From: Glutinoglossum americanum
Lineage: Eukaryota > Ascomycota > Geoglossomycetes > Geoglossales > Geoglossaceae
NCBI GenBank assembly: GCA_020080175.1
Contig: JAGHQL010000010.1
Coordinates: 62,001-126,000, forward strand
Reading direction: 5' to 3'
DNA length: 64,000 nt
Of the stretch, positions 1 through 64,000 are shown one piece after another. Each line of letters begins with the position of its first letter. The first letter of the stretch is position 1. The notes below the pieces were generated by a model. It ran no database searches. It saw nothing but the letters and a program-made list of their open reading frames with translations, and was not told the DNA's origin. The translations under genes and the position numbers were made by a program.

Positions 1-298
1 TTCGCGTTGGAACCTTCGGACTTCTTTTCCTCATAACCACCTCGCCTCCAGCCGTGATTCCTCTGCATGAATGGCCAGCCCCTGACCGCCTACTAAAGGC
101 ATCTACCGATCAATTACGCTGTATACTTTACGTGGGTTTTCAGTTCCCTCCCTAGTCTACTCTCCTTCGCGGTTCGGGTCTATGTAACTTGAAGCTTTGT
201 TTTGTTTTCTTGCTTACGCAGTCCATCACAACACGTTAGTCGGACTAGCATCACACCTCTCAGAGATCATTGGACAAATTGACGCCACATAGCCCTCT

Positions 299-2327
299 AT
301 GTATCAGGGGCATTCCTACGGATGGGTTCCCAACCTCGACCCTCGCGAGTTTGCTGTAAGGTATACTAAAAGTCCAATTATCGCTCGCAATTTAACACCG
401 ACAATAACACTACATGAGCTACCAGCGCTGTCAGATACGATGTGCCACCTCCGGGAGCACTAGTCACGCCTTTATACCACTTAGCTCCGGCTGTTGGGGC
501 ACATTCATATCAACCCACTGCGCCGCAAATACAGAGTAATCAAGCTAGCCATGTGGGTATAGGGGCTTATCTCCCTACAGGTGGGCAACTCCACTATCGC
601 AGCCGATCCCAGCCTCCGCAGCTTCCCCGTGTGTACGAGGAACCGTTCCCTCCATCACATGTAATGTATCCAACACAGCTTCCTCGATCCTACGCTGCTC
701 AACAAACTCATCCTCACTTTCAAACTCGCGTCCCTCGTCCCTGTGCTCCGGTTACCTCACAACCCTCGCCTCCTATATCGCCACGACCCCAAGACCCTCG
801 GCCATCTAGCCAACAGCCACAGCCTCCGCGCAGCCATCCTAAGCGTACTGGAGCGTGCTGTCCAACCTGTGGCGAGTCATACCCCTCCGGTCACCAACGC
901 CGCCACTCACTTGCCCCTGGCGAAGCAGCAAATGTTGGTATTTGTGCCAGATGCAAAAAGGACAGTTTATCGACCGGTGGCGATGGTGGTATTCGAGGTC
1001 GTCGACTAACGGGCGACTCCCACTCTGTTAAAGTACGGACAAAAGGGGACCAGATTCAAATCCGGATATTCAGCGACCCTGAGCGTAAGAGCCGAAACCC
1101 TGAAGATACGGTTTTCCTTCAGCATCCCAAGTCAGTCAAGAGAGCAGAGAGTGTGCCAGCGAGGCCGAGCGATGTGGAGCAGCTTATACCAACTAAGGGT
1201 TTCCCATTAAGCGCCAACCATACCAGCAGGTGTAGGAGTCGAAGCAGACGGGGAAGTCCCGGGAGACCAGCCAGCCTCCTAGCAGGGGAAAGGCACGATC
1301 CTTACGCAGGCGAAACCGACTTCCCTTTGTCGGGTGCCAATTCTAACCACCTAACGCACCGCCTTCCAAAAGCGCAACTCCGTGACCGTGATCGTTTTCG
1401 AAACCAAGATCCCACGCCGCCTGTGGACCACACCGGAAACCCCTACCCTCACCACAAAACACATGAGGAATATCGGGGTCAGAGTCACGACAACCATACA
1501 AACAAATCTCATCGCCGCTACCAAAGTACAGATGCCTTCACTGGTAGCCCTGCCTACGAGGTTGGACCTTCACACTTATCTAATTTACGGGAGGATACCC
1601 AAAGATTTGGCCGGAAGCGAAGCGACAGTTGTGGGAGCACCGATGCTGTTGTTGGAAGCCCTCATGTGCGTTTTGGTTCGGACGTATATCGACACCGGAC
1701 GAATATTTCTGATGTCTCTGGTTTGCCCCAAAGACGTAGGACACGCGTAACGGACGAGATCAACCGTGTGCTAGGCCCAGATAGCGACAGTGAAGACAAA
1801 GGAGAGTGTGCTCTGCGTGGTAGGTTCTTCTTGTCTCTTCACTATTAAATCAGAGTTTCACTCCAAAGCTGTCTTGACTATTCCATGCTAGCTTCTCCAA
1901 GAACGCTTCCAAGGTTTGGCCTTCTGATATGGGTCGACCCGAACCAGACAGCACCAGCCTTCACATTGTTGCAGCGCTAAATGCCTCGCAAAAGATATTC
2001 TAATATTGCTGATGCTGACTTCCAAGACGTTGACTCTCCACGCAGTCACCCTAATATTTAATACACAGTCTGCTAATACAAGACATCTTCGATCTAGAAC
2101 ACCTCTATAGGGACACTGGCCATCTCCCTTGGGGCGATGAGAGCGCGGTAACCCCGAGTTACCTCTCGACAGATTCGAAGGATTCCCGAGGTTCGCAATC
2201 CTATCGTTCGCCATATGTTCAAAATGAAAGTGATGATGATATCACACCCATGTCAAATCTAGAGTCGGTAGAGCTAACTGGAGAGTACGTATTGGGTGAA
2301 GCCAGACCAAGAGCGAACTACGGGTAA
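299..2327 (+). CDS. Unrecognised disordered protein with a Cx2C...Cx2C motif
   Basis: I do not recognise this gene. Proposed exons 299-360, 435-1819, 1892-1913, 1995-2044 and 2098-2327 give 582 residues, and the phases close. The start ATG at 299 opens with MYQGHSYGWVPNLDPREF; intron 1 uses GTATAC...CAG. The protein is rich in Pro, Ser, Arg, Gln and His and looks mostly disordered. Around residues 155-190 a CPTC pair and a CARC pair flank a short basic stretch, which could bind one zinc ion. The tail encoded by exon 5 is acidic (ESDDDITP). The last three exons are the weakest part: they follow good splice and branch sites (TGCTAATAC before exon 5) but exons 3 and 4 are tiny. A different ending is possible through a donor at about 2287 or 2323 leading to coding-like sequence near 2417-2500. 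The gene is convergent with the zinc-finger gene at 6495. Confidence 0.6.
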
Positions 2328-3916
2328 CAATGACCTGGTAGGCGAAACCGAGGTAGAACATTTGATCTGGGAAGGACGGTGACCCCGTCTAGCGTTGCTG
2401 TTTAGCTTCGTTGCAGGAACCCAGAGGATACCTCTCCGGTTCCGTGACGTCCACACCGATTCTAGAGGGGCGAAGGGGGGTACCCAATAGCAAATGTAGA
2501 TAGAGCTTGAGGATGCAACAACTTGAGGGCGGAAAAGTCACGCTAACCTCGTCTAAACCATGCGTCCTGTGGGAGAAAGGAGATAGCAAGTGCCACTAGT
2601 GCATCCCCGTATGGGAATCTCTTCGCGGTTGGCGTTGGCGTTGGCCATGCTTCTACTGGTCAAACATGGCATATCCTTGCGTAGTTTGAAAAATATTCGT
2701 ATCGTATCATACCACGCTCCCAATTCTTTTACCCCGAACATGGATACCTAGCCAGGCAGTCACTCCTCCCGAGGCATCCCCGCATGTTCCGGGGGCAAGA
2801 AGACTAGAAGTTGGTCGCCTCGCAGGAAGAAAAGGGAATGTACGTAAAAGAGAGGAAGGAGGAGAGAGATGAGGAGAGAGAAAACCCTTGCAGCGTAAAT
2901 AATCACCATCACGACTCATGCATGCATGAAAGCGATGACATGTCAAAGCATGTATTCGGTATCACGATGGAAGAAAGGTGCAGAAAAGAAAAACGCCCGG
3001 CCAGCTAGGGAAAACAGAGAGTCGGGATGTGAGTGTGAGTGATGATGGGACAAGGCAGCAACGACGAGTAAGACGCTTAGCCGAGCCGATGGTTCTCCTG
3101 CCACGTTCCCTGCACAGGTTCATTGGTGGCTTTGCCAATCTATGTGAACTTTGGCGGTTGCCCCGTTTTGCAGTTAGTTCATCGACGGGGTAGATTGCGT
3201 AACGCGAGCCAGTGTCGGTTGTATATGCACGGTGTACTCTATCCGCATAACCAGCCATCAATTTTTAGTTTCTTCATTTTTTTTTCTTTTGGGGTGAAAA
3301 AACCAATGAGAAGTAACTTCATAACGGCCCGAGCCCAGCGCGGAGATCCAGCGGAGCGGGGGAAAGGCGGTAGATGAAACGGGCCGAAATGAACGATATT
3401 ACTACGGCGGCTAGAAAAGGATGGAGGGAGAGAGAAAAGGGGATGGGGCTGAAGTTGGGGGAGGAAGAGGAAAGAAAGAAGAAGAAAAGCACCATGGAAC
3501 AAGCCGGCAAGCTGGATGGCGCTTAGGCGCAAAAGCTATCCAGGTTTGGGAAAGCGATCTACAACGCAACGCAATGATCTTGAAGAAGAAAAGAAGGAAA
3601 AGAAGGAAAAAATGACAATTTGATGCGGGGGGCGGGGGGGCTGATGCGCGAAACAGACAGGAAGCGAATGTTCCAACGAGAGGATAACGCCGCCAGACGC
3701 GGGGACCAAACTAAGCTGGTGGTGGTAGCGGTGGTGGTGGTGCGCGACCAAGCGTCTTGGTCGAGAGCGGGTGTGGCAGGGCAAGAGCGGTCCAGGGTGA
3801 GTGCGTACGGACTGCACGTACGTATGCACACAGGCGCAGCAGGAGAGAGAGGGTGGTAGGGAAGGTGGTATAGAGAGAGAGTGTGTGTGTGAGGTGTGTG
3901 TGTGTGGTGGAGAGGG

Positions 3917-4028
3917 TAGGTATGTAGGTCGGTAGGAAGGAAGGTCGGTAGGAAGGAAGGTAGGTAGGTAGGTAGGTAGGTAGGTAGGTAGGTAGGCAGG
4001 TAGGTAGGCAGGTAGGTAGGCAGGGTAA
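3917..4028. repeat. GTAG/GGTA tetranucleotide microsatellite
   Basis: Near-perfect GGTA units run through 3957-4020 and are preceded by degenerate GGTAGGAAGG units. A GT/GA dinucleotide tract lies just upstream (about 3870-3910). There is no coding function. Confidence 0.85.
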
Positions 4029-4161
4029 GAAGAAGGTAGGGTAAGGACGGGGTAGGCGGTGCGCGCAAGGACAGGGCGGGGGGACAAGCAATGACAGGGC
4101 GAGGCAAGCACAAGGTAACGCAAGGTAACGCGAGGTAAACGCAAAGGCAAGGCAAGAGGGG

Positions 4162-4208
4162 CAGGGCTTTCAGGGCTTTCAGGGCTTTCAGGTCTTTCAA
4201 GGCTTTCC
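4162..4208. repeat. 9-bp tandem repeat CAGGGCTTT
   Basis: Three exact copies of CAGGGCTTT are followed by two diverged copies (CAGGTCTTT, CAAGGCTTT). The array lies inside the long microsatellite region. Confidence 0.8.
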
Positions 4209-4274
4209 ATGCACAGTTTGTCGGCCGGGTTTCGCTCGTCGTCCCGGGTGATTGGGAAGGGAAGCAAGGCAAAA

Positions 4275-4460
4275 CCAGAGAGAGAGAGGGCGAGAGAGAG
4301 GGCGAGAGAGAGGGCGAGAGAGAGGGCGAGAGAGAGGGNNNNNNNNNNGAGAGGGCGAGAGAGAGGGCGAGAGAGAGGGCGAGAGAGAGGGCGAGAGAGA
4401 GGGCGAGAGAGAGGGAGAGAGGGCGAGAGTGTGTGTGTGTGTGGGCGAGAGAGAGGGCGA
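4275..4460. repeat. 12-bp tandem array GAGAGAGAGGGC interrupted by an assembly gap
   Basis: The unit GAGAGAGAGGGC repeats about five times before the N run and about five or six times after it, then decays into GAGA and a short GT run. The gap sits inside the array, so the true copy number is unknown. Confidence 0.9.
4339..4348. other. Assembly gap (10 N)
   Basis: Ten consecutive N inside the 12-bp tandem array. A round number in a repeat suggests a placeholder gap of unknown size. Confidence 0.97.
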
Positions 4461-4910
4461 GGGAGAGAGAGAGAGCCAGCCACGATAAACCAGCCAGCCT
4501 CAGGCAGACTCCGAGGCTGAGAATTTTCACGTGGTCGAGCGCGTGACGTGGAACATCCCATCCATCCACCCGTACTCTGTCTGTACACACATGCCTACTT
4601 GCACATACACACATACATACCCAGACAGACAGACGGACGGACGGGGAAGAGGGAGGAAGAAAAAAAAAAAGAAAAAAGTTCATCCCGCCGTCCCGTATCC
4701 TCGCATGCAGCCCATCCTTCCTCTCCGTGCTCCCTCGACTTTTCATTTTCACCTTGTCCTTTTTTATTTTTCTCGGGTACATTTGGTCTGGTTTGGTGTG
4801 TCTGGGCACCGCGCGGCTCCAAGTCTCTTTTTCGGTTCGTGTGACGGAACATCCCGCAAGGCGGACATGGCTCGGGCACCGACGGGGAGTTGGGACGACG
4901 GCGATTACGA

Positions 4911-4915
4911 TGACG

Positions 4916-4952
<37 letters not shown>

Positions 4953-4975
4953 GTGATAACGACGATGATAGCAGG
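4911..4975. repeat. GATGAC hexanucleotide repeat
   Basis: Roughly eight GATGAC units, decaying to GGTGATAACGACGATGAT. One frame reads as poly-Asp. No gene context supports it as coding. Confidence 0.85.
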
Positions 4976-5271
4976 GACAGGGGCCGTGAGGGAGGGAGGG
5001 AGAGGAGGGTAAGAGGATGAGAGGAAGAAGGAGAAGGAGAAGAGAGAGAGAGACGGGCAAGAATAGATGCGGCGTGCGAGCCTACGGGTGCGCCTTGTGG
5101 GGAAAAAGAGAGGGAGCAACCCCGAGTTCCTCTCGTTTTCCTCTGCAGCTGAGATTACAAGCACGCGCGGTTGTGTCGTGTCGTGCTGGGATCATCCCTC
5201 TCTCGCCACGACCACCGGGAACCAACAAAGAACCTTCCCCAAAAAAACTCCCCGACGCTTAATTTTTTCTA

Positions 5272-5291
5272 TTTTTTTTTTTTTTTTTTTT
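5272..5291. repeat. Poly-T tract
   Basis: A run of about 20 T. It is followed within 25 bases by a G run near 5310, and several A/T homopolymer runs occur up to 6300. Confidence 0.8.
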
Positions 5292-6494
5292 GCTCTTCTC
5301 GTAGCTTTTGGTGGGGGGGGGGGTAAGGAAAGGAAATTGTGGGGCGGGCGGAGTCACGATAGACGCACATACAGAGTACATACGTGCTGCGGACTGCGCT
5401 GCACACCTTACATTTAGATTAAGCTGGAGAGGCTAAAGAAGAAGGAGAAGAAGGAGAGGAAGAAAAGGAAAGAAAAAAAAAAGGGGAGAGGGAGAGGGAG
5501 AGGGAGAGGGAGGGTCTACCTGATGATACCCTCAAGGCGACGCCGCAAGGCATCCACGAAAAAGAGGCACGCGCGTCGCGCCCACTTTTTTCCTCATACA
5601 CGCCCCACAAAAAAAGGGAAAAAACAGGGAACGGCCGGGTCTTTGTTTCTTTCTTTCTCTTCCTTCCTCGGTCGCGGATGACACGGCGATAATGATGGAT
5701 AAATCTCTCGTTTTTATTTGTTTAAACTTTGTCCAAAAACCCAAAAAAAACCCAAAAAAACTCCGTAGTAGGTTGGATGGAGAGACTTCACGCCGACGCC
5801 GCGGGTTGATTTGATTGAATAAATGGAGAGGGAGGGAGTGGGAGGAGGATGCATAGATGGATAGATGGATAGACAGCCCGGATATATAAAATAAAATACC
5901 CTTTTTTAAATAAACGACAGCATTGTATATCTCTGCTAAAAAAGAAAAATTGTCCCCCAATGTTGTATATGGCGAAAATTTGAAAAAAAAAAAGAAAGCG
6001 GGTTTTTTTTTTGGGTTTTGGCTAGGTGTTTTGCTGGACCTCCTGTATCCCAATTCCCATTTGCCCGAACGAAAAAATAAAAAAAAAAAATAAAAATCAT
6101 TCGGTACAGGCCGAGTAAAATAAATAAATAAAACCGAGGAAATTATAACCCCCAAGGATATTTTGGGTAAATTTGTCCCACGAGGCAAAAGTAAAAAGTA
6201 ACCAGAAAAGTCCTGTCCATCCCGTCATTTTCGTATTCTCCTTTATCGTTGCCCCCGGAACGCCATCACCACCGTTGTTGAGTGGGAAAATGGGAAAAAA
6301 AAGAAGAAATACAGTCCCAAACGGGTCGTTTAATATGATAATAATTTCCTCGCCAAAAGAGCGATAGAATTGCATGTCCACAGAGAGACAGATACCCCCC
6401 CAGGGAGAGACCATAAAACAGAGACGGTAAATCCAAGAGGGGGAGAGGAAGAAGAAGAAGAGGAGGGAGAGGAGGAGGAGAAAGAGGAATTTTT

Positions 6495-8252
6495 CTAATC
6501 CTCTTCTTCCGCTTCCGCATCCATATCGCTGGTTGCGTCCACCTCGACGACCGCAGGTCTTTGGGGATATGCCCGGGGACTAAACCTCCTCTTATCGGCC
6601 TCCAAGAACTCATCGTCGGACCGTCGACGGGAAGGCTTGTTGCCCAGACCGAAGACCGTATACCTTGGGGGCTCGCTGCCGTCCGTCATCGTGGTGTCCT
6701 CGTCCTTACGTCGGATGAGGCCTTCCTTGAGCATCCAGCCGATCAATTCCTTGTCTTCCTTCCAGTCGCTTGGTTTGACCGGGCTTTGGGAGTTCTCGTA
6801 GTGGTGGCCGACGTGTTCCATGCGGTCGTCCCAGCTACCAATGCCCTGGAATTTCTTGCCGCAATATCCGCACGTCGAGTTTGTGGGCGCCTCTCGCCTG
6901 ACCCTGTAACACCGCTTCCAGATCTCCGGAAACTGTTGCTCCGCCGCGTGGTTTTGGTTCGCCGCGCGGATCGTGGATTCGCGACTAGAGGATTGCCATT
7001 CCGATTGAGCGGGTGCCTTGGGTAGATGCATGCGTCGGAGGTGCTGCGTGAAGAGGTCCTTACGGTTGAAGAAGTTGCTGCCGGAACGGTCTGCACATGC
7101 AGCGTAATCGCATTGCCAGTAGCCGAGCTGGAGGTGCTGACTATGGACGTGACGCTTCCATTCATTCTTGGAGCCGAAATGTTGGCCGCATTCAGCAAAG
7201 TAGAATGTACAGAGGAATGGGCGTGTGTGTTGGGTGTGCATATGTTTCCTGCGTCGAAGGTGTTAGTAGCGAGACTTTTTTTTTTTCTTTCAAAGGACCC
7301 AACGCGCTGCGAGTAGCAGGTCGGTTGGCCTGGGACGGGTAGGTAAGTACCTGTAGTCTGATTGGTTTTTGAAGGTCTGTTTGGCATGTTGTTGACAACG
7401 CCATTCCTCCTTCTTGTGCTTGGTGACCCTTCCGGGCTTGAGAATCTTAGAGTCTTTCCGGATTGGTCTGGTTCTTTTTGGTCGCGAGTCTGTCTTGATT
7501 TCACGACGGGCGCGCATTTCTCTCCGACCGGAATAGCTCGAGCAAGCATCATCGTCATCATCCTCTTCATCGGCGGGGGAATTTGCACTGGCTGAGATGT
7601 CGCATCCATCATCGGCGTATCGGCTGCATTGAGACTCCATAGGGGCCAACACGATAGTGTCAGATTGTTCCTGGTTAAAGGAACGCTCTGCCTTGAAATT
7701 CGATTCGTCATAGGCCATATCCCCCTCTTCCTCGTCCGCGTAGGTTTGTATCTGTACTTCCTTAGGGCATACGATCCCTTGGAGATGAGCTCCGGAAATG
7801 TTGGAAGACCTGGTCCAATCGGAATGTAGCAAGATATTATCCTGTCGCCGAGGATATTCTCGAGAGGGTGAGTAGCGTGCCGGGTACTCCAGGCTGTTTT
7901 GCTGAGCTTCGAATTGCAACTCCGCCACGCTGCCTCCAGGGCTCCAGTCGCTGTCGGTAGAAGAAGGACATGGCTCAGTAATATCATCGCTGCATAAGCT
8001 TGGAGATTGGGCCGACCCCATCATAGGTATCGGGTATGGACTCTGGGCGTCAATCGTGGGGTCTGGATACACCCGTATGTTATTGGAACCCATGATGCCA
8101 GCGCCGTAGGTATGTTTATCGTCATCAAGGAAGATACGTTGGCTAGACCAGGGAGTATTAGGATCAGGGGAGTTCCAGGAATTATGGTATTCCGCATCAA
8201 AGTATTCCAGTGGAGTAAAAAGAAACTCGGTGAAGCCTTGAGTAGTGGCCAT
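6495..8252 (-). CDS. C2H2 zinc-finger protein (proximal member of a three-gene group)
   Basis: Two exons, 8252-7351 and 7248-6495, give 551 residues. The 102-bp intron has the branch site TACTAAC and ends GCAG. The start is set at MATTQGF (8252); an in-frame ATG at 8276 would add eight residues. The N-terminal 285 residues are acidic and disordered and hold an EEDDDDD patch before a basic stretch (KTDSRPKRTRPIRKD). Zinc-finger-like units follow: the KHMHTQH histidines from about residue 303, CTF..ECGQHFGSKNEWKRH from about 314, then YWQC...FFNRKDLFTQHLRRMH, and CGYCGKKF with WDDRMEHVGHH near 427-450. The C terminus ends in an acidic EAEEED. The layout suggests a nuclear DNA-binding regulator; its target is unknown. 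The 3.3 kb of non-coding DNA upstream could hold its promoter. Confidence 0.85.
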
Positions 8253-11200
8253 TATGTGGGAAATTGTTTCCGTCAATTTCTTTTTATTTTATTTTTATTT
8301 TTTTTTTGGGTTGTTGGTGTCAAGTAGGACTCGAGAACGGGTGAAATCCGTAACAAGATATTCCCCTGGCGGGATAAAAAGAAGCCTATGGGAAGAAAGA
8401 TTTGCGTTAGCAAGCAGAAAGGTTACTCCACATATGAAAATGAATGCATATGGGTAGACGGGCGTACCGTTGTTGCGCTAGAGGTAATTCGTTACGACCT
8501 GATGCGTATTGTTGTTGTGGTTGTAGTAGAAGCAAGAGCATCAACAAAAACCGAGGAGAACTGAGAGCTCCAACGTGCTTCTGAAAGCGGCTTGAGGCCT
8601 ATAACTGGATACGCAGCAGACGCTGAAGGGTCCAAATATATATGCAAGAGAAATTTTCGGGCACGAGAGGACTTTGCGGTGTGTTTTTTCCGATTATGAG
8701 TGAGGCGGAGTGCCGGTGAAGGAAAGAAGAAGTTAAGTCAGGCGTATTGCAGGGCAAAAAACATTAGCGCATGTATAAGGTATGTATGCGCGTGAGTGTG
8801 TGTGCTGCTCATCCGCCCACCATCCCACTCAAAAGTGCCAGGTCCATCTGCTACCCTCGTTCTTATTTCGAGTTGGGGAGGCAGAGCCTCAATCGGCTGG
8901 AACCCAAATGGTTCGAGAGCACAGGCCCCAGACCGACCCGAAGAACTAGTGAGGGAAAGCCTGGAAGCCCCGAACAGGGGAGCGCCCCCCTGGGAGAAGC
9001 AGAATAGTCGGTCATCCAATCCAACAAAGTGACATCTCGAGACGAGACCACAAGCCATGCGCTCGAGAATGCGAGCCTCTATCTCGCATGGGCGCAGTCT
9101 TGTGCACCCGACCAGGGGCACTTTTAAGACAAGTGGTACAACGGCATGAGATTTGATTCCTTTTTAGAGATCGGCGCGACATGGGACAAGGGGGCCATGC
9201 TATGACTGCGCGCGCGAAAGACTAGAACTCGTCCTGCGACTGCCCAGGTCTACTACGTCGGGTAATGGGTGATATGAAAGAGGAGAGCTTGCCGGAGAAA
9301 ACGCCTTGCCCCCTCCCAATCCGGTTCCCAATCAGGACCACCGCTTGCCAAGTGTTTTCAGCATCATCGGATATGGTGCCTTAAGATCTCCGGGAATTTT
9401 GGCGATGAGTAAACCCCCACACCTGGCAAGGGCAGCAAGAAAGTAACACGCCACGATTGAATCATGTACGAGAAACGCAGAGAGGGCGAGTACTCCCGTT
9501 CATGACTAGTCGGACGGACGAACAGGCTCCAAGTCAATGCCAACGCCAACGCCAACTTGTCAAGCAAAGCACAGGCAGAAGGAGGCGACCAAGAAAGTGA
9601 AGGGCAGAGCGGGGCAGGGGTGATGTATGCGTACATAGCAGGTGGAAAGAGAACTATCGAGACAATTGGGCAAGCCCCCGAATCGGATCCAGACGTGTGC
9701 GAGTTGGGGCTGGGCGGCAGTGCCTGCGAGCCGAAATCGATCCTATGGGTATGGTTGCTGGCGTTATGGTTGCTTGCTTGCTTTTCCCTCCATGCTGGGA
9801 GATTTCCATTTGGGCTTATTGAGAAAAGACCCAGAGGGCTGCCTTCCGCCGCCTCAAGCAAAAGTGAGGCTTTGGGCTGGATGTTTCTTTGGGGTTTACC
9901 AGGGTGTGTGGAGAATGGGGGGCTGGAAAGAAGGCTTCGAGCGGGATCGGGCGGAGGGTGGGAGGCGTCTGCAGTTGATTGGCGCGGGTTCTGGAGTGAG
10001 ACATTCGGGCTTGCATCGTTGCCTGAAGAGGAGCTGTAGATTTTCCACTCCTACATGCGTTTTAGCCCGACAATGCGATGAATTCGACCAATGCGGTCTT
10101 GCGCGCAGAAAATTACCGTCGAAATGCCAGCCATCCAGCGAGAGAAGCTGTAGGATAGCGGTGGTAGCGGTGGTAGCGGTGGTAGCTGTGTCAATGGGGT
10201 TTAACGGGGACGTGTTGCGCGACTGCTGCACGGCTCCATATCTGGAAATCCCTGATACATGGCTCAGGAGCTGGACAGGTTTCCATCATTGGAATGAAAT
10301 CGTCTGGGCTCGATCTGTTCATCCGTCCCGCATTTCACCTTCCATCCCAAGCTCCTCACTGGCCACTGGGCCATTGCTGCAACTGGCTGCGACTTGGAGG
10401 GGGCTTGGCTCTTGGCACGCACGCACTCTGTTGAGCCTCACCAGCACTGCGGGCGAGCCTCCTACCTTCTCCGGAATTTGCCATATTGCCACGAAGAGCT
10501 GTGCCCCGGAGAGATGGGAACCTGTCGAGTTGCCTTGCCGCCGTGTTGTCGCCAAGGTGCCCGGTGTGGGGCTAACAAATCACGCAAGTTCCGCTGCTGG
10601 CTGGATTTAATCACAGAATCGCTGGGCCGACGTGGACTGACGAATGCCGGTGGCGGTGTTGGTTTCTCAAGAGCAAGGGATTGGCCAGCCGGTCCAGTCA
10701 GCTGTCCACCACCACTTGACGCACCGTTTGAAACAATCAAATTCAGATACGTGCAGCAGGTTAGGGATATTCTTGTAAATACAGTCGGGTCCGCTGGTAG
10801 ATGCGGAGTGCATACTGTCGCACGTCGCGCGAAGAGGCGGATCGTGAGTTCATGGTGTATCCTAGTTGCCGGGTAAATTCCCACCATGTAGGTACAAGTA
10901 CGTACTTGTGCCTAAGCGACTTGGGAGGTATGTACTCTACGGCTGAGTGGCAGATTGGACAAGCTGAGGTCTCCGAGCGACTTCGCCGCCCTTCAGATTC
11001 TAGATGCGAGAAATGGCACGATAATGTCATCATACATCCCTTTCCTGGGTATAAGACGTGGATGTTGCGGTGGTTCTAGACGACCTTGTGGAGAATTTGG
11101 TGTTATGAGAGATCAATCGTACATATATTGTAACTTATAGGTGGCGGAAGAAGAAATGAGATATTGGGTCGCTCAGTTAGTTTTAGCGTGGTTCTGGAGC

Positions 11201-11559
11201 CCTATTCTTGACAACGAAGCAATCACAACTTCAAATGGAAGATGACTGTGAAATTACATTATGCGTGATGAGAAACCCCCTGTTCCTGATGTAGAGATAA
11301 AATAGTGCAAGTGGAGAGAGAGCATTGTGTTGGGTACGGCCGTACGAAATCCGTCGGTTCTCCGATCTCCGTTCTCGGTTCGGTGGCCAATGGGCCCAGT
11401 CCGTCGCTTCTTCCCACCCAATTAAGAGATGCGTCTCTGCTACACACAGCATGCAATTCTCCTATCAGCAGAGTCCATGTACCGTGGCTCATTAGGAGAT
11501 CAAGATGAGCATGGGATCGTGGATGGGCCCATGGACGATAGATGCATGAGATACTTGGG
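8253..11559. other. Intergenic region upstream of the first zinc-finger gene
   Basis: About 3.3 kb without a supportable gene. Open frames on the plus strand between 9550 and 10900 have Trp/Cys/Gly-rich, family-less translations and no splice logic. A TTTTATTTT-rich tract at 8280-8310 lies just upstream of the start. A short triplicated GGTAGCGGT unit occurs at about 10158-10186. It probably contains the promoter and 5' UTR of the gene starting at 8252 and the 3' UTR of the gene ending at 11560. Confidence 0.6.
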
Positions 11560-14484
11560 TTAGGATCTGGGTTGAGATCGCTTCCTTTTCCTTCCTGGGG
11601 CACCATCTGTGACAACTTCTCCCCTTGTGACTACGGTACACTGACCACACAACTGGTGTTGGCAGTGTTGACAGTGGTCATTAAGAGCTATCGACCATGG
11701 ACCAATGCCGCAATCACACTATGATAAATCGTAAGCCTTGTACATGAGCGCGCCGAAGGAAGTAGCTTACACAGTACCTAACCGAGTCCGTTGACTTCGG
11801 TTCCTGGCCTCCGTTTGTGCTGGTCGGAGAAGGGCTGAGGTTTGGTGTGCAGGGCTTCTCCGAGGGGGGTCGGCTTACGTTGGCATTACCGTCCTTTGGG
11901 GCCTCGTCCTTTGGGCTCTCTTGCTCGTGGCCGTCAGTCTCACGTGGCTCCTCTGCCGGGCTTTTCGGCCTTTCCGGCCATGTATCGCCTTTAGGGACGT
12001 TGCTATCAACGGAAACCCATTCGTCGATTTTTTGCTTCCGGGCAAAGTGCATTCCAATATGGTTGAAGCGTTCATCCCAAGCATCAAGTCCGCGAAACTT
12101 TAGTGGAACGGGCACCTTGCAGAAGCCGCACCAAAACTGGCCTTGTCCGTTTCTTCCGATCCTTCGGCTCCGAGCCTCTTCTCGGAGCTTTTCAGGGTCC
12201 GTGATGCCATGTTGACGAAGATGTGCCTGGAAAGTTTCCCGTCTGTAGAAGAGCTTAACGCAGTCCTTGCCAGTAACGTCTTTCTCGTGGCAGCGCCACA
12301 TCTCCAGCTGGAAGTGTTGTGTGTTTTCATGTCGCTTCCAATCGTTTTTGCTGCCAAACAATTTATTGCAGTTCGGGAACGTGCAACCATATGGTCTTGT
12401 ATGGCGCTTCAGGTGTTTGCTATCACAATGGTCAGCATGAGGCATACGCAATAGATGTCAAAAATAATATAATAAGTAGGCTGTACTTCATGTCGCAATC
12501 ACGTGGTAGGACTTTTTTACAGAACCGACATTGGATATCCTTGCCTCTGCCTGCGTGGATCGGACCATGGTTGCCTCCAACAGTGGGTCCAGTAAACCTA
12601 ACAGATTGTGGCCTTTTAGATAGTATATTTGATAGTCCAAATTTGAGTAGTTCCTCGACCTGGAGCATTATCCTATCGTTGAGCGGAGAACCTGAACCTG
12701 AGGAAATATTCATGTTCTCGCTTGACATACGGTGGCCAATTTGCCCTGAACGGTTACTCCGGTTAAGGGGCGGTAATTTGTATGTATTTTCAGTCTGCAC
12801 ATCCTCACTGGCATCCAGGCGTTTGTTAGATACATCGGTTGGACTCTCACCAATTACGATAGCCTCTGGGCCTGAGTTCGTTTGCTCCCGACCAATTCCC
12901 AATGTAGAAAGGATTCTCGGGGTTAGTGAAGCAGCCTCTTTTCTAATCTCTGGAGACCAAGCTGCAATAGTGGAGGAGACATCAGTCGGCACAGCATCAG
13001 GAAGATGGCTTCCTTCAGTGTCTTGATCATTTTTGGGAGACTTTTGCGCTAGAACTCTGTCTGAACTATTAGAAGATGTGATTTTAGAACAATCTAATCC
13101 TTTCGTGGGAGTAGGGCCTGATGGATAAGTGGATGGGATCCGAGTTTCGGAACGGGGATTCTGTTCCGCGGCATCTTCAACGGTCTGCTGTGCTGTCTCC
13201 ATTGCGTCTTCCGACCCATGGTCCATATCCTTGGGGGGTTCGGCTCTCCGGCCATAGGAATCTGAAGATGTGTTAGGTCTCTGGCCATTCGGTAATGCGA
13301 ACCCGGTTTGGGCGTTTCCAGACTCCTGGATATTACTGCTGGGTGACTCCTCGCTCAGCTCCTGTGGGCTGATGAATGGTCCTGGCTCCAGGGTTCCCTT
13401 GTGGGCAGCAATTTCGGGATCAATTTCATTGGAATCACAAGAACTTTGGAGTGAAGGGACCGGCTCTCTCTCTGTCACTAAGCACTCTTGATCGCATCTG
13501 CCAGAATTAGCATTTTAACATTTTATGAGCCAATTCCAGACCCACTTTTGAATTAACGCCTCAATGTTTTTGTCCTTGTGCATTCGTCTCAAGTGACTGC
13601 GAAAATTGTCAACACGTTGCCAGTTTTTATCCCGACTCCTGCAGCCAGGGAAAGGGCAGCGCCAGGATTTGGAAACGCCATCCTTCTTGAACTTGTGAAC
13701 ACTTGTTATATGTCTGTCACGGTCGTTGATAGTGGCAAATCCTTCGCGAGACCTGGCACAACCCGGAACAGTGCACTTGTGTGGCTTTGTGTGTCTCAAG
13801 CGGTGCTTCCTAATACAATCACAAGAGGTTAGTACCAGCCGCCGCAGCAGTGGATGTGCGCGCATACTTTAAGGCCGATTGGCAGCTGAAGGTATCTCCG
13901 CATAATTCGCACATATTTGCGCTGACCGAACGTGGCCTATCTGAGGGTCTGTATGGCGGTGAGCGTTGGGTTTGCTCAGGGACAAGGTGTAAATTATCGA
14001 TTTGACCTGAGACACTGTTGCAATCCTGGCCATATTCTGCTGGTTCGCCGCTGAACACAGATGGGGTCAAGCTTTTCGTAGCATACCCCGAATCAGACGG
14101 GTGAGTTCCGGTATCAACGCTTTCAACCTCAGATGCATTATTATCTCTATAGTTACCAAAGGAGCAAAGACTTCGAGTACCGGTGCGGGCAAATGACATG
14201 GGCCGAACTCCTGGAACAATGTCCGTCCTCAACTGGTTCCACGGGTCTTCAGTCTCCGTCTGCCATCTGAGCATAGCATCATTAGTGGGTGAAGGTAAAC
14301 TATCCCTTTGTGGAGCCGTAGTGTAGTTCCTGTGCATGTCAGGGGCATGGGTTTGATGTGGAAACAAGCTGGTAAGTGGCATTGACGACATCTGTCGATG
14401 GACCATATATCCAGCGACTGGCGGGTCAACAGGCCTTGGAAGTTCCGGGGGTCCCATCAACCCATGGAATCCGTTCCTGGCCAT
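11560..14484 (-). CDS. C2H2 zinc-finger protein with two finger modules and a Cys-rich C terminus
   Basis: Five exons (14484-13868, 13809-13546, 13497-12487, 12419-11771, 11718-11560) give 899 residues with closed phases. Module 1 (about 190-300) starts with CELCGDTFSCQSALKKHRLRH and continues with CTVPGC...HITSVH and CPFPGC...FRSHLRRMH. A disordered acidic linker of about 300 residues follows. Module 2 (about 620-740) has CRFCKK, KHLKRH, CTFPNCNKLFGSKNDWKRH, MWRC...FQAHLRQH and CGFC with WDERFNHIGMHF. The last exon, joined by a 52-bp intron (GTAAGC), encodes CDCGIGPWSIALNDHCQHC followed by a CGQC pair, a Cys-rich ending I associate with fungal finger proteins, and then a basic GRKRKRS. Without that last splice the protein would stop at 11714 with an unrelated tail. 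It is likely a nuclear DNA-binding protein; its targets are unknown. Confidence 0.83.
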
Positions 14485-15892
14485 TCCTGGGACTCTTCTC
14501 TGGAAGTCACTCGAAAACTAGAAGAAAAAGAATTACTACGAAAACCGGAGAATGGCTGTGGTGCATGCATCGACTGGGAACTATACATTGCGGGAGCGAT
14601 TCGCTTCGACGAATTGCGGTTGTCCATCTCGGGCCATTGCGATCTGACTATGAATCTATTGATAGTCAGTCTCCTTTGCCATTCTTACTATCTACGAGAG
14701 CACCAAGACAGACACTGGATATTTCAATTACCGTCGCTAGTCAAAAGCGTAAGAGCACAGCGGGATCAGGTATCGAAGACGGCTGATTGCTCAACAGTTC
14801 ATGGACACCTAACCAGAAAGTACACAGTCAGAAACCCCGCGAGGTGTCCAGTCCACGCAGAAGGCGGACAGCAAATTTGGGGTGGGGGGGAAGGGCTTGA
14901 GAGGGTAGCTTGCCCTTTGCGAGGTGTGACTTTGCTCACTGGATGCGCAGCAAACTAGAGTCCGACGGGTCGCCAAAAGTCCCAAAAAAGCGTTCAGCGG
15001 GCGACGAGGCATTCATATCGACACATCCAGGACCGGTGTGAGAAGAAAGAGAGTTTGATGGATTGGGGGTGGAGGAATGAGGTGTAAAAGGGAATAAGGC
15101 AAAAAGGCGTCCGTTCAGATTTTAGGAGCATAACGAACAGGCGGTTGAACGATCCGCTTGGGGAGGGCAACAAGGGCGTTGCAATTGCAGGGCGAAACCG
15201 AAAGAACACGTGCCTCTAGGCATCAAGGCTGCTAAGACAACACCTGGTGGTTGTTGCTGCCTGTGATTGCTCGCCTCACTTTTGCAACTCTATGCTAATT
15301 TCTGCCAATCCAGTCGATCTGTCCCTCTTTGCATATATGTACTATGTATCCTACAAGGTACTCTCTGGGCCTCCGGGATACTGATTGGCTTTAGTCGTTG
15401 CATTATGAACCTGACAGCGGGGGTCTACCGCCCTTCTTTCCCGCCACCAGCTAACGGCCACCCGGTCACCGCCTGCTACTTGTGGTAAGCGGAACCGTTC
15501 GCCGGACCGCCCGCCTCACATGCATTTCTCTCGGCGTATGACGGAGTGTGATAACCGGAGATGTTTTCTTATAGATGCTAAGATTACGCTAGGGTTAACC
15601 CTGGCGAATGATGTTGGTTTTCATAATCGTCCGACACCATCATCGTGGCCAACAAAATGGTCTGAAATCTCATCGTAGCTCAAGGCATCTAAATCAACCG
15701 CAAGACCGAACATCTGGGAATAGGAGATGGGGAGATAGGGTCATCAATAATAGCTGGTACACCGGTTCCACACGCCCAGAAAAAATAAATAAAATAAAAC
15801 CCATCCCAGATTAGATTAAAGGAAATGAATAAAATTTTCGAAAAAAAGAGGAAAATCCAACCTAACGCCTCATGTTACATCGCCTCCATTCG
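14485..15892. other. Intergenic region between second and third zinc-finger genes
   Basis: About 1.4 kb containing the promoter side of the gene starting at 14484 and the 3' side of the gene ending at 15893. Open frames here overlap on several strands and show no family resemblance. I see no RNA gene. Confidence 0.6.
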
Positions 15893-18800
15893 TTACTGGT
15901 GTTCATAGAAGTTCCGAGTCTGTTGCTGTTGCATGTACGTGGGCGAATGCTCACCCTCCGCTGGGGCAAAAGAAATGCCTCCCATCCCAGGGGCATAGTC
16001 AGGATTGATTCCCGTTCCACGCATATCAGGAGCAATCGATGGGTAAGAAGGAATTTGGTCCATAGTCGACGGGTAGATGTTTTGTCCATTGTAGGGGATA
16101 TCTGGGGAGGAATAGCCGCCCACAGGAAGTCCTACCGCCTGGCCAGGGATGGGCTCAAAGTCGGCATATGAGTGATTTGGTGATAGGCCTGTGTACGTGC
16201 CGGTGGTATCGGATGTCCCGTAATGCTGGAAAGTCGTGGCTGTAAAGTCACTGCCTGTATGGTCGGGATACGTAGTCATCGGATCGTGTACGGGAGACTG
16301 GCCGGTGTAGTGTGTTCCTTGTGGGGCGTAATTTGGTACTTGGGCTCCAGAGTTCGGATCGAAATACGAGCCCTGGCCCTCAAGTTGGGGATACGGGGGG
16401 CCGAGTAAACCTACAGGAGAGACGCTGCCCCGTATGGAGAATGGCATCGCGACGGGAGTTCCACCCCAGCTATGAGAATGGATAGGGGTCGTGGCTCGAA
16501 TAGGTTCTTGTTGTTCTATCGAACTGACAACAGGACCGGCCATGATGTTCTTCTGTTCCACAAGCGCAAGCACTGGTAAGCTGATTTGTTCCATGTGCCT
16601 TGCGAGGTGCACTGTCAATTTCTTCCAGCTACTGCAGATGTTCCCGCAAAACCTGCATGGTTCCTCTCGTGGCTGCTTATGGGTATCGTGATGACACTCC
16701 TCGACGAGTTGCCAAACCCTATCGATTTCTTCCTGATGAGGATCCACATCGATTACCCCATTTGCTGCCTGCCATTTACCAGTAGATGTCCCTGGGCTGA
16801 TATTGCTTCTGCCCTTCATCGCGGTAGCGGTCTTCATGGCGGCTTTTGTAGCCTTAACCTTTGGTTCCGGTCTCTTGTGTTCGCGAACGAGGTGCTGTAC
16901 GAAGTTATCTTTTCGATAGCAGGTGTGTGAACAATCTGGTAGATTACAGGTCCACCATTCGAGTTGCCTATGCCGTTCATTTTCGTGTCTTACCCAGTCT
17001 GCCTTCCGCTTGAAAGACTTGGGCTCGCTGCAGTTGTGAAACGTACACGTAAATGGTTGGACGTCCTCATGCACATGCTTCGTCCAGTCAGAAGGCTTTT
17101 GGAACTTCTTGACCTTAAAGCACAGCGGGCACTCAAACTCTGCTGGTAAGCGTTTGACGGGAGGCAATGGAACGCCTTGAGGGAATTGCGCTGCGGCAAC
17201 GGCACCTTCCCCAAAGCTAGATTCTTCCTCGGAATGACCTGACGATATCTGGAACCCGGCAAACGCGGCCTCCGGATCTCTGCTGCTGGCTTTTGGGGGC
17301 AAACTTTTTGCTTCTCCGCCAAGTGCGAAACAGAACTCGTTTGAACTACATTTCTGACTCTTGACTGCATTCATATGTTTCGTCCTGAAATCGACCAATT
17401 TTTTGTACCGCCTGACTTGCTCATGACTGATTCTATCAACGAGCGGTGGTGATAACCGCGGGTTTAGTTGCCTGACATGTGTCTGGAAGCCAGGGAGAGT
17501 TGGAATGATAGGATCGTGACGTATTTTCATGTCCATTGTGACCCCCTTGTCATCAATTAGTTCTTCTTCGCATTCATCATCGTCCTCGTCTTCGTTGTCT
17601 ATAGCACTGTGTATTTTGGCGTTATCTGCTCTCGCAGGAGATGCTAGGGTTGGCATGGGGGGTCCCCCGTACTGCGTCATGAGAATAGAAAGGCTAGACT
17701 TCCGGCCACTATCGCTTCGGCTCCTGTTCCTCTTCACGAACTGCTTTGCTTGCGCCCACGGGCCTGCTGAAGTAATTGAAGTGGCGCTCATGCTACCAGC
17801 ACCTCCTCCAATGACCGCTATTTGGCCGGCCATGGCAGCTACAGCGCCTCCCGTGTTGAGCTTCGGCTTCCCAAAACTTGAGACTCTCGCTGGGGGAACT
17901 GAGGCGGTACCGCTGGCTATGGAGTCTGCGTGTTCAGGCTTTTTGAAGGTTAGGTCTTTGTCGCCGGCCTTTCGCTTCAAATTACTGCCGCTTCTTCTGG
18001 GTATTAGCCTCTTGACGTCGGCCATATCGAGGAAATTTCCCCGCTGATCGCTCTTCTTCTTATCTTTGTCCTTGTCTTTCCCGAAGGAAAGTCGCTTTAG
18101 AAGAGTTAGAGGACCGCCCGTTTGGTCGATTTGGTCAATATCAGTCTCGCTGAGTCTACGACGAGTGCCCCAAGTAGCCACCCTTGACGCTGAGTCGTAG
18201 CTATCCGCTGCACGGCTAAACAGCATAATCGCTGCATTCGAATTTGCTGGCTGACACCGGGAACTTGAGGGCCCCGTCTTTTTGAATGATGGCGTGTCAC
18301 GCCAGGGTCGAGCCCGGCAAAATTGATGCGGAAGAGGTTCCTCGGGGTCAGAGAGTGTTGCCATGCTCAACTCTCTCTCTGCCTCCTCTAAGGCATTATT
18401 CGCATGGACAGAGGCTGGCGGCGATGTGTCGATCATGCTCGAATCCTCATCATCTACCAGTTCACTAGAATACTCTTCGCCATCATCTTCGCTGTCTTCG
18501 TTGACAAGAACACCAGGCCCAGGGATTCCTGCTCCATCTCCTGCAGGTGCTCCTAGCAAGTCTAGGTGGGAGCCCGGAACGTCGCCCATGCTCCTGGCCC
18601 TGCGCCTCCCAGATTTCTGTTTTCGCAGTACTTTAGTGCCTTGTGAAGGCGGCATACCCGCGACTCCACTTGCAGATTGACTTCTCTGCAACCAATCTGC
18701 AACTTCCGCGTTCCGCTCCGCCCTTTGCCGATCTATTTCCTGCTCCTTGAGATTAGGAATCTGATTGTCCTTGAGCTGATCTCTCATATCGGGGTTTAGC

Positions 18801-19939
18801 CCCGCTTGGCCAGTTTTCGGACTCGGTAGCCAAGACCCATCAATGGCACGAGCGTTGGGTAAATCCTGTGCTGGACTGGTATTAGAGTGAACCGGGTCAT
18901 CTGCCATCTCATCCTCTGATGATTCGGGTTGTGGAGCTAGATGGTAGGGATCCGCTCGAGTTCGCTTGCCCAACCCTCGCCCTAGAAAAGGCTCATCAGG
19001 AAGCGAGTCTTCTCCGCTGACATGTTCTACTTTCACAACCGGGCTCAGGAGATGTGCCGACGAAGGATGGGCGTCTGCAATGGATCCGTCGGTTCCGCCA
19101 TTTGAATTGATGTGGTTACCAGGGAATGATAGCTCGGTAATGGGTATTTGTAGAGCGGTGTGTAGTTTGCCCCTTTTTGGAGTCGACTTGGTACTGGTAA
19201 ATGGTGCAGGGCCTACAGAAAGATGCGTGTACTGCTCGTTTCTAGAGGGTGGACTTGGTGTGCGTATATTTGTAGGGCTCGACAGGTAAGGGGCGTCGCT
19301 TGGAGCGGTGGATGAGTTCTTGCGCTTCGAAGCGGAGCCGTTGCTAGCCAAGATTTCTGTCTGAAATGGCTGCATTTCAGTATCCCCACTTGAGTGTGGA
19401 AATTCTTCACCATCCATCGCTGGACTCAAGTCAACTTCGTCTCCGAGAAGATCATCGTCGAAACTTGGCGTTGTATGTTTGCTAATCCCACCGTATCCTT
19501 CAGCGGGCTCACCGAGGGCGCCCGTCGAAGGAGTGGTCTTGTTATGCGCGGACACAGACGCCGGAGAGAGGCTTGGGTTGGGAGGTGTAGAGGTAGGACG
19601 CATATAGTGACCCTGATTGACATTTGGCGAATAAATGCCGCTTTGCTGGTGATAAATTTGTGGGAAGGTAAATTGCATATGCGCGGAAGGGGACGAATTT
19701 CCTGGGTGCAGTGAGCCCTCGGTTGACCCGTTATAGACCGACATCGTTCTGCTCGTGGATGTAGACATGGTACTATGTGAATGCTGATCCGAGATGGGTA
19801 GAAAAGTGGAATCCGACGGTGGCTGTGGTATTCGCACCGAGTATTCCGTATTGGGGTATAATTCGTCGATGAGTGCTGGAGCAGGTAAGGGAGGAACAAA
19901 GTGATTCCCGTTGGCGGAGGATGAGCGAGGGAAGGTCAT
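15893..19939 (-). CDS. Large intronless C2H2 zinc-finger protein
   Basis: One uninterrupted frame of 1348 residues starting MTFPRSSSANG at 19939. About 920 N-terminal residues are Ser/Pro/Gly-rich with acidic patches (EDSEDDGEEYSSE, DNEDEDDDECEEE) and look disordered. The finger region lies around residues 925-1120: CPLCFKVKKFQKPSDWTKH, CTFHNC...FKRKADWVRHENERH, WWTCNLPDC with YRKDNFVQHLVREH, and CRFCGNICSSWKKLTVHLARH. The tail is Gly/Pro/Tyr/Gln-rich. The middle finger block follows the same plan as in the two neighbouring genes (finger, acidic-Trp-x-RH, HxQLxxWxC, RKDxFxxHL). It is expected to be a nuclear regulator. Having no intron sets it apart from its intron-containing neighbours. Confidence 0.88.
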   Translation of the reverse strand: MTFPRSSSANGNHFVPPLPAPALIDELYPNTEYSVRIPQPPSDSTFLPISDQHSHSTMSTSTSRTMSVYNGSTEGSLHPGNSSPSAHMQFTFPQIYHQQSGIYSPNVNQGHYMRPTSTPPNPSLSPASVSAHNKTTPSTGALGEPAEGYGGISKHTTPSFDDDLLGDEVDLSPAMDGEEFPHSSGDTEMQPFQTEILASNGSASKRKNSSTAPSDAPYLSSPTNIRTPSPPSRNEQYTHLSVGPAPFTSTKSTPKRGKLHTALQIPITELSFPGNHINSNGGTDGSIADAHPSSAHLLSPVVKVEHVSGEDSLPDEPFLGRGLGKRTRADPYHLAPQPESSEDEMADDPVHSNTSPAQDLPNARAIDGSWLPSPKTGQAGLNPDMRDQLKDNQIPNLKEQEIDRQRAERNAEVADWLQRSQSASGVAGMPPSQGTKVLRKQKSGRRRARSMGDVPGSHLDLLGAPAGDGAGIPGPGVLVNEDSEDDGEEYSSELVDDEDSSMIDTSPPASVHANNALEEAERELSMATLSDPEEPLPHQFCRARPWRDTPSFKKTGPSSSRCQPANSNAAIMLFSRAADSYDSASRVATWGTRRRLSETDIDQIDQTGGPLTLLKRLSFGKDKDKDKKKSDQRGNFLDMADVKRLIPRRSGSNLKRKAGDKDLTFKKPEHADSIASGTASVPPARVSSFGKPKLNTGGAVAAMAGQIAVIGGGAGSMSATSITSAGPWAQAKQFVKRNRSRSDSGRKSSLSILMTQYGGPPMPTLASPARADNAKIHSAIDNEDEDDDECEEELIDDKGVTMDMKIRHDPIIPTLPGFQTHVRQLNPRLSPPLVDRISHEQVRRYKKLVDFRTKHMNAVKSQKCSSNEFCFALGGEAKSLPPKASSRDPEAAFAGFQISSGHSEEESSFGEGAVAAAQFPQGVPLPPVKRLPAEFECPLCFKVKKFQKPSDWTKHVHEDVQPFTCTFHNCSEPKSFKRKADWVRHENERHRQLEWWTCNLPDCSHTCYRKDNFVQHLVREHKRPEPKVKATKAAMKTATAMKGRSNISPGTSTGKWQAANGVIDVDPHQEEIDRVWQLVEECHHDTHKQPREEPCRFCGNICSSWKKLTVHLARHMEQISLPVLALVEQKNIMAGPVVSSIEQQEPIRATTPIHSHSWGGTPVAMPFSIRGSVSPVGLLGPPYPQLEGQGSYFDPNSGAQVPNYAPQGTHYTGQSPVHDPMTTYPDHTGSDFTATTFQHYGTSDTTGTYTGLSPNHSYADFEPIPGQAVGLPVGGYSSPDIPYNGQNIYPSTMDQIPSYPSIAPDMRGTGINPDYAPGMGGISFAPAEGEHSPTYMQQQQTRNFYEHQ

Positions 19940-21697
19940 AATTTGATCGAACGGGCCTAAGATGGCGAGAGGGGTGGAGTGTCCTGTCTAGGCGCTTTGG
20001 AGGAAAATTACGGATCGATGTTGCTAGCTTTCGAACGACACAGAACGCATCATGGAAACTGCCAAATCAATCAAGAGGATAGGATAGCTGTTGAATCGAA
20101 AGTGCAGCTGTGGAGAACTTGTTTTGGTAGAAAGCTGCGGTGGAAAGATGAGATGTGAACAGGAGTGGAATCCGATGAAACGCCAGTGGGATAAATTGGG
20201 GCCGGGGCTGACAAACTAAAGGTATGAACCCTGCGCGCTACTGGATCGCATTCGATGGCGGTGCGCGGTTACATAGAGATATAAGGGAACCGTGAGCCTG
20301 GAACGTAGCAGCGGTGGCAAGTATTGGGAAGGAGCACGATGGAGATACGAGAGGCGATATGCAAGGACACGGAGAAAACGGGGATCTCTAGAGGTGTAAA
20401 AAGTACGGAGTACAGAAAGATTCAGAGACTGGGCGCTACGAACAATTGCGCAAGAGGGAGAGATTATCAACGGACACGGCGTTCTTCGCGGCTGACACAG
20501 ACACTTTAACAAGTCGGACTTGGGGGAGGGGGGAAGGGAAGGGGCAGCGGGTGCATGTAGAGTTAATGGGCTGCACTAGGTGTGCAGGTCCAGGCTGTGC
20601 CACCAAGTACACCAATACATTTCATCCCCAGTATCGGATACCGTTCGGTGGAACCAGCAAGCCGTAACCTTGCTCAATAGAAAAAAGCCTTGGGGCGCAA
20701 GTACAGAGGCTTGACCAAGGCAGATCCGGCTGTGCGGCCCATTCCCCATTCCCTCTACCTTTTCTTCTTCCTTCCCAGACGTCTCGAAGGATACCCAAAG
20801 TGGACTGCGCAGTCGCCCGCGCCTCAATCAACCCACCCTCTGCCCATGGAATCATTCACGGGGTGGAAACAACCTGCCAGCTCCGTGCAGGCGCAGTGCT
20901 GTGCATGGGCAGATGTACTCTGACTCTCCACCTCAGGTCAATCAACCTGCTTCCACATGGGATACTTGACGGTGCGATCTAAACGTCCATCACACTCGGC
21001 TTGCGTGCATAGGGCATGGAGGGTACACATTGCAGAGGCCAGATTGCGGCGATTGTAGCGATTGCAGCGACAGGCAAGCGATGCGACGTGATGCATCAGT
21101 TCCCTGTATGTACTGTGTATGTGTGTACCGTGCAATTTTGCGCTTCACCCACGCACGCCCAGTGGATAGTCTTGTATACCTGAGATAGGCGATGCGGAAT
21201 GCAGCGCTTTGGCTTTTGCTTCGGCCTTTTCTCTTTTGCTTATGCTTGTGCCACAGCCCCATTGCGCCTTACGAGACAGGGCTGAAATGTTCGCATCTCA
21301 TTCGCCGTCGCCCAACAGACTTATCGAACAAATGCGGTTTGCTCATATGTATCACTCTCATACCGTCCTTGGCGTCACATGTCGTCCCTAACCCGCGCTA
21401 TTCCTCGGTTGGTTTGTGCTTGAGGCACGGCGTGCCTTTTCCTGTGGTGGTCCAACGACACCAACAGGTGTGTCATGTAGGTTGGGCAATGGGATTCACA
21501 GATCTATCGCACGTCATTATGACTCTAGTCATCTTTAGCTTTGAATTTGCAATTTTGGTTGGAATGTTAAGAGTACAGAGAAGCCAGCCAACAGAAACCC
21601 GTGAAATGTCTCAACTAAAGTCCCAAGAGTACCCAAAGATCTTTATGAATGTACATGTACAAGAGCGCCGCTTATGCGCCACACGTTGGTCCCGGAA
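19940..21697. other. Intergenic region upstream of the third zinc-finger gene
   Basis: About 1.8 kb between the start of the gene at 19939 and the 3' end of the coiled-coil gene at 21698. Open frames here are short, overlap on both strands and lack splice support. No gene or RNA recognised. Confidence 0.6.
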
Positions 21698-24600
21698 CTA
21701 ATCCTGCGGAGACCTCGATCTCGACCGGCTTTCCCGATCCTCCCTCAACTTTCTCCGTACCTGATCTATCGAAGTGCGCCTGCTCGCGTAGGAACTCTGC
21801 TCGGGAATAAAAGGTGCGTCGGGGTGTGAGATGTTTGAAGACTTTGAGTTGATCTCGTGTTGGCGGGCGACTACGGGTGTTGCGTCAGAGTAGAGTGCGA
21901 GGCCGTTTAAGTACGCACAGCCATTGTCGGGTTCGTTGGCGTCTGTCTGGAACACCTCATGAACAGGCTCTCGGGCGATAATGGGCAACAGTCGAAGCAA
22001 CACTCTTCGAGAGCCAACATCTCCTGGCGGAGTTCCCTTGGGAAAGTCTTTCCCCTCGTAACTTTCGGCTGGCCATTCAACTTCTTCATCGTCCGTAACG
22101 TCCTCGGCCGCTGGCATGCGCGCGGAGATCATCTCTCTCTCGAGCCTTGCATACCTCCAGGTCTCTGCAGCCCGCTTAACAATTCTCGTCACGGCGATGG
22201 TGATGAGCTCTTTCCGTCTTGGGTCCGCAAATGGCTTTATTTGGCTTACAATCTCTTCCACAACCGCGCCTGCAGTTGCATTTGTTGCCTTCTTTGCGCT
22301 CGAAGCGGTGTAAGCCGCATAGAGGGTTTGCTGCCTCCACATGGCTTCTCTCCGGTGAGACTTCTGTCGTAGTTCATTCGACATGGCTTGGAACAGCGAG
22401 TCCGCCTTATCGTACCGGCGACCAAGGGAGAAAAGAAAGGGGCCGAAAACGCGATAGCAAAGTGTATTTGATATTATGTGAGTGACGTATGCGGCTCGTA
22501 TTGCTCGTGATGAATCTGTGTTGCCGATGAAAGAAGGGAGGTTCGAGGGAATAGTTTTCAGAACTTCAGTAGGTGGTGCAATAGGTAGATTCTGGAAATG
22601 CTCATGGGATAGATCAATGATTTCCTTTGCGAGAATCCTGAATGAGTCTAGACTGGAGCCACCCATTCAAATTTTCAGTTAGCTAATGTGTTTTATGAAT
22701 TCTTGATTTGAAGATACATTATTTCCCATTTCCCGCAATACAGCGAATATGACCACACGCGACGATATTTTACTTACTAGAACGGGTCCCCTTTGCTCTT
22801 GATTTCCTCCCACTCGCCAAATTTGTCCACCATCTTCTGAAGCCTGGTCTTCTCTGCTCCTAAATTCTCGTGGACCCCTTTAAGCTCTGTCATTGCTTCA
22901 CCAAACCTCGCTTTATCAGCATCCCACCCCTTCCTAAGTACATCCTTCTCTCTCTCAAGAGCCCCTCTCTCCTCATCCGCCCTCCGAATCATTTCTGCTT
23001 TGACTGCATCCCAAGCAGCCTGCATCTCATCCTTCTCCTTCTGGTGCTGCTCCATCATAGCGTTGCGCTCCTCCTCAAATCGGTTATTCATTCCTGTGCG
23101 CTCCTCGTCCCAGCCCCTGACTAGCTCTTCGCGCTCTTTAGCCCAATCCTCGCGTTCCTTTGCCACCGCATCTTCGAGCTCTCTGTGCCGAGCGTTTAGC
23201 CTCTCCTCTAGCTCCGCCTGTAAACGAGCGAATTCCGCTTCCATGTCTTGTTTCTGCTGGGCGAAGACATTATTCATCGAATCCTTCTCCCTTTCAAAGC
23301 TTTCCATGATGGCGTTCTTCTCACTCTCAAACGCTGCTTCCTGCTCTTTCCGTCTCTCCTCGAAAGCCTCGGTCATTAGTCTCTTCTCTTCCTCCATGGC
23401 AGAAGTCATGGCCTCCTTTTCAGCAGCGAAGGCATCTTCTATGCCCTTCTTCTCAGTTTCAAATGTGTCCTCCATGGCCTTCTTCTCCGTTTCGTATCTG
23501 TCTTCCCTATCTTGCCTCTCAGCCGCAAAAGTTTCACTCATGGATGTCTTCTCTGCTTCAAAGTTTCCAACCATAGTCTCTTTCTCGGCAACGAAAGCCT
23601 CTCCCATGCTCGTTTTCTCGGCACAGAAAGCTTCTTCCATGCTTGCCTTCTCACCGTCAAAGGCCTTTCCCATGCTCGCCTTCTCTTCTGCATGATTTTC
23701 ACTCATGGTCGTCTTCTCCGATTCAAAGGTCTCTTCCATGTTCGACTTCTCCGCTTCAAAGGTCTCTTCCATGGACTTCTTCTGGGCTGCAAACCCTTCT
23801 TCCATTGTGGTCTTCTCCGCTGCGAATTCTTCTTCCATGGCCGCTTTCTCTGCGTCAAATTTTTCTCCCATATCCTTCTTTTCGGCCTCGAAGGTATCTC
23901 CCATCTCCTTCCTCTCTTGTTCAAAGTTTTCTCCTAAAACGCGTTTCTCCTCGGCGAAGGCTTCCTCCATAGCGATCTTCTGTTGCCTAAAGCTCTCCTC
24001 CATTTTACTCTTCTCCTCGTCAAATGCGGCTTTCGATTCCTCTTTGTACTTCTCAAACGCATTGTAAAAATTTTGCCTTTCTTCAGCGAATTTTTTCTCC
24101 AACTCCTCTTTCTCTAATTCTAAAGCGCTTTTAGCTTGCTCTAGCTCTTCCTTTGCCTTTTGGGTGGTGTCTAGGCTTTCCGTGATCTCCTTGTGTTTTT
24201 CTTCAACATTTCCAATCTCAAGCCTGAGTTTATTGCTCTCCGCGGAGTGCTTGTTGCTCTGGATATCGAGTTGCTTTGTGAGGTGGTCGATATGTTGTTC
24301 CTTCTGTCTTAGCGCTTCATTTTGCTGCATTTCCACCTTCCTGAGGAGCGCCTCTCTCTCTTGAAGCTGATGGTTGGTCTTTTTGTAATGGTTGAGCATC
24401 CTATTCAAGTCAGGGATACCCGCTGAGATGCTGGCCATAGTCCTCATCGTGCGTTGAAGTAGGTCACCAACGTCATCCTCTCCCATGCCCGCCATGCCCG
24501 CCATCATGGGATCGCCTTTTCTCTTCCCTTCCCCGCCTCCCGGGTTGCCGAAGAATTCGCCTCTTCCATGGTAATCATCATAGCCAGTACCCGGAGATTC

Positions 24601-25845
24601 CTGGGAGAGACTCGGTCTTGAGCGCCGCGAGTTGCTAGAATCTTGACGGTGAAACTGATTGCGTATTGGAGTCAAGGGAAATGGGGGGGCAAAGTTCTGA
24701 AACCCCCCATGGTATGGGGGGCCAAAGTCGTGTGGCTGCCGGTGCGTAAGCACATCGTTCCCGGTGTGGTGAGGCATAGGATAATACGGCACTGCTGTGC
24801 CGGGTGGAGGGAAGAAAGGCCCTGGAGCTGGGTATCCTGGGGGAGGAGAAGAGGTTGGATTCGGATACTGGGTCGCGCCCTGGTAGTGAGGCTGAGGTGA
24901 CCCCGGCTGTTGGTATTGGGCAGGAGGCGACCCAGGCAGGTAGTAAGGAGGGGTGTATGGGTCTGCGTACCCCCGATTAATCGGAGATGCAAGAGGTAGA
25001 CCGGGTGACCGTCCGGGCGACCGTACGGGTGACCGCGTGTCCGGCGTTAGGGCTCTGACAGACTTCGGAGAAAAGTAATTCTTCGCCGTTGCGACAATGG
25101 CGTCTTCGCCTCCCGAAGAATCTTCCTGGTCACTGTTAATTTCCTTTGTAGAATCTTCTTCTTGATCTCCCGGATTCGATGCCGGTGCTGGATTTGCCGA
25201 GAACCGCGGAGCTGGGGATTGAATGTCGAGAGGCGCCGCAGTTACGGGAGATGGTTGGTAGATATCTGTAACGCTGAGACTCGGTGAATTGGGTAGAGAA
25301 GCTGGAAGGGCTGGGAGATCTGAAATTACGAAATCGCTATGACTAGGGTCGGGGGTATCGGGACTGGGATCGTGAGAATCTGCCCGCCTAGGGCTAGGAT
25401 CGAGAGTGTCGGATTCCTCACTATGATCGTGAGGGTCTGTCTGCTCGGGGCTAGAATCGAGGGTATCGGATTCCTCGGGGATTAGATTGTGAGTTTCAGT
25501 TTCTTCAAGAGTAGGGTCATGTGTATCGAATTCCTCAGGTTCAGAATTGTAAGTATCAAGTTCCTCAGGTTCAGGATCGCAAGTGTCGGGTTGCCGGGGA
25601 CTGTGGTCTTCTAGAACAAGTTCTTTCACAGCGCATTCGTCAACAGGCAGCTCATCAGGAGTCGTTTGGCCGAGAGAAGATTCGTCAGGGGTATCGTCGA
25701 AAACAATTTCTTCGTCGAGAACAGCTTCGTCCACTAAAGAATCGTCGGCAACGGGAGTATGGTTTGGGCTTTGTGGTGGTGTTTGATCCTGATTCTTGGG
25801 GTTCTTCCTCGCCTGTTTGTTGGCTTTCTTTTTCCCTTTTCCCAT
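21698..25845 (-). CDS. Giant hendecad-repeat coiled-coil protein with fungal C-terminal domain
   Basis: Two exons, 25845-22778 and 22652-21698, give 1340 residues. The 125-bp intron (GTAAGT, AGCTAAC branch) links two long open stretches that would otherwise look like separate genes. Start MGKGKKKANKQ is a basic N terminus. Residues 82-170 are a decapeptide repeat (for example EPEEFDTHDP); 170-440 are Pro/Tyr-rich and disordered; 478-587 form heptad coiled coil; 588-1008 are consecutive 11-residue units of the type AEKTSMGEAFV. Residues 1023-1230 are a helical, basic C-terminal region, followed by a Ser/Arg-rich end (RESRSRSRSPQD). The C-terminal region resembles uncharacterised fungal proteins I recall, without an assigned function. 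The long rod suggests a scaffold or tether. No membrane segment is visible. Confidence 0.85.
22824..24084 (-). repeat. 33-bp/11-residue coding repeat (hendecad coiled coil)
   Basis: Within the gene at 21698-25845, about 26 well-preserved 11-residue units and about 12 more diverged ones follow without insertions. The commonest form is xEKxxMxExFx with Met or Leu at position 6 and Phe at position 10. DNA copies have diverged, so this is an old protein-level repeat rather than a recent minisatellite. Confidence 0.85.
25336..25602 (-). repeat. 30-bp/10-residue acidic coding repeat
   Basis: Nine units of about ten residues (for example EPEEFDTHDP, IPEESDTLDS, SPRRADSHDP) near the N terminus of the coiled-coil protein. 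Each carries an acidic-Asp-Thr-x-Asp core. One unit is nine residues long. Confidence 0.75.
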
Positions 25846-27273
25846 GGTTGTCTAATTTCTTTCCTCGTGCTATATACCTCTCAGCAGGACGTGGTATGAC
25901 GATAGATGTTGTTTGTGGATTGATCGCTTGCGGATTTCACAGGAAAAACCCAACTTGAACCAGTTGCGTGGCAGTGAGAGTCTGCAGTTTACCTGCTAAG
26001 CACGATATCTTGCATGTGGTGTAGAGGATGTTGATTTCGTTTGCTCTCTTGGGAATTGAAGAAACAATCTCTGGATAGTGGGAGGTGAACACATAGTTAT
26101 GCGTAGCCGTCCATTGGAAGCTAAAAGACCGCCAAAGTTGACAACAGAACATATCGGGCAACGCGAGCCATATGTGTCCCAATCAGAAACGGCGGGCATT
26201 TTATGAGTCAGTTGAACAGAGATATAGAGACGCCCACGCTGATCTAATTTTGAAAATTCGGAGGCTGGCAGAGTGGGTGCTGGAAACAAATGTCAAACTT
26301 GCACTTGCTCGCTTCAGTGGTGGTTTGGTCGAACATGACCACCCACCGTGACGTGGAGGGAGTCGGATGGAATGGATGCTTGACGCGCCAGAAAGGACAG
26401 AGCGCGGTATTGAAAAATATTGGTTCGCTTGGAAGCAATAACAATCCAATTCATGCGAGTGCAGACGAACTACATAGGATTGGGCATCAGGCGTATAGCT
26501 GGTTGGAACTTGAGAGAGGGTCCGAGAGACACCGACAAAGATCGACCTGACCGCAATGACTGACTGACCGATACACTTTACTTTCTTTGGAGTGGCGCTG
26601 GAAGCTGCTGAGAGCTGCCGGGAAACACCATGCTCACTGGCTCTCCCCCAGAGACGTGGCGGAGCCCCAACGAGTCTTCGAGTTCCTGGGGAAACGCCCC
26701 GACTGCCTTCTTTTTCTTTGTTCGTCTTGCCTGCCATCGTCCGGATTCAGTCCCAAGCATGGAGGACACAACATGGATGTGTCAAATTCAGCCAGGGTTG
26801 ATGCGAACGAGTCCACCTGCAGACGTGGCTTCCCGGAACACGCGACTCGCTGCACGCTGTGCTGTCTCCAAACGGCCCGCTTCTCTGCATCATGAAGGCT
26901 CTACCATGTACCAAGTAGCTGTTCCCTAAAGATAAGAGAGGCCCCCAGACCGAGAGAATTGTGATGATGAGGATGCTATCCGTGCACCTCCGCACTGTAA
27001 TAGCCTTGTTGTTCGTCGGCCGAGGCGATGGGGTTCAATTACAGTACTGTAATAGCGGTGAATGCTCTATAAAAGTATCAGGCACGTGATAGGTTTGAAG
27101 TGACGGCATTCTCCATGCCTTTTTCCGATTGGTGTATGGTTCGACTCAGGCTTTTTTCCCCTTTTCCCGCAGGATAGTAGTCACCAAAGCTAGAGCCAAA
27201 GCCACTCTGTTCTACACTACACATGCCATGACTAATCAAGATATAACATTGAAACTACATCAACTATGAAATA
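25846..27273. other. Intergenic region
   Basis: About 1.4 kb between the coiled-coil gene start (25845) and the STT3 3' end (27274). No supportable gene. A plus-strand TATAAAAG-like string at about 27069 and a GGTTCGACTC string at about 27138 occur, but no gene follows the first and the second has no matching tRNA fold. Confidence 0.6.
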
Positions 27274-30001
27274 CTACTCGACCCGTAAGGCTTTTGCCGC
27301 TCTCCGCTTCGAGGTGGATTCCTTCTTCTTGCTCCCCTTTTCAAATGACATGGCGCTGGCATGATCTCTGCCCACGTTGTCGAGATCTTTCACCTTGTAA
27401 ATCCTGATGATCCAGTTCTCGCTCGTGAAGGCTTCTTCGAGTGTATTTAGCCGCGGTCCCTCAGCCGGTAATTTGGAGTTGCGCACACGGTCCCTCGCTT
27501 GACCAGGCGGAAATAGGGAGTTGTAATTGTAATAGGACATTTTATACCTTTAGGAAATGTCTTAGCCTATGTCACAGTGTGGCAAACAGTACAAGTTTAA
27601 TGAAGAAAGTGAACTCACATCAAACTGTTTCTCATTGTTGGAGTTGCCTCGTCATCGACGCGATACTCTCCCCTTGCAGTAAAAAAGTCTCTCTCTTTGA
27701 CCTCGTCGGGCCACACACCCTCTGCAATCCGAACCATCCACAAGAATTTGTTGATGTCGTCACCCGAATAGCCCAACACGCCCCCAAACACAACAAGGAC
27801 GTAGTCAACATCATGTTGTCTGAGGATTGGATAGCTAACCTCCTCTCGCGAGCTCATTGCTTTGCCAACCGTGGCGATGTGTGTGTTATTCCATGTATTG
27901 TTGTCAACAAGAGTAGCTCGGTCAGCCATGCCTCCAATTTGGTAGCCATAGTCCCACCACGACATGATTTTGGCGTCGTTAGGCGTATTCTGACGAAGCC
28001 ATTGATAAGCCTCTCGGTAATCATCGATAATATGCTGGCTTCCGTCAGGGAGTCTGCTGGCAAGAACAACCGAGGGCGAAGAGTAGGCGTTCGAGGTTAC
28101 CCAAGTGCAGTGGAGAACGAATAGTAGAAGGTAGGTAGAAATGGCGCCAGCAATTGAGAGCTTCGACATCGAAGAGTAGATTCCAACTAGTGGATCTCGG
28201 GTCGATCGAAGGGAGTCTGAGGCGGCTGAAGAGCTAGGCTTCTTTTGTGGGGCAGAGACGGTGCTGGAGCTAGCAGAATCGGCTCTAGTACCATCGTTTA
28301 AATACGCTTCCGCAGACGGAGAATCAATCAACAAGTAAGTATCTAGAATATGTGATAACGCAAGTGCAGCTGCGACGCATACCACTGGTGTCAGTGTTAA
28401 CATCAGACGGACCATGACTCCGGCGAAATAACTGGCCAGGATGCTATAAATAACCACGAAGACATGTTCGTCCTTAAGGGTACGGAAACATAGATATACG
28501 CCCGCTGGAAACAACCATATTAGGAAGTTGAGGTCGAAGAAAAAGGCAGGCCAGGCGGTCGGCTGGTGCTCAGAAACCGAAGCTATGATAGGTATGTGGA
28601 TCTTAGCGTAGCCAGTGTCCCAGAGAGAATAAAACCGTCCTGACCACGGAGCGATCACACCAGCAACTGTGAGGAGGATGAGAATCCCGACCGAAGCGAG
28701 GAAGATGGCGACAATTAAACTTTGTAGAAGTGTCTGAAATTGCTTGCTTGGAACCTGCTGGCGGATGAACTCGACAAATGCAACAATTTGAAGGAGACCA
28801 AATACACCTATGAAGGCAAACCAATTAACAACTTTCCCGGCCAATGCTGGGCACAACCAAATACCAGTCACTCACCTAATGGAGACATGTGTTCGCTAGT
28901 ACTTATTGGCAAAAACCCAACGAAAGGGATTTGCATGCTTGCCAAGGTCCCCAATGCGTACCAGGTGGTATAGCTGACATAGAGTCTCGGGCTATACCTG
29001 CCCATTGCGATGAGCACAAATGCATGCAATGGAATCAAGTTTGTAATAAAGACGTATCCACCCCAGGCTGACACCATGTAGAAATAGAACAGAGCCGTCA
29101 ACGCACCCCAAAATGCTGAACCCAGTTTCAGCGCCTTAATCCAGAGGTAAAAGGTGAATACGAGTAGAAATATTGCAATAGCCTCGTTATCATAACTTCC
29201 AGCGACAGACCGGGAGATGTAGCCCGGGGTAATTCCCATGAAGGCTGCAGCGAGGAGGCCAGCTGATGGGGAAGGAGATAACTCGGACGTAAGTAGGTAA
29301 GTCGCTAAGGCTGTAAGGCCAGAAAATGCGGGTGCGAGAAGCACACAAATATTTCTAATGTCTACTGGCATTGATAGGAGACGGAGAACTTTGTAAATGA
29401 CTCCGCTGGTGACCATGAGACCAGGATAAAGTGTGCCCCCAGTAACACGGCCAAGGGGGTGCCATGTGCCTATAAAGCCAAACATATTAACATACTAACA
29501 TATCTGATTCAGGAAAAAGTAACCCTCGAATAGCAGCAACAAAGAGGAACCTCTCAATGCGAATAGCACTGATTACATAGTCAAAAGGAGCTAGGGGGAA
29601 ACTTACGGTCATCAAACCAGTCCCAAAAGCTGTAGAAGCCATGCTGAACAAGATATTTTGTTGCTCTAAAATTGAACCAGGGATCAACTTCGTGACGAAG
29701 GACGCACGTTAGCAACACTGCAAAATCCCAGGGATGAGTATGTCAAGTTGTGGGAGAATTGACTAACATTCATGAATAATACTTTCAAACCCTACATCAG
29801 TCTCCAATTAGCACACGATCACTTCTGAAAATTAATATGCAATACGCGTTAAGGGTCATTTGCAGACGCACTTATTACACTGAATAACCGGCTAGCCACC
29901 GCGGCAGCAGCAATCGTACAAAGAATGACAAGTCGAAGGAGACCTCTAGTATTTCGACCGGTAGTGCCCTGTAGGAAAGGGCCAACTGCAGAGTCGGCCA
30001 T
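27274..30001 (-). CDS. STT3: Oligosaccharyltransferase catalytic subunit STT3
   Basis: STT3 transfers the lipid-linked glycan to Asn in N-x-S/T sequons in the ER lumen. Six exons (30001-29872, 29791-29768, 29687-29607, 29469-28876, 28807-27619, 27547-27274) give 763 residues, the expected size, and all phases close. Hallmarks seen: HEFDPWFN in the first lumenal loop, [10 protein letters not shown], the [10 protein letters not shown] loop and the WWDYGYQI catalytic motif followed by [11 protein letters not shown]. About a dozen hydrophobic segments precede the soluble C-terminal domain. The start reads [16 protein letters not shown]. Exon 2 is only 24 bp, and exon 6 supplies the [10 protein letters not shown] junction and the lysine-rich tail. 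The gene is divergent from the CSN8 gene with a 170-bp shared upstream region. Confidence 0.97.
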
Positions 30002-30171
30002 CGTTGAATTGAAGTGCGAGTTATGATTTCGGCATTTAGGGGGACATTCAGATCAGTAGGTGGGAGCTGGAAGGTGTTCTTTACATAAGTCTTGGCGTTA
30101 TTGAGCCGCATGGACGCTTGTTTAACCCACTTTCTTAGACTAAATTAATCCGCAGCTCATACCAAACTTTC
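30002..30171. promoter_or_regulatory. Shared divergent promoter, STT3 / CSN8
   Basis: 170 bp separate the two start codons on opposite strands, so both promoters must lie here or overlap the genes. No specific motif was assigned. Confidence 0.5.
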
Positions 30172-31009
30172 ATGTCACGCTTCTCTATGGAGGGCATACC
30201 TGAGATTGTTTCTAAGTTTCCTCACACAACCTCAGCATGGAATTTGGTTGAGCTATTAGCGAACATTGAGCCAGAAGCAGCCCTTCAGTTCACGGACACA
30301 GAAATCGCCGGGGATTTGACTTTACTGAGTCAATACTACTCCAGCTACATGTTAGCACTTATTATTACAGGAGACTTGTATGCATAAGGTCTCCACTAAA
30401 ATAATACGAACTAAAATTTTAGAAAACCAACCTTTCGCTGACACCGGTATTCTGCAGGAATGAGGCTCGATTCCTTACTCACAGACTCCCTCCTACGCTA
30501 TCAGATACCTCCGATGTGTTTATTAGCTGCAGGAATCTGCTCCGCGCTGTGTGGTCAAGGCAGAATCCTCTTATCTATCAAATTCTGCAAGAGACACCGT
30601 GGCCAGACTATATACGCCCTCTTGTCAGCAGCTACCTAGGTATGTTGGCCACGCCCCCAAAGGGACTCATATGGCAACTCTGATGCACGGTATTCTGACA
30701 GAACATTTTCGGGAAAATACGTTTCATCTTCTCAGCCGAGCATACACATCTTTACCTCCTAGCCTAGCAAATGCGTACCTCGGACTTACCCCGCCGACGG
30801 AAGGGGGCTCGGTGAACGGGATGGATGTATCTGGTGATGCTTCTGTAGTAGAACAACTCACGTCTAGAGGTTGGAAATGGGATGCTACAAATGGACTATT
30901 ATTGCCTGTTGAACTTGAAAAAACCCCCAAAGGTGGTACAGTACGTTGGGGTACGAACGGCGATAGTATGGGGAGATTAGTAGGTCTAGTTGGATTCCTT
31001 GGCGAGTGA
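30172..31009 (+). CDS. COP9 signalosome subunit 8 (CSN8/PSMD8-type domain)
   Basis: Three exons (30172-30377, 30458-30639, 30702-31009) give 231 residues. The COP9 signalosome removes Nedd8 from cullins; the eighth subunit is called CsnH in Aspergillus. Seen: SQYYSSYMLALIITGDL, then NEARFLTHRLPPTL, a NLLRAVWSRQ helix, WPDYIRPLVSSYL and FHLLSRAYTSLP, in the order of the CSN8/PSMD8 domain. Both introns have consensus sites (GTATGC...GCAG, GTATGT...ACAG). The C-terminal 70 residues are less conserved and hold a Gly-rich ending. PSMD8/Rpn12 is the main alternative, but the short length favours CSN8. Confidence 0.8.
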
Positions 31010-31464
31010 AGGTTCCAGTAGTCACAGTGCAGACGGTTGTTATTGCTAAGCTGGGGACTTTGTAGATTTTGTCATAACATCAGCTTGCAGTTCATGGGAA
31101 TAACATAACTATACCTTTCTACAACTTCATAGATGTAGTCCCATAGTGACTGTTGGTTCTCGCGAATCCAGACTCCAAATTTGAGGTTTCAGCTTTCTCC
31201 GGGCCTGTGCCTCACTCACAGCTATTCTAATCCTTGCAAAAGTTTCTACAGAGATTAAACCGCCGCTGAGCCGTTATTTTTGGAGCAGATCGTAGATATC
31301 TTGCTGCATTCAAGATCAGCATATGTGTACATTTAAACGAGAGAGACTAGGACATCAGCAGATGCAACATTATGTATATGTATGTACAAGAATAGCCATT
31401 CATCACCTCTTTCACCGGCAATTCGGTATTTATCTCTTACAGCTAGGCTCACCCTGCTATACCG
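31010..31464. other. Convergent 3' spacer, CSN8 / COA3
   Basis: 455 bp between two 3' ends. Presumably both 3' UTRs; nothing else recognised. Confidence 0.6.
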
Positions 31465-31850
31465 TTACTTTGGTACGTTTGTCGTCGTGGTTATATTGTG
31501 GGCATTGTCCGGCTGAAGAGGAGCGTCTGGGATGGCCACGTCCTCGAACTCGTCTTGCGAGACAGCTTTGATGGTATAGGCGTCTAATGCAGATCAATTG
31601 GTCAGTCGTTGTCAGTGGATCCGTTGTAGGGTGTCGTCCAAACGTACAGACACCGATAGCAAAGCCAAATATGGCTATCCCAGTAACCGCATTCTTGATG
31701 AGATAGGGCCGGCGGGCTCGGAGGAGAGCTGCTGATTGTCGGTAGTGTTTGTCATAATATGAGGAGCGGGGTATCCTATGGTTGTTGTAGCTATCAGATG
31801 GTGTTCCCCAAATAGTATTAACTGTTCAGACCATGGACGTACAATGGCAT
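31465..31850 (-). CDS. COA3: Cytochrome c oxidase assembly factor 3 (COA3-type)
   Basis: A small gene of three exons (31850-31843, 31775-31648, 31583-31465) giving 84 residues. The first exon is only 8 bases (ATGCCATT), followed by a 67-bp intron (GTACGT...CATAG). The protein starts MPLIPRSSYYDKHYRQSAAL and continues with a basic stretch and one membrane helix around residues 34-52 (TGIAIFGFAIGVYAYTI), then an acidic tail (SQDEFEDVAIPDAP). This is the COA3 plan: a mitochondrial inner-membrane protein that, with Cox14, stabilises newly made Cox1 and links it to Mss51 control. It is divergent from PTA1. Confidence 0.88.
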
Positions 31851-32180
31851 GTTGATGAAAGGTTTATCAGCCTGTTCTTGCTGAGAAAAGAATAAATTGA
31901 ATGGAGCCTGAGGCTCTGCTGTGTGTCGCGTTGCTAGTGGGCTTGGCACAAGGAGTTTGCCATCTTCGCTTCCATGTGTTATATTCGTACCTCGATCGCA
32001 ACACTTGTAGAACGCCTCTTCACCCTTTATCTCCCTTTCATTCACAATCTCCTTCCTACAAGTTTTTCTTTCTGAGCCAGTATAACCTTATGCACCGAAA
32101 AGTTAGGCTTATCTAAGGCAGCTGAGACTTGCCCTTGAAGCGGACGCGTGCCTGAAAGTGAAAGAACGCCCCTGCACAAA
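31851..32180. promoter_or_regulatory. Shared divergent promoter, COA3 / PTA1
   Basis: 330 bp between opposite start codons. An in-frame non-ATG stretch upstream of PTA1 (from 32148) is not used as a start here. No specific motif assigned. Confidence 0.45.
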
Positions 32181-34928
32181 ATGTCTGCAACAGTTCAACA
32201 ACAATCATCTTCTAGTTCTGTTAGCGATCAACTCGCTCAGCTTGATGCTGCCCGCAGCCTTGTGCTCGGCGATGCCGCCTACTACCCTCAAATTGTACAA
32301 GGAATCCTTCCCATTATTGGTGCCAACGCTCGTCATGAGCTCCGGCGATGGGGTGCGGAATTCTTGGCGGAGACTTTTGCAAGCCCGACTCTGGCAATAA
32401 ACACAAAAGAGGGCCTAAGTTTGATTGTGTTGGATACTGTACTGGCGATGCTAGTGTTAGAGGAGGAGAAAGAAAAAGATACTGGGGTTCTAAAGAGTGT
32501 AGTGCAGTTCGCAGCCAGTGTTTATCCCCTGGTATTCAGACATACGTAAGTGCTTAGTTCCTTATTTAGTCCTATCGTGAAGAGGCCCGTTTGTTCTTAT
32601 CACAGAATACTTGTTCATATGAAACCTGGTCGAGCGAAACCATTTCTTATGTCTTAATTGTGGCTAGAATCACGAATCCTAATGACGCTGCAACTTGGGA
32701 GAAAATGAACGCCATAAAGACAAAAATACTGCGATTGTGGGATACAGCTGTCCCTGGTGTCCGAATATGCTGCATAAAGTTCGTCCAAAAAGTCATCCAG
32801 GTCCAAACACCTGGCACGATTGCTGATCCCCGGGTAAGTCCTGCAAGCTAAATAATATACTATTTGGAGGCGGAGTACTTATTTCTTGAGACAGCGTCCT
32901 GACCAAAATGAGATATCCCTCGCACTCGTTCCTAGGAATCACCCATTGATACCACCACCTAATCTGGAAGCTCAGGCCTCCGGCCTATTAGATCGCTTGC
33001 TAAATATCTTCCAGGAAAACACCGGGTATATAATTCTTACCGAGGGAAACTGAAGAGCTACTGACGGGTTTCAGTGACGCTGTTCTCGTAAACGCCACTC
33101 TAAATTGCTTGGGAATCCTCGTCAGGACTCGGCCTTCAGTCTCCAACAAGATCCTAACTGCGGTCCTCAATTTCAACCCCCTAAAACTCGCAAACTCCCC
33201 TATGACGCCCAAGATCAAAATCATGGTAAAGTCTATGGAGCGCACAACTAGGTCCTTTCTCCTTAATGTTCAAAAGAGGTATACTTTTGGAATGGAACCG
33301 AAAATCTTACTTGCCAGACACTAAAATGTTGTAGGAATCCCGGCGGCCCCTTGGTAGGACGTATACAGCAACACCTAGACCGCCTGAACCAGTCCCGCAT
33401 GGACATCTTCGACGAGGGTAGCCGTAAGCGGGTGCTTCCCTCCGAACCAACTGATGGGTTAGATCCATCCAAACGCGTGAGATTAGGCGCTGATCTCCAT
33501 GGGACACCCACCCCTCCCCTGCGGTTACCGCCAATTCCTCCTCTGCCCATGGGGCCTACTAGCATTGCTCAACTATTTACCTTAACCACAGATGAGGAAC
33601 TTCGAAATTTCGATGTTCAACAACTCCCTATTGACTTAGTAGTAAAAATTACACTTCCTGTCCTACATAGAATCGACCAGCGACTGCTAGATGAGGCCCT
33701 TAACGTGCGTTACTTCACTATATAAGTAGCAAACAATGCAAGCTAAGCTAATTGATATCCAGGGAATTAGAACGAGGTATACAGCGTTATCGCGCGAACA
33801 GCAGATGTCGCAGTCCTCTACTCTCCAAGGGTTTGATGACGACGATGACGATTATGAACCGGATTTCCAACCAGCGGAAGACGATGAGCAAATTCTCAAT
33901 AAACTCGATAATGCCCCTCCTGAGGATGTTCGTGACCAGGAACCTGAAGTCCCCTTAGGACCTTTCAAGCTACCACGACCGTCTCCTTTTACCGATGATG
34001 AGCTTGAAGATGTCAGCCAAGGGACTGTAGTGAGAGTTTTCGAATTTATGGCTACGCTTGATGAGCCATCTCCAACAAAACGGCAGAAGACAGGCATCAA
34101 TCGACTAGCAGCAAGTAACTACGACCGAGACTCCTGGATCACCGTCATTACTCGTTTGGCCACAAGGGCGTCTACTAGTTTAGACACAGTTGAGGACAGT
34201 GTAAAGACTGAGGATGGCAATGGCACCGAGCTGAGAAAGTTCACAATCAGCAACAAAATCCGAGAGTCGCTCTACATCTACATACTTGAAGACTTTCGAA
34301 AACGCATCGATATCGCTGTCGGCTGGCTCACGGAAGAATGGTACAATGAGCGCATGCAAATGAAAGTAGGTAACAACACGGCTTTTCGCTATGAGAAATG
34401 GGCTATCAAGGTCCTCGATGGCATCTTGCCATACCTGGATGCCAAGGACAATAGGGTTTTTACCAGATACCTCTCGGAACTTCCGGACCTGTCAAAGGAG
34501 CTACTGGAGAGAGTTAAGACACTTTGCTTGGATCCGGAGAGGGTGCAGCTTGTTATAACTTCACTACAGTAGGTTCTGCAGCGCGTTCTACTTTCCGTAG
34601 AGAGGTTTGTACTTACATCTGTCGGGTTACGATAGCTACTTGGTTACCTTACGACCACCTGCACGAGAGCTCTGCCTGGATGTACTCGAAGATCTGTGGA
34701 GAAATTGTAAACTCCTGCCACTCGCAAAATTAGTTGTTGGATATAGTGCAAGTCTGCTGACGATCGGGAACTTTAGATGATGATGCACGTGCCGCAGCAG
34801 CGAAAATACTTGCCAGATGGCGGCCAACGGTTCTCCAGCAAAAGGGGCCTAAGAACGGAGTCGGCCCCGAGATGAAGGTTACACGGCAAGCAGATGCTGG
34901 CCAGAACGGCATCACAATGGTGTCTTAG
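32181..34928 (+). CDS. PTA1: Symplekin/Pta1, mRNA cleavage and polyadenylation scaffold
   Basis: Eight exons (32181-32545, 32668-32833, 32895-33025, 33075-33278, 33335-33704, 33763-34568, 34636-34706, 34777-34928) give 754 residues with closed phases. Pta1 is a scaffold of the cleavage and polyadenylation factor. The N-terminal symplekin domain is clear: ARSLVLGDAAYYPQIVQGIL, ARHELRRWGAEFLAETFASP, TAVPGVRICCIKFVQKVIQ and ILTAVLNFNPLKLANSPMTP, followed by SRKRVLPSEPTDGLDPSKR. The middle and C-terminal parts keep a helical repeat pattern ending HYLVTLRPPARELCLDVLED and KILARWRP. The last two small exons lie beyond a stop that is read if the intron at 34569 is ignored. Confidence 0.93.
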
Positions 34929-36069
34929 CCTCTAATCTTTATTACCATAGGGCCTGCCGCGTTTCCCGGGGCGATCAAATGTTCCTTTATTTGGATTTTT
35001 TTTTGCACAAAGGCGCGTCGGGGCAGATCTTGTATTCTATGCATGGGCATATCGAGGTGTTACTTCTACCCTTTGCTCCTTTGTAGATTTGAAGCGGAGT
35101 TTATTTAGCATATGGCTGAGACCGGGTCCCTCACGCCATTGGTATAACCATTCCCAAGCAAGCATGCTACAAGGTAGCTGCCTGCAATGTATGTACATTA
35201 CACGCCTCAACAACCTGTAGCTACCATTCACAGCGGGAGTGCTAGAAGGGAATTTCTCCCCCAGGAGCTGTACTTAACCTCGAACTATACTCCGTGCTGC
35301 ACACGTAGGTAGGCGACAAGTCCCAGGAACCATAGAGACGAGAGGGCAATCTTGTAACAGCGATGCGCTCAACATTGCAGGCGCCCCGGTGGTGTATGGG
35401 TTTGTCTCGGGGCACTTGTGACATGTTTGGTAGATCACAGAAAACCGCGGTGAAGTCTCGAGGTGCGTACACTGCTACGGATGGGGCTACAACGCCACCA
35501 CAGGGATAAATCTGGCCGCGCGGCACCCCTGACTCCCATATCTCGTTGCCCGGGAGATCGATACGGGCGCCCCAATTGCTATCTATAACTCCGAAACAAT
35601 TTCCCGCTCGCTAACCCCAGCACAGCAAGACACTATCCAAATATTTACCTTCACACAACCTATTACTATGCTGCAATATACGGCGGGGGCCGGGTGCCTA
35701 TGTCTACCAAATTAATCATCAGTTGCCCTACATACCCTACATCTTTTCTGTTCCCGTTAGCCGTATGTGCTAAACTAATGCTCTTGGTTGTGAAGACGCT
35801 CTTGACCAACTGAACAAAGAGAGTGCAGACATGAGATCCTGCAAAAGCAGCCCCCAACCTACGGTATTTGCTCTGAGACTAGATGCGGTACAGGGTAAGT
35901 GCGTGCTAGGATCATTCGCGCTCGCGAAGGCTCTCGCATCAATCCAGACAAGGATTCATCGTTCTTGTTTATCCTAGAGACCGTGGCTGACTTGTATTCT
36001 TTCCGCTTTGACGCTTTAGGAGACCGCACTGACAGGATCATCTCTCTCAACCCTTCCAAATCTACCGCC
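34929..36069. other. Intergenic region
   Basis: About 1.1 kb between PTA1 and the SHE3-type gene. The downstream gene's frame stays open back to about 35899 without an ATG, and a short ATG-led stretch at 35830-35896 ends at GTAAGT, so an upstream non-coding or short coding exon is possible. Nothing else recognised. Confidence 0.5.
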
Positions 36070-37023
36070 ATGAATACCATGAGTGAAGCCAATGGTAATA
36101 AACAAGATCAACATTTTTTGAATAGCAATATCACCAGCAGCAGCAATAATGGCTGCGGTTCCGCTTCGTTCACCTTAGCATCTGACCAATATTCATTCGA
36201 TCATCTCACCCCCGGGGCCTCCGGTAACGGCATACCCTCAGACACCTTACCATCTCCGCAATGGAGCAGCGCTGTGGGTCGTGCTACCACTGGGAAAAGT
36301 GGTCGTGTCATCGAAAAGCTTATGGCGGAAAATGACCGGTTACGCCGCGAACTCAAGCTAGAAACCCTACGACGAGAAGAGGAGCAGAAGCGCGGAGAGA
36401 TGGCCCGAGGCAAAATGGAGAGTCTGCGAGATATCAATGATAATTTAATTCACCAGACGAACGTAGATAAAGCGTCCCTAGCCCGCAGGGAAAGGAAGAT
36501 TGAGGACCTAAAAGCAGACATCGAAAGCGAGAGGAAAATGCGGGTGGAGGCGGAGAGTGGGCTGAAACAGGTGCAGAGGGAGTCGGACGTCACGATCCAG
36601 GAGCTTAAGTCGAATTTGGTCAGCGAGAGCGAGAAGGCTCGTAGAAACGCCAGCCAGTACGATGTGCTTGCTTCCAGCTGGAAGCAACTTGACGACGGCT
36701 ACAGGCGCAAAACAGAGGCTTTTCGAGGCGAGTTGCGACAGTTGAAAGCGGAGAAGGATGAAGACCGAGCAAAACTAGCACGACTCGAGATTATTGTTGA
36801 GCAACAGCGTCACGAAGTGGAGAAAATGCGAGTGATGAAGGAGAGAATAGAGAAACAATATGAGGACTACATAGAGGAGGCGGAAATGAGTACGAGAGAT
36901 ATGAGAGAGAAAGCTAAAAGAAATGAGAAGGATAACGAAGAGGCCTTAGAGGAGGCGAAAAAGGTCTTAGGGGAGCTGAAGTATTTATTAAACCTGAAGA
37001 AGTTTGTTCGGGATGCGGACTAG
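36070..37023 (+). CDS. SHE3-type coiled-coil protein (SWI5-dependent HO expression 3 family)
   Basis: Single exon of 317 residues from the first in-frame ATG (MNTMSEANGNKQDQ). The first 65 residues are Ser/Asn-rich and disordered. SSAVGRATTGKSGRVIEKLM at about 66-85 is a signature I know from mould proteins annotated as SHE3-like. An almost continuous coiled coil of Glu/Lys/Arg heptads runs from about 78 to 310, and the end KKVLGELKYLLNLKKFVRDA also matches that group. Yeast She3 is the adaptor that links mRNA-bound She2 to the Myo4 motor. Whether this protein carries mRNA is unknown, since moulds lack the HO system. The frame is open for 57 codons upstream without an ATG, so a spliced upstream exon cannot be ruled out. 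Confidence 0.75.
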   Translation: MNTMSEANGNKQDQHFLNSNITSSSNNGCGSASFTLASDQYSFDHLTPGASGNGIPSDTLPSPQWSSAVGRATTGKSGRVIEKLMAENDRLRRELKLETLRREEEQKRGEMARGKMESLRDINDNLIHQTNVDKASLARRERKIEDLKADIESERKMRVEAESGLKQVQRESDVTIQELKSNLVSESEKARRNASQYDVLASSWKQLDDGYRRKTEAFRGELRQLKAEKDEDRAKLARLEIIVEQQRHEVEKMRVMKERIEKQYEDYIEEAEMSTRDMREKAKRNEKDNEEALEEAKKVLGELKYLLNLKKFVRDAD

Positions 37024-38181
37024 TCCTCAAACTCTTCGGGAGTCCGAGGAAGCGTTGGTAATTATGGAACTCTCCCCAATAATTGCTTACTTTCTTACCT
37101 TCAGATCGTTACGTTGCCGGTATGGTCTTTCTTTCTATCTAAGAGGTTGTTGGCGTTGGATATTCTGCACTTTTAGATGCATTTGGGCCCGGGCATGGTT
37201 GCGGTGTCATTTGTAGCGAGCGATTATTTCTCCCTTACTTCGAATAGGATGGCGGGAGCGAATCCTATAAGAATACTTCTACGGCAAATAAGTCATCCTT
37301 CGCTTTGTATCAAAGATTGGTGGGTTTTATAAAAGCCTTTCTACCGTTGTTTTATCCTGCTGACTTCAACCGCTCTTTTTGTTGCTCAGGCATTTGCTCC
37401 TGTCTGTTCAGATTCATAGATCACTGCTATCACATTAACAAATCACGTATCTAAAGCCCACTCCTCTTTCTCGGAAGGGGGCAGATACGACTTAGCGCTG
37501 TTTCCCTTAAGAATTTTCTGTTGTGCACCGGTGTTTGCCTGCAGAATCCCAATAACATGCCCGCTCCCGGGTACCGTTTGTTGGTCTCCTAATGCAGCGT
37601 TTAGACTACTCACTATTCTAGCGACAAGTCCTTAGTACTAACAGGCTTACACCTGAGAGCTAATATTTTTCGGTCGCGACGGTTTCTCAAAATAATCTCT
37701 GTTGTAATTACCACCGCAACCACTACGAGGTGACGATTCCAATTCATGCATCTGAGAGGAGCAGGGCTAGTCATTTGCTATTTGGATCAGTTGCCGTCCC
37801 GTTGAAGGGCCCCCTCTATCTCTATTTTTTTGAAGCCGGAGGCTCTTGGCTAGGCCTTCAACTCTATCTTAGTGGTGCCTCAATATTTATGGGTTCAGCG
37901 AACTTCAGTCATTGCAAACCGTACATTCACTTGTGCACGCTATCACCTCTACTTCGCATCCATGCTTAGCTTCATTTGCGTGTTATCCCCGTTGTTCTAC
38001 ATCCACATCCTTAAACATACCCCTCACCCATTTCAACCATAGCCTGCTCTTCCCGCATCGCACTACCCAGGAAATTATTTCCCTTACCTATCTTCTTCGT
38101 CAATACCGAGAACCGAACCCGTTTGGCAATCTTCACCTGCTCCACTCCCTCACTATTGGGCAGGGAGTATAATAGTAAGCC
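37024..38181. other. Intergenic region
   Basis: About 1.2 kb between two plus-strand genes. Open frames are short and compositionally non-coding (C/T-rich). It likely holds the 3' UTR of the SHE3-type gene and the promoter of the next gene. Confidence 0.6.
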
Positions 38182-41100
38182 ATGAGCGAATCCAGAACTG
38201 TGGTCTGGAGCTCGCTCTACAGATTCTCAGCCGACGCGGTAGGTTGTCCAACCCGATGTGGAAACCTAAACCGTACTGATAGCTGAACCAGGCACTGGAA
38301 ATTATTTCACTATTCGAGTAAGGCATTTCCCGCCCATGCACCACAGCCACACTAACATAGCCCACCCAGAGCGACGCTAGAGGGGAAGGTAAGTGACAAT
38401 ACCAATACAAAACACTTCTGACGGCCTGACTCGGTTCAAAGGAGAGCTCCTGTACATTCGACGAAGCCGCAGATGTAAGCTGCAACACCCTCCAGCCTCG
38501 CCCAGTTTTCTCACTTGTTCTACAGACCTTCCAGATCGAATGCGGTGTCGAGAATGAGAAAGCCTGTAGGGAAAAGATTCACGCTATCATTGCGGAATAC
38601 ATCGAGTCACACACAGGTCAAGAGGTAGGACCTAATATAGGAGAATGCATTCTCCACCTTTGTGAGACTTTCATTAAGCTAACCTCTCCAGACCGCACTA
38701 AAAGTTGAGCGGATCAAGGAAACCCGACTATCTGACGTGCCCAGTGAAGGGGATGATGAAACCGCTGCGGCTGGTGAGGCAGACGACACCCTTCCTGAGG
38801 GGTTTGCAAACTTTGAATTCCTTCGCACTTGGCGCGCTGTAGAGGGTAACCAAGGACTTACCAGTACATACTTCAATGGTGTATACCTTGTTGAGGAGAT
38901 TGCCCGGGGCACATTTTGTGCTACATGGGCCGACTTTTCTAAAGGGACTATCACCATTGGTGGCGACGATTACTTGGCTGTAATGAAGATTTTTGCCAAA
39001 CTCGAGAATATTGAGAAGCACTACGTAAGTCACACAGCTCCGTAAATTTATCTTCAGCTTACCGGTGCAAGCTCCGCAATAAACGACGACCGGAGATACA
39101 CCTAGTTGAGGTTGAAGGAGAAGATAGGCAAAGTGTTCAGCTCAGATTCTTTCACCTCGTAAATATTGAGAAGAAAACTGGAATGGCTCGGACAACTCTC
39201 ATGGCGCAGGTGCCGATGCAACAATATCCTTTTCTCAGTGTTGCACGCCTCCTTAGGTATGACCGTGATCTGGATAAGTTTTACTTGCCTAAGATGCAAC
39301 TTAAACCTGTGAGAGAGTTGGATAAGGAGAGCAGGCATCGTGCTTGGGCTGGATATCTATTCAAGCATCGCGGGCAAGTCCATACTATCCTTGGGAGGGA
39401 GGCGCCAGCTTCTCCATTGCTTCCGCCGGCTGAGACGATATTTGAGACCGTTCAGAAATGGGTGGATAGCAATTCGATGCACCAGGATCATAGGAGCCTG
39501 GAACTGTCGGCGACTATAGTCTCGCGGAGCAATATTGTCAGCCAGAGTGGAAGTGGGTCAGGAGACTCGGAACCCCCTACAGTAACAAAGCCAGCCGGAG
39601 TCTCTGATAGTCGACGCCCTGGCCGTTTTGGTTTAGTACGGCGGTTAAGGGTGCGACCTCAAACTCACATCTCCCAACTAGCTCCAGATGTTCCTGAAAT
39701 CAACGAACTCAGCAACTCTAACGACTCTAGAGTTGAACTGCCGACATCTGCTCTAGCTGTGGTTGAGGATGCCATAGGACAGCACACGTTGATGGACATG
39801 ACTGACCATCACGGCACTATGAATTCACTTATTCAACCACTTCTACCGGATCCCTTAGAGGTGGTTTTATCACCTCCGCCGGAAGTATCGAGCGAGGCCC
39901 CTATAGAATCTATACCGGAAGACCAGAACACCCCGCACGAGTTTGTGATTGCTACTGTGGCAGAGAACCCTGGGGAGCGATGTGGAGCTTTAACACATAT
40001 CGAAGAACGGCTTCAGGAGATTGGCGAGGTGGAGACTAGAGAGTTCAGAAGAACCATGGGACAGCAGAAGGAGTTGATGGCCGACTCCACAATGTAAGCG
40101 CCAGTCTTCCTACTGGATAATCTACACTTAACCTTTGTGGGCATACTCCCGCAACCTAGCGAGCTATTTGCTTACGAATCTGGTTGTAGCCGCGTCAATG
40201 GCAGCCGCTTCGACTCTAACTTCCGGAGGCTTAGTGACGGGGCAAAAGTCGCGTGAGTTACCGAAGTATCTGCCTCATACGTTTGCTGACATGAAGTAGG
40301 CTTGAAAATGCGTTTGGTTTTGTTGGGCTCGTGGAATTAAAGATGAAGTAAGTGTCGCAGCCATAGCCTACGCGGCCCTTTACTGGGTTATTCGCCGCCT
40401 ACGGAGGCCGAACCCGGTCAGGGGATGAGTTCAAATGTTCCCCATCCTCAGATACCCAAGAGGGCAATTATTCGCATATACCCAACCAACGAGCCAGAGC
40501 GAATAAGCAATAACATGCATTAGGCTCGGAATCGGCTAGCGTATATGTTTTCCATTCAATTAGAACCGACGAGTAATTTCTAATTCGAGAAATTTAGAGA
40601 GGCTGACTGCGAAATCTTGCAGAATCGGCCGAATTCTCATTAAAGATATACCTAATGATCTTATGCAAACCAGAATCAGCTTGGCGCAATGGGAAGCCTT
40701 TCCATTCAGTGGTATTTCTCCCGAATCGGTTACAGAAACGATATTCACAGACTTGTAAGCACACCAAACCGTCTGCGCTGAGAAATACTTATATTAGCCA
40801 TTGCAGCCTTATGACGTCTTCCGCCGAGGAACAATATATTGTTGATCTTGAGATTGATGGGCAACGGCTCTTCGGTGAACGCCCCTATATGTCCTCCATC
40901 CACTACGAGTTATTATGCGTGGACAAAGAGAATGCAGCATAGTAAGCTAGGCGCCGCTATACGGTAGTGCAAGAAACGAACTTACAAGTGGACACAGCAC
41001 AATCTACATCGATGGGGAAACTTTCGAGTGGGATGTAGGGCTACACCTCCGACCTTCTATTGTTGCAATGCTGATGCGTTACGGAATAGGTAAAAGAACT

Positions 41101-41954
41101 TCAGATGGTCTTTGGCCACATTTATCGACACTACCCGATTAGGTATGTGCAGACACCATCTAGTGATAGGCGAGGCTAATAGTAATAAGGAGTTGGGACT
41201 CGAAACTTGTGGTAAGAGGCACCTCGTTTACAACAAAATATAATGCCGCTGCCAAGTCTATCGTTGATAGTATATACATTCCGTGTGTATAATCTCGCTC
41301 CCGTATGAGCCCCTTAGAACTAATGACGGTAGTAGGCCCAACAAAGAGCAACTGCAGATTACTTTCAAGTGTGCTCCCGACAACGTATTTAGAGTACCTC
41401 GCGTGATGCTGAGACGAGAAACCCGCTACGTCACACACCCCAAGGAGCTTAAAATTGCACTCTGCATCACGGAGATGCAGCGACTACGGCTTAGTGAGTC
41501 CACGGTCTCACCAGGGGTCTACAATGCCTTGGCAGACACCCACGCCGAGATGGTCTCGAACAACCGACTATGGTACGGCGTTTCGCTCATATCACAGGAG
41601 ATAGAAACATTGGTCAAGGAGAACTTAGACATAGAGGTTGGGGAAGAGCCTTCCTGGTCCCCAGAGGAGATCGTCGATAGTGGGATCATCGAGCGCCTTG
41701 AGAGCGTCTCGAACAAAGTCATTAGGGTGATCGACAACGTCGGATTTTCCAACCAATCTCCGCATTGGCTGCACTTCCTTGAGCAGGAACGGCTCCGAAG
41801 CGAGAAAGATACCCCGGAGGGGACCAGGCGGGGGAGGGCAAGAGCTCAGAGGCTGGACAATAGGGAATTATGGGGCGACGACCTTGGCTGCCTTGGTGAT
41901 TTAGACCTCTTCGGAGGGCTTGGAGACATTGCTTGCGCTCCGGCACCTATCTAG
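38182..41954 (+). CDS. Unrecognised 14-exon gene
   Basis: I do not recognise this protein. Fourteen exons (38182-38238, 38283-38317, 38361-38388, 38442-38474, 38526-38624, 38692-39024, 39072-40093, 40190-40252, 40300-40347, 40623-40754, 40807-40941, 40998-41089, 41183-41282, 41336-41954) chain in phase into 931 residues. It starts MSESRTVVWSSLYRFSADA. Residues 85-310 look like a folded alpha/beta region (for example GTFCATWADFSKGTITIGGD, RFFHLVNIEKKTGMARTTLM). Residues 330-530 are Ser/Pro-rich linker. A second folded region (IGRILIKDIPNDLMQTRISL, YTIYIDGETFEWDVGLHLRP, IRSWDSKLVVRGTSF) leads to a Glu-rich helical part and a Gly/Leu/Asp-rich end. The 44-54 bp introns around exons 2-4 and the 275-bp intron at 40348-40622 are the least certain parts. 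No signal peptide or membrane segment is seen. Confidence 0.65.
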
Positions 41955-42316
41955 CTACTTCTTCCACGCATTCTCATTACAATAGCGGGCGTCATAACTT
42001 AATTTAAGGGGCCAGTCGCTCGAAGCTCATAGTACTGGCGTCCTGACAAGTCCAATCTCGTCTTGTTAATGTTTGGTCCTATACTCGTCGCAGGTAGTCG
42101 TCATCCGTTCCCTCGATTTCCGAAGGCCTTGCAGAGTGTACACACCCAGATTTAGTCGAAATAAAACCATGTCCACAACCAAATCCTGAGAAAACATGAA
42201 TTTTACATTGGCCCTATGGATTCCCCCTCGAATAGACGCCTCTTAACATTGCTCTATATGATACAGACAGAACAAAGCAAGTTTTTTAAGGGAAAGCTTC
42301 ACATCTTGGATTAACC
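41955..42316. other. Convergent 3' spacer
   Basis: About 360 bp between the 14-exon gene and the EMC3 3' end. Nothing recognised beyond likely 3' UTRs. Confidence 0.6.
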
Positions 42317-43441
42317 TCATGCCAAGTCCTCCAATAGCCGATCTTCAACCCCCTCAAGAATCCATTCGTGCTCCAAAACCTCCAGGTTCTCCGCCTCACT
42401 CTGGAACACCTTATCAGGGTCCTGACCTGGCTGAAATAGATTCGCCGCCGCTGCCGGGTTCACCTGAGCCATTTGTTGAGCCATTTGATTGGCCGCTATG
42501 CACAACCACATAGGTTAATTATCCGTCTCTGGAGGACTGGCAGGGGATTATATGCTGGGGGAACCATACCATTATCGTCGCCCAGGATGAATGTGAAGAC
42601 GGACTGGAGGCCAAACAGATTAAGAAAGTACCACGACAGGGATGACACCCATCGGACGTCGAGATCCTGAGTCGCAACGCCAGATTGTAGCATTGACTTG
42701 AAGCGTATTGTCAATGGGAATGGGAGTTTCACTGCAGATCAACAAACTACTCAGTCATGAGATACTCTAGAAGATAGTTGGGGGCCACAGAAGGCATCGC
42801 ATACTGATAATAAACCCGCTAAAAAAGGCGTTAATCCACGACATAATCAAAGTCTGGGGGATCATCATCGCCATATTCCCCTTCATCATCCCCATCATCG
42901 CCTCCATGCCCGCGGGATCAGTCATCGGATTCGGAGGTGGCTTGCCCTTATTCTCTGGTTCCTTAAGGAACTTTCCAGAATGGTAGGACGAAATGAAGTA
43001 TGCTTTGCGGGCTTGGAAAGATTGTGGGGAGAGCACCGACGCGTTGGTTCGGAGGTTGATTCCGCGGAGGAGGCACCGCCTGTTAGGAGGATTAGTTAAT
43101 GAAGAGAGTTTCTAGAAGACAGGGTGAGGGACCAGGAAGAGAGATATACTGTTCGCGAATCGCTTTTGCATCCAGCTTCTTCGGCGTGCTTTGCATAAGA
43201 ACAGTGGCATAGTGGCGCAAAATGCCCGTCAAGATCTACAAGATCAAACCGTCAACACCTCATTCCACCAAAAAAAATATCTAGATCTTTTATTACCATG
43301 ACCACCGTTATCGGAAAGAGGATCCAGTAACTATCGACAATCCTATTAGCCTATCCATTCTCTCAGGGATATATCGGATCAATTCCATACATACAACAAA
43401 GCAGGATCCCGATGGATCGTTTGGGCCACAGCTTGAGCCAT
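42317..43441 (-). CDS. EMC3: ER membrane protein complex subunit 3
   Basis: Six exons (43441-43395, 43330-43297, 43235-43150, 43079-42805, 42731-42570, 42495-42317) give 260 residues, the family's size. EMC3 is the YidC/Oxa1-related core of the EMC insertase, which inserts tail-anchored and multi-pass proteins in the ER. Seen: [20 protein letters not shown] (first membrane helix 17-36), [51 protein letters not shown], a second helix near 128-149 running into [14 protein letters not shown], and [20 protein letters not shown]. The C terminus has the [20 protein letters not shown] region and an acidic end. It is divergent from SPC2 over 225 bp. Confidence 0.96.
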
Positions 43442-43666
43442 GGTTATGCGAATATACAGCCGATGGAAAGATCTATCAAAAATCCTAAGGTCAAATCTCG
43501 TATTGAGGCGACCTGGTGGTTGGTGATGCTGAAATGGGCTTTTCCGATATTTGCTTAGTCATCAGCGACCTGAGGGCCACCTTGCAAAGGATATATCCCC
43601 AAACATCAAGCACATGAAAGTACACCAAACGGAACCTTTTCAGCTTCTCTCTCGTCGCACCTCAAA
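43442..43666. promoter_or_regulatory. Shared divergent promoter, EMC3 / SPC2
   Basis: 225 bp between the start codons of two ER-membrane genes on opposite strands. No specific element assigned. Confidence 0.5.
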
Positions 43667-44467
43667 ATGTCCAATCCTCCCTCCCAAATCGCCGTCCACT
43701 CCCTCCCCGGTACGTCCACAATCCCCAGAAAAAAGAAAGAAGAAACCCTAGTTTGAGCCGACAACTCTAACATCCTCAATTCAGACCTGAAAAACACAAC
43801 CGACGACGCACTGCCAAACTACCTCGCCTCCCTAAAATTCAAACAATCCCACCGCCTGACCGACGTCCGGCTCGCTCTCTCCTTCGCTGCCTTTGCTACC
43901 GCCGCCGTCACGTTCGTGCTAGACTATAAGTTCGGCTTCGAGGCCCAGAAGACTTTCACCACCGTCGCTGTCTGCGTATATTTCTTCCTGAACACAGCGC
44001 TCACATACTGGATCTGGGGGGTTGAGCGGGGGAAAGTATACGAGGGCACTGCGCCCAATGGAACAAAGGTCCATATCTCCCCTCACTCCGGGGCCTGGAA
44101 GTTTGTCCTGACGAAATTATGCCAGCTCTCCCTAGCTTCATATACAGAAAAGCATTCCCCCATCTACCGCCTCCGCGTCCATACCCAGAAACCTGGGTCG
44201 TCAGACGTGTATACCTTCCACATATCAGCACCATTCTCGACGTGGTTCAGTGCCGATAGCCGCGGGATGGGCGAGCTTGTTTCTAAGCCGCTCCAACAGT
44301 GGTTGGTGAATGAAGTCCCGCTGATTGCCGAGGTAGATACCGCGAAGGGATCGGGGGCTACGGGGGAGAGCGCAGGGGCTTTAAAAGCGAAGGATTCGGG
44401 ATCGGGGACTGGAACAGCAGTAGCTACTCCGTCTCAGGGGACGAGAAATAAGTCAAGGAGAAAGTAG
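43667..44467 (+). CDS. SPC2: Signal peptidase complex subunit 2
   Basis: Two exons (43667-43709, 43785-44467) give 241 residues. SPC2 is a non-catalytic membrane subunit of the ER signal peptidase that supports docking at the translocon. Seen: a short N-terminal cytosolic part with KQSHRLTDVRLALSFAAF, two membrane helices near residues 44-61 and 73-91, then a soluble part with HISPHSGAWKF and FHISAPFSTWFSADSRGMGE. The Ser/Thr/Lys-rich end (RNKSRRK) looks disordered. The intron has GTACGT and a CAG acceptor. Exon 1 encodes only MSNPPSQIAVHSLP. Confidence 0.93.
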
Positions 44468-44885
44468 CTACTGATGGCAAAATTTATGAGTAAGGGAGTA
44501 GCCATTTTCGTACCTCTTCCAAGGACTCCATTACAGCTACATTGGCAACCCGAGCCCTTATTCAATCACATTTAGTGCACAGAAGCTGTGGTTTGGGTAT
44601 AAAAATACTAGCACTAGTGCGGCCCATGTGTCTATGCAAGCACTATCTGTTGACAGCAGGAGAGAAATCCAATGAGCTCAAACAGACAACAAAGAATCTA
44701 CCGACCCATTCCAAACAACCACAATCAGCGCCCCGGAGCCAATGAATAGAAAGGAACCATCGAAAAATTGCAATCCAAGACAAGACTTGCGTTCCCTGTG
44801 ACCAACTTTCTGTACATGTGCGGAATCGCTTGGGCAAACAAATCCCAGGTTTGCCGCTCAACCCTAAACACTACATAAGTTGGGT
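44468..44885. other. Convergent 3' spacer, SPC2 / NTAQ1-like
   Basis: About 420 bp with no supportable gene. Likely 3' UTRs. Confidence 0.6.
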
Positions 44886-46437
44886 CTACTCATGCTTCAT
44901 GCGTTTGAGGGAGCTGCGACCACCCGGCAGAGCAGACGCGAATGAACTTGTCTTGATACACGGCGCATCAGGAGATTCTTGGTCCTCAGTGGCGTCCCAA
45001 TATCTGACGTCTCTATCAATAACTCGCCCACATGTCCATTCTCGCTCGTGGTCGTCCTTGAATTTCTTGCCATGAACTGTTCGGCAATGGTGGTTAAAAT
45101 CGTCCATGTCGTAAAAGAGGTCGGTCTCGCAGGTTGCGCAGACAAGTGCGACATATTGGCCATCTGAGCGCAATCTGATGATGTTCTGAAGATCCTCGAT
45201 GGTCTTGAAAGCCACCGGGGAATCCTGGGATTTTTGTTGATCCTCGGCAGAGTTCCAATCGCTGGAGTCTTTCTCAACAACTCTCCCGCAGGCCATATCT
45301 CGCTCATCGTCGTCCTCGTATTCCTTACCATGAGCAGTTCGGCAGTGTTCGTTAAAATGCGCTAGGTTGGAAAAACGATCAGCCTTACAGTCTGTGCAGA
45401 CAAGCACGATATATTGGCCATCTGAACGTATCCTAGTGATGTTCTGAAGGTCCTGAAGCCCCGCATTAGGGTCGATCACCGGCGGCCATCGTCTACGTTT
45501 GAATTTTCCTTGGTCCCCAGCATCTGGTAACTGACCCAGGGTCGGGTGGCTCACAAGTTCTTCAACGCAAGGCATGTCGAACTTTCTGAGGAATGTTGCC
45601 TGATCAACGATCCTCCCATATATGGGTAATAATTCACAGTCCCTGGACGTAAAATCGCGGTAACGCGCAAAAGTGTTTGTGAGTCCATCTATACTCGGGG
45701 AGTAGGTTAGGAAATGAGTCCTTGAGAGAAGTAGAACGTTAAAAGTACCCACCCTCATTGATGATAGGGGGGTATGGAGGTGGTGGCGAGATCCATTCTT
45801 CATCCATCCTCTGGGCATCACCCTTGCGCATGTGACTCCTATCGCTGGAAAAATTCCTAAGGTATTCCATTCCGGGTATCACACGGAAGCTCCGTGGAGC
45901 TTCACGGATACGGTATGTACTGAGGCTCCGGGCCATGGGATCGGAACCAGCATTGTAAAAGGTCATAGCAACGTAGATAGCAAATGGAATAGCGGACCCC
46001 CGGGTCTCAGCAAGGGCAGAGTCAAGGTCGAACACGACTACGAACGGCTGCGGGCCATTGCAGATACGGCTCACGAGGATAACATGGTAGTCCTACCGGT
46101 CCAGCGCGATCAGTACGCTTCTTGATATACGACAGGCTGGGCATTTCTACCCAGTATACAGGAGCATTCCTGTCACTAGCACTCCTCTGGCAGAAGAACG
46201 GGACGTAGTCGGTCGTCTTGCCTGAGATGAAAACGACGGTGCTATTGACTGCTTGCTGCGTCGATAAACAGTCTCGGATTAGGCGATAAATGTTTTCCTC
46301 GCAATAGCTAGTTTAGAGGTTGGGACATTAGCAGGTGCAGGGCCGAGAGACGCAGAGAGACGCAGAGAGACGCAGAGTGACTCGAAATACTTTCTGGTAT
46401 AGTACAACGGCTCGACCTTAGTCACAAACTCCTCCAT
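44886..46437 (-). CDS. NTAQ1: NTAQ1-type protein N-terminal glutamine amidohydrolase with duplicated C2H2-like tail
   Basis: Four exons (46437-46391, 46307-46151, 46092-45753, 45688-44886) give 448 residues. NTAQ1 deamidates N-terminal Gln to Glu, feeding substrates into the Arg/N-degron pathway. The core (1-215) shows YYTRNYCEENIYRL with the catalytic Cys at 18, a VFIS strand, W-DYHVILV with the catalytic His at 71, VVFDLDSALA with the catalytic Asp at 90 or 92, and FRVIPGMEYLRNFSSDRSHM then PPPPYPPI. The splice at 46150/46093 is needed to create the WDYH motif. Residues 216-448 are an extension absent from the roughly 205-residue human enzyme: two copies (about 259-333 and 344-418) of a unit with RSDGQY, Cx2C, a histidine pair in HCRTxHGK and CGRV. 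This looks like a divergent C2H2 finger. Fungal homologues should be checked for the same tail. Confidence 0.88.
44930..45445 (-). repeat. Tandem duplication of a 255-bp coding module
   Basis: The two C2H2-like modules of the NTAQ1-type protein lie 85 residues (255 bp) apart. They share most residues, including LQNI.R.RSDGQY and HCRT.HGK. Nucleotide similarity is still visible, pointing to an internal duplication of moderate age. Confidence 0.8.
46344..46379. repeat. 10-bp tandem repeat in intron 1 of the NTAQ1-type gene
   Basis: About three copies of GAGAGACGCA/AGAGACGCAG inside the 83-bp first intron, giving a pyrimidine-rich tract on the transcribed strand. Confidence 0.75.
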
Positions 46438-47171
46438 ATTGATAATCGTGTTTGGCTAGTCCAGCGGCAATGCAGCGACCGACAAACAAGACATGGCGAT
46501 AAACAGATACCAAAAAGACGCTGTTCGATTAACCCGGTCTATCGATCTTTTCCTGCGCGGGTTGACCTTCCCCTTCTATCGAGCTGGAGGAGCGTAAGCG
46601 GAGTGCTTGCCGTTCCTGAATCATGACAGTTAAGGTGGGGGGCACCGGCCACCGGGCCAGCCTTAGCCGCAGTTAAACTCTATCGGACTCTTGGTGGCGA
46701 GATGCACCCGCGCCCCAGAGAAGTAAGTTCCACCATCGCGTTTATGGGATTCAGACGGAAAAGCCGCAGAGAAAAGAAAACTGACAAAGCAGGAACTATG
46801 CAGAATTAATTCCACACGGTAGTGGACCGGGCATTGTAGACTCAACCACAGTTCACCTCGTAGCTTTGCAACCATTGTCCGAAATAGTACCTATGCACGT
46901 AATACGTGCCCAATCGTCTTGGTCGAACTCTCTGTCCTCGTCACAGGTCAGCAAGGGCAGGAGGGGACACGTGCATTGCAGCTGCTCTGCTTTGTAGAGT
47001 ACCTGCCTACATGCTGCCTACATGCTGCCTACATGCTGCCTACGTACAGTCTTGAAGCTTAAAAGTAAGTAAAATTCCTGCACAGCGCGTCTACTTCCCT
47101 TTTCCTTGCTTCCATCTTCCCATCTGCGTTGTGCACCCACTCCCTCCGTACTGTGCTGCCCCGTCCATGCC
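46438..47171. promoter_or_regulatory. Divergent intergenic region, NTAQ1-like / UDP-sugar transporter
   Basis: 734 bp between opposite start codons. It contains a 12-bp tandem repeat (CTACATGCTGCC) at about 47007-47043, just upstream of the transporter. No other element assigned. Confidence 0.5.
47007..47043. repeat. 12-bp tandem repeat CTACATGCTGCC
   Basis: Three near-exact copies, about 130 bp upstream of the transporter start codon. Confidence 0.85.
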
Positions 47172-48748
47172 ATGGCGAAACGTCGCAAGCCAACGGCTCC
47201 CCCGGCCAGCAACTCGTCCACGTCCAATAACACCACCCTATCAGCTCGCCGTCGCACTGAACTTCCACGCGATCCCCCTCCCGCCGTGAGCAACGGCACT
47301 CCCCTAACGCCGAAACAGATAAATGCGGGTCCGCATCTCGAAAATGCAGAGTCGGCGAAACAACTCAATGGTAGTTTCGATGGGCATTCTGCGCTAGCAA
47401 TTGCTGGCGGGGTCGTGCAGAGCACCGTCCCCGCATGGATCCAGACCTGTGTGATGGCGGGGTTAATTTTTGGAGGCTGCTGCTCGAATGTATGTCAGTA
47501 TCATCTCGCGAGCGCACCTGGGAATCCGAGAGCCAGTGGTAACTTGTTCTGGCTAACCAACCGACACATAGGTCTTCGCTTTGGAAGCCATAGTAAAGTG
47601 AGTCTCGAGCCCTTCCTCCGCCTGTCGGGCTTCCTCAACTAAACTAATAGTTTCCAGAGACGAACCAAGCAGCGGTCAGTCCCTACTTCCCTACTCTCCT
47701 TAGGGCGTCTTTCCGACTGACTCGAACCCGCCCTTCAGGCATCCTTATAACCTTCATGCAATTTATATTGGTCGCGCTCCATGGCTACTACACTCATTTT
47801 TCCCGAAATAACCCACCATTCTTCCTAATCCCTAACCGCGTCCCCTTGATCCGCTGGATGACGAACATCATCCTTTTCTTCTCCGTCAATGTCCTCAACA
47901 ACTACGCCTTTAGCTTCAACATTTCTGTCCCCGTCCACATTATTCTACGGTCTGGCGGGAGCATCACCACGATGCTTGTTGGATTTGCGTGGGGGAAGAG
48001 CTACTCGCGCATGCACGTTATAAGCGTTGCTCTGCTAACTATCGGCGTTATCATCAGCGCTGTAGGGGACTCGAAAAAATCAGTAAGTGTCCTCTATGGT
48101 CATAGTCATACCCGCCTATAACTAAGACCCCACCAGTCGTCGACTACGCAGCCCACTTCCCTGACCACCTTTCTCACCGGCTTGCTAATACTTTTCGTCG
48201 CCCAAGCCCTCTCTGCAATCATGGGGCTCTACATTCAGGCCACTTATGAAGCCTACGGTTCGCATTGGCGCGAGAACCTCTTTTACTCCCACTTCCTCTC
48301 GCTCCCCCTATTCATCCCCTTTTTCCCCAAAATGCTCACCCAACTTCGTCTGCTCGCCGCCTCCCCCCCTCTTCCACTCATCCCCAACTCCCTATTTACC
48401 CACCTCCCAGCAAACCTCTCCGCGCCAATCCAGAAATTTAGCAGCATTACAGTACCCAAGCACCTCCTAAGTCTCCTTCTAAACTCCTTGACGCAATTCG
48501 CATGCATCCGCGGAGTCAACCTCCTTGCCTCTCGCACGTCGGCACTTACCGTCACCATCGTCCTAAATATCAGGAAACTGGCCTCGCTCCTACTATCTAT
48601 CAGGCTATTCGGCAATCAACTAAACCCAGGCGTGTTGACCGGCGCCATAGTGGTTTTTACAGCGGGAGGCATGTATGCATGGGAATCGCAGCGACTGGCC
48701 AGCCAGTCAAAGGCAAGGGCAAGGGCAAGAATGAGCAAGACCGTCTGA
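47172..48748 (+). CDS. UDP-N-acetylglucosamine transporter (Yea4/SLC35B4 type)
   Basis: Five exons (47172-47489, 47572-47597, 47658-47674, 47739-48082, 48137-48748) give 438 residues. Yea4-type proteins carry UDP-GlcNAc into ER or Golgi for chitin and glycan synthesis. The first 75 residues are a disordered Ser/Thr/Pro-rich extension. Then about nine or ten membrane helices follow, with family signatures MAGLIFGGCCSNVFALEAIV, LITFMQFILVALHGY, VNVLNNYAFSFNISVPVHII and LRSGGSITTMLVGF, and near the end LTVTIVLNIRKLASLLLSIR. Exon 3 is a 17-bp micro-exon supplying KDEPSS. The C terminus is basic (KARARARMSK). Substrate choice among UDP-sugars cannot be read from sequence. Confidence 0.88.
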
Positions 48749-49051
48749 CACCTTGGCGGAAAGCCCAAGGCGAGGAGACACTTTATAAACTTTAGATCTG
48801 AGGCTCATAAAATACATGTAGACTCTAGGTGATAGATAATACATGTGCGCCCCGCATCGGCAAGTGTATCCGAGTTGAAGACTGAGTAGACACAGAATGC
48901 CAATCCACCAGATGACATAATTGACCCAATAAAAGCCGAGAGAGCTAAGTACAAAGATGGGAAATCTGAGTGGTGACCTTAAAACGTTAAACAGAAACAA
49001 CTCCGTGTTCATACACAGGACTCTTCCAAAATGTTCTCATTATCAGGGGCA
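48749..49051. other. Convergent 3' spacer, transporter / DNM1
   Basis: 303 bp; likely 3' UTRs only. Confidence 0.6.
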
Positions 49052-51783
49052 TTAAAGTGTTCCTGTCCCCACATCACCTACAATCTTTGCAGCTTCCCGA
49101 TACGTGCTCAGCAGTCTCTCACACTTCTCGCGCTCGGCCTTGATACCGTCGTCCTCATAGAGCAGGTCCTGGAATAACTCCTCTCGGTATAGCTCGCTTA
49201 CGAGACGGTTTTGCACAACGTCCTTAGAGTGGTTCACAAGCAGGTGCATGACCGCTTTCGGTACTTGGTCGGCAATTGTCTCACGAACGATGTTGAAATA
49301 AGAACTTATAAGACGACGAATAAGCTCTGTTTCCATGGCTTCACGCTCTGTGAGAGCAGGTTCCTCGTTGTTTGGCTATAAGGCCGATTAGCGTGATACT
49401 AGCTTTAAAGGGAAAAGAAGACCCACAAAAGGCGAATTGTAGCCTTCATAACCACCCCTACCGGTCCTGCCGGAATCATACAAGTCTGAGTCCGTATGTT
49501 GTGTTGGGATGTTCCTTTCCATTACTCTATTCTCCCCTCGCCGGATACTCTGGCTAAAGCTCGGCTCAGCGGAGTGATTAACATGCCGATTTCCAGCCCC
49601 TGATGTGGCGGTGGTGGTGCCTGCCCCTGATCCCCCAGGCAAACCGCCTTCTTTGCCAAAGAAGTAATTCAAGAAGGAATCTTTTGTGCCTGTAGCTCCG
49701 CTACCAAATCTCGGGGGTGAGCTAGAACGAGTGCCATTGAGGGTTGCTGCGATGTTGCTGTGGCCATTTTCCATACGAGCAAAGCCGGGGGAGAGGCTCC
49801 TTTGGCCTTTTGCAGCATGACTGTTTTGTTTTGTTGGCAACCCTGCCGCAGGTTTCTCATTGCCTTCCTCATCATCTTCAGGAGTCTCGGCTCCATTGAC
49901 ACCACCAAGCTCCTTCATTCGTCTCCGCTCCCTTTTCCTTCTCTCCTCAACCGCGGCTGCTTTCTTTTCCTTCTCCTGCTTACTATTGATGACGCTACCC
50001 ATAGCTGCCGCAGCGCCGAGGAAGTTTGGGTGATTCGTATTTATATAAGCGCGCTGGATAGCAATTAGGGACTCAACATACTGCGAGCATGGACCGAGCC
50101 GCTCCCGTAAGAGGTCCGAGACGACCTCAATTAGCTTGGCTTGGAGGCGAGGGAAGCGAGAAAGTTCCTGCCAAGGGCGTTAGTCTAAATGCACTACAAA
50201 TTCAGTCCCAGTAGCAAAACATACAGTGGAGCCACATGTGTGGCAGATTTTAATTAGTTCTTCGTATACCAGCTCGACGCATCTCTGACTGGGTATATCA
50301 AGTAGCTTTATTTGAGGTTTGACAAGCAGATCGAACGCCAGCTCTGGGACAAACAAGCTCGGTCGGGGACCCGTTGAGTTTCGTATAGCAGTTCTGATGT
50401 CTAGCGCTGATAAGTTCATGGTGGGATCAATCATCTCTAACGAGTTTCCGAAGACAGAATTGAAAATGTAATATATCCTAGCACCACCGCATAACTCCTT
50501 TGTCGATATCTCTGATGATGTTCCGTCAATGGAGGATATAAAGGATGAGGCGAATCGTGTCATGAGCTGTAATATTAAAGAGCCTCGATGCTCTGTACCA
50601 CTGAAATGCATGTCGCCATAACTAGCAAGCTCTTGCTGTGTCTGGCCCATTAAGGTATTTAATCTCGCCTTGATATCAGGCAACCGCTCCCGGATATGCT
50701 GCATGAGGGTAGAATTCAAACTTCTCGCCAGAAACTGCGTGCCACATCTATGTGCCATATTTCTATACGCAGGGTGATGTCTGAAAAATTCTTGCTCCGA
50801 TTTTAACGCCTCCGCAAGAGATTTATTTCCTTGGATGTCCTGTTGAGACCGATTCACCACACCAATGAACCCAAGCTTAAGCGGATAGACACGACCTGAG
50901 AGGATATCCAGAGCGTTTGTGCCATGGTCCATTAGATCAAGCTTCGTAAGCACACCAATGGTTCGTCGGCCGATGGGGTCCACATGGCGAGCGAGCTTCA
51001 AGGCTTCTGAGTTGACAATGTCGACGTTAGCGGGAGAAACGGCGAGGATAATACTATTCGGCTTGGCTATGTATTCTGATATCAGGTTCCTGGTCTGCTT
51101 TTCAATGTCCGACGGTTGATCTCCAATAGGAACCTATCAAAAGATACTTAGCACCAGCGGTTTAGTCCACCACCACATAACGGCATACCTTTGTCAACCC
51201 CGGCAAATCCACCAATGTCAAACTCAGAACGTGTGGCGAGTATATTTTTAGGTTGATAGGTTGGCGATTTATTCCCTTATTATTTCCTGCTATCCTAGCA
51301 GTTTCGCTCTCTATTTCGCGCTTAACCTCCCCAAAATCAAGGAACCTTCGGCCGGGAATATGATGAAACTCAGCCCATTCTCCTTGGCCCGCCACACTCG
51401 CAGAAGTGTGCGGAATATGCACCTCGTCTCCTTCTGGAAGATCATCTCTCTCACTCGGTACATTGATGAGTTGTAGAATCAGAGGTCTCCGTGTAACGAT
51501 GCCGCTGCCTCGAGGAAGGAAGTCTCTGCCGACGACGTTCTCAAGAACAGACGACTTCCCCGATGATTGGGAGCCAACGACGACCTACACTAGAGAGTTA
51601 GAACTACAGCAACATCTATACCAAACGAAACATGCACAATGCAGCAGTATTGGCCCTTGCTGAGGGAATGCAAGTGGGGCATACAATCTGCGGAAGATCC
51701 AAAGAATCATTGCCGATAGTATTAAACACCAAGTCCTGTAGCTTGTTGACGATGCCCAATAGGTCCTCACCAAGGGAAGCCAT
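49052..51783 (-). CDS. DNM1: Dynamin-related GTPase Dnm1 (mitochondrial and peroxisomal fission)
   Basis: Five exons (51783-51685, 51584-51189, 51133-50225, 50167-49427, 49375-49052), all in phase 0, give 822 residues. Dnm1 assembles on outer membranes of mitochondria and peroxisomes and constricts them using GTP. GTPase motifs: GSQSSGKSS (37-45), [13 protein letters not shown] (159-162), TKLD (228-231) and VNRS (258-261). The middle domain includes [19 protein letters not shown] and [15 protein letters not shown]. The disordered insert before the effector domain carries basic [10 protein letters not shown]-like and Ser/Gly-rich sequence plus [12 protein letters not shown], which favours Dnm1 over Vps1. 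The GTPase effector domain ends the protein ([32 protein letters not shown]). There is no PH domain, as expected. Confidence 0.95.
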
Positions 51784-52266
51784 GTCTGGCAAAGTTGACA
51801 GGGGCTACTGTCTGCTGTTGGGCACGTCGGGTCTCGTTCCTGGAGAAAGCGTCGCGTCGTGGTGAATGCGACTTTGGAATAAGATTTCCCAACGCAAATT
51901 TAGTTGAGCCAGTCAGGGCGCCTAGTCTGTACCTAACAGTGCCAAAAAAATGACCAGACGCGACGAGAGAGAGACAGAGGGTAGATGATACTTCGACGCG
52001 GGCTACGCAAGAGTTGTACCAGGATTCATGTATTTTGTTATTTTCAAAGGAGCCGCGGCGTTGTTCTGAGGACGGACGCCGTAGCTGCCAGTCTTCACAT
52101 GCAGGCACGCAGAGCCTCGAATCACATGATGTGATGAGGTCACTGTTGCTGAAAACCAGTTACCAGATCCGATAACCAGGCACCGAACGAATTGGGTTTA
52201 CCATACGTAATACTACGCTTCCCAACTCTGATGATCTGATTCAACTACACGGGCAGGAGCTTCATC
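51784..52266. promoter_or_regulatory. Divergent intergenic region, DNM1 / TFS1
   Basis: About 480 bp between the DNM1 start and the first plausible TFS1 start. No motif assigned. Confidence 0.45.
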
Positions 52267-53495
52267 ATGATATCTTCCCCCATTGCTCTACGAGTACTGA
52301 GGTTTTCGGCAACCTTGCGAGTTGCACGGCCAGCAAATATCTGCCCCATAATCATCCGGACTCAACCCTGGGCCTCACAGAAAATGTCTCTTGTTGGCCT
52401 CTCTTTCATATGGCTGTTGCTCACCCCCCGTGTTTCTAGCTATGCGCTGGCATAGCTGCAAAGAATTAAGACTAGCACTGACCAGGTCATACTCCCCAAT
52501 CAGGGCACTATTAGCCAAAGTATTCGAGATGCGTACGACCGCAATTGCAATGAAACCCTCACCAAGCCGTGTGAATTAATTCTCCTCTATCCAGGTTGAA
52601 GGATAGCGAGATTATACCCGACGGTATGTGACATCATTCACAGAACGAATACAGTTGTCTACAGACACGACTCGTAAACTCTGGTTCTCGTCTGTCCATA
52701 GTCAGCATGGTTTCCTAGAGGGCCGTATCATACATTAGTCAAGAAGTCTCCATTGCGCCCCCTTATTCCTTACTCGTGGATGCATATCTATCTTAAGATT
52801 TGTTTTTTCCCAGAAAAAATAACCCATCACCGATACTAACGTAATCTCCAAGTAATCGACGACTTCCACCCATCGGTTCTCCTCCAAGTTTCGTACCCCA
52901 CTTCCCATAGGTCAGTCGATCTAGGCAACACCCTCGAGCCCTCAAATGCGAAATCCGCACCTCTTATAGAGATCCACCAGTCATCCACTGATCCATCAAC
53001 AACCTCCCCGAAAGACACCACATACACCATCGCACTCACCGACCCCGATGCCCCTAGCCGTGAAAATCCAGAATGGAGCGAGTTTTGCCATTGGATAACT
53101 ACCAATATCCCACCCGCTTCCAGCCCAAACGGTCACGAAACCAAACAAGCAGCCAATATCGATGCTGGCAGAATACAAGCGGAGATACAGACAACGGCCA
53201 AAAGGCTGAAGGATATAGTAGAGTATAAAGGGCCGGCACCACCTAAAGGCACTGGTAAACACCGGTATGTATTCTTGGTACTTAGGGCGAAAGGGGGGAG
53301 CAACAACAACAACCTGACCACACCGAGCGAACGGAAGCGATGGGGACTGGGGAAGGCGCGACATGGCGTACGCCAGTGGGCAGAGGAAAACAAACTCGAG
53401 CCTGTCGGTGAGTTTTTGGCTAAAACGGCGGTTGAACTTGGCTAATCGGAGCACCAGGTGCAAATTTCTTCTATGCGCAAAATGACAAGCAGTAA
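52267..53495 (+). CDS. TFS1: Phosphatidylethanolamine-binding protein (TFS1/carboxypeptidase Y inhibitor type)
   Basis: The core is firm: exons 52486-52532, 52595-52623, 52853-53407 and 53458-53495 encode 222 residues beginning near TISQSIRDALKDSEIIPDVI. PEBP signatures are TIALTDPDAPSRENPEWSEF, CHWIT and GPAPPKGTGKHRYVFLVLRA; the end reads GANFFYAQNDKQ. Yeast Tfs1 inhibits carboxypeptidase Y and Ras-GAP. The 5' end is unresolved: ATG 52267 opens a basic, Ala/Arg-rich stretch (MISSPIALRVLRFSATLRVA) resembling a mitochondrial targeting sequence, and an internal ATG at 52384 opens a short hydrophobic stretch. Either must be spliced to 52486 through a donor near 52393-52436 that I could not fix. 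Intron 52624-52852 (229 bp) is unusually long for this window. Confidence 0.8.
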
Positions 53496-54378
53496 AGGCC
53501 CCACCCCCCCGAGGATCCTAGACACAACAGTGGAAACCTCTCTCATGACTGAAATCTCTAAAAGGACCTCTCTTTTCATCCTGCAAGACGCATTTATCTC
53601 TGCTTGAAAGCACATTAATGACATCACAATCCTGGCGGTGTTTTTGAACAGAAGATCGAAAGGGGATCTCAAGAGGGAACACGCCCAACAAAGGGTACCG
53701 GGGCGAATATCACTTGCGGAAGCCGAAATGCAGAACAATTAATTTGAGGATCGGGGGCGTTCCACCACTTCACAAAGGAAATTCTCTATCCCTATGGTTA
53801 AAAAATTCATACATATAAAAAGATGCGTGGTAGCTATTTAACTCCTATATGTTTATTTAAGCACCCAGTTCCTCACCTCGTAGCCGAGTGGTTAGAGCCT
53901 GCGAGGCAGAGTAAACCAAAACCATACCCAATTAAGATGTAGAGAAGGAAGTAGGGGGCCAATTGGCCCGCTGAACACTTTTTGGTTCGAGTTTGGTATT
54001 ATTTTTTCCTTTTTTTAAAAAAAATCATTCCTTTAGTCCCCGCTCTATTATGGAAATTGCCTTTACCTATCAGCGCAGAACCCAGTTTCTCCTATAGGAT
54101 GGGGGGTGGTATCTTTATTTCTCGTTGCAACCGGAGGGAGCTACCGCATATCTTATCTGTGTATACGCAGGCTTATGGTTTGGGATGGCTGCTTCAACTT
54201 AGACTAATGCATTTATATCTTTAGTGAAGCTGATGTCAGATTCACTACCGAGAATGTCTATCAACTGGCCGATGACATCTACTATGGGGGACGCCGACAC
54301 TAAATGAGCCCTCGATCTTCCAGAGACCAGAACATCTATACTCTCTTTTCCTAGCCTCGCTATATCGGCCGCCGGCAC
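53496..54378. other. Convergent 3' region, TFS1 / MMS19
   Basis: About 880 bp between two 3' ends. It contains a tRNA-like A-box and B-box pair described separately; otherwise nothing recognised. Confidence 0.6.
53873..54015 (+). other. tRNA-like Pol III promoter unit (degenerate tRNA or short SINE head)
   Basis: TAGCCGAGTGG at 53881-53891 matches the internal A box of tRNA genes and is followed by a D-arm-like GTTAGAGC. GGTTCGAGTTT at 53984-53994 matches a B box. T-runs follow at about 54003-54017, as in a Pol III terminator. Acceptor, anticodon and T stems do not pair, and the boxes are about 100 bp apart, so a working tRNA is unlikely. A decayed tRNA copy or tRNA-derived SINE fits better, but chance resemblance remains possible. 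Confidence 0.35.
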
Positions 54379-57300
54379 TCAGTCCTCATCCGGCTCGTCC
54401 ATTCTAAGCCATCTTGCTCGGCAATCTACCGCCTCCTTCCTTACGTGTCGCTTTGGGTCATCGAGTGCAATGATTAGACTCCTTATGACTTGCTGTTTAA
54501 ACGGAAGCAAGGTTTCATTCTTGATCGCGCCAGGTAGCAGGCGGAGACAGTGGAGAGCAGATTGGCGTACGCGCTTACGTTGAGGTTAGCTTAATTTGTA
54601 CGAATAGGGAAGGTGTTGGTTTATTACCGGTGGGTTGCCACCTGTGCTGATATTTGCTGCTCTTAACAGCCGAGCAATCACACTTGAGACGTGAGATGCT
54701 ATTGCCTGGGGGCTCTCAGATACAGTTACACTTAATGTGTCAATAGTGGCGGCTTTGACATCCGGGTCATCTAGGTCGAGTGACTGTAGCAGAAGCGGAA
54801 GGAGTGTATCGAGGCTCGGCGTGATTGCTACAGAGGGAACATGACGGAGTATGTTCGATAATGCGACGAGGTAGTTTGGTTTTACCGCTGCACTTGCCGC
54901 TTGAAAGCCGTCTGCGATTTTGGGGAGACAATAGGTAAAAAGCCGCTGTTTGTGTAATAAACGGATGACCGCATAATTCGATTTGGAGAGGAGTTCATCA
55001 TCAGCCAGTAGAATTGCGAAAGCACGGGCAGTCTGTCGGCCATGTTTAGAGTCTTTAAGGTAGTCTAGAAGGAATGAAGTATAGTCAGTTGATGTGGGTG
55101 ATGTACGGAGAAGTAGGGCCTTGTTAAGCCAAAAGAGGACGCGAAGGCCGCCGTTTGTGAGGTCTTCTGGTGAGTTCTCGGGACCCGTGAGTTTCTTGAG
55201 GACATCAGCAGGGCCAGACTGGTCGTATACTGGCCACTTGTTGACTAGTAGGGAGATCATTCGAAGGATGGCAAGACGTAAAGACGCAGCATTCTCATGC
55301 GATGCGATATACATGAGATTTTCGAGGAATGGAGATTCACTCCAAGGTAGAGATATCTGCAAATAATTAGTGTGGTTTGCTTGGATAACTCTATCTAGAC
55401 TTAGCCTACCTCTCGCCGAATGCCCGCCAGTAGATAGGAAGATAGGATTACAGTTCGCTTCTGCTCGAGGGAAGCATCTGCTGCCAGAGAGTTGAGCGGA
55501 TCCTCTTGAGGAGAGCCATAAAGGTTGAAAATTTCAGACACCATTGATTCCTGTCGACCCGCGTCGAGAGATCGGACAATAAGATTGGCAAGACGCCCCA
55601 TAACTTCCAGGACGCCTTCATCGTTTAGGGCAGTGGTATTCCCAATCCCTTGTAAGGGATGGGTGGCCTTCCGTATTAGGCCTGAGACTAAGCGTTCGTA
55701 ATAAACCTGGAGGTTTGGGTCGTCCTCTAATAACCGGAGGCTGAGGACGTAGTGTAGAGTTGAAAGGATGGCCTTCGGATATGCAGGGGACGAGTTATTC
55801 TGAAGCACAACATCGAGCTTGTTCAACAATCTCCGCATTAGCACTTCGAATATTTCTCTCTCAACGCCTAATTTCGCGAGTCCTTCCAAGGTGCTAACGT
55901 AATTGATTGCGCCGTCTATATCCGAATCTGGCAGTTTCGCCATAAATGCGGGGATTGTGATATCCATAATGAGACTCGACTTAATTTTCGATATTCCGAG
56001 AAGAGCTTGGACAGCCTCCTCTCTCAAGTCGACCCTTCCGTCTAGGCCCTCTTCTAGAATGATCTCGTCAAAATACTGAACGACCATGCCTATCTCGTTA
56101 TCTGCTAGAAACCTCCGGAGCTTTGTTAGCCGAAGCAGGCCCCTAAGAGCAACAATTCGAAAGGACGTCTCTTCTTTAGCTGTGCCCATAAGTGCTTGGC
56201 AAAAAATCTCGAACAACTTATCCCTAAATGCATCTAGGGGGTTATTTTCTATGGGGTAACCTTCCATAGAACACCAGAGCCCATAAACGGTCAATGCAGA
56301 CTCGAATAGCTGTCCCAAGACTTCCAAAAGTGCCCTTTGCTTGCCAATACCATCCGCATCCTGGTAGAGGGTGAGCAGCGGGGCCATGACAGCTTTAATA
56401 GTCGAAGCAAATGCCACCGGAGAAGCAGTAGCTAATGACCCGAGCACCTGTCCTGCAGGCCGTGCTTGTTTTTGCTGGGGTTCACGCAAGCGCTCGTTGC
56501 ACTCTGTTGTTATTGGTCGTAGGAACCTAGCCAAAGGCGACTGAGGTGCCGCTGAAGTCAACCCAAATGACAACTTCACTGCAATTGCGCGTATACCGAT
56601 AAGGGTCTCGGTGGCCAGATCTTCATCCTGAGCATTGAAGACTTCAAACTTTAAAGAATCCCAAAGCTGAGTCGAGTGCACGGATATAGTAGTTGGACCG
56701 TAATTGGATGCGCATGCAGCGATGGTTTGGAGGACGTCTTTCTGATCTTTATTAGTCCCGTACGTCGTTGAGGGAGGAGAACATCCTTACCTTGACGCTC
56801 GGAGAGGTGGAGTCAAGTTTGTCAATCAGTGCGGGAAATGCATGGCCAGCAAAGTGGTGAGAAGCTGCGATGCAGTCCCTCAGACGCGCTTTGAGATCTT
56901 GTGCAGTGATGCCGTAGGTGTCCCCTGGGGGAGGTTTAAATGTGATCGGGAAATAGCAGAACACCGCATCAAACAAAGTCTGAGAGCTCGTCAGTTGGAC
57001 ACCCTAGGAATGTACAAGCCCAGCTATTGTTACCTCAGTATATTTCACGATGTCCCATTCCACAATCACGACTCTTAACACGGAAAACACAATCATTAAA
57101 TTCCTTGGATCTTTCTCGCCGATGACAAGGTCGGTGACGCCAACCACAAAATCGCCCCGCATGCCCTTAAGAGCTACTCAGGTTAGCTCTAGATGATAGG
57201 AGGGCGAACTCGGGAGGCTAACCGTCCCTTTGATCAGACATTATTGCGTCTAGAAGCTTTAGTACTACAAATCTCGTTCCCTGAGGGTGTCGTTGAAGAT

Positions 57301-57902
57301 CATGCGCTCCCGTAAAGAGTCTAGACGCATAAAAATTCAACAGATATATTAGATGGCCGTAGCATTAGGGACTTACGTCGTTGCAATTGCAACAGCATCC
57401 TCGCCTGAAAATCGACTCATCCTCTGTAGCGCAACAAGACCTTGCGTAGCTTCCTTGAGCCCCGACTCATCTTCGACCCGGTCACAGAGAAATTGCCTTA
57501 TCACTACAACTAAATTCAATTAATTAGCATGTCCTATATAGTGAAATGCTGTGAACATACTCTGCTGCCTTGTGAGGGTCGTTGGTGAGAGTGCTGTAAG
57601 TACAGCTGTAATGTATGCAATGGCTATGAAATCTTAGCCCTCCATCCGGTGATATACTCAGGATAATAGGCACTACCTTTGGCACGCACAGTGGCATCAT
57701 CATCGGTTAAAAATTCGCGCAGGGACTGCACAAGCTCCACAAGTTTGAGGTCCTTGTTCTCAATTCCTATATACTTATTAGCGGCTCCACGGTGCCCTTG
57801 TGTTGTAATTGAACTCTCACGTTTGGCACTCCCCTCAGCGACCTTGGCTGCTTCCTGCTGATCCCCATCTATCGTTAACAGGAAGCGTTGCGCGTCGGAC
57901 AT
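54379..57902 (-). CDS. MMS19: MMS19, cytosolic Fe-S cluster targeting and nucleotide excision repair factor
   Basis: Nine exons (57902-57677, 57623-57561, 57503-57377, 57320-57223, 57173-57034, 56979-56791, 56741-55410, 55356-54628, 54573-54379) give 1032 residues, the family's length, with closed phases. MMS19 is a HEAT-repeat adaptor of the cytosolic iron-sulfur targeting complex that delivers clusters to DNA repair and replication enzymes such as XPD. Seen: LVQSLREFLTDDDATVRAKA at the N terminus; EDESGLKEATQGLVALQRMS; LFDAVFCYFPITFKPPPGDT, a hallmark; then HEAT-like helical pairs, ending LHCLRLLPGAIKNETLLPFK and RHVRKEAVDCRARWLRMDEP. It is divergent from MTD1. Confidence 0.95.
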
Positions 57903-58111
57903 CTTTTCTGCTCTTGGCTATGCAGTTTCGCGACAATAATTTTTCTTTCAAAGGCGTGACGTCAAAAGTTTCCCACTTGAGTTAGAGCTCTTGCCGAATC
58001 GGATCAACCCCTCCGAACTTTTTTTCAGAAATACCCCACCAATAATTCTCTCTCCGTGAACTAGAGAACTAATTCTTTCAACACGTAATCTTCCCCTTTC
58101 TTGGACCTAAT
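57903..58111. promoter_or_regulatory. Shared divergent promoter, MMS19 / MTD1
   Basis: 209 bp between start codons on opposite strands. No specific motif assigned. Confidence 0.5.
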
Positions 58112-59425
58112 ATGGCTACAAATGTGGACGAAGTACCGGCAGCTTGTAAGGTCGTTCTAGCCGGGACGATCGCAAAACCACTTCTCAAAGAAGTCCAGGA
58201 AGGACTATCGAAACTTCTCAAGCCACCCCTCCTCGTTGGATTCCTTGCGAATGCTGATCCTGCCGCGCGGATGTATGCCGACTGGACCGCCAAAACTTGC
58301 AAAGAAAAGTGAGCCTATTCGTGCATGTAATTTATCATTCCCCTTAATCAGTTAGCCCCGCCGATCGTAGCTTGACTAAATATTGTATCTTCCTACAGTG
58401 GTTTTGGTTATGAACTCCGAGAGGTCAACCGCGAAGAACTAGAGGATCACCTAATTGCTGCGAACCAGGATAAAGCTGTTGACGGCATCATTGTATATTA
58501 TCCTATCTTCGGCAACAGACAGGACCAGTATCTACAGCAGATCACAGATGTCAGCAAAGATGTGGAAGGGTTGAGTCATAGATATCTATTCAATATGTAC
58601 CAAAACATCCGCTTCCTCGATGAGCAGAAGCTGCGAAAAAGCATACTGGTAAAGAATGATACAATATCTTCTGCGGCCCATGGAGGGAAACATCAAATTG
58701 CTGACTGTATACTCCGTAGCCCTGTACCCCGCTTGCGATAATCAAAATACTCGAAAACCTTCATATCTACAACCCGATCCTCCCCTATGGTAATCGGCTC
58801 TTCGGCCGCACCCTAACGGTCATCAATCGTTCTGAAGTTGTTGGTCGGCCCCTAGCCGCCCTCCTTGCTAATGATGGCGCTTGTGTATACTCCGTTGACA
58901 TCGACGGGGTGCAAAAGTTCACCCGTGGTAAAGGAATCCGCAAACGTCGCCACGAAGTCGTTGAGAACCCGGGGTTGAAATTGGAAGACGTGGCGCCACT
59001 TAGTGATGTGGTGATTAGTGGGGTTCCAGGGGACAGATTCAAGGTCCCTGTGGAGCTCTTGAGGGATGGAGCTGTCTGTATAAATTTCTCGAGCGAGAAG
59101 GTGCATATCGTTCCCCCACTATCCCCTTGACCCCAAGTTAAGCTAACTGGGCGCGGGGTGTTTTTGCTGATTCATGTTGTGGAGGTAGAATTTTGGACCG
59201 GAGGTTAAAGAGAAGGCGTCAATATACGTGCCGGCAATTGGGAAAATGACGATTGTCGTATTACTGCGAAACTTATTGGTGAGTTTTGAGGCGCTAACAG
59301 ATATGGGAAGCTAGCACTACTAACACCTCCGCGAGTAGAGGATCGTCCAGGATCGAGCCGGCTCGCAAGTCTCGCCTCCGCCGGCTGTAGAAGCAAAGGA
59401 GGTAGTAAATGCAGCACCATTATAG
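58112..59425 (+). CDS. MTD1: NAD-dependent 5,10-methylenetetrahydrofolate dehydrogenase
   Basis: Five exons (58112-58308, 58399-58648, 58720-59100, 59189-59278, 59339-59425) give 334 residues. The enzyme oxidises 5,10-methylene-THF to 5,10-methenyl-THF with NAD in cytosolic one-carbon metabolism. Seen: an N-terminal catalytic domain with VVLAGTIAKPLLKEVQEGLS, ARMYADWTAKTCKE and DGIIVYYPIFGNRQDQYLQQ; PCTPLAIIKIL at the domain join; the Rossmann part with VINRSEVVGRPLAALLANDG, VYSVDIDGVQ, PLSDVVISGVPG and the closing YVPAIGKMTIVVLLRNLLR. The single-function fungal Mtd1 type is favoured over the trifunctional C1-THF synthase by length and by the YYPIFG and RKRRHE features. Confidence 0.94.
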
Positions 59426-59632
59426 ATAGCGTATTGTTGTCGTTATTAGCTTGATACCGAGGCATAGAGAATTATAGACTATTTTTAGCCTCCATCCCGA
59501 GGTAAAGGTAGCTTTCTACAATTGCGAGGCTAATGAACGTCGTGTTCCCAAGAGTCATCAACTGTTATTTCACCATCCTCAAACTCCAAATTTTGCAAAA
59601 ACCAAGAGGATATAAACGCAATATGAAAGGGT

Positions 59633-60794
59633 TTATGATGATTGTTTTGGGCGCTTCGGCTCACTATCGCTATCCCCATCCACCATTGTGATGTCTTCAT
59701 CCTGTTCCGCCTCGGCATCTCGACCTCTCTTCAGTCCCTTCATCTTTCTGGTCTGAAGTTTGCCTAGGTCTTGCTTTCCAACATGAATTCGACCCATCTT
59801 GTCACCCACGATATCTGTCTCGAGATTTTTCTTTGTCTTTGGCTGTGGGGTAAGGTGAATAAGCACCACCTCCTTTCTCGCTAGCTCAAAACGTAAACAT
59901 AGAAAACCTACCTCTAATTGCTTCGCTTTCTTGAGAGCTTCCTTCATGACGGCTTCTTCAGCCTCTTTCACTCTGCCAATTCGGAAATCCATTCTCGGTC
60001 CCATCTCCTCGATCTCCACCCTTGGTAGCCTCTGACCGCTTCTGTGTGTCTTGATTAAATATACCCTCAGGTGCGCCTTCGGCTGTGGTTCTTCGTCGCT
60101 TGGTTCCCCTACTGTAATACTCACCATGTACTGTAGGCCCTCCACGTCAACATAATTATTTAGCTCACCGCGGAAGAAATCAATAAAGAAACTTTTTAGA
60201 AGCACGTAAGGCCCTCCGCTTGCGGTAGTATCTTCAAACACACTCCCAGCAAACAAAAGCAGGGGTTTCTGGCCAACAGCGCACTTATTATTCTTGAATT
60301 GCGCAAGTGTGCGGAAGGTTGTTGGGTCAAGGAAAAGCTCGATCATGTCGAGCACGTGATGGCCGAACATGCGGATGAAGGTCAGATTGTGCGGGCGCTT
60401 CTTGGAGTGGGAGCCAAAGACCATAAGGGAAGCATCATTTTTTTGTGAAAAGAATTCGAGGGAGGTAGCATCCTCGAAGGGGTGAATAGGATTCTTTTTG
60501 GTGAACTTTACGGCATTTGGTTTTTTGAGAGAGTGCTGTATAAGTTGGTTAGCTATGAGTTAAACAAATGGAGCTAGGTGCTGTGAGCGTCTATACCAGG
60601 TCTATAATTGCAAGTTGAACAATTTCACTAGCTGTGGTCCCACGGAGGAAGAGACAGGTTTTCGGGTTTTCGATGAGCTTTGGTTCTTTCTTCTCGAGCG
60701 CACGCTTGGAGCGCGCATTGCGCGGTTTTCTAGAGTTAATGTCAATCAGCTAATCAGAGGGTAGCTCTCAGAATACACACATTTGCCGCAGCAT
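59633..60794 (-). CDS. RPF2: Ribosome production factor 2 (Brix-domain protein)
   Basis: Four exons (60794-60781, 60729-60597, 60535-59912, 59842-59633) give 326 residues. Rpf2 with Rrs1 loads the 5S RNP onto pre-60S particles in the nucleolus. Exon 1 is 14 bases and codes MLRQ plus two bases, giving MLRQIKPRNARSKRALEKKE. The Brix domain shows CLFLRGTTASEIVQ, KKNPIHPFEDATSLEFFSQK, DASLMVFGSHSKKRPHNLTF, RMFGHHVLDMIEL and MGPRMDFRIGR. The C terminus is basic (LQTRKMKGLKRGRDAE) with an acidic DEDITMVDGDSDSE. The last intron (59843-59911) is 69 bp, a multiple of three without stops; I remove it because it has GTAGGT...CACAG and interrupts KAKQLE/PKTKKN. Confidence 0.94.
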
Positions 60795-61362
60795 TGTTCG
60801 CCGCTGCGATGAATTATTACGACACCGTCAAGCCTTGTCTTTGTGTATCGGGAAAAGTTTCATTTGACAATTGGGCGATTTTAAAAAAATTTTTAAGCCG
60901 CATCATGTGACCAAGATATTTTTATTCGCTGCCAAACTCGTTAGAAAAAAAAAAGGATATTGAATATCATTTCGCCTCGACGGTAGCGATAATTGGTTAA
61001 TCGCTAATCCATTCCCTGGCTTTCTGGGCTTGGAGGCTTCAAATGTCGCACAGGTGACGTTGACGTCGGTGGACCTGGATCTGCAAGGCACCTCCGATCA
61101 CATGCAAAATCCACATGCTGCAGGGTAATTCAGCGTTGGATTTTGCAGCTGCCTGATGCGGTATTCCACCAATTATCCAACATCCTCGGCACCTTCCCCT
61201 TCGCTCTGACTTAAACCACGTCTTCCGGGACCTATAAATTATACCGTCGTCTTGCTTCAATAACTTCAATTGCCAATACGAGTGGTAGAGGGTCGAGATA
61301 TCTCTCATCATCTTCGACCACGTCATTGCCGAGGTCCGAATCCTATTCGGTGTCCAGCGGTG
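60795..61362. promoter_or_regulatory. Divergent intergenic region, RPF2 / PXMP4
   Basis: About 570 bp between opposite start codons. A-rich runs occur at 60883-60895 and 60944-60955. No gene recognised. Confidence 0.45.
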
Positions 61363-62347
61363 ATGGACGCGGTGGCGGTTAGCTAATCTCTATTTTCATA
61401 AATATTTTTTAGAGTTGCACAGCCGGATAGGGTTATACATCAGAAGTGCGCTGACTGCGAGGTTTGCGAGTTATAGCAAGCGGTGAACGGAATTCTTCTA
61501 GATCCTCAATATGCAGGCTTACTTGCTATCCTGAAGGCCGCGCGAAATGGAGCGGTCTACGGCACCAAGATCCGGTTTCCACATGCGCTGGTGTAGGTCA
61601 TCGCTGTCCATGGGTGGGCTCTGCAAATGAGTTGTTGGGTGTTCGGAGTGGAGAAGATATGGCTTAAGGAAACTATTCGCTAATACGTTGACGTCTTTAG
61701 AATGGTCTTCCTCTTTCGTAGTGGCACGTACGTCTGGCATATTTCTGTCCTGGCTGAAGGTTCCTGTACTCTAACAGCACATTCACAGTGTCCGGGAAAA
61801 GCTCCGCCTAGTCTTCAAAGCCACTCGTCAACATGCCCGTAATCTCGCCCTCTTCGCCACCATCTACAAATCTGTCATGTACATCCTCCGGAATATACGC
61901 ACTCAAAACAAGGAGGCAAGTTATGATACGTTTCTTGCGGGTCTTATCGGCGGTTACAGCGTTTTCGGACGCGGGATTCAAAGTAGTGTGAATCAGCAGA
62001 TCGTTATCTATGTCTTTGCACGCGCCGTGCTTGCGCTGGCCAAGATGAGTGTCAGCGGACCTGGGAAAGGCGGTCTGGAGGGCTCGGTGCCCGAAGAACT
62101 ACGGGCAAAGGTCAGAAGGCATGCTTGGCCCGTGTTTGCGAGTTTGAGTTGGGCGACAATTATGTGGGTGTTTAGGAATCACCCAGAGACGGTGCAGCCG
62201 TCTCTCAGATCTAGCATGAAGTATATGTGGGTCTTTGCCTCTCTACTTGTCGGCGATGCAGGGGCCGTGGCTAACTGTGATTGCTGCAGATATGTCAATT
62301 CGGACCATTGGGATTCTTTTCGGAATTTTTTGATACACAATCAATAG
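61363..62347 (+). CDS. Peroxisomal membrane protein 4 (PXMP4/PMP24, Tim17-like family)
   Basis: Five exons (61363-61377, 61477-61592, 61701-61727, 61789-62226, 62290-62347) give 217 residues. PXMP4 is a small integral peroxisomal membrane protein of unclear molecular role. Seen: LLAILKAARNGAVYGTKIRF near the start, FLFRSGTVREKLRLVFKATR, then YILRNIRTQNKEASYDTFLA and GLIGGYSVFGRGIQSSVNQQ, IVIYVFARAVLALAK, WATIMWVFRNHPETVQPSLR and the end YVNSDHWDSFRNFLIHNQ. The first exon encodes only MDAVA; exon 3 is 27 bp. The last intron (62227-62289) is 63 bp and stop-free in frame, so its retention would insert 21 residues. Exons 1 to 3 rest on family similarity and good phase. Confidence 0.9.
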
Positions 62348-62851
62348 GGTGGTTTAGAGAGGCCTGGTGGATACGGAGTGCACGAAGTATAAATAATCGC
62401 TATTCATATTTCTTGGTTACTTTAAGGAATGCATAGAGAGGGGAATGAGAGAAAATTTTCTTCTATCTCACCTCCGCAGGTATTTCTCCGTTAGTCTATA
62501 TGCCGATATGTATGTATGCATAGCTCTATGTTTATTAGAAGGCGGATATGTTCTATTTCCGCCATCTCTTTAGGGGGCCCTCCAGCTCACCGTTGTCCTA
62601 GCATTAAAAATGATTGTACAACAACATGAGGGACCCTATGTACGAGCCAAGTAGGAAAATAACGCCCGCCAAAACGAACTTTCAATCGAATAGCAGTTAT
62701 ATACTCAGCAAAGAGTAATAAAAAACTCCGCCGTTCAACCTGTCCAGTGTATACGGACCGCAAACAGTGGTTATAATAATATAAAGTTGGACTGAGAAAA
62801 GCCCAAAAACGGTTCCCAATTCTAAGCTGGTGGGGTATAGGGATTTTGTCA
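62348..62851. other. Convergent 3' spacer, PXMP4 / MscS channel
   Basis: About 500 bp with no supportable gene. Likely 3' UTRs. Confidence 0.6.
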
Positions 62852-64000
62852 CTAGGCGTCAGGCCGCGTCACCGCTGTATGACCTCCAGCCGGTGGATGC
62901 TGTGGCGTGTTTCTCGCTGTAGAAGACCTGGGATCAATTCGAATAGTCCCCTGCCTTGACGGCACTTCTGGTATACCCGCCATCCCGGACTCCATCTCTG
63001 ACAACTCATGCTCTATCCCGTCGCGACCCCTCCCAGTGAAACTCCCGCTGAAAAGCCTATGGCGGCGAGTGCTGTGAGTACTTCTCAACCTTAATGACTC
63101 CTTGTCATCCATACTACTACGACCCTCGCGAGAGAATGATCGTCTTAAACTGTTGCCTGAATTGTCTAGTGGTGTGTGTCTGGTATCCCCTTCACAGAGG
63201 TGCGAAGAGGGTATCGCTGTGCGGTGGCGACGGTCTTCATAGACATCGCTCATTGGGTCTGACGAAACAAGGTCTTGCATCCCAAGTGAGAAGTCAACGC
63301 GTTTGCTCATTTGGGAGATGGTTTCGCCGCGGGCGCGGCCAGAGGCGCGAAGGGTGCTGGGGTGGTAGGACGGGACAGGGTCTTGCGGACCGCTGCTCGT
63401 AGGGCGGCTTGTATAATCCTGAGGAGGGGGAAGGGGGGTAGGATGGCCTTGGAGATAGAAAGGTGTGTTTTCACTGGCACCAGGCGAACGCGTGCGCGGA
63501 CCTTCGATGCCAATGTCGGACATAGCGACCATGAGGCAACAAATGAATTTGTTGCGGCGCTGGAGCCGCAGGAGTTCGTTTTGAGCATTGGACTTATAAA
63601 AGAACACAACATTAAGAGTGATAGAGTGAGCCTCTGTGATGTCGCGTAACTCGGTCATGATTTTGCTTTGAAAATCGCGTTTCTCGGACATTACGAACTC
63701 TAAGAGTCGCTTGCGGAGTTCTTCGATTTGTTCGAGTGATGTGCCAAATTTGATGACGATGGGAATAGCTTCTGCGAGTGGACCGCTGCGGCGATTGTTA
63801 AGGATGAAAAGATTATTGAGGTAGCTATTGGGCGCTTGCACGATGTGCCCCTCTAGCTTTTTGAACTCAGTGTAAAGGAGAGATATCTCCTTTACGAAGT
63901 AGGTATCTCCCTTCATGGTGGTGCCGGTATTACCATATATATCCACTCGGTCGCCGACGTCGAAGGGGTGCTTGACAAACACAAAGATAACAGACTGGAG
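62852..64000 (-). CDS. MscS-family mechanosensitive channel, C-terminal part (cut by window edge)
   Basis: The frame is open from the right edge to a stop ending at 62852, giving 382 residues of a longer protein whose N-terminal membrane part lies beyond 64000. Seen: [20 protein letters not shown], the beta-domain signature of Msc[21 protein letters not shown], then [15 protein letters not shown]; and a following alpha/beta segment with [20 protein letters not shown]. The last 220 residues are Ser/Pro/Arg-rich and disordered. Fungal members (Msy1/Msy2 type) sit in the ER and cortical membranes and moderate calcium during osmotic shock. Whether the EF-hand of those proteins is present cannot be seen here. 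Confidence 0.9.

Follow-up and report, generated by a model that had tools for sequence, protein, structure and literature searches.

Within the 64-kb stretch of Glutinoglossum americanum DNA analysed here (the window), a four-exon gene on the minus strand (46437-44886, exons reconstructed from the sequence) encodes 448 amino acids, in which an amidase core of the NTAQ1 family is followed by two C2H2-like units. To judge from our searches, the enzyme family is a known one but its domains have not been described in this arrangement. Literature searches on the enzyme, its partners and such a fusion showed no paper on an NTAQ1-zinc-finger fusion among the entries and abstract beginnings listed, which in two of the searches were 20 of 14,053 and 20 of 69 papers. 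The reading we favor, and regard as probable, is that the gene yields one polypeptide, an active amidase whose protein-docking tandem zinc tail fixes its partner or compartment. For the gene product we infer a transcript, catalysis, zinc binding, a docking role and a nuclear or chromatin destination.

Amidase core and tail in one reading frame

The Nt-Gln amidase core occupies residues 1-217 (45582..46437 on the minus strand, introns included). In a Pfam scan PF09764 matches residues 13-217 with an E of 3.5e-40 and 138 bits (cut-off 27), and the match runs over positions 1-183 of the 184 in the profile, which bears out the proposal of the initial annotation that the phased exons give an intact NTAQ1 core. 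The best solved matches in a phmmer search are NTAQ1 chains (3c9q, 1.2e-16; 4w79, 1.3e-16) and NTAQ1 accounts for 15 of the 17 rows; two antibody chains among the rows (E about 0.9) were discarded. Cys18, His71 and Asp90 align with Cys28, His81 and Asp97, given as the triad of human NTAQ1 in PMC4214742, so the Cys-His-Asp triad that had been claimed for the protein is present, and we infer that the gene product is a catalytically competent Nt-Gln amidohydrolase. With NTAQ1 (PF09764; 4W79, 3C9Q) it shares the whole core profile, the triad and the WDYHV and SDRSHM motifs. Unlike the solved NTAQ1 proteins (15 sequences listed, 202-205 aa), which consist of the core only, it carries 231 extra residues with two C2H2-like units. 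When the genome (25.77 Mb in 317 contigs) was searched with PF09764, the two rows reported corresponded to exons 2 and 3 of the present gene, and there was no further locus.

The frame opens with an ATG at 46437 and closes with a stop codon at 44886-44888 on the minus strand, and the coordinates first assigned to the gene are exact. Exon 1 (46391..46437) carries the start codon and is followed by a GT donor at 46390. The gene model and the NTAQ1 alignment together place the catalytic Cys18 (YCEEN) in exon 2 (46151..46307) and His71 (DYHV) and Asp90 (DLDS) in exon 3 (45753..46092), and exon 4 (44886..45688) joins about the last 35 residues of the core to the entire tail and the stop codon in a single open frame, all four exons being read from the minus strand. 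The three introns (46390-46308, 83 nt; 46150-46093, 58 nt; 45752-45689, 64 nt) are all GT-AG, and on inspection of the sequence a branch-like CTRAY, which is used as a branch-point consensus, precedes every acceptor (GCTAATG, TACTGATC and CCTAACCT). Intron 1 also contains, by eye, a short tandem repeat in which a unit of 10 bases occurs about three times (46344-46379 of the window). The neighbors are Pfam matches on the plus strand to signal peptidase SPC25 (43757-44464) and to the UAA transporter family (47651-48118). The same window holds an MMS19-like coding stretch (55401-56786), an STT3-like coding stretch (27615-28871) and two minus-strand open frames (15893-19987, 1364 codons; 22777-25851, 1024 codons) that match no Pfam family at E 0.001.

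As the gene model is drawn from sequence, it could be argued that two genes have been merged, one for an amidase that ends with the core and another for the fingers, or that an alternative 3′ end is used. We consider this highly improbable, as about the last 35 core residues lie upstream of the tail in exon 4, in the same stop-free frame. These residues improve the profile match: if exon 4 is left out, the core reaches 131.4 bits and profile position 149, and adding the start of exon 4 brings it to 139.9 bits and position 183 of 184. From the end of the core the frame then stays open, with no stop, through the tail to 44886. A separate tail gene is unlikely because the C-terminal stretch of the core and the entire tail both lie in exon 4 in one open frame, which supports the continuous core-to-tail frame of the initial annotation and disfavors the separate tail gene that would have refuted it. 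Scored for codon usage, the core, the linker and both units give positive values in frame and negative ones in the other five frames. For its training, seven long stop-to-stop ORFs from other parts of the window were used. The score is soft, with a Pfam match in just 2 of the 6 training ORFs scanned, and over short stretches it is noisy, intron 1 giving +0.224 in one frame. A scan of the locus for bacterial-type promoters and terminators is uninformative here. Fusion of core and tail is the straightforward reading of the sequence, and the alternative would require an undetected intron or a polyadenylation site within the gene.

Two C2H2-like units in the tail

The tail that follows the core is 231 residues long, close to the roughly 230 first estimated, and all of its parts are read from the minus strand. 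It starts with a linker (residues 218-258; 45459..45581) in which a basic cluster, KFKRRR (45489-45506), may be NLS-like, continues with unit 1 (residues 259-344; 45201..45458) and unit 2 (residues 345-419; 44976..45200), and finishes with a basic C-terminal end of net charge +3 (residues 420-448; 44889..44975). Between the units, 40 of 75 residues are identical, as are 163 of 225 nt. Two tandem copies had been proposed and are found, but the period of 85 residues proposed for them is not, as the unit starts at 259 and 345 give 86. Both units contain the arrangement C-X2-C-X13-H-X4-H together with a CGRV box, so that the Cx2C, HCRTxHGK and CGRV elements originally described occur in each, and both conform to CX2-4C...HX3-5H with its hydrophobic core positions. 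The ligands of finger 1 would be C279, C282, H296 and H301 (45330..45398, minus strand; pattern and structure models) and those of finger 2 C365, C368, H382 and H387 (45072..45140, minus strand; pattern and structure model). The C2H2 pattern used is loose, was composed post hoc and, compared with the usual consensus, allows an additional residue between the second Cys and the aromatic; in the six frames of the 64-kb window it has two matches, which are the two units. Residue shuffles of exon 4 (265 residues) gave at least one match in 6 of 20000 and two matches in 0 of 20000, and only the single-match figure is a fair estimate because the units are duplicates of each other.

Structure models place these residues at the expected positions with low confidence. 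When AF2 was given unit 1 with unit 2 as a second row, the model (pLDDT 56 on average and, taken by block, 65-74 across the finger) had a strand at 18-23, a short strand at 30-31 and a helix at 34-45, with C23/C26 and H40/H45 (unit numbering) positioned as in a C2H2 finger. A single-sequence model of exon 4 (mean pLDDT 42) has a strand and a helix at matching places in both units. Among 29 Foldseek matches the top 14 are zinc-finger entries (12 Kaiso, ZNF512 and AFV1p06) with a best E of 0.16, and none of the 29 reaches E 0.001. For the zinc site expected in the initial annotation, the low-confidence model gives Cys and His positions that fit C2H2, but no structural match is significant. Like a classical C2H2 finger such as those of Kaiso, the units have CX2C, HX4H and an aromatic/hydrophobic core, and a beta-beta-alpha fold is predicted for them at low confidence. 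Unlike the classical finger, they have the extra residue before the aromatic, a Cys that is conserved behind the first His and an added CGRV, their copies lie far apart, and they have no significant profile match.

Searched against Pfam and NCBIfam, the tail has no family above cut-off. Profile rows below threshold were dropped, among them the ZNF451 fifth finger model (E 3.1; 8.1 bits, cut-off 27), a methionine sulfoxide reductase model, DUF7836, SusF_SusE, Fin, DUF7573 and DUF629. Searching PDB with a profile of the three fingers gave SnoK (E 0.0012, best single stretch 0.16, with a local HCRTVH) and methionine sulfoxide reductase (E 0.53), both judged to be chance matches. On the models and the pattern, the tail appears to carry two tandem C2H2-type zinc modules, for which zinc binding is predicted.

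A tail of this kind could also be a lineage-specific leftover of domain shuffling, translated with no selected role behind an active and ordinary core. The degree of identity between the repeats would fit such a leftover: neutral simulations reached an amino-acid identity of at least 40 of 75 in 135 of 1000 runs, and in 27, 53 and 83 of 400 in a second set, which carried the same number of changes as the real units. The low confidence of the structure models points the same way, as does a conservation unsupported by relatives in the searched set, where the finger and core searches matched 22, 50, 12 and 1 pattern stretches in the non-fungal viral_contigs and genome_contigs. Among these, no relative of the finger or of the core was confirmed, and no relative of the fusion turned up in another species, which is uninformative on fungal conservation. 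As the identity of the units fits neutral drift, the evidence for constraint lies in the codon ratio, the retained Cys and His residues and the comparison with a second finger described below. Between unit 1 and unit 2 (NG86) dN is 0.27 and dS 0.78, giving a dN/dS of 0.34, and a ratio as low was obtained in 0, 2 and 11 of 400 neutral simulations at kappa 1, 2 and 4, respectively. All six conserved Cys/His residues were kept in 4, 2 and 2 of 400 at the same values. The four ligands and two further Cys, by comparison, are retained in both units and in the protein with the second finger, and the frame is open all through. Together these comparisons suggest moderate constraint on the repeat units and make a leftover tail unlikely.

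The initial annotation had also considered contact of the tail with nucleic acid, and recruitment of the amidase to DNA or RNA by tandem zinc fingers would account for the C2H2 signature and for the best Foldseek rows, DNA-bound Kaiso fingers of which none is significant, as well as for the KFKRRR cluster and the basic C-terminal end. Against this, the whole units are acidic (net -7 and -8, pI 4.74 and 4.79), but the acidity lies in the flanks and the finger core of unit 1 alone has a net charge of 0, so that nucleic-acid contact is weakly disfavored on this ground. DNA-binding zinc-finger arrays typically have short linkers, with which the 86-residue period of the tail disagrees. Recruitment to DNA or RNA seems to us very unlikely, and we retain docking to protein as the preferred role of the tail.

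A related finger on a second contig

A genome search reported one other finger, on contig C57 (107066-107248; 48% over 61 residues), in a 765-aa protein frame that contains no second copy (L003 424-2721). Nothing in Pfam or NCBIfam matches this protein, and its single PDB row (E 1.4) was judged to be noise. The finger is identical to units 1 and 2 at 27 of 51 and 24 of 51 amino acids, and in both comparisons just 19 of 51 third codon positions are the same, with the synonymous distance not computable. Like the tail units it has RSDGQY, LVCxxC, HCRxxHxK and CGxV, and the four ligands and two further Cys are common to both units and the C57 protein. By sequence, the tail modules and the C57 finger are one family, whose similarity is probably old and maintained at the protein level, the duplication within the tail being the younger event. 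The two proteins differ in build, as the C57 protein is long, has one finger and lacks an amidase, whereas the amidase tail has two copies set in more acidic units; the net charge of the C57 finger stretch is -2.

The finger of the 765-aa protein may be an Ahc1-like C2H2 finger, as in the ADA acetyltransferase complex, and we treat the name Ahc1 for this protein as a lead. It would connect the tail to chromatin, the contact raised in the initial annotation, in an indirect way, through the finger that the tail has in common with this putatively Ahc1-like protein. A nuclear complex as the destination of the amidase is suggested only by this tentative link and the NLS-like cluster. A putative zinc finger is attributed to Ahc1 in PMC9127870, and PMC6468242 describes the protein as required for the integrity of the yeast ADA complex, but a statement in PMC9676040 has it confined to S. 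cerevisiae.

N-degron context of the amidase

If the amidase is docked as we propose, the tail would act as an element that tethers the enzyme to a particular partner or compartment, proteins starting with Gln at that place would be converted by the amidase to proteins starting with Glu, and these would enter the UBR1 branch. Profile searches of the genome found a UBR1-like frame with a UBR box and a ClpS domain, and there is a second UBR-box protein; contact of the tail with a ubiquitin ligase, as raised in the initial annotation, would be conjecture. Yeast Nta1 catalyzes the same reaction on Nt-Gln with a nitrilase fold unrelated to that of NTAQ1. A query with yeast Nta1 matched two pieces on contig C21 (2.3e-12 and 5.0e-5) and another locus on C275 (2.6e-5). 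The C21 pieces belong to a separate Nta1-like, nitrilase-type N-terminal amidase gene (L009 874-2116), and a translated C21 piece has Nta1p as its first match, before other nitrilases. The organism thus seems to have both Nta1 and NTAQ1; a search for the NTAN1 family gave no match.

ATE1 would carry Nt-Glu onward to UBR1. It was not found in the 317-contig assembly, in which there was no ATE_C candidate and no match to yeast ATE1, and the one ATE_N row (E 0.438) was under the cut-off and belonged to a protein unlike ATE1 by eye. The approach with yeast queries did detect Nta1; the ATE1 search had no fungal control, and the assembly may have gaps; 5.8S rRNA was also not found. ATE1 may have been lost, be too divergent or be missing from the assembly, despite the presence of UBR1 and two kinds of Nt-amidase.

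Taken at face value, the missing ATE1 (by ATE_C, ATE_N and yeast ATE1), the Nta1-like gene and the finger in common with a putatively Ahc1-like protein would all agree with an NTAQ1 protein that works outside the Arg/N-degron route, as a scaffold or a differently targeted enzyme in a chromatin complex. We regard this as highly improbable, as the core and its catalytic triad are intact and the absence of ATE1 is a negative from an assembly in which 5.8S rRNA is missing too. In Aspergillus oryzae, moreover, reporters starting with Asp, Asn, Glu and Gln are all described as UbrA-dependent (PMC12542663), with the Glu and Gln reporters reduced to only about half compared with Met. In that fungus, at least, the route is therefore completed.

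A docking tail that is part of the amidase itself would point to Nt-Gln deamidation that can be confined to a place or a partner, and two unrelated Nt-amidases, seemingly both in this genome, make a division of labor testable. A bolder extension, that in a fungal branch NTAQ1 has become a chromatin- or complex-tethered Nt-Gln deamidase through tandem Ahc1-type modules, apart from a general Nta1, is in our judgment quite unlikely. If this tethered NTAQ1 is real, it would mean Nt-Gln deamidation at defined nuclear sites, possibly without arginylation.
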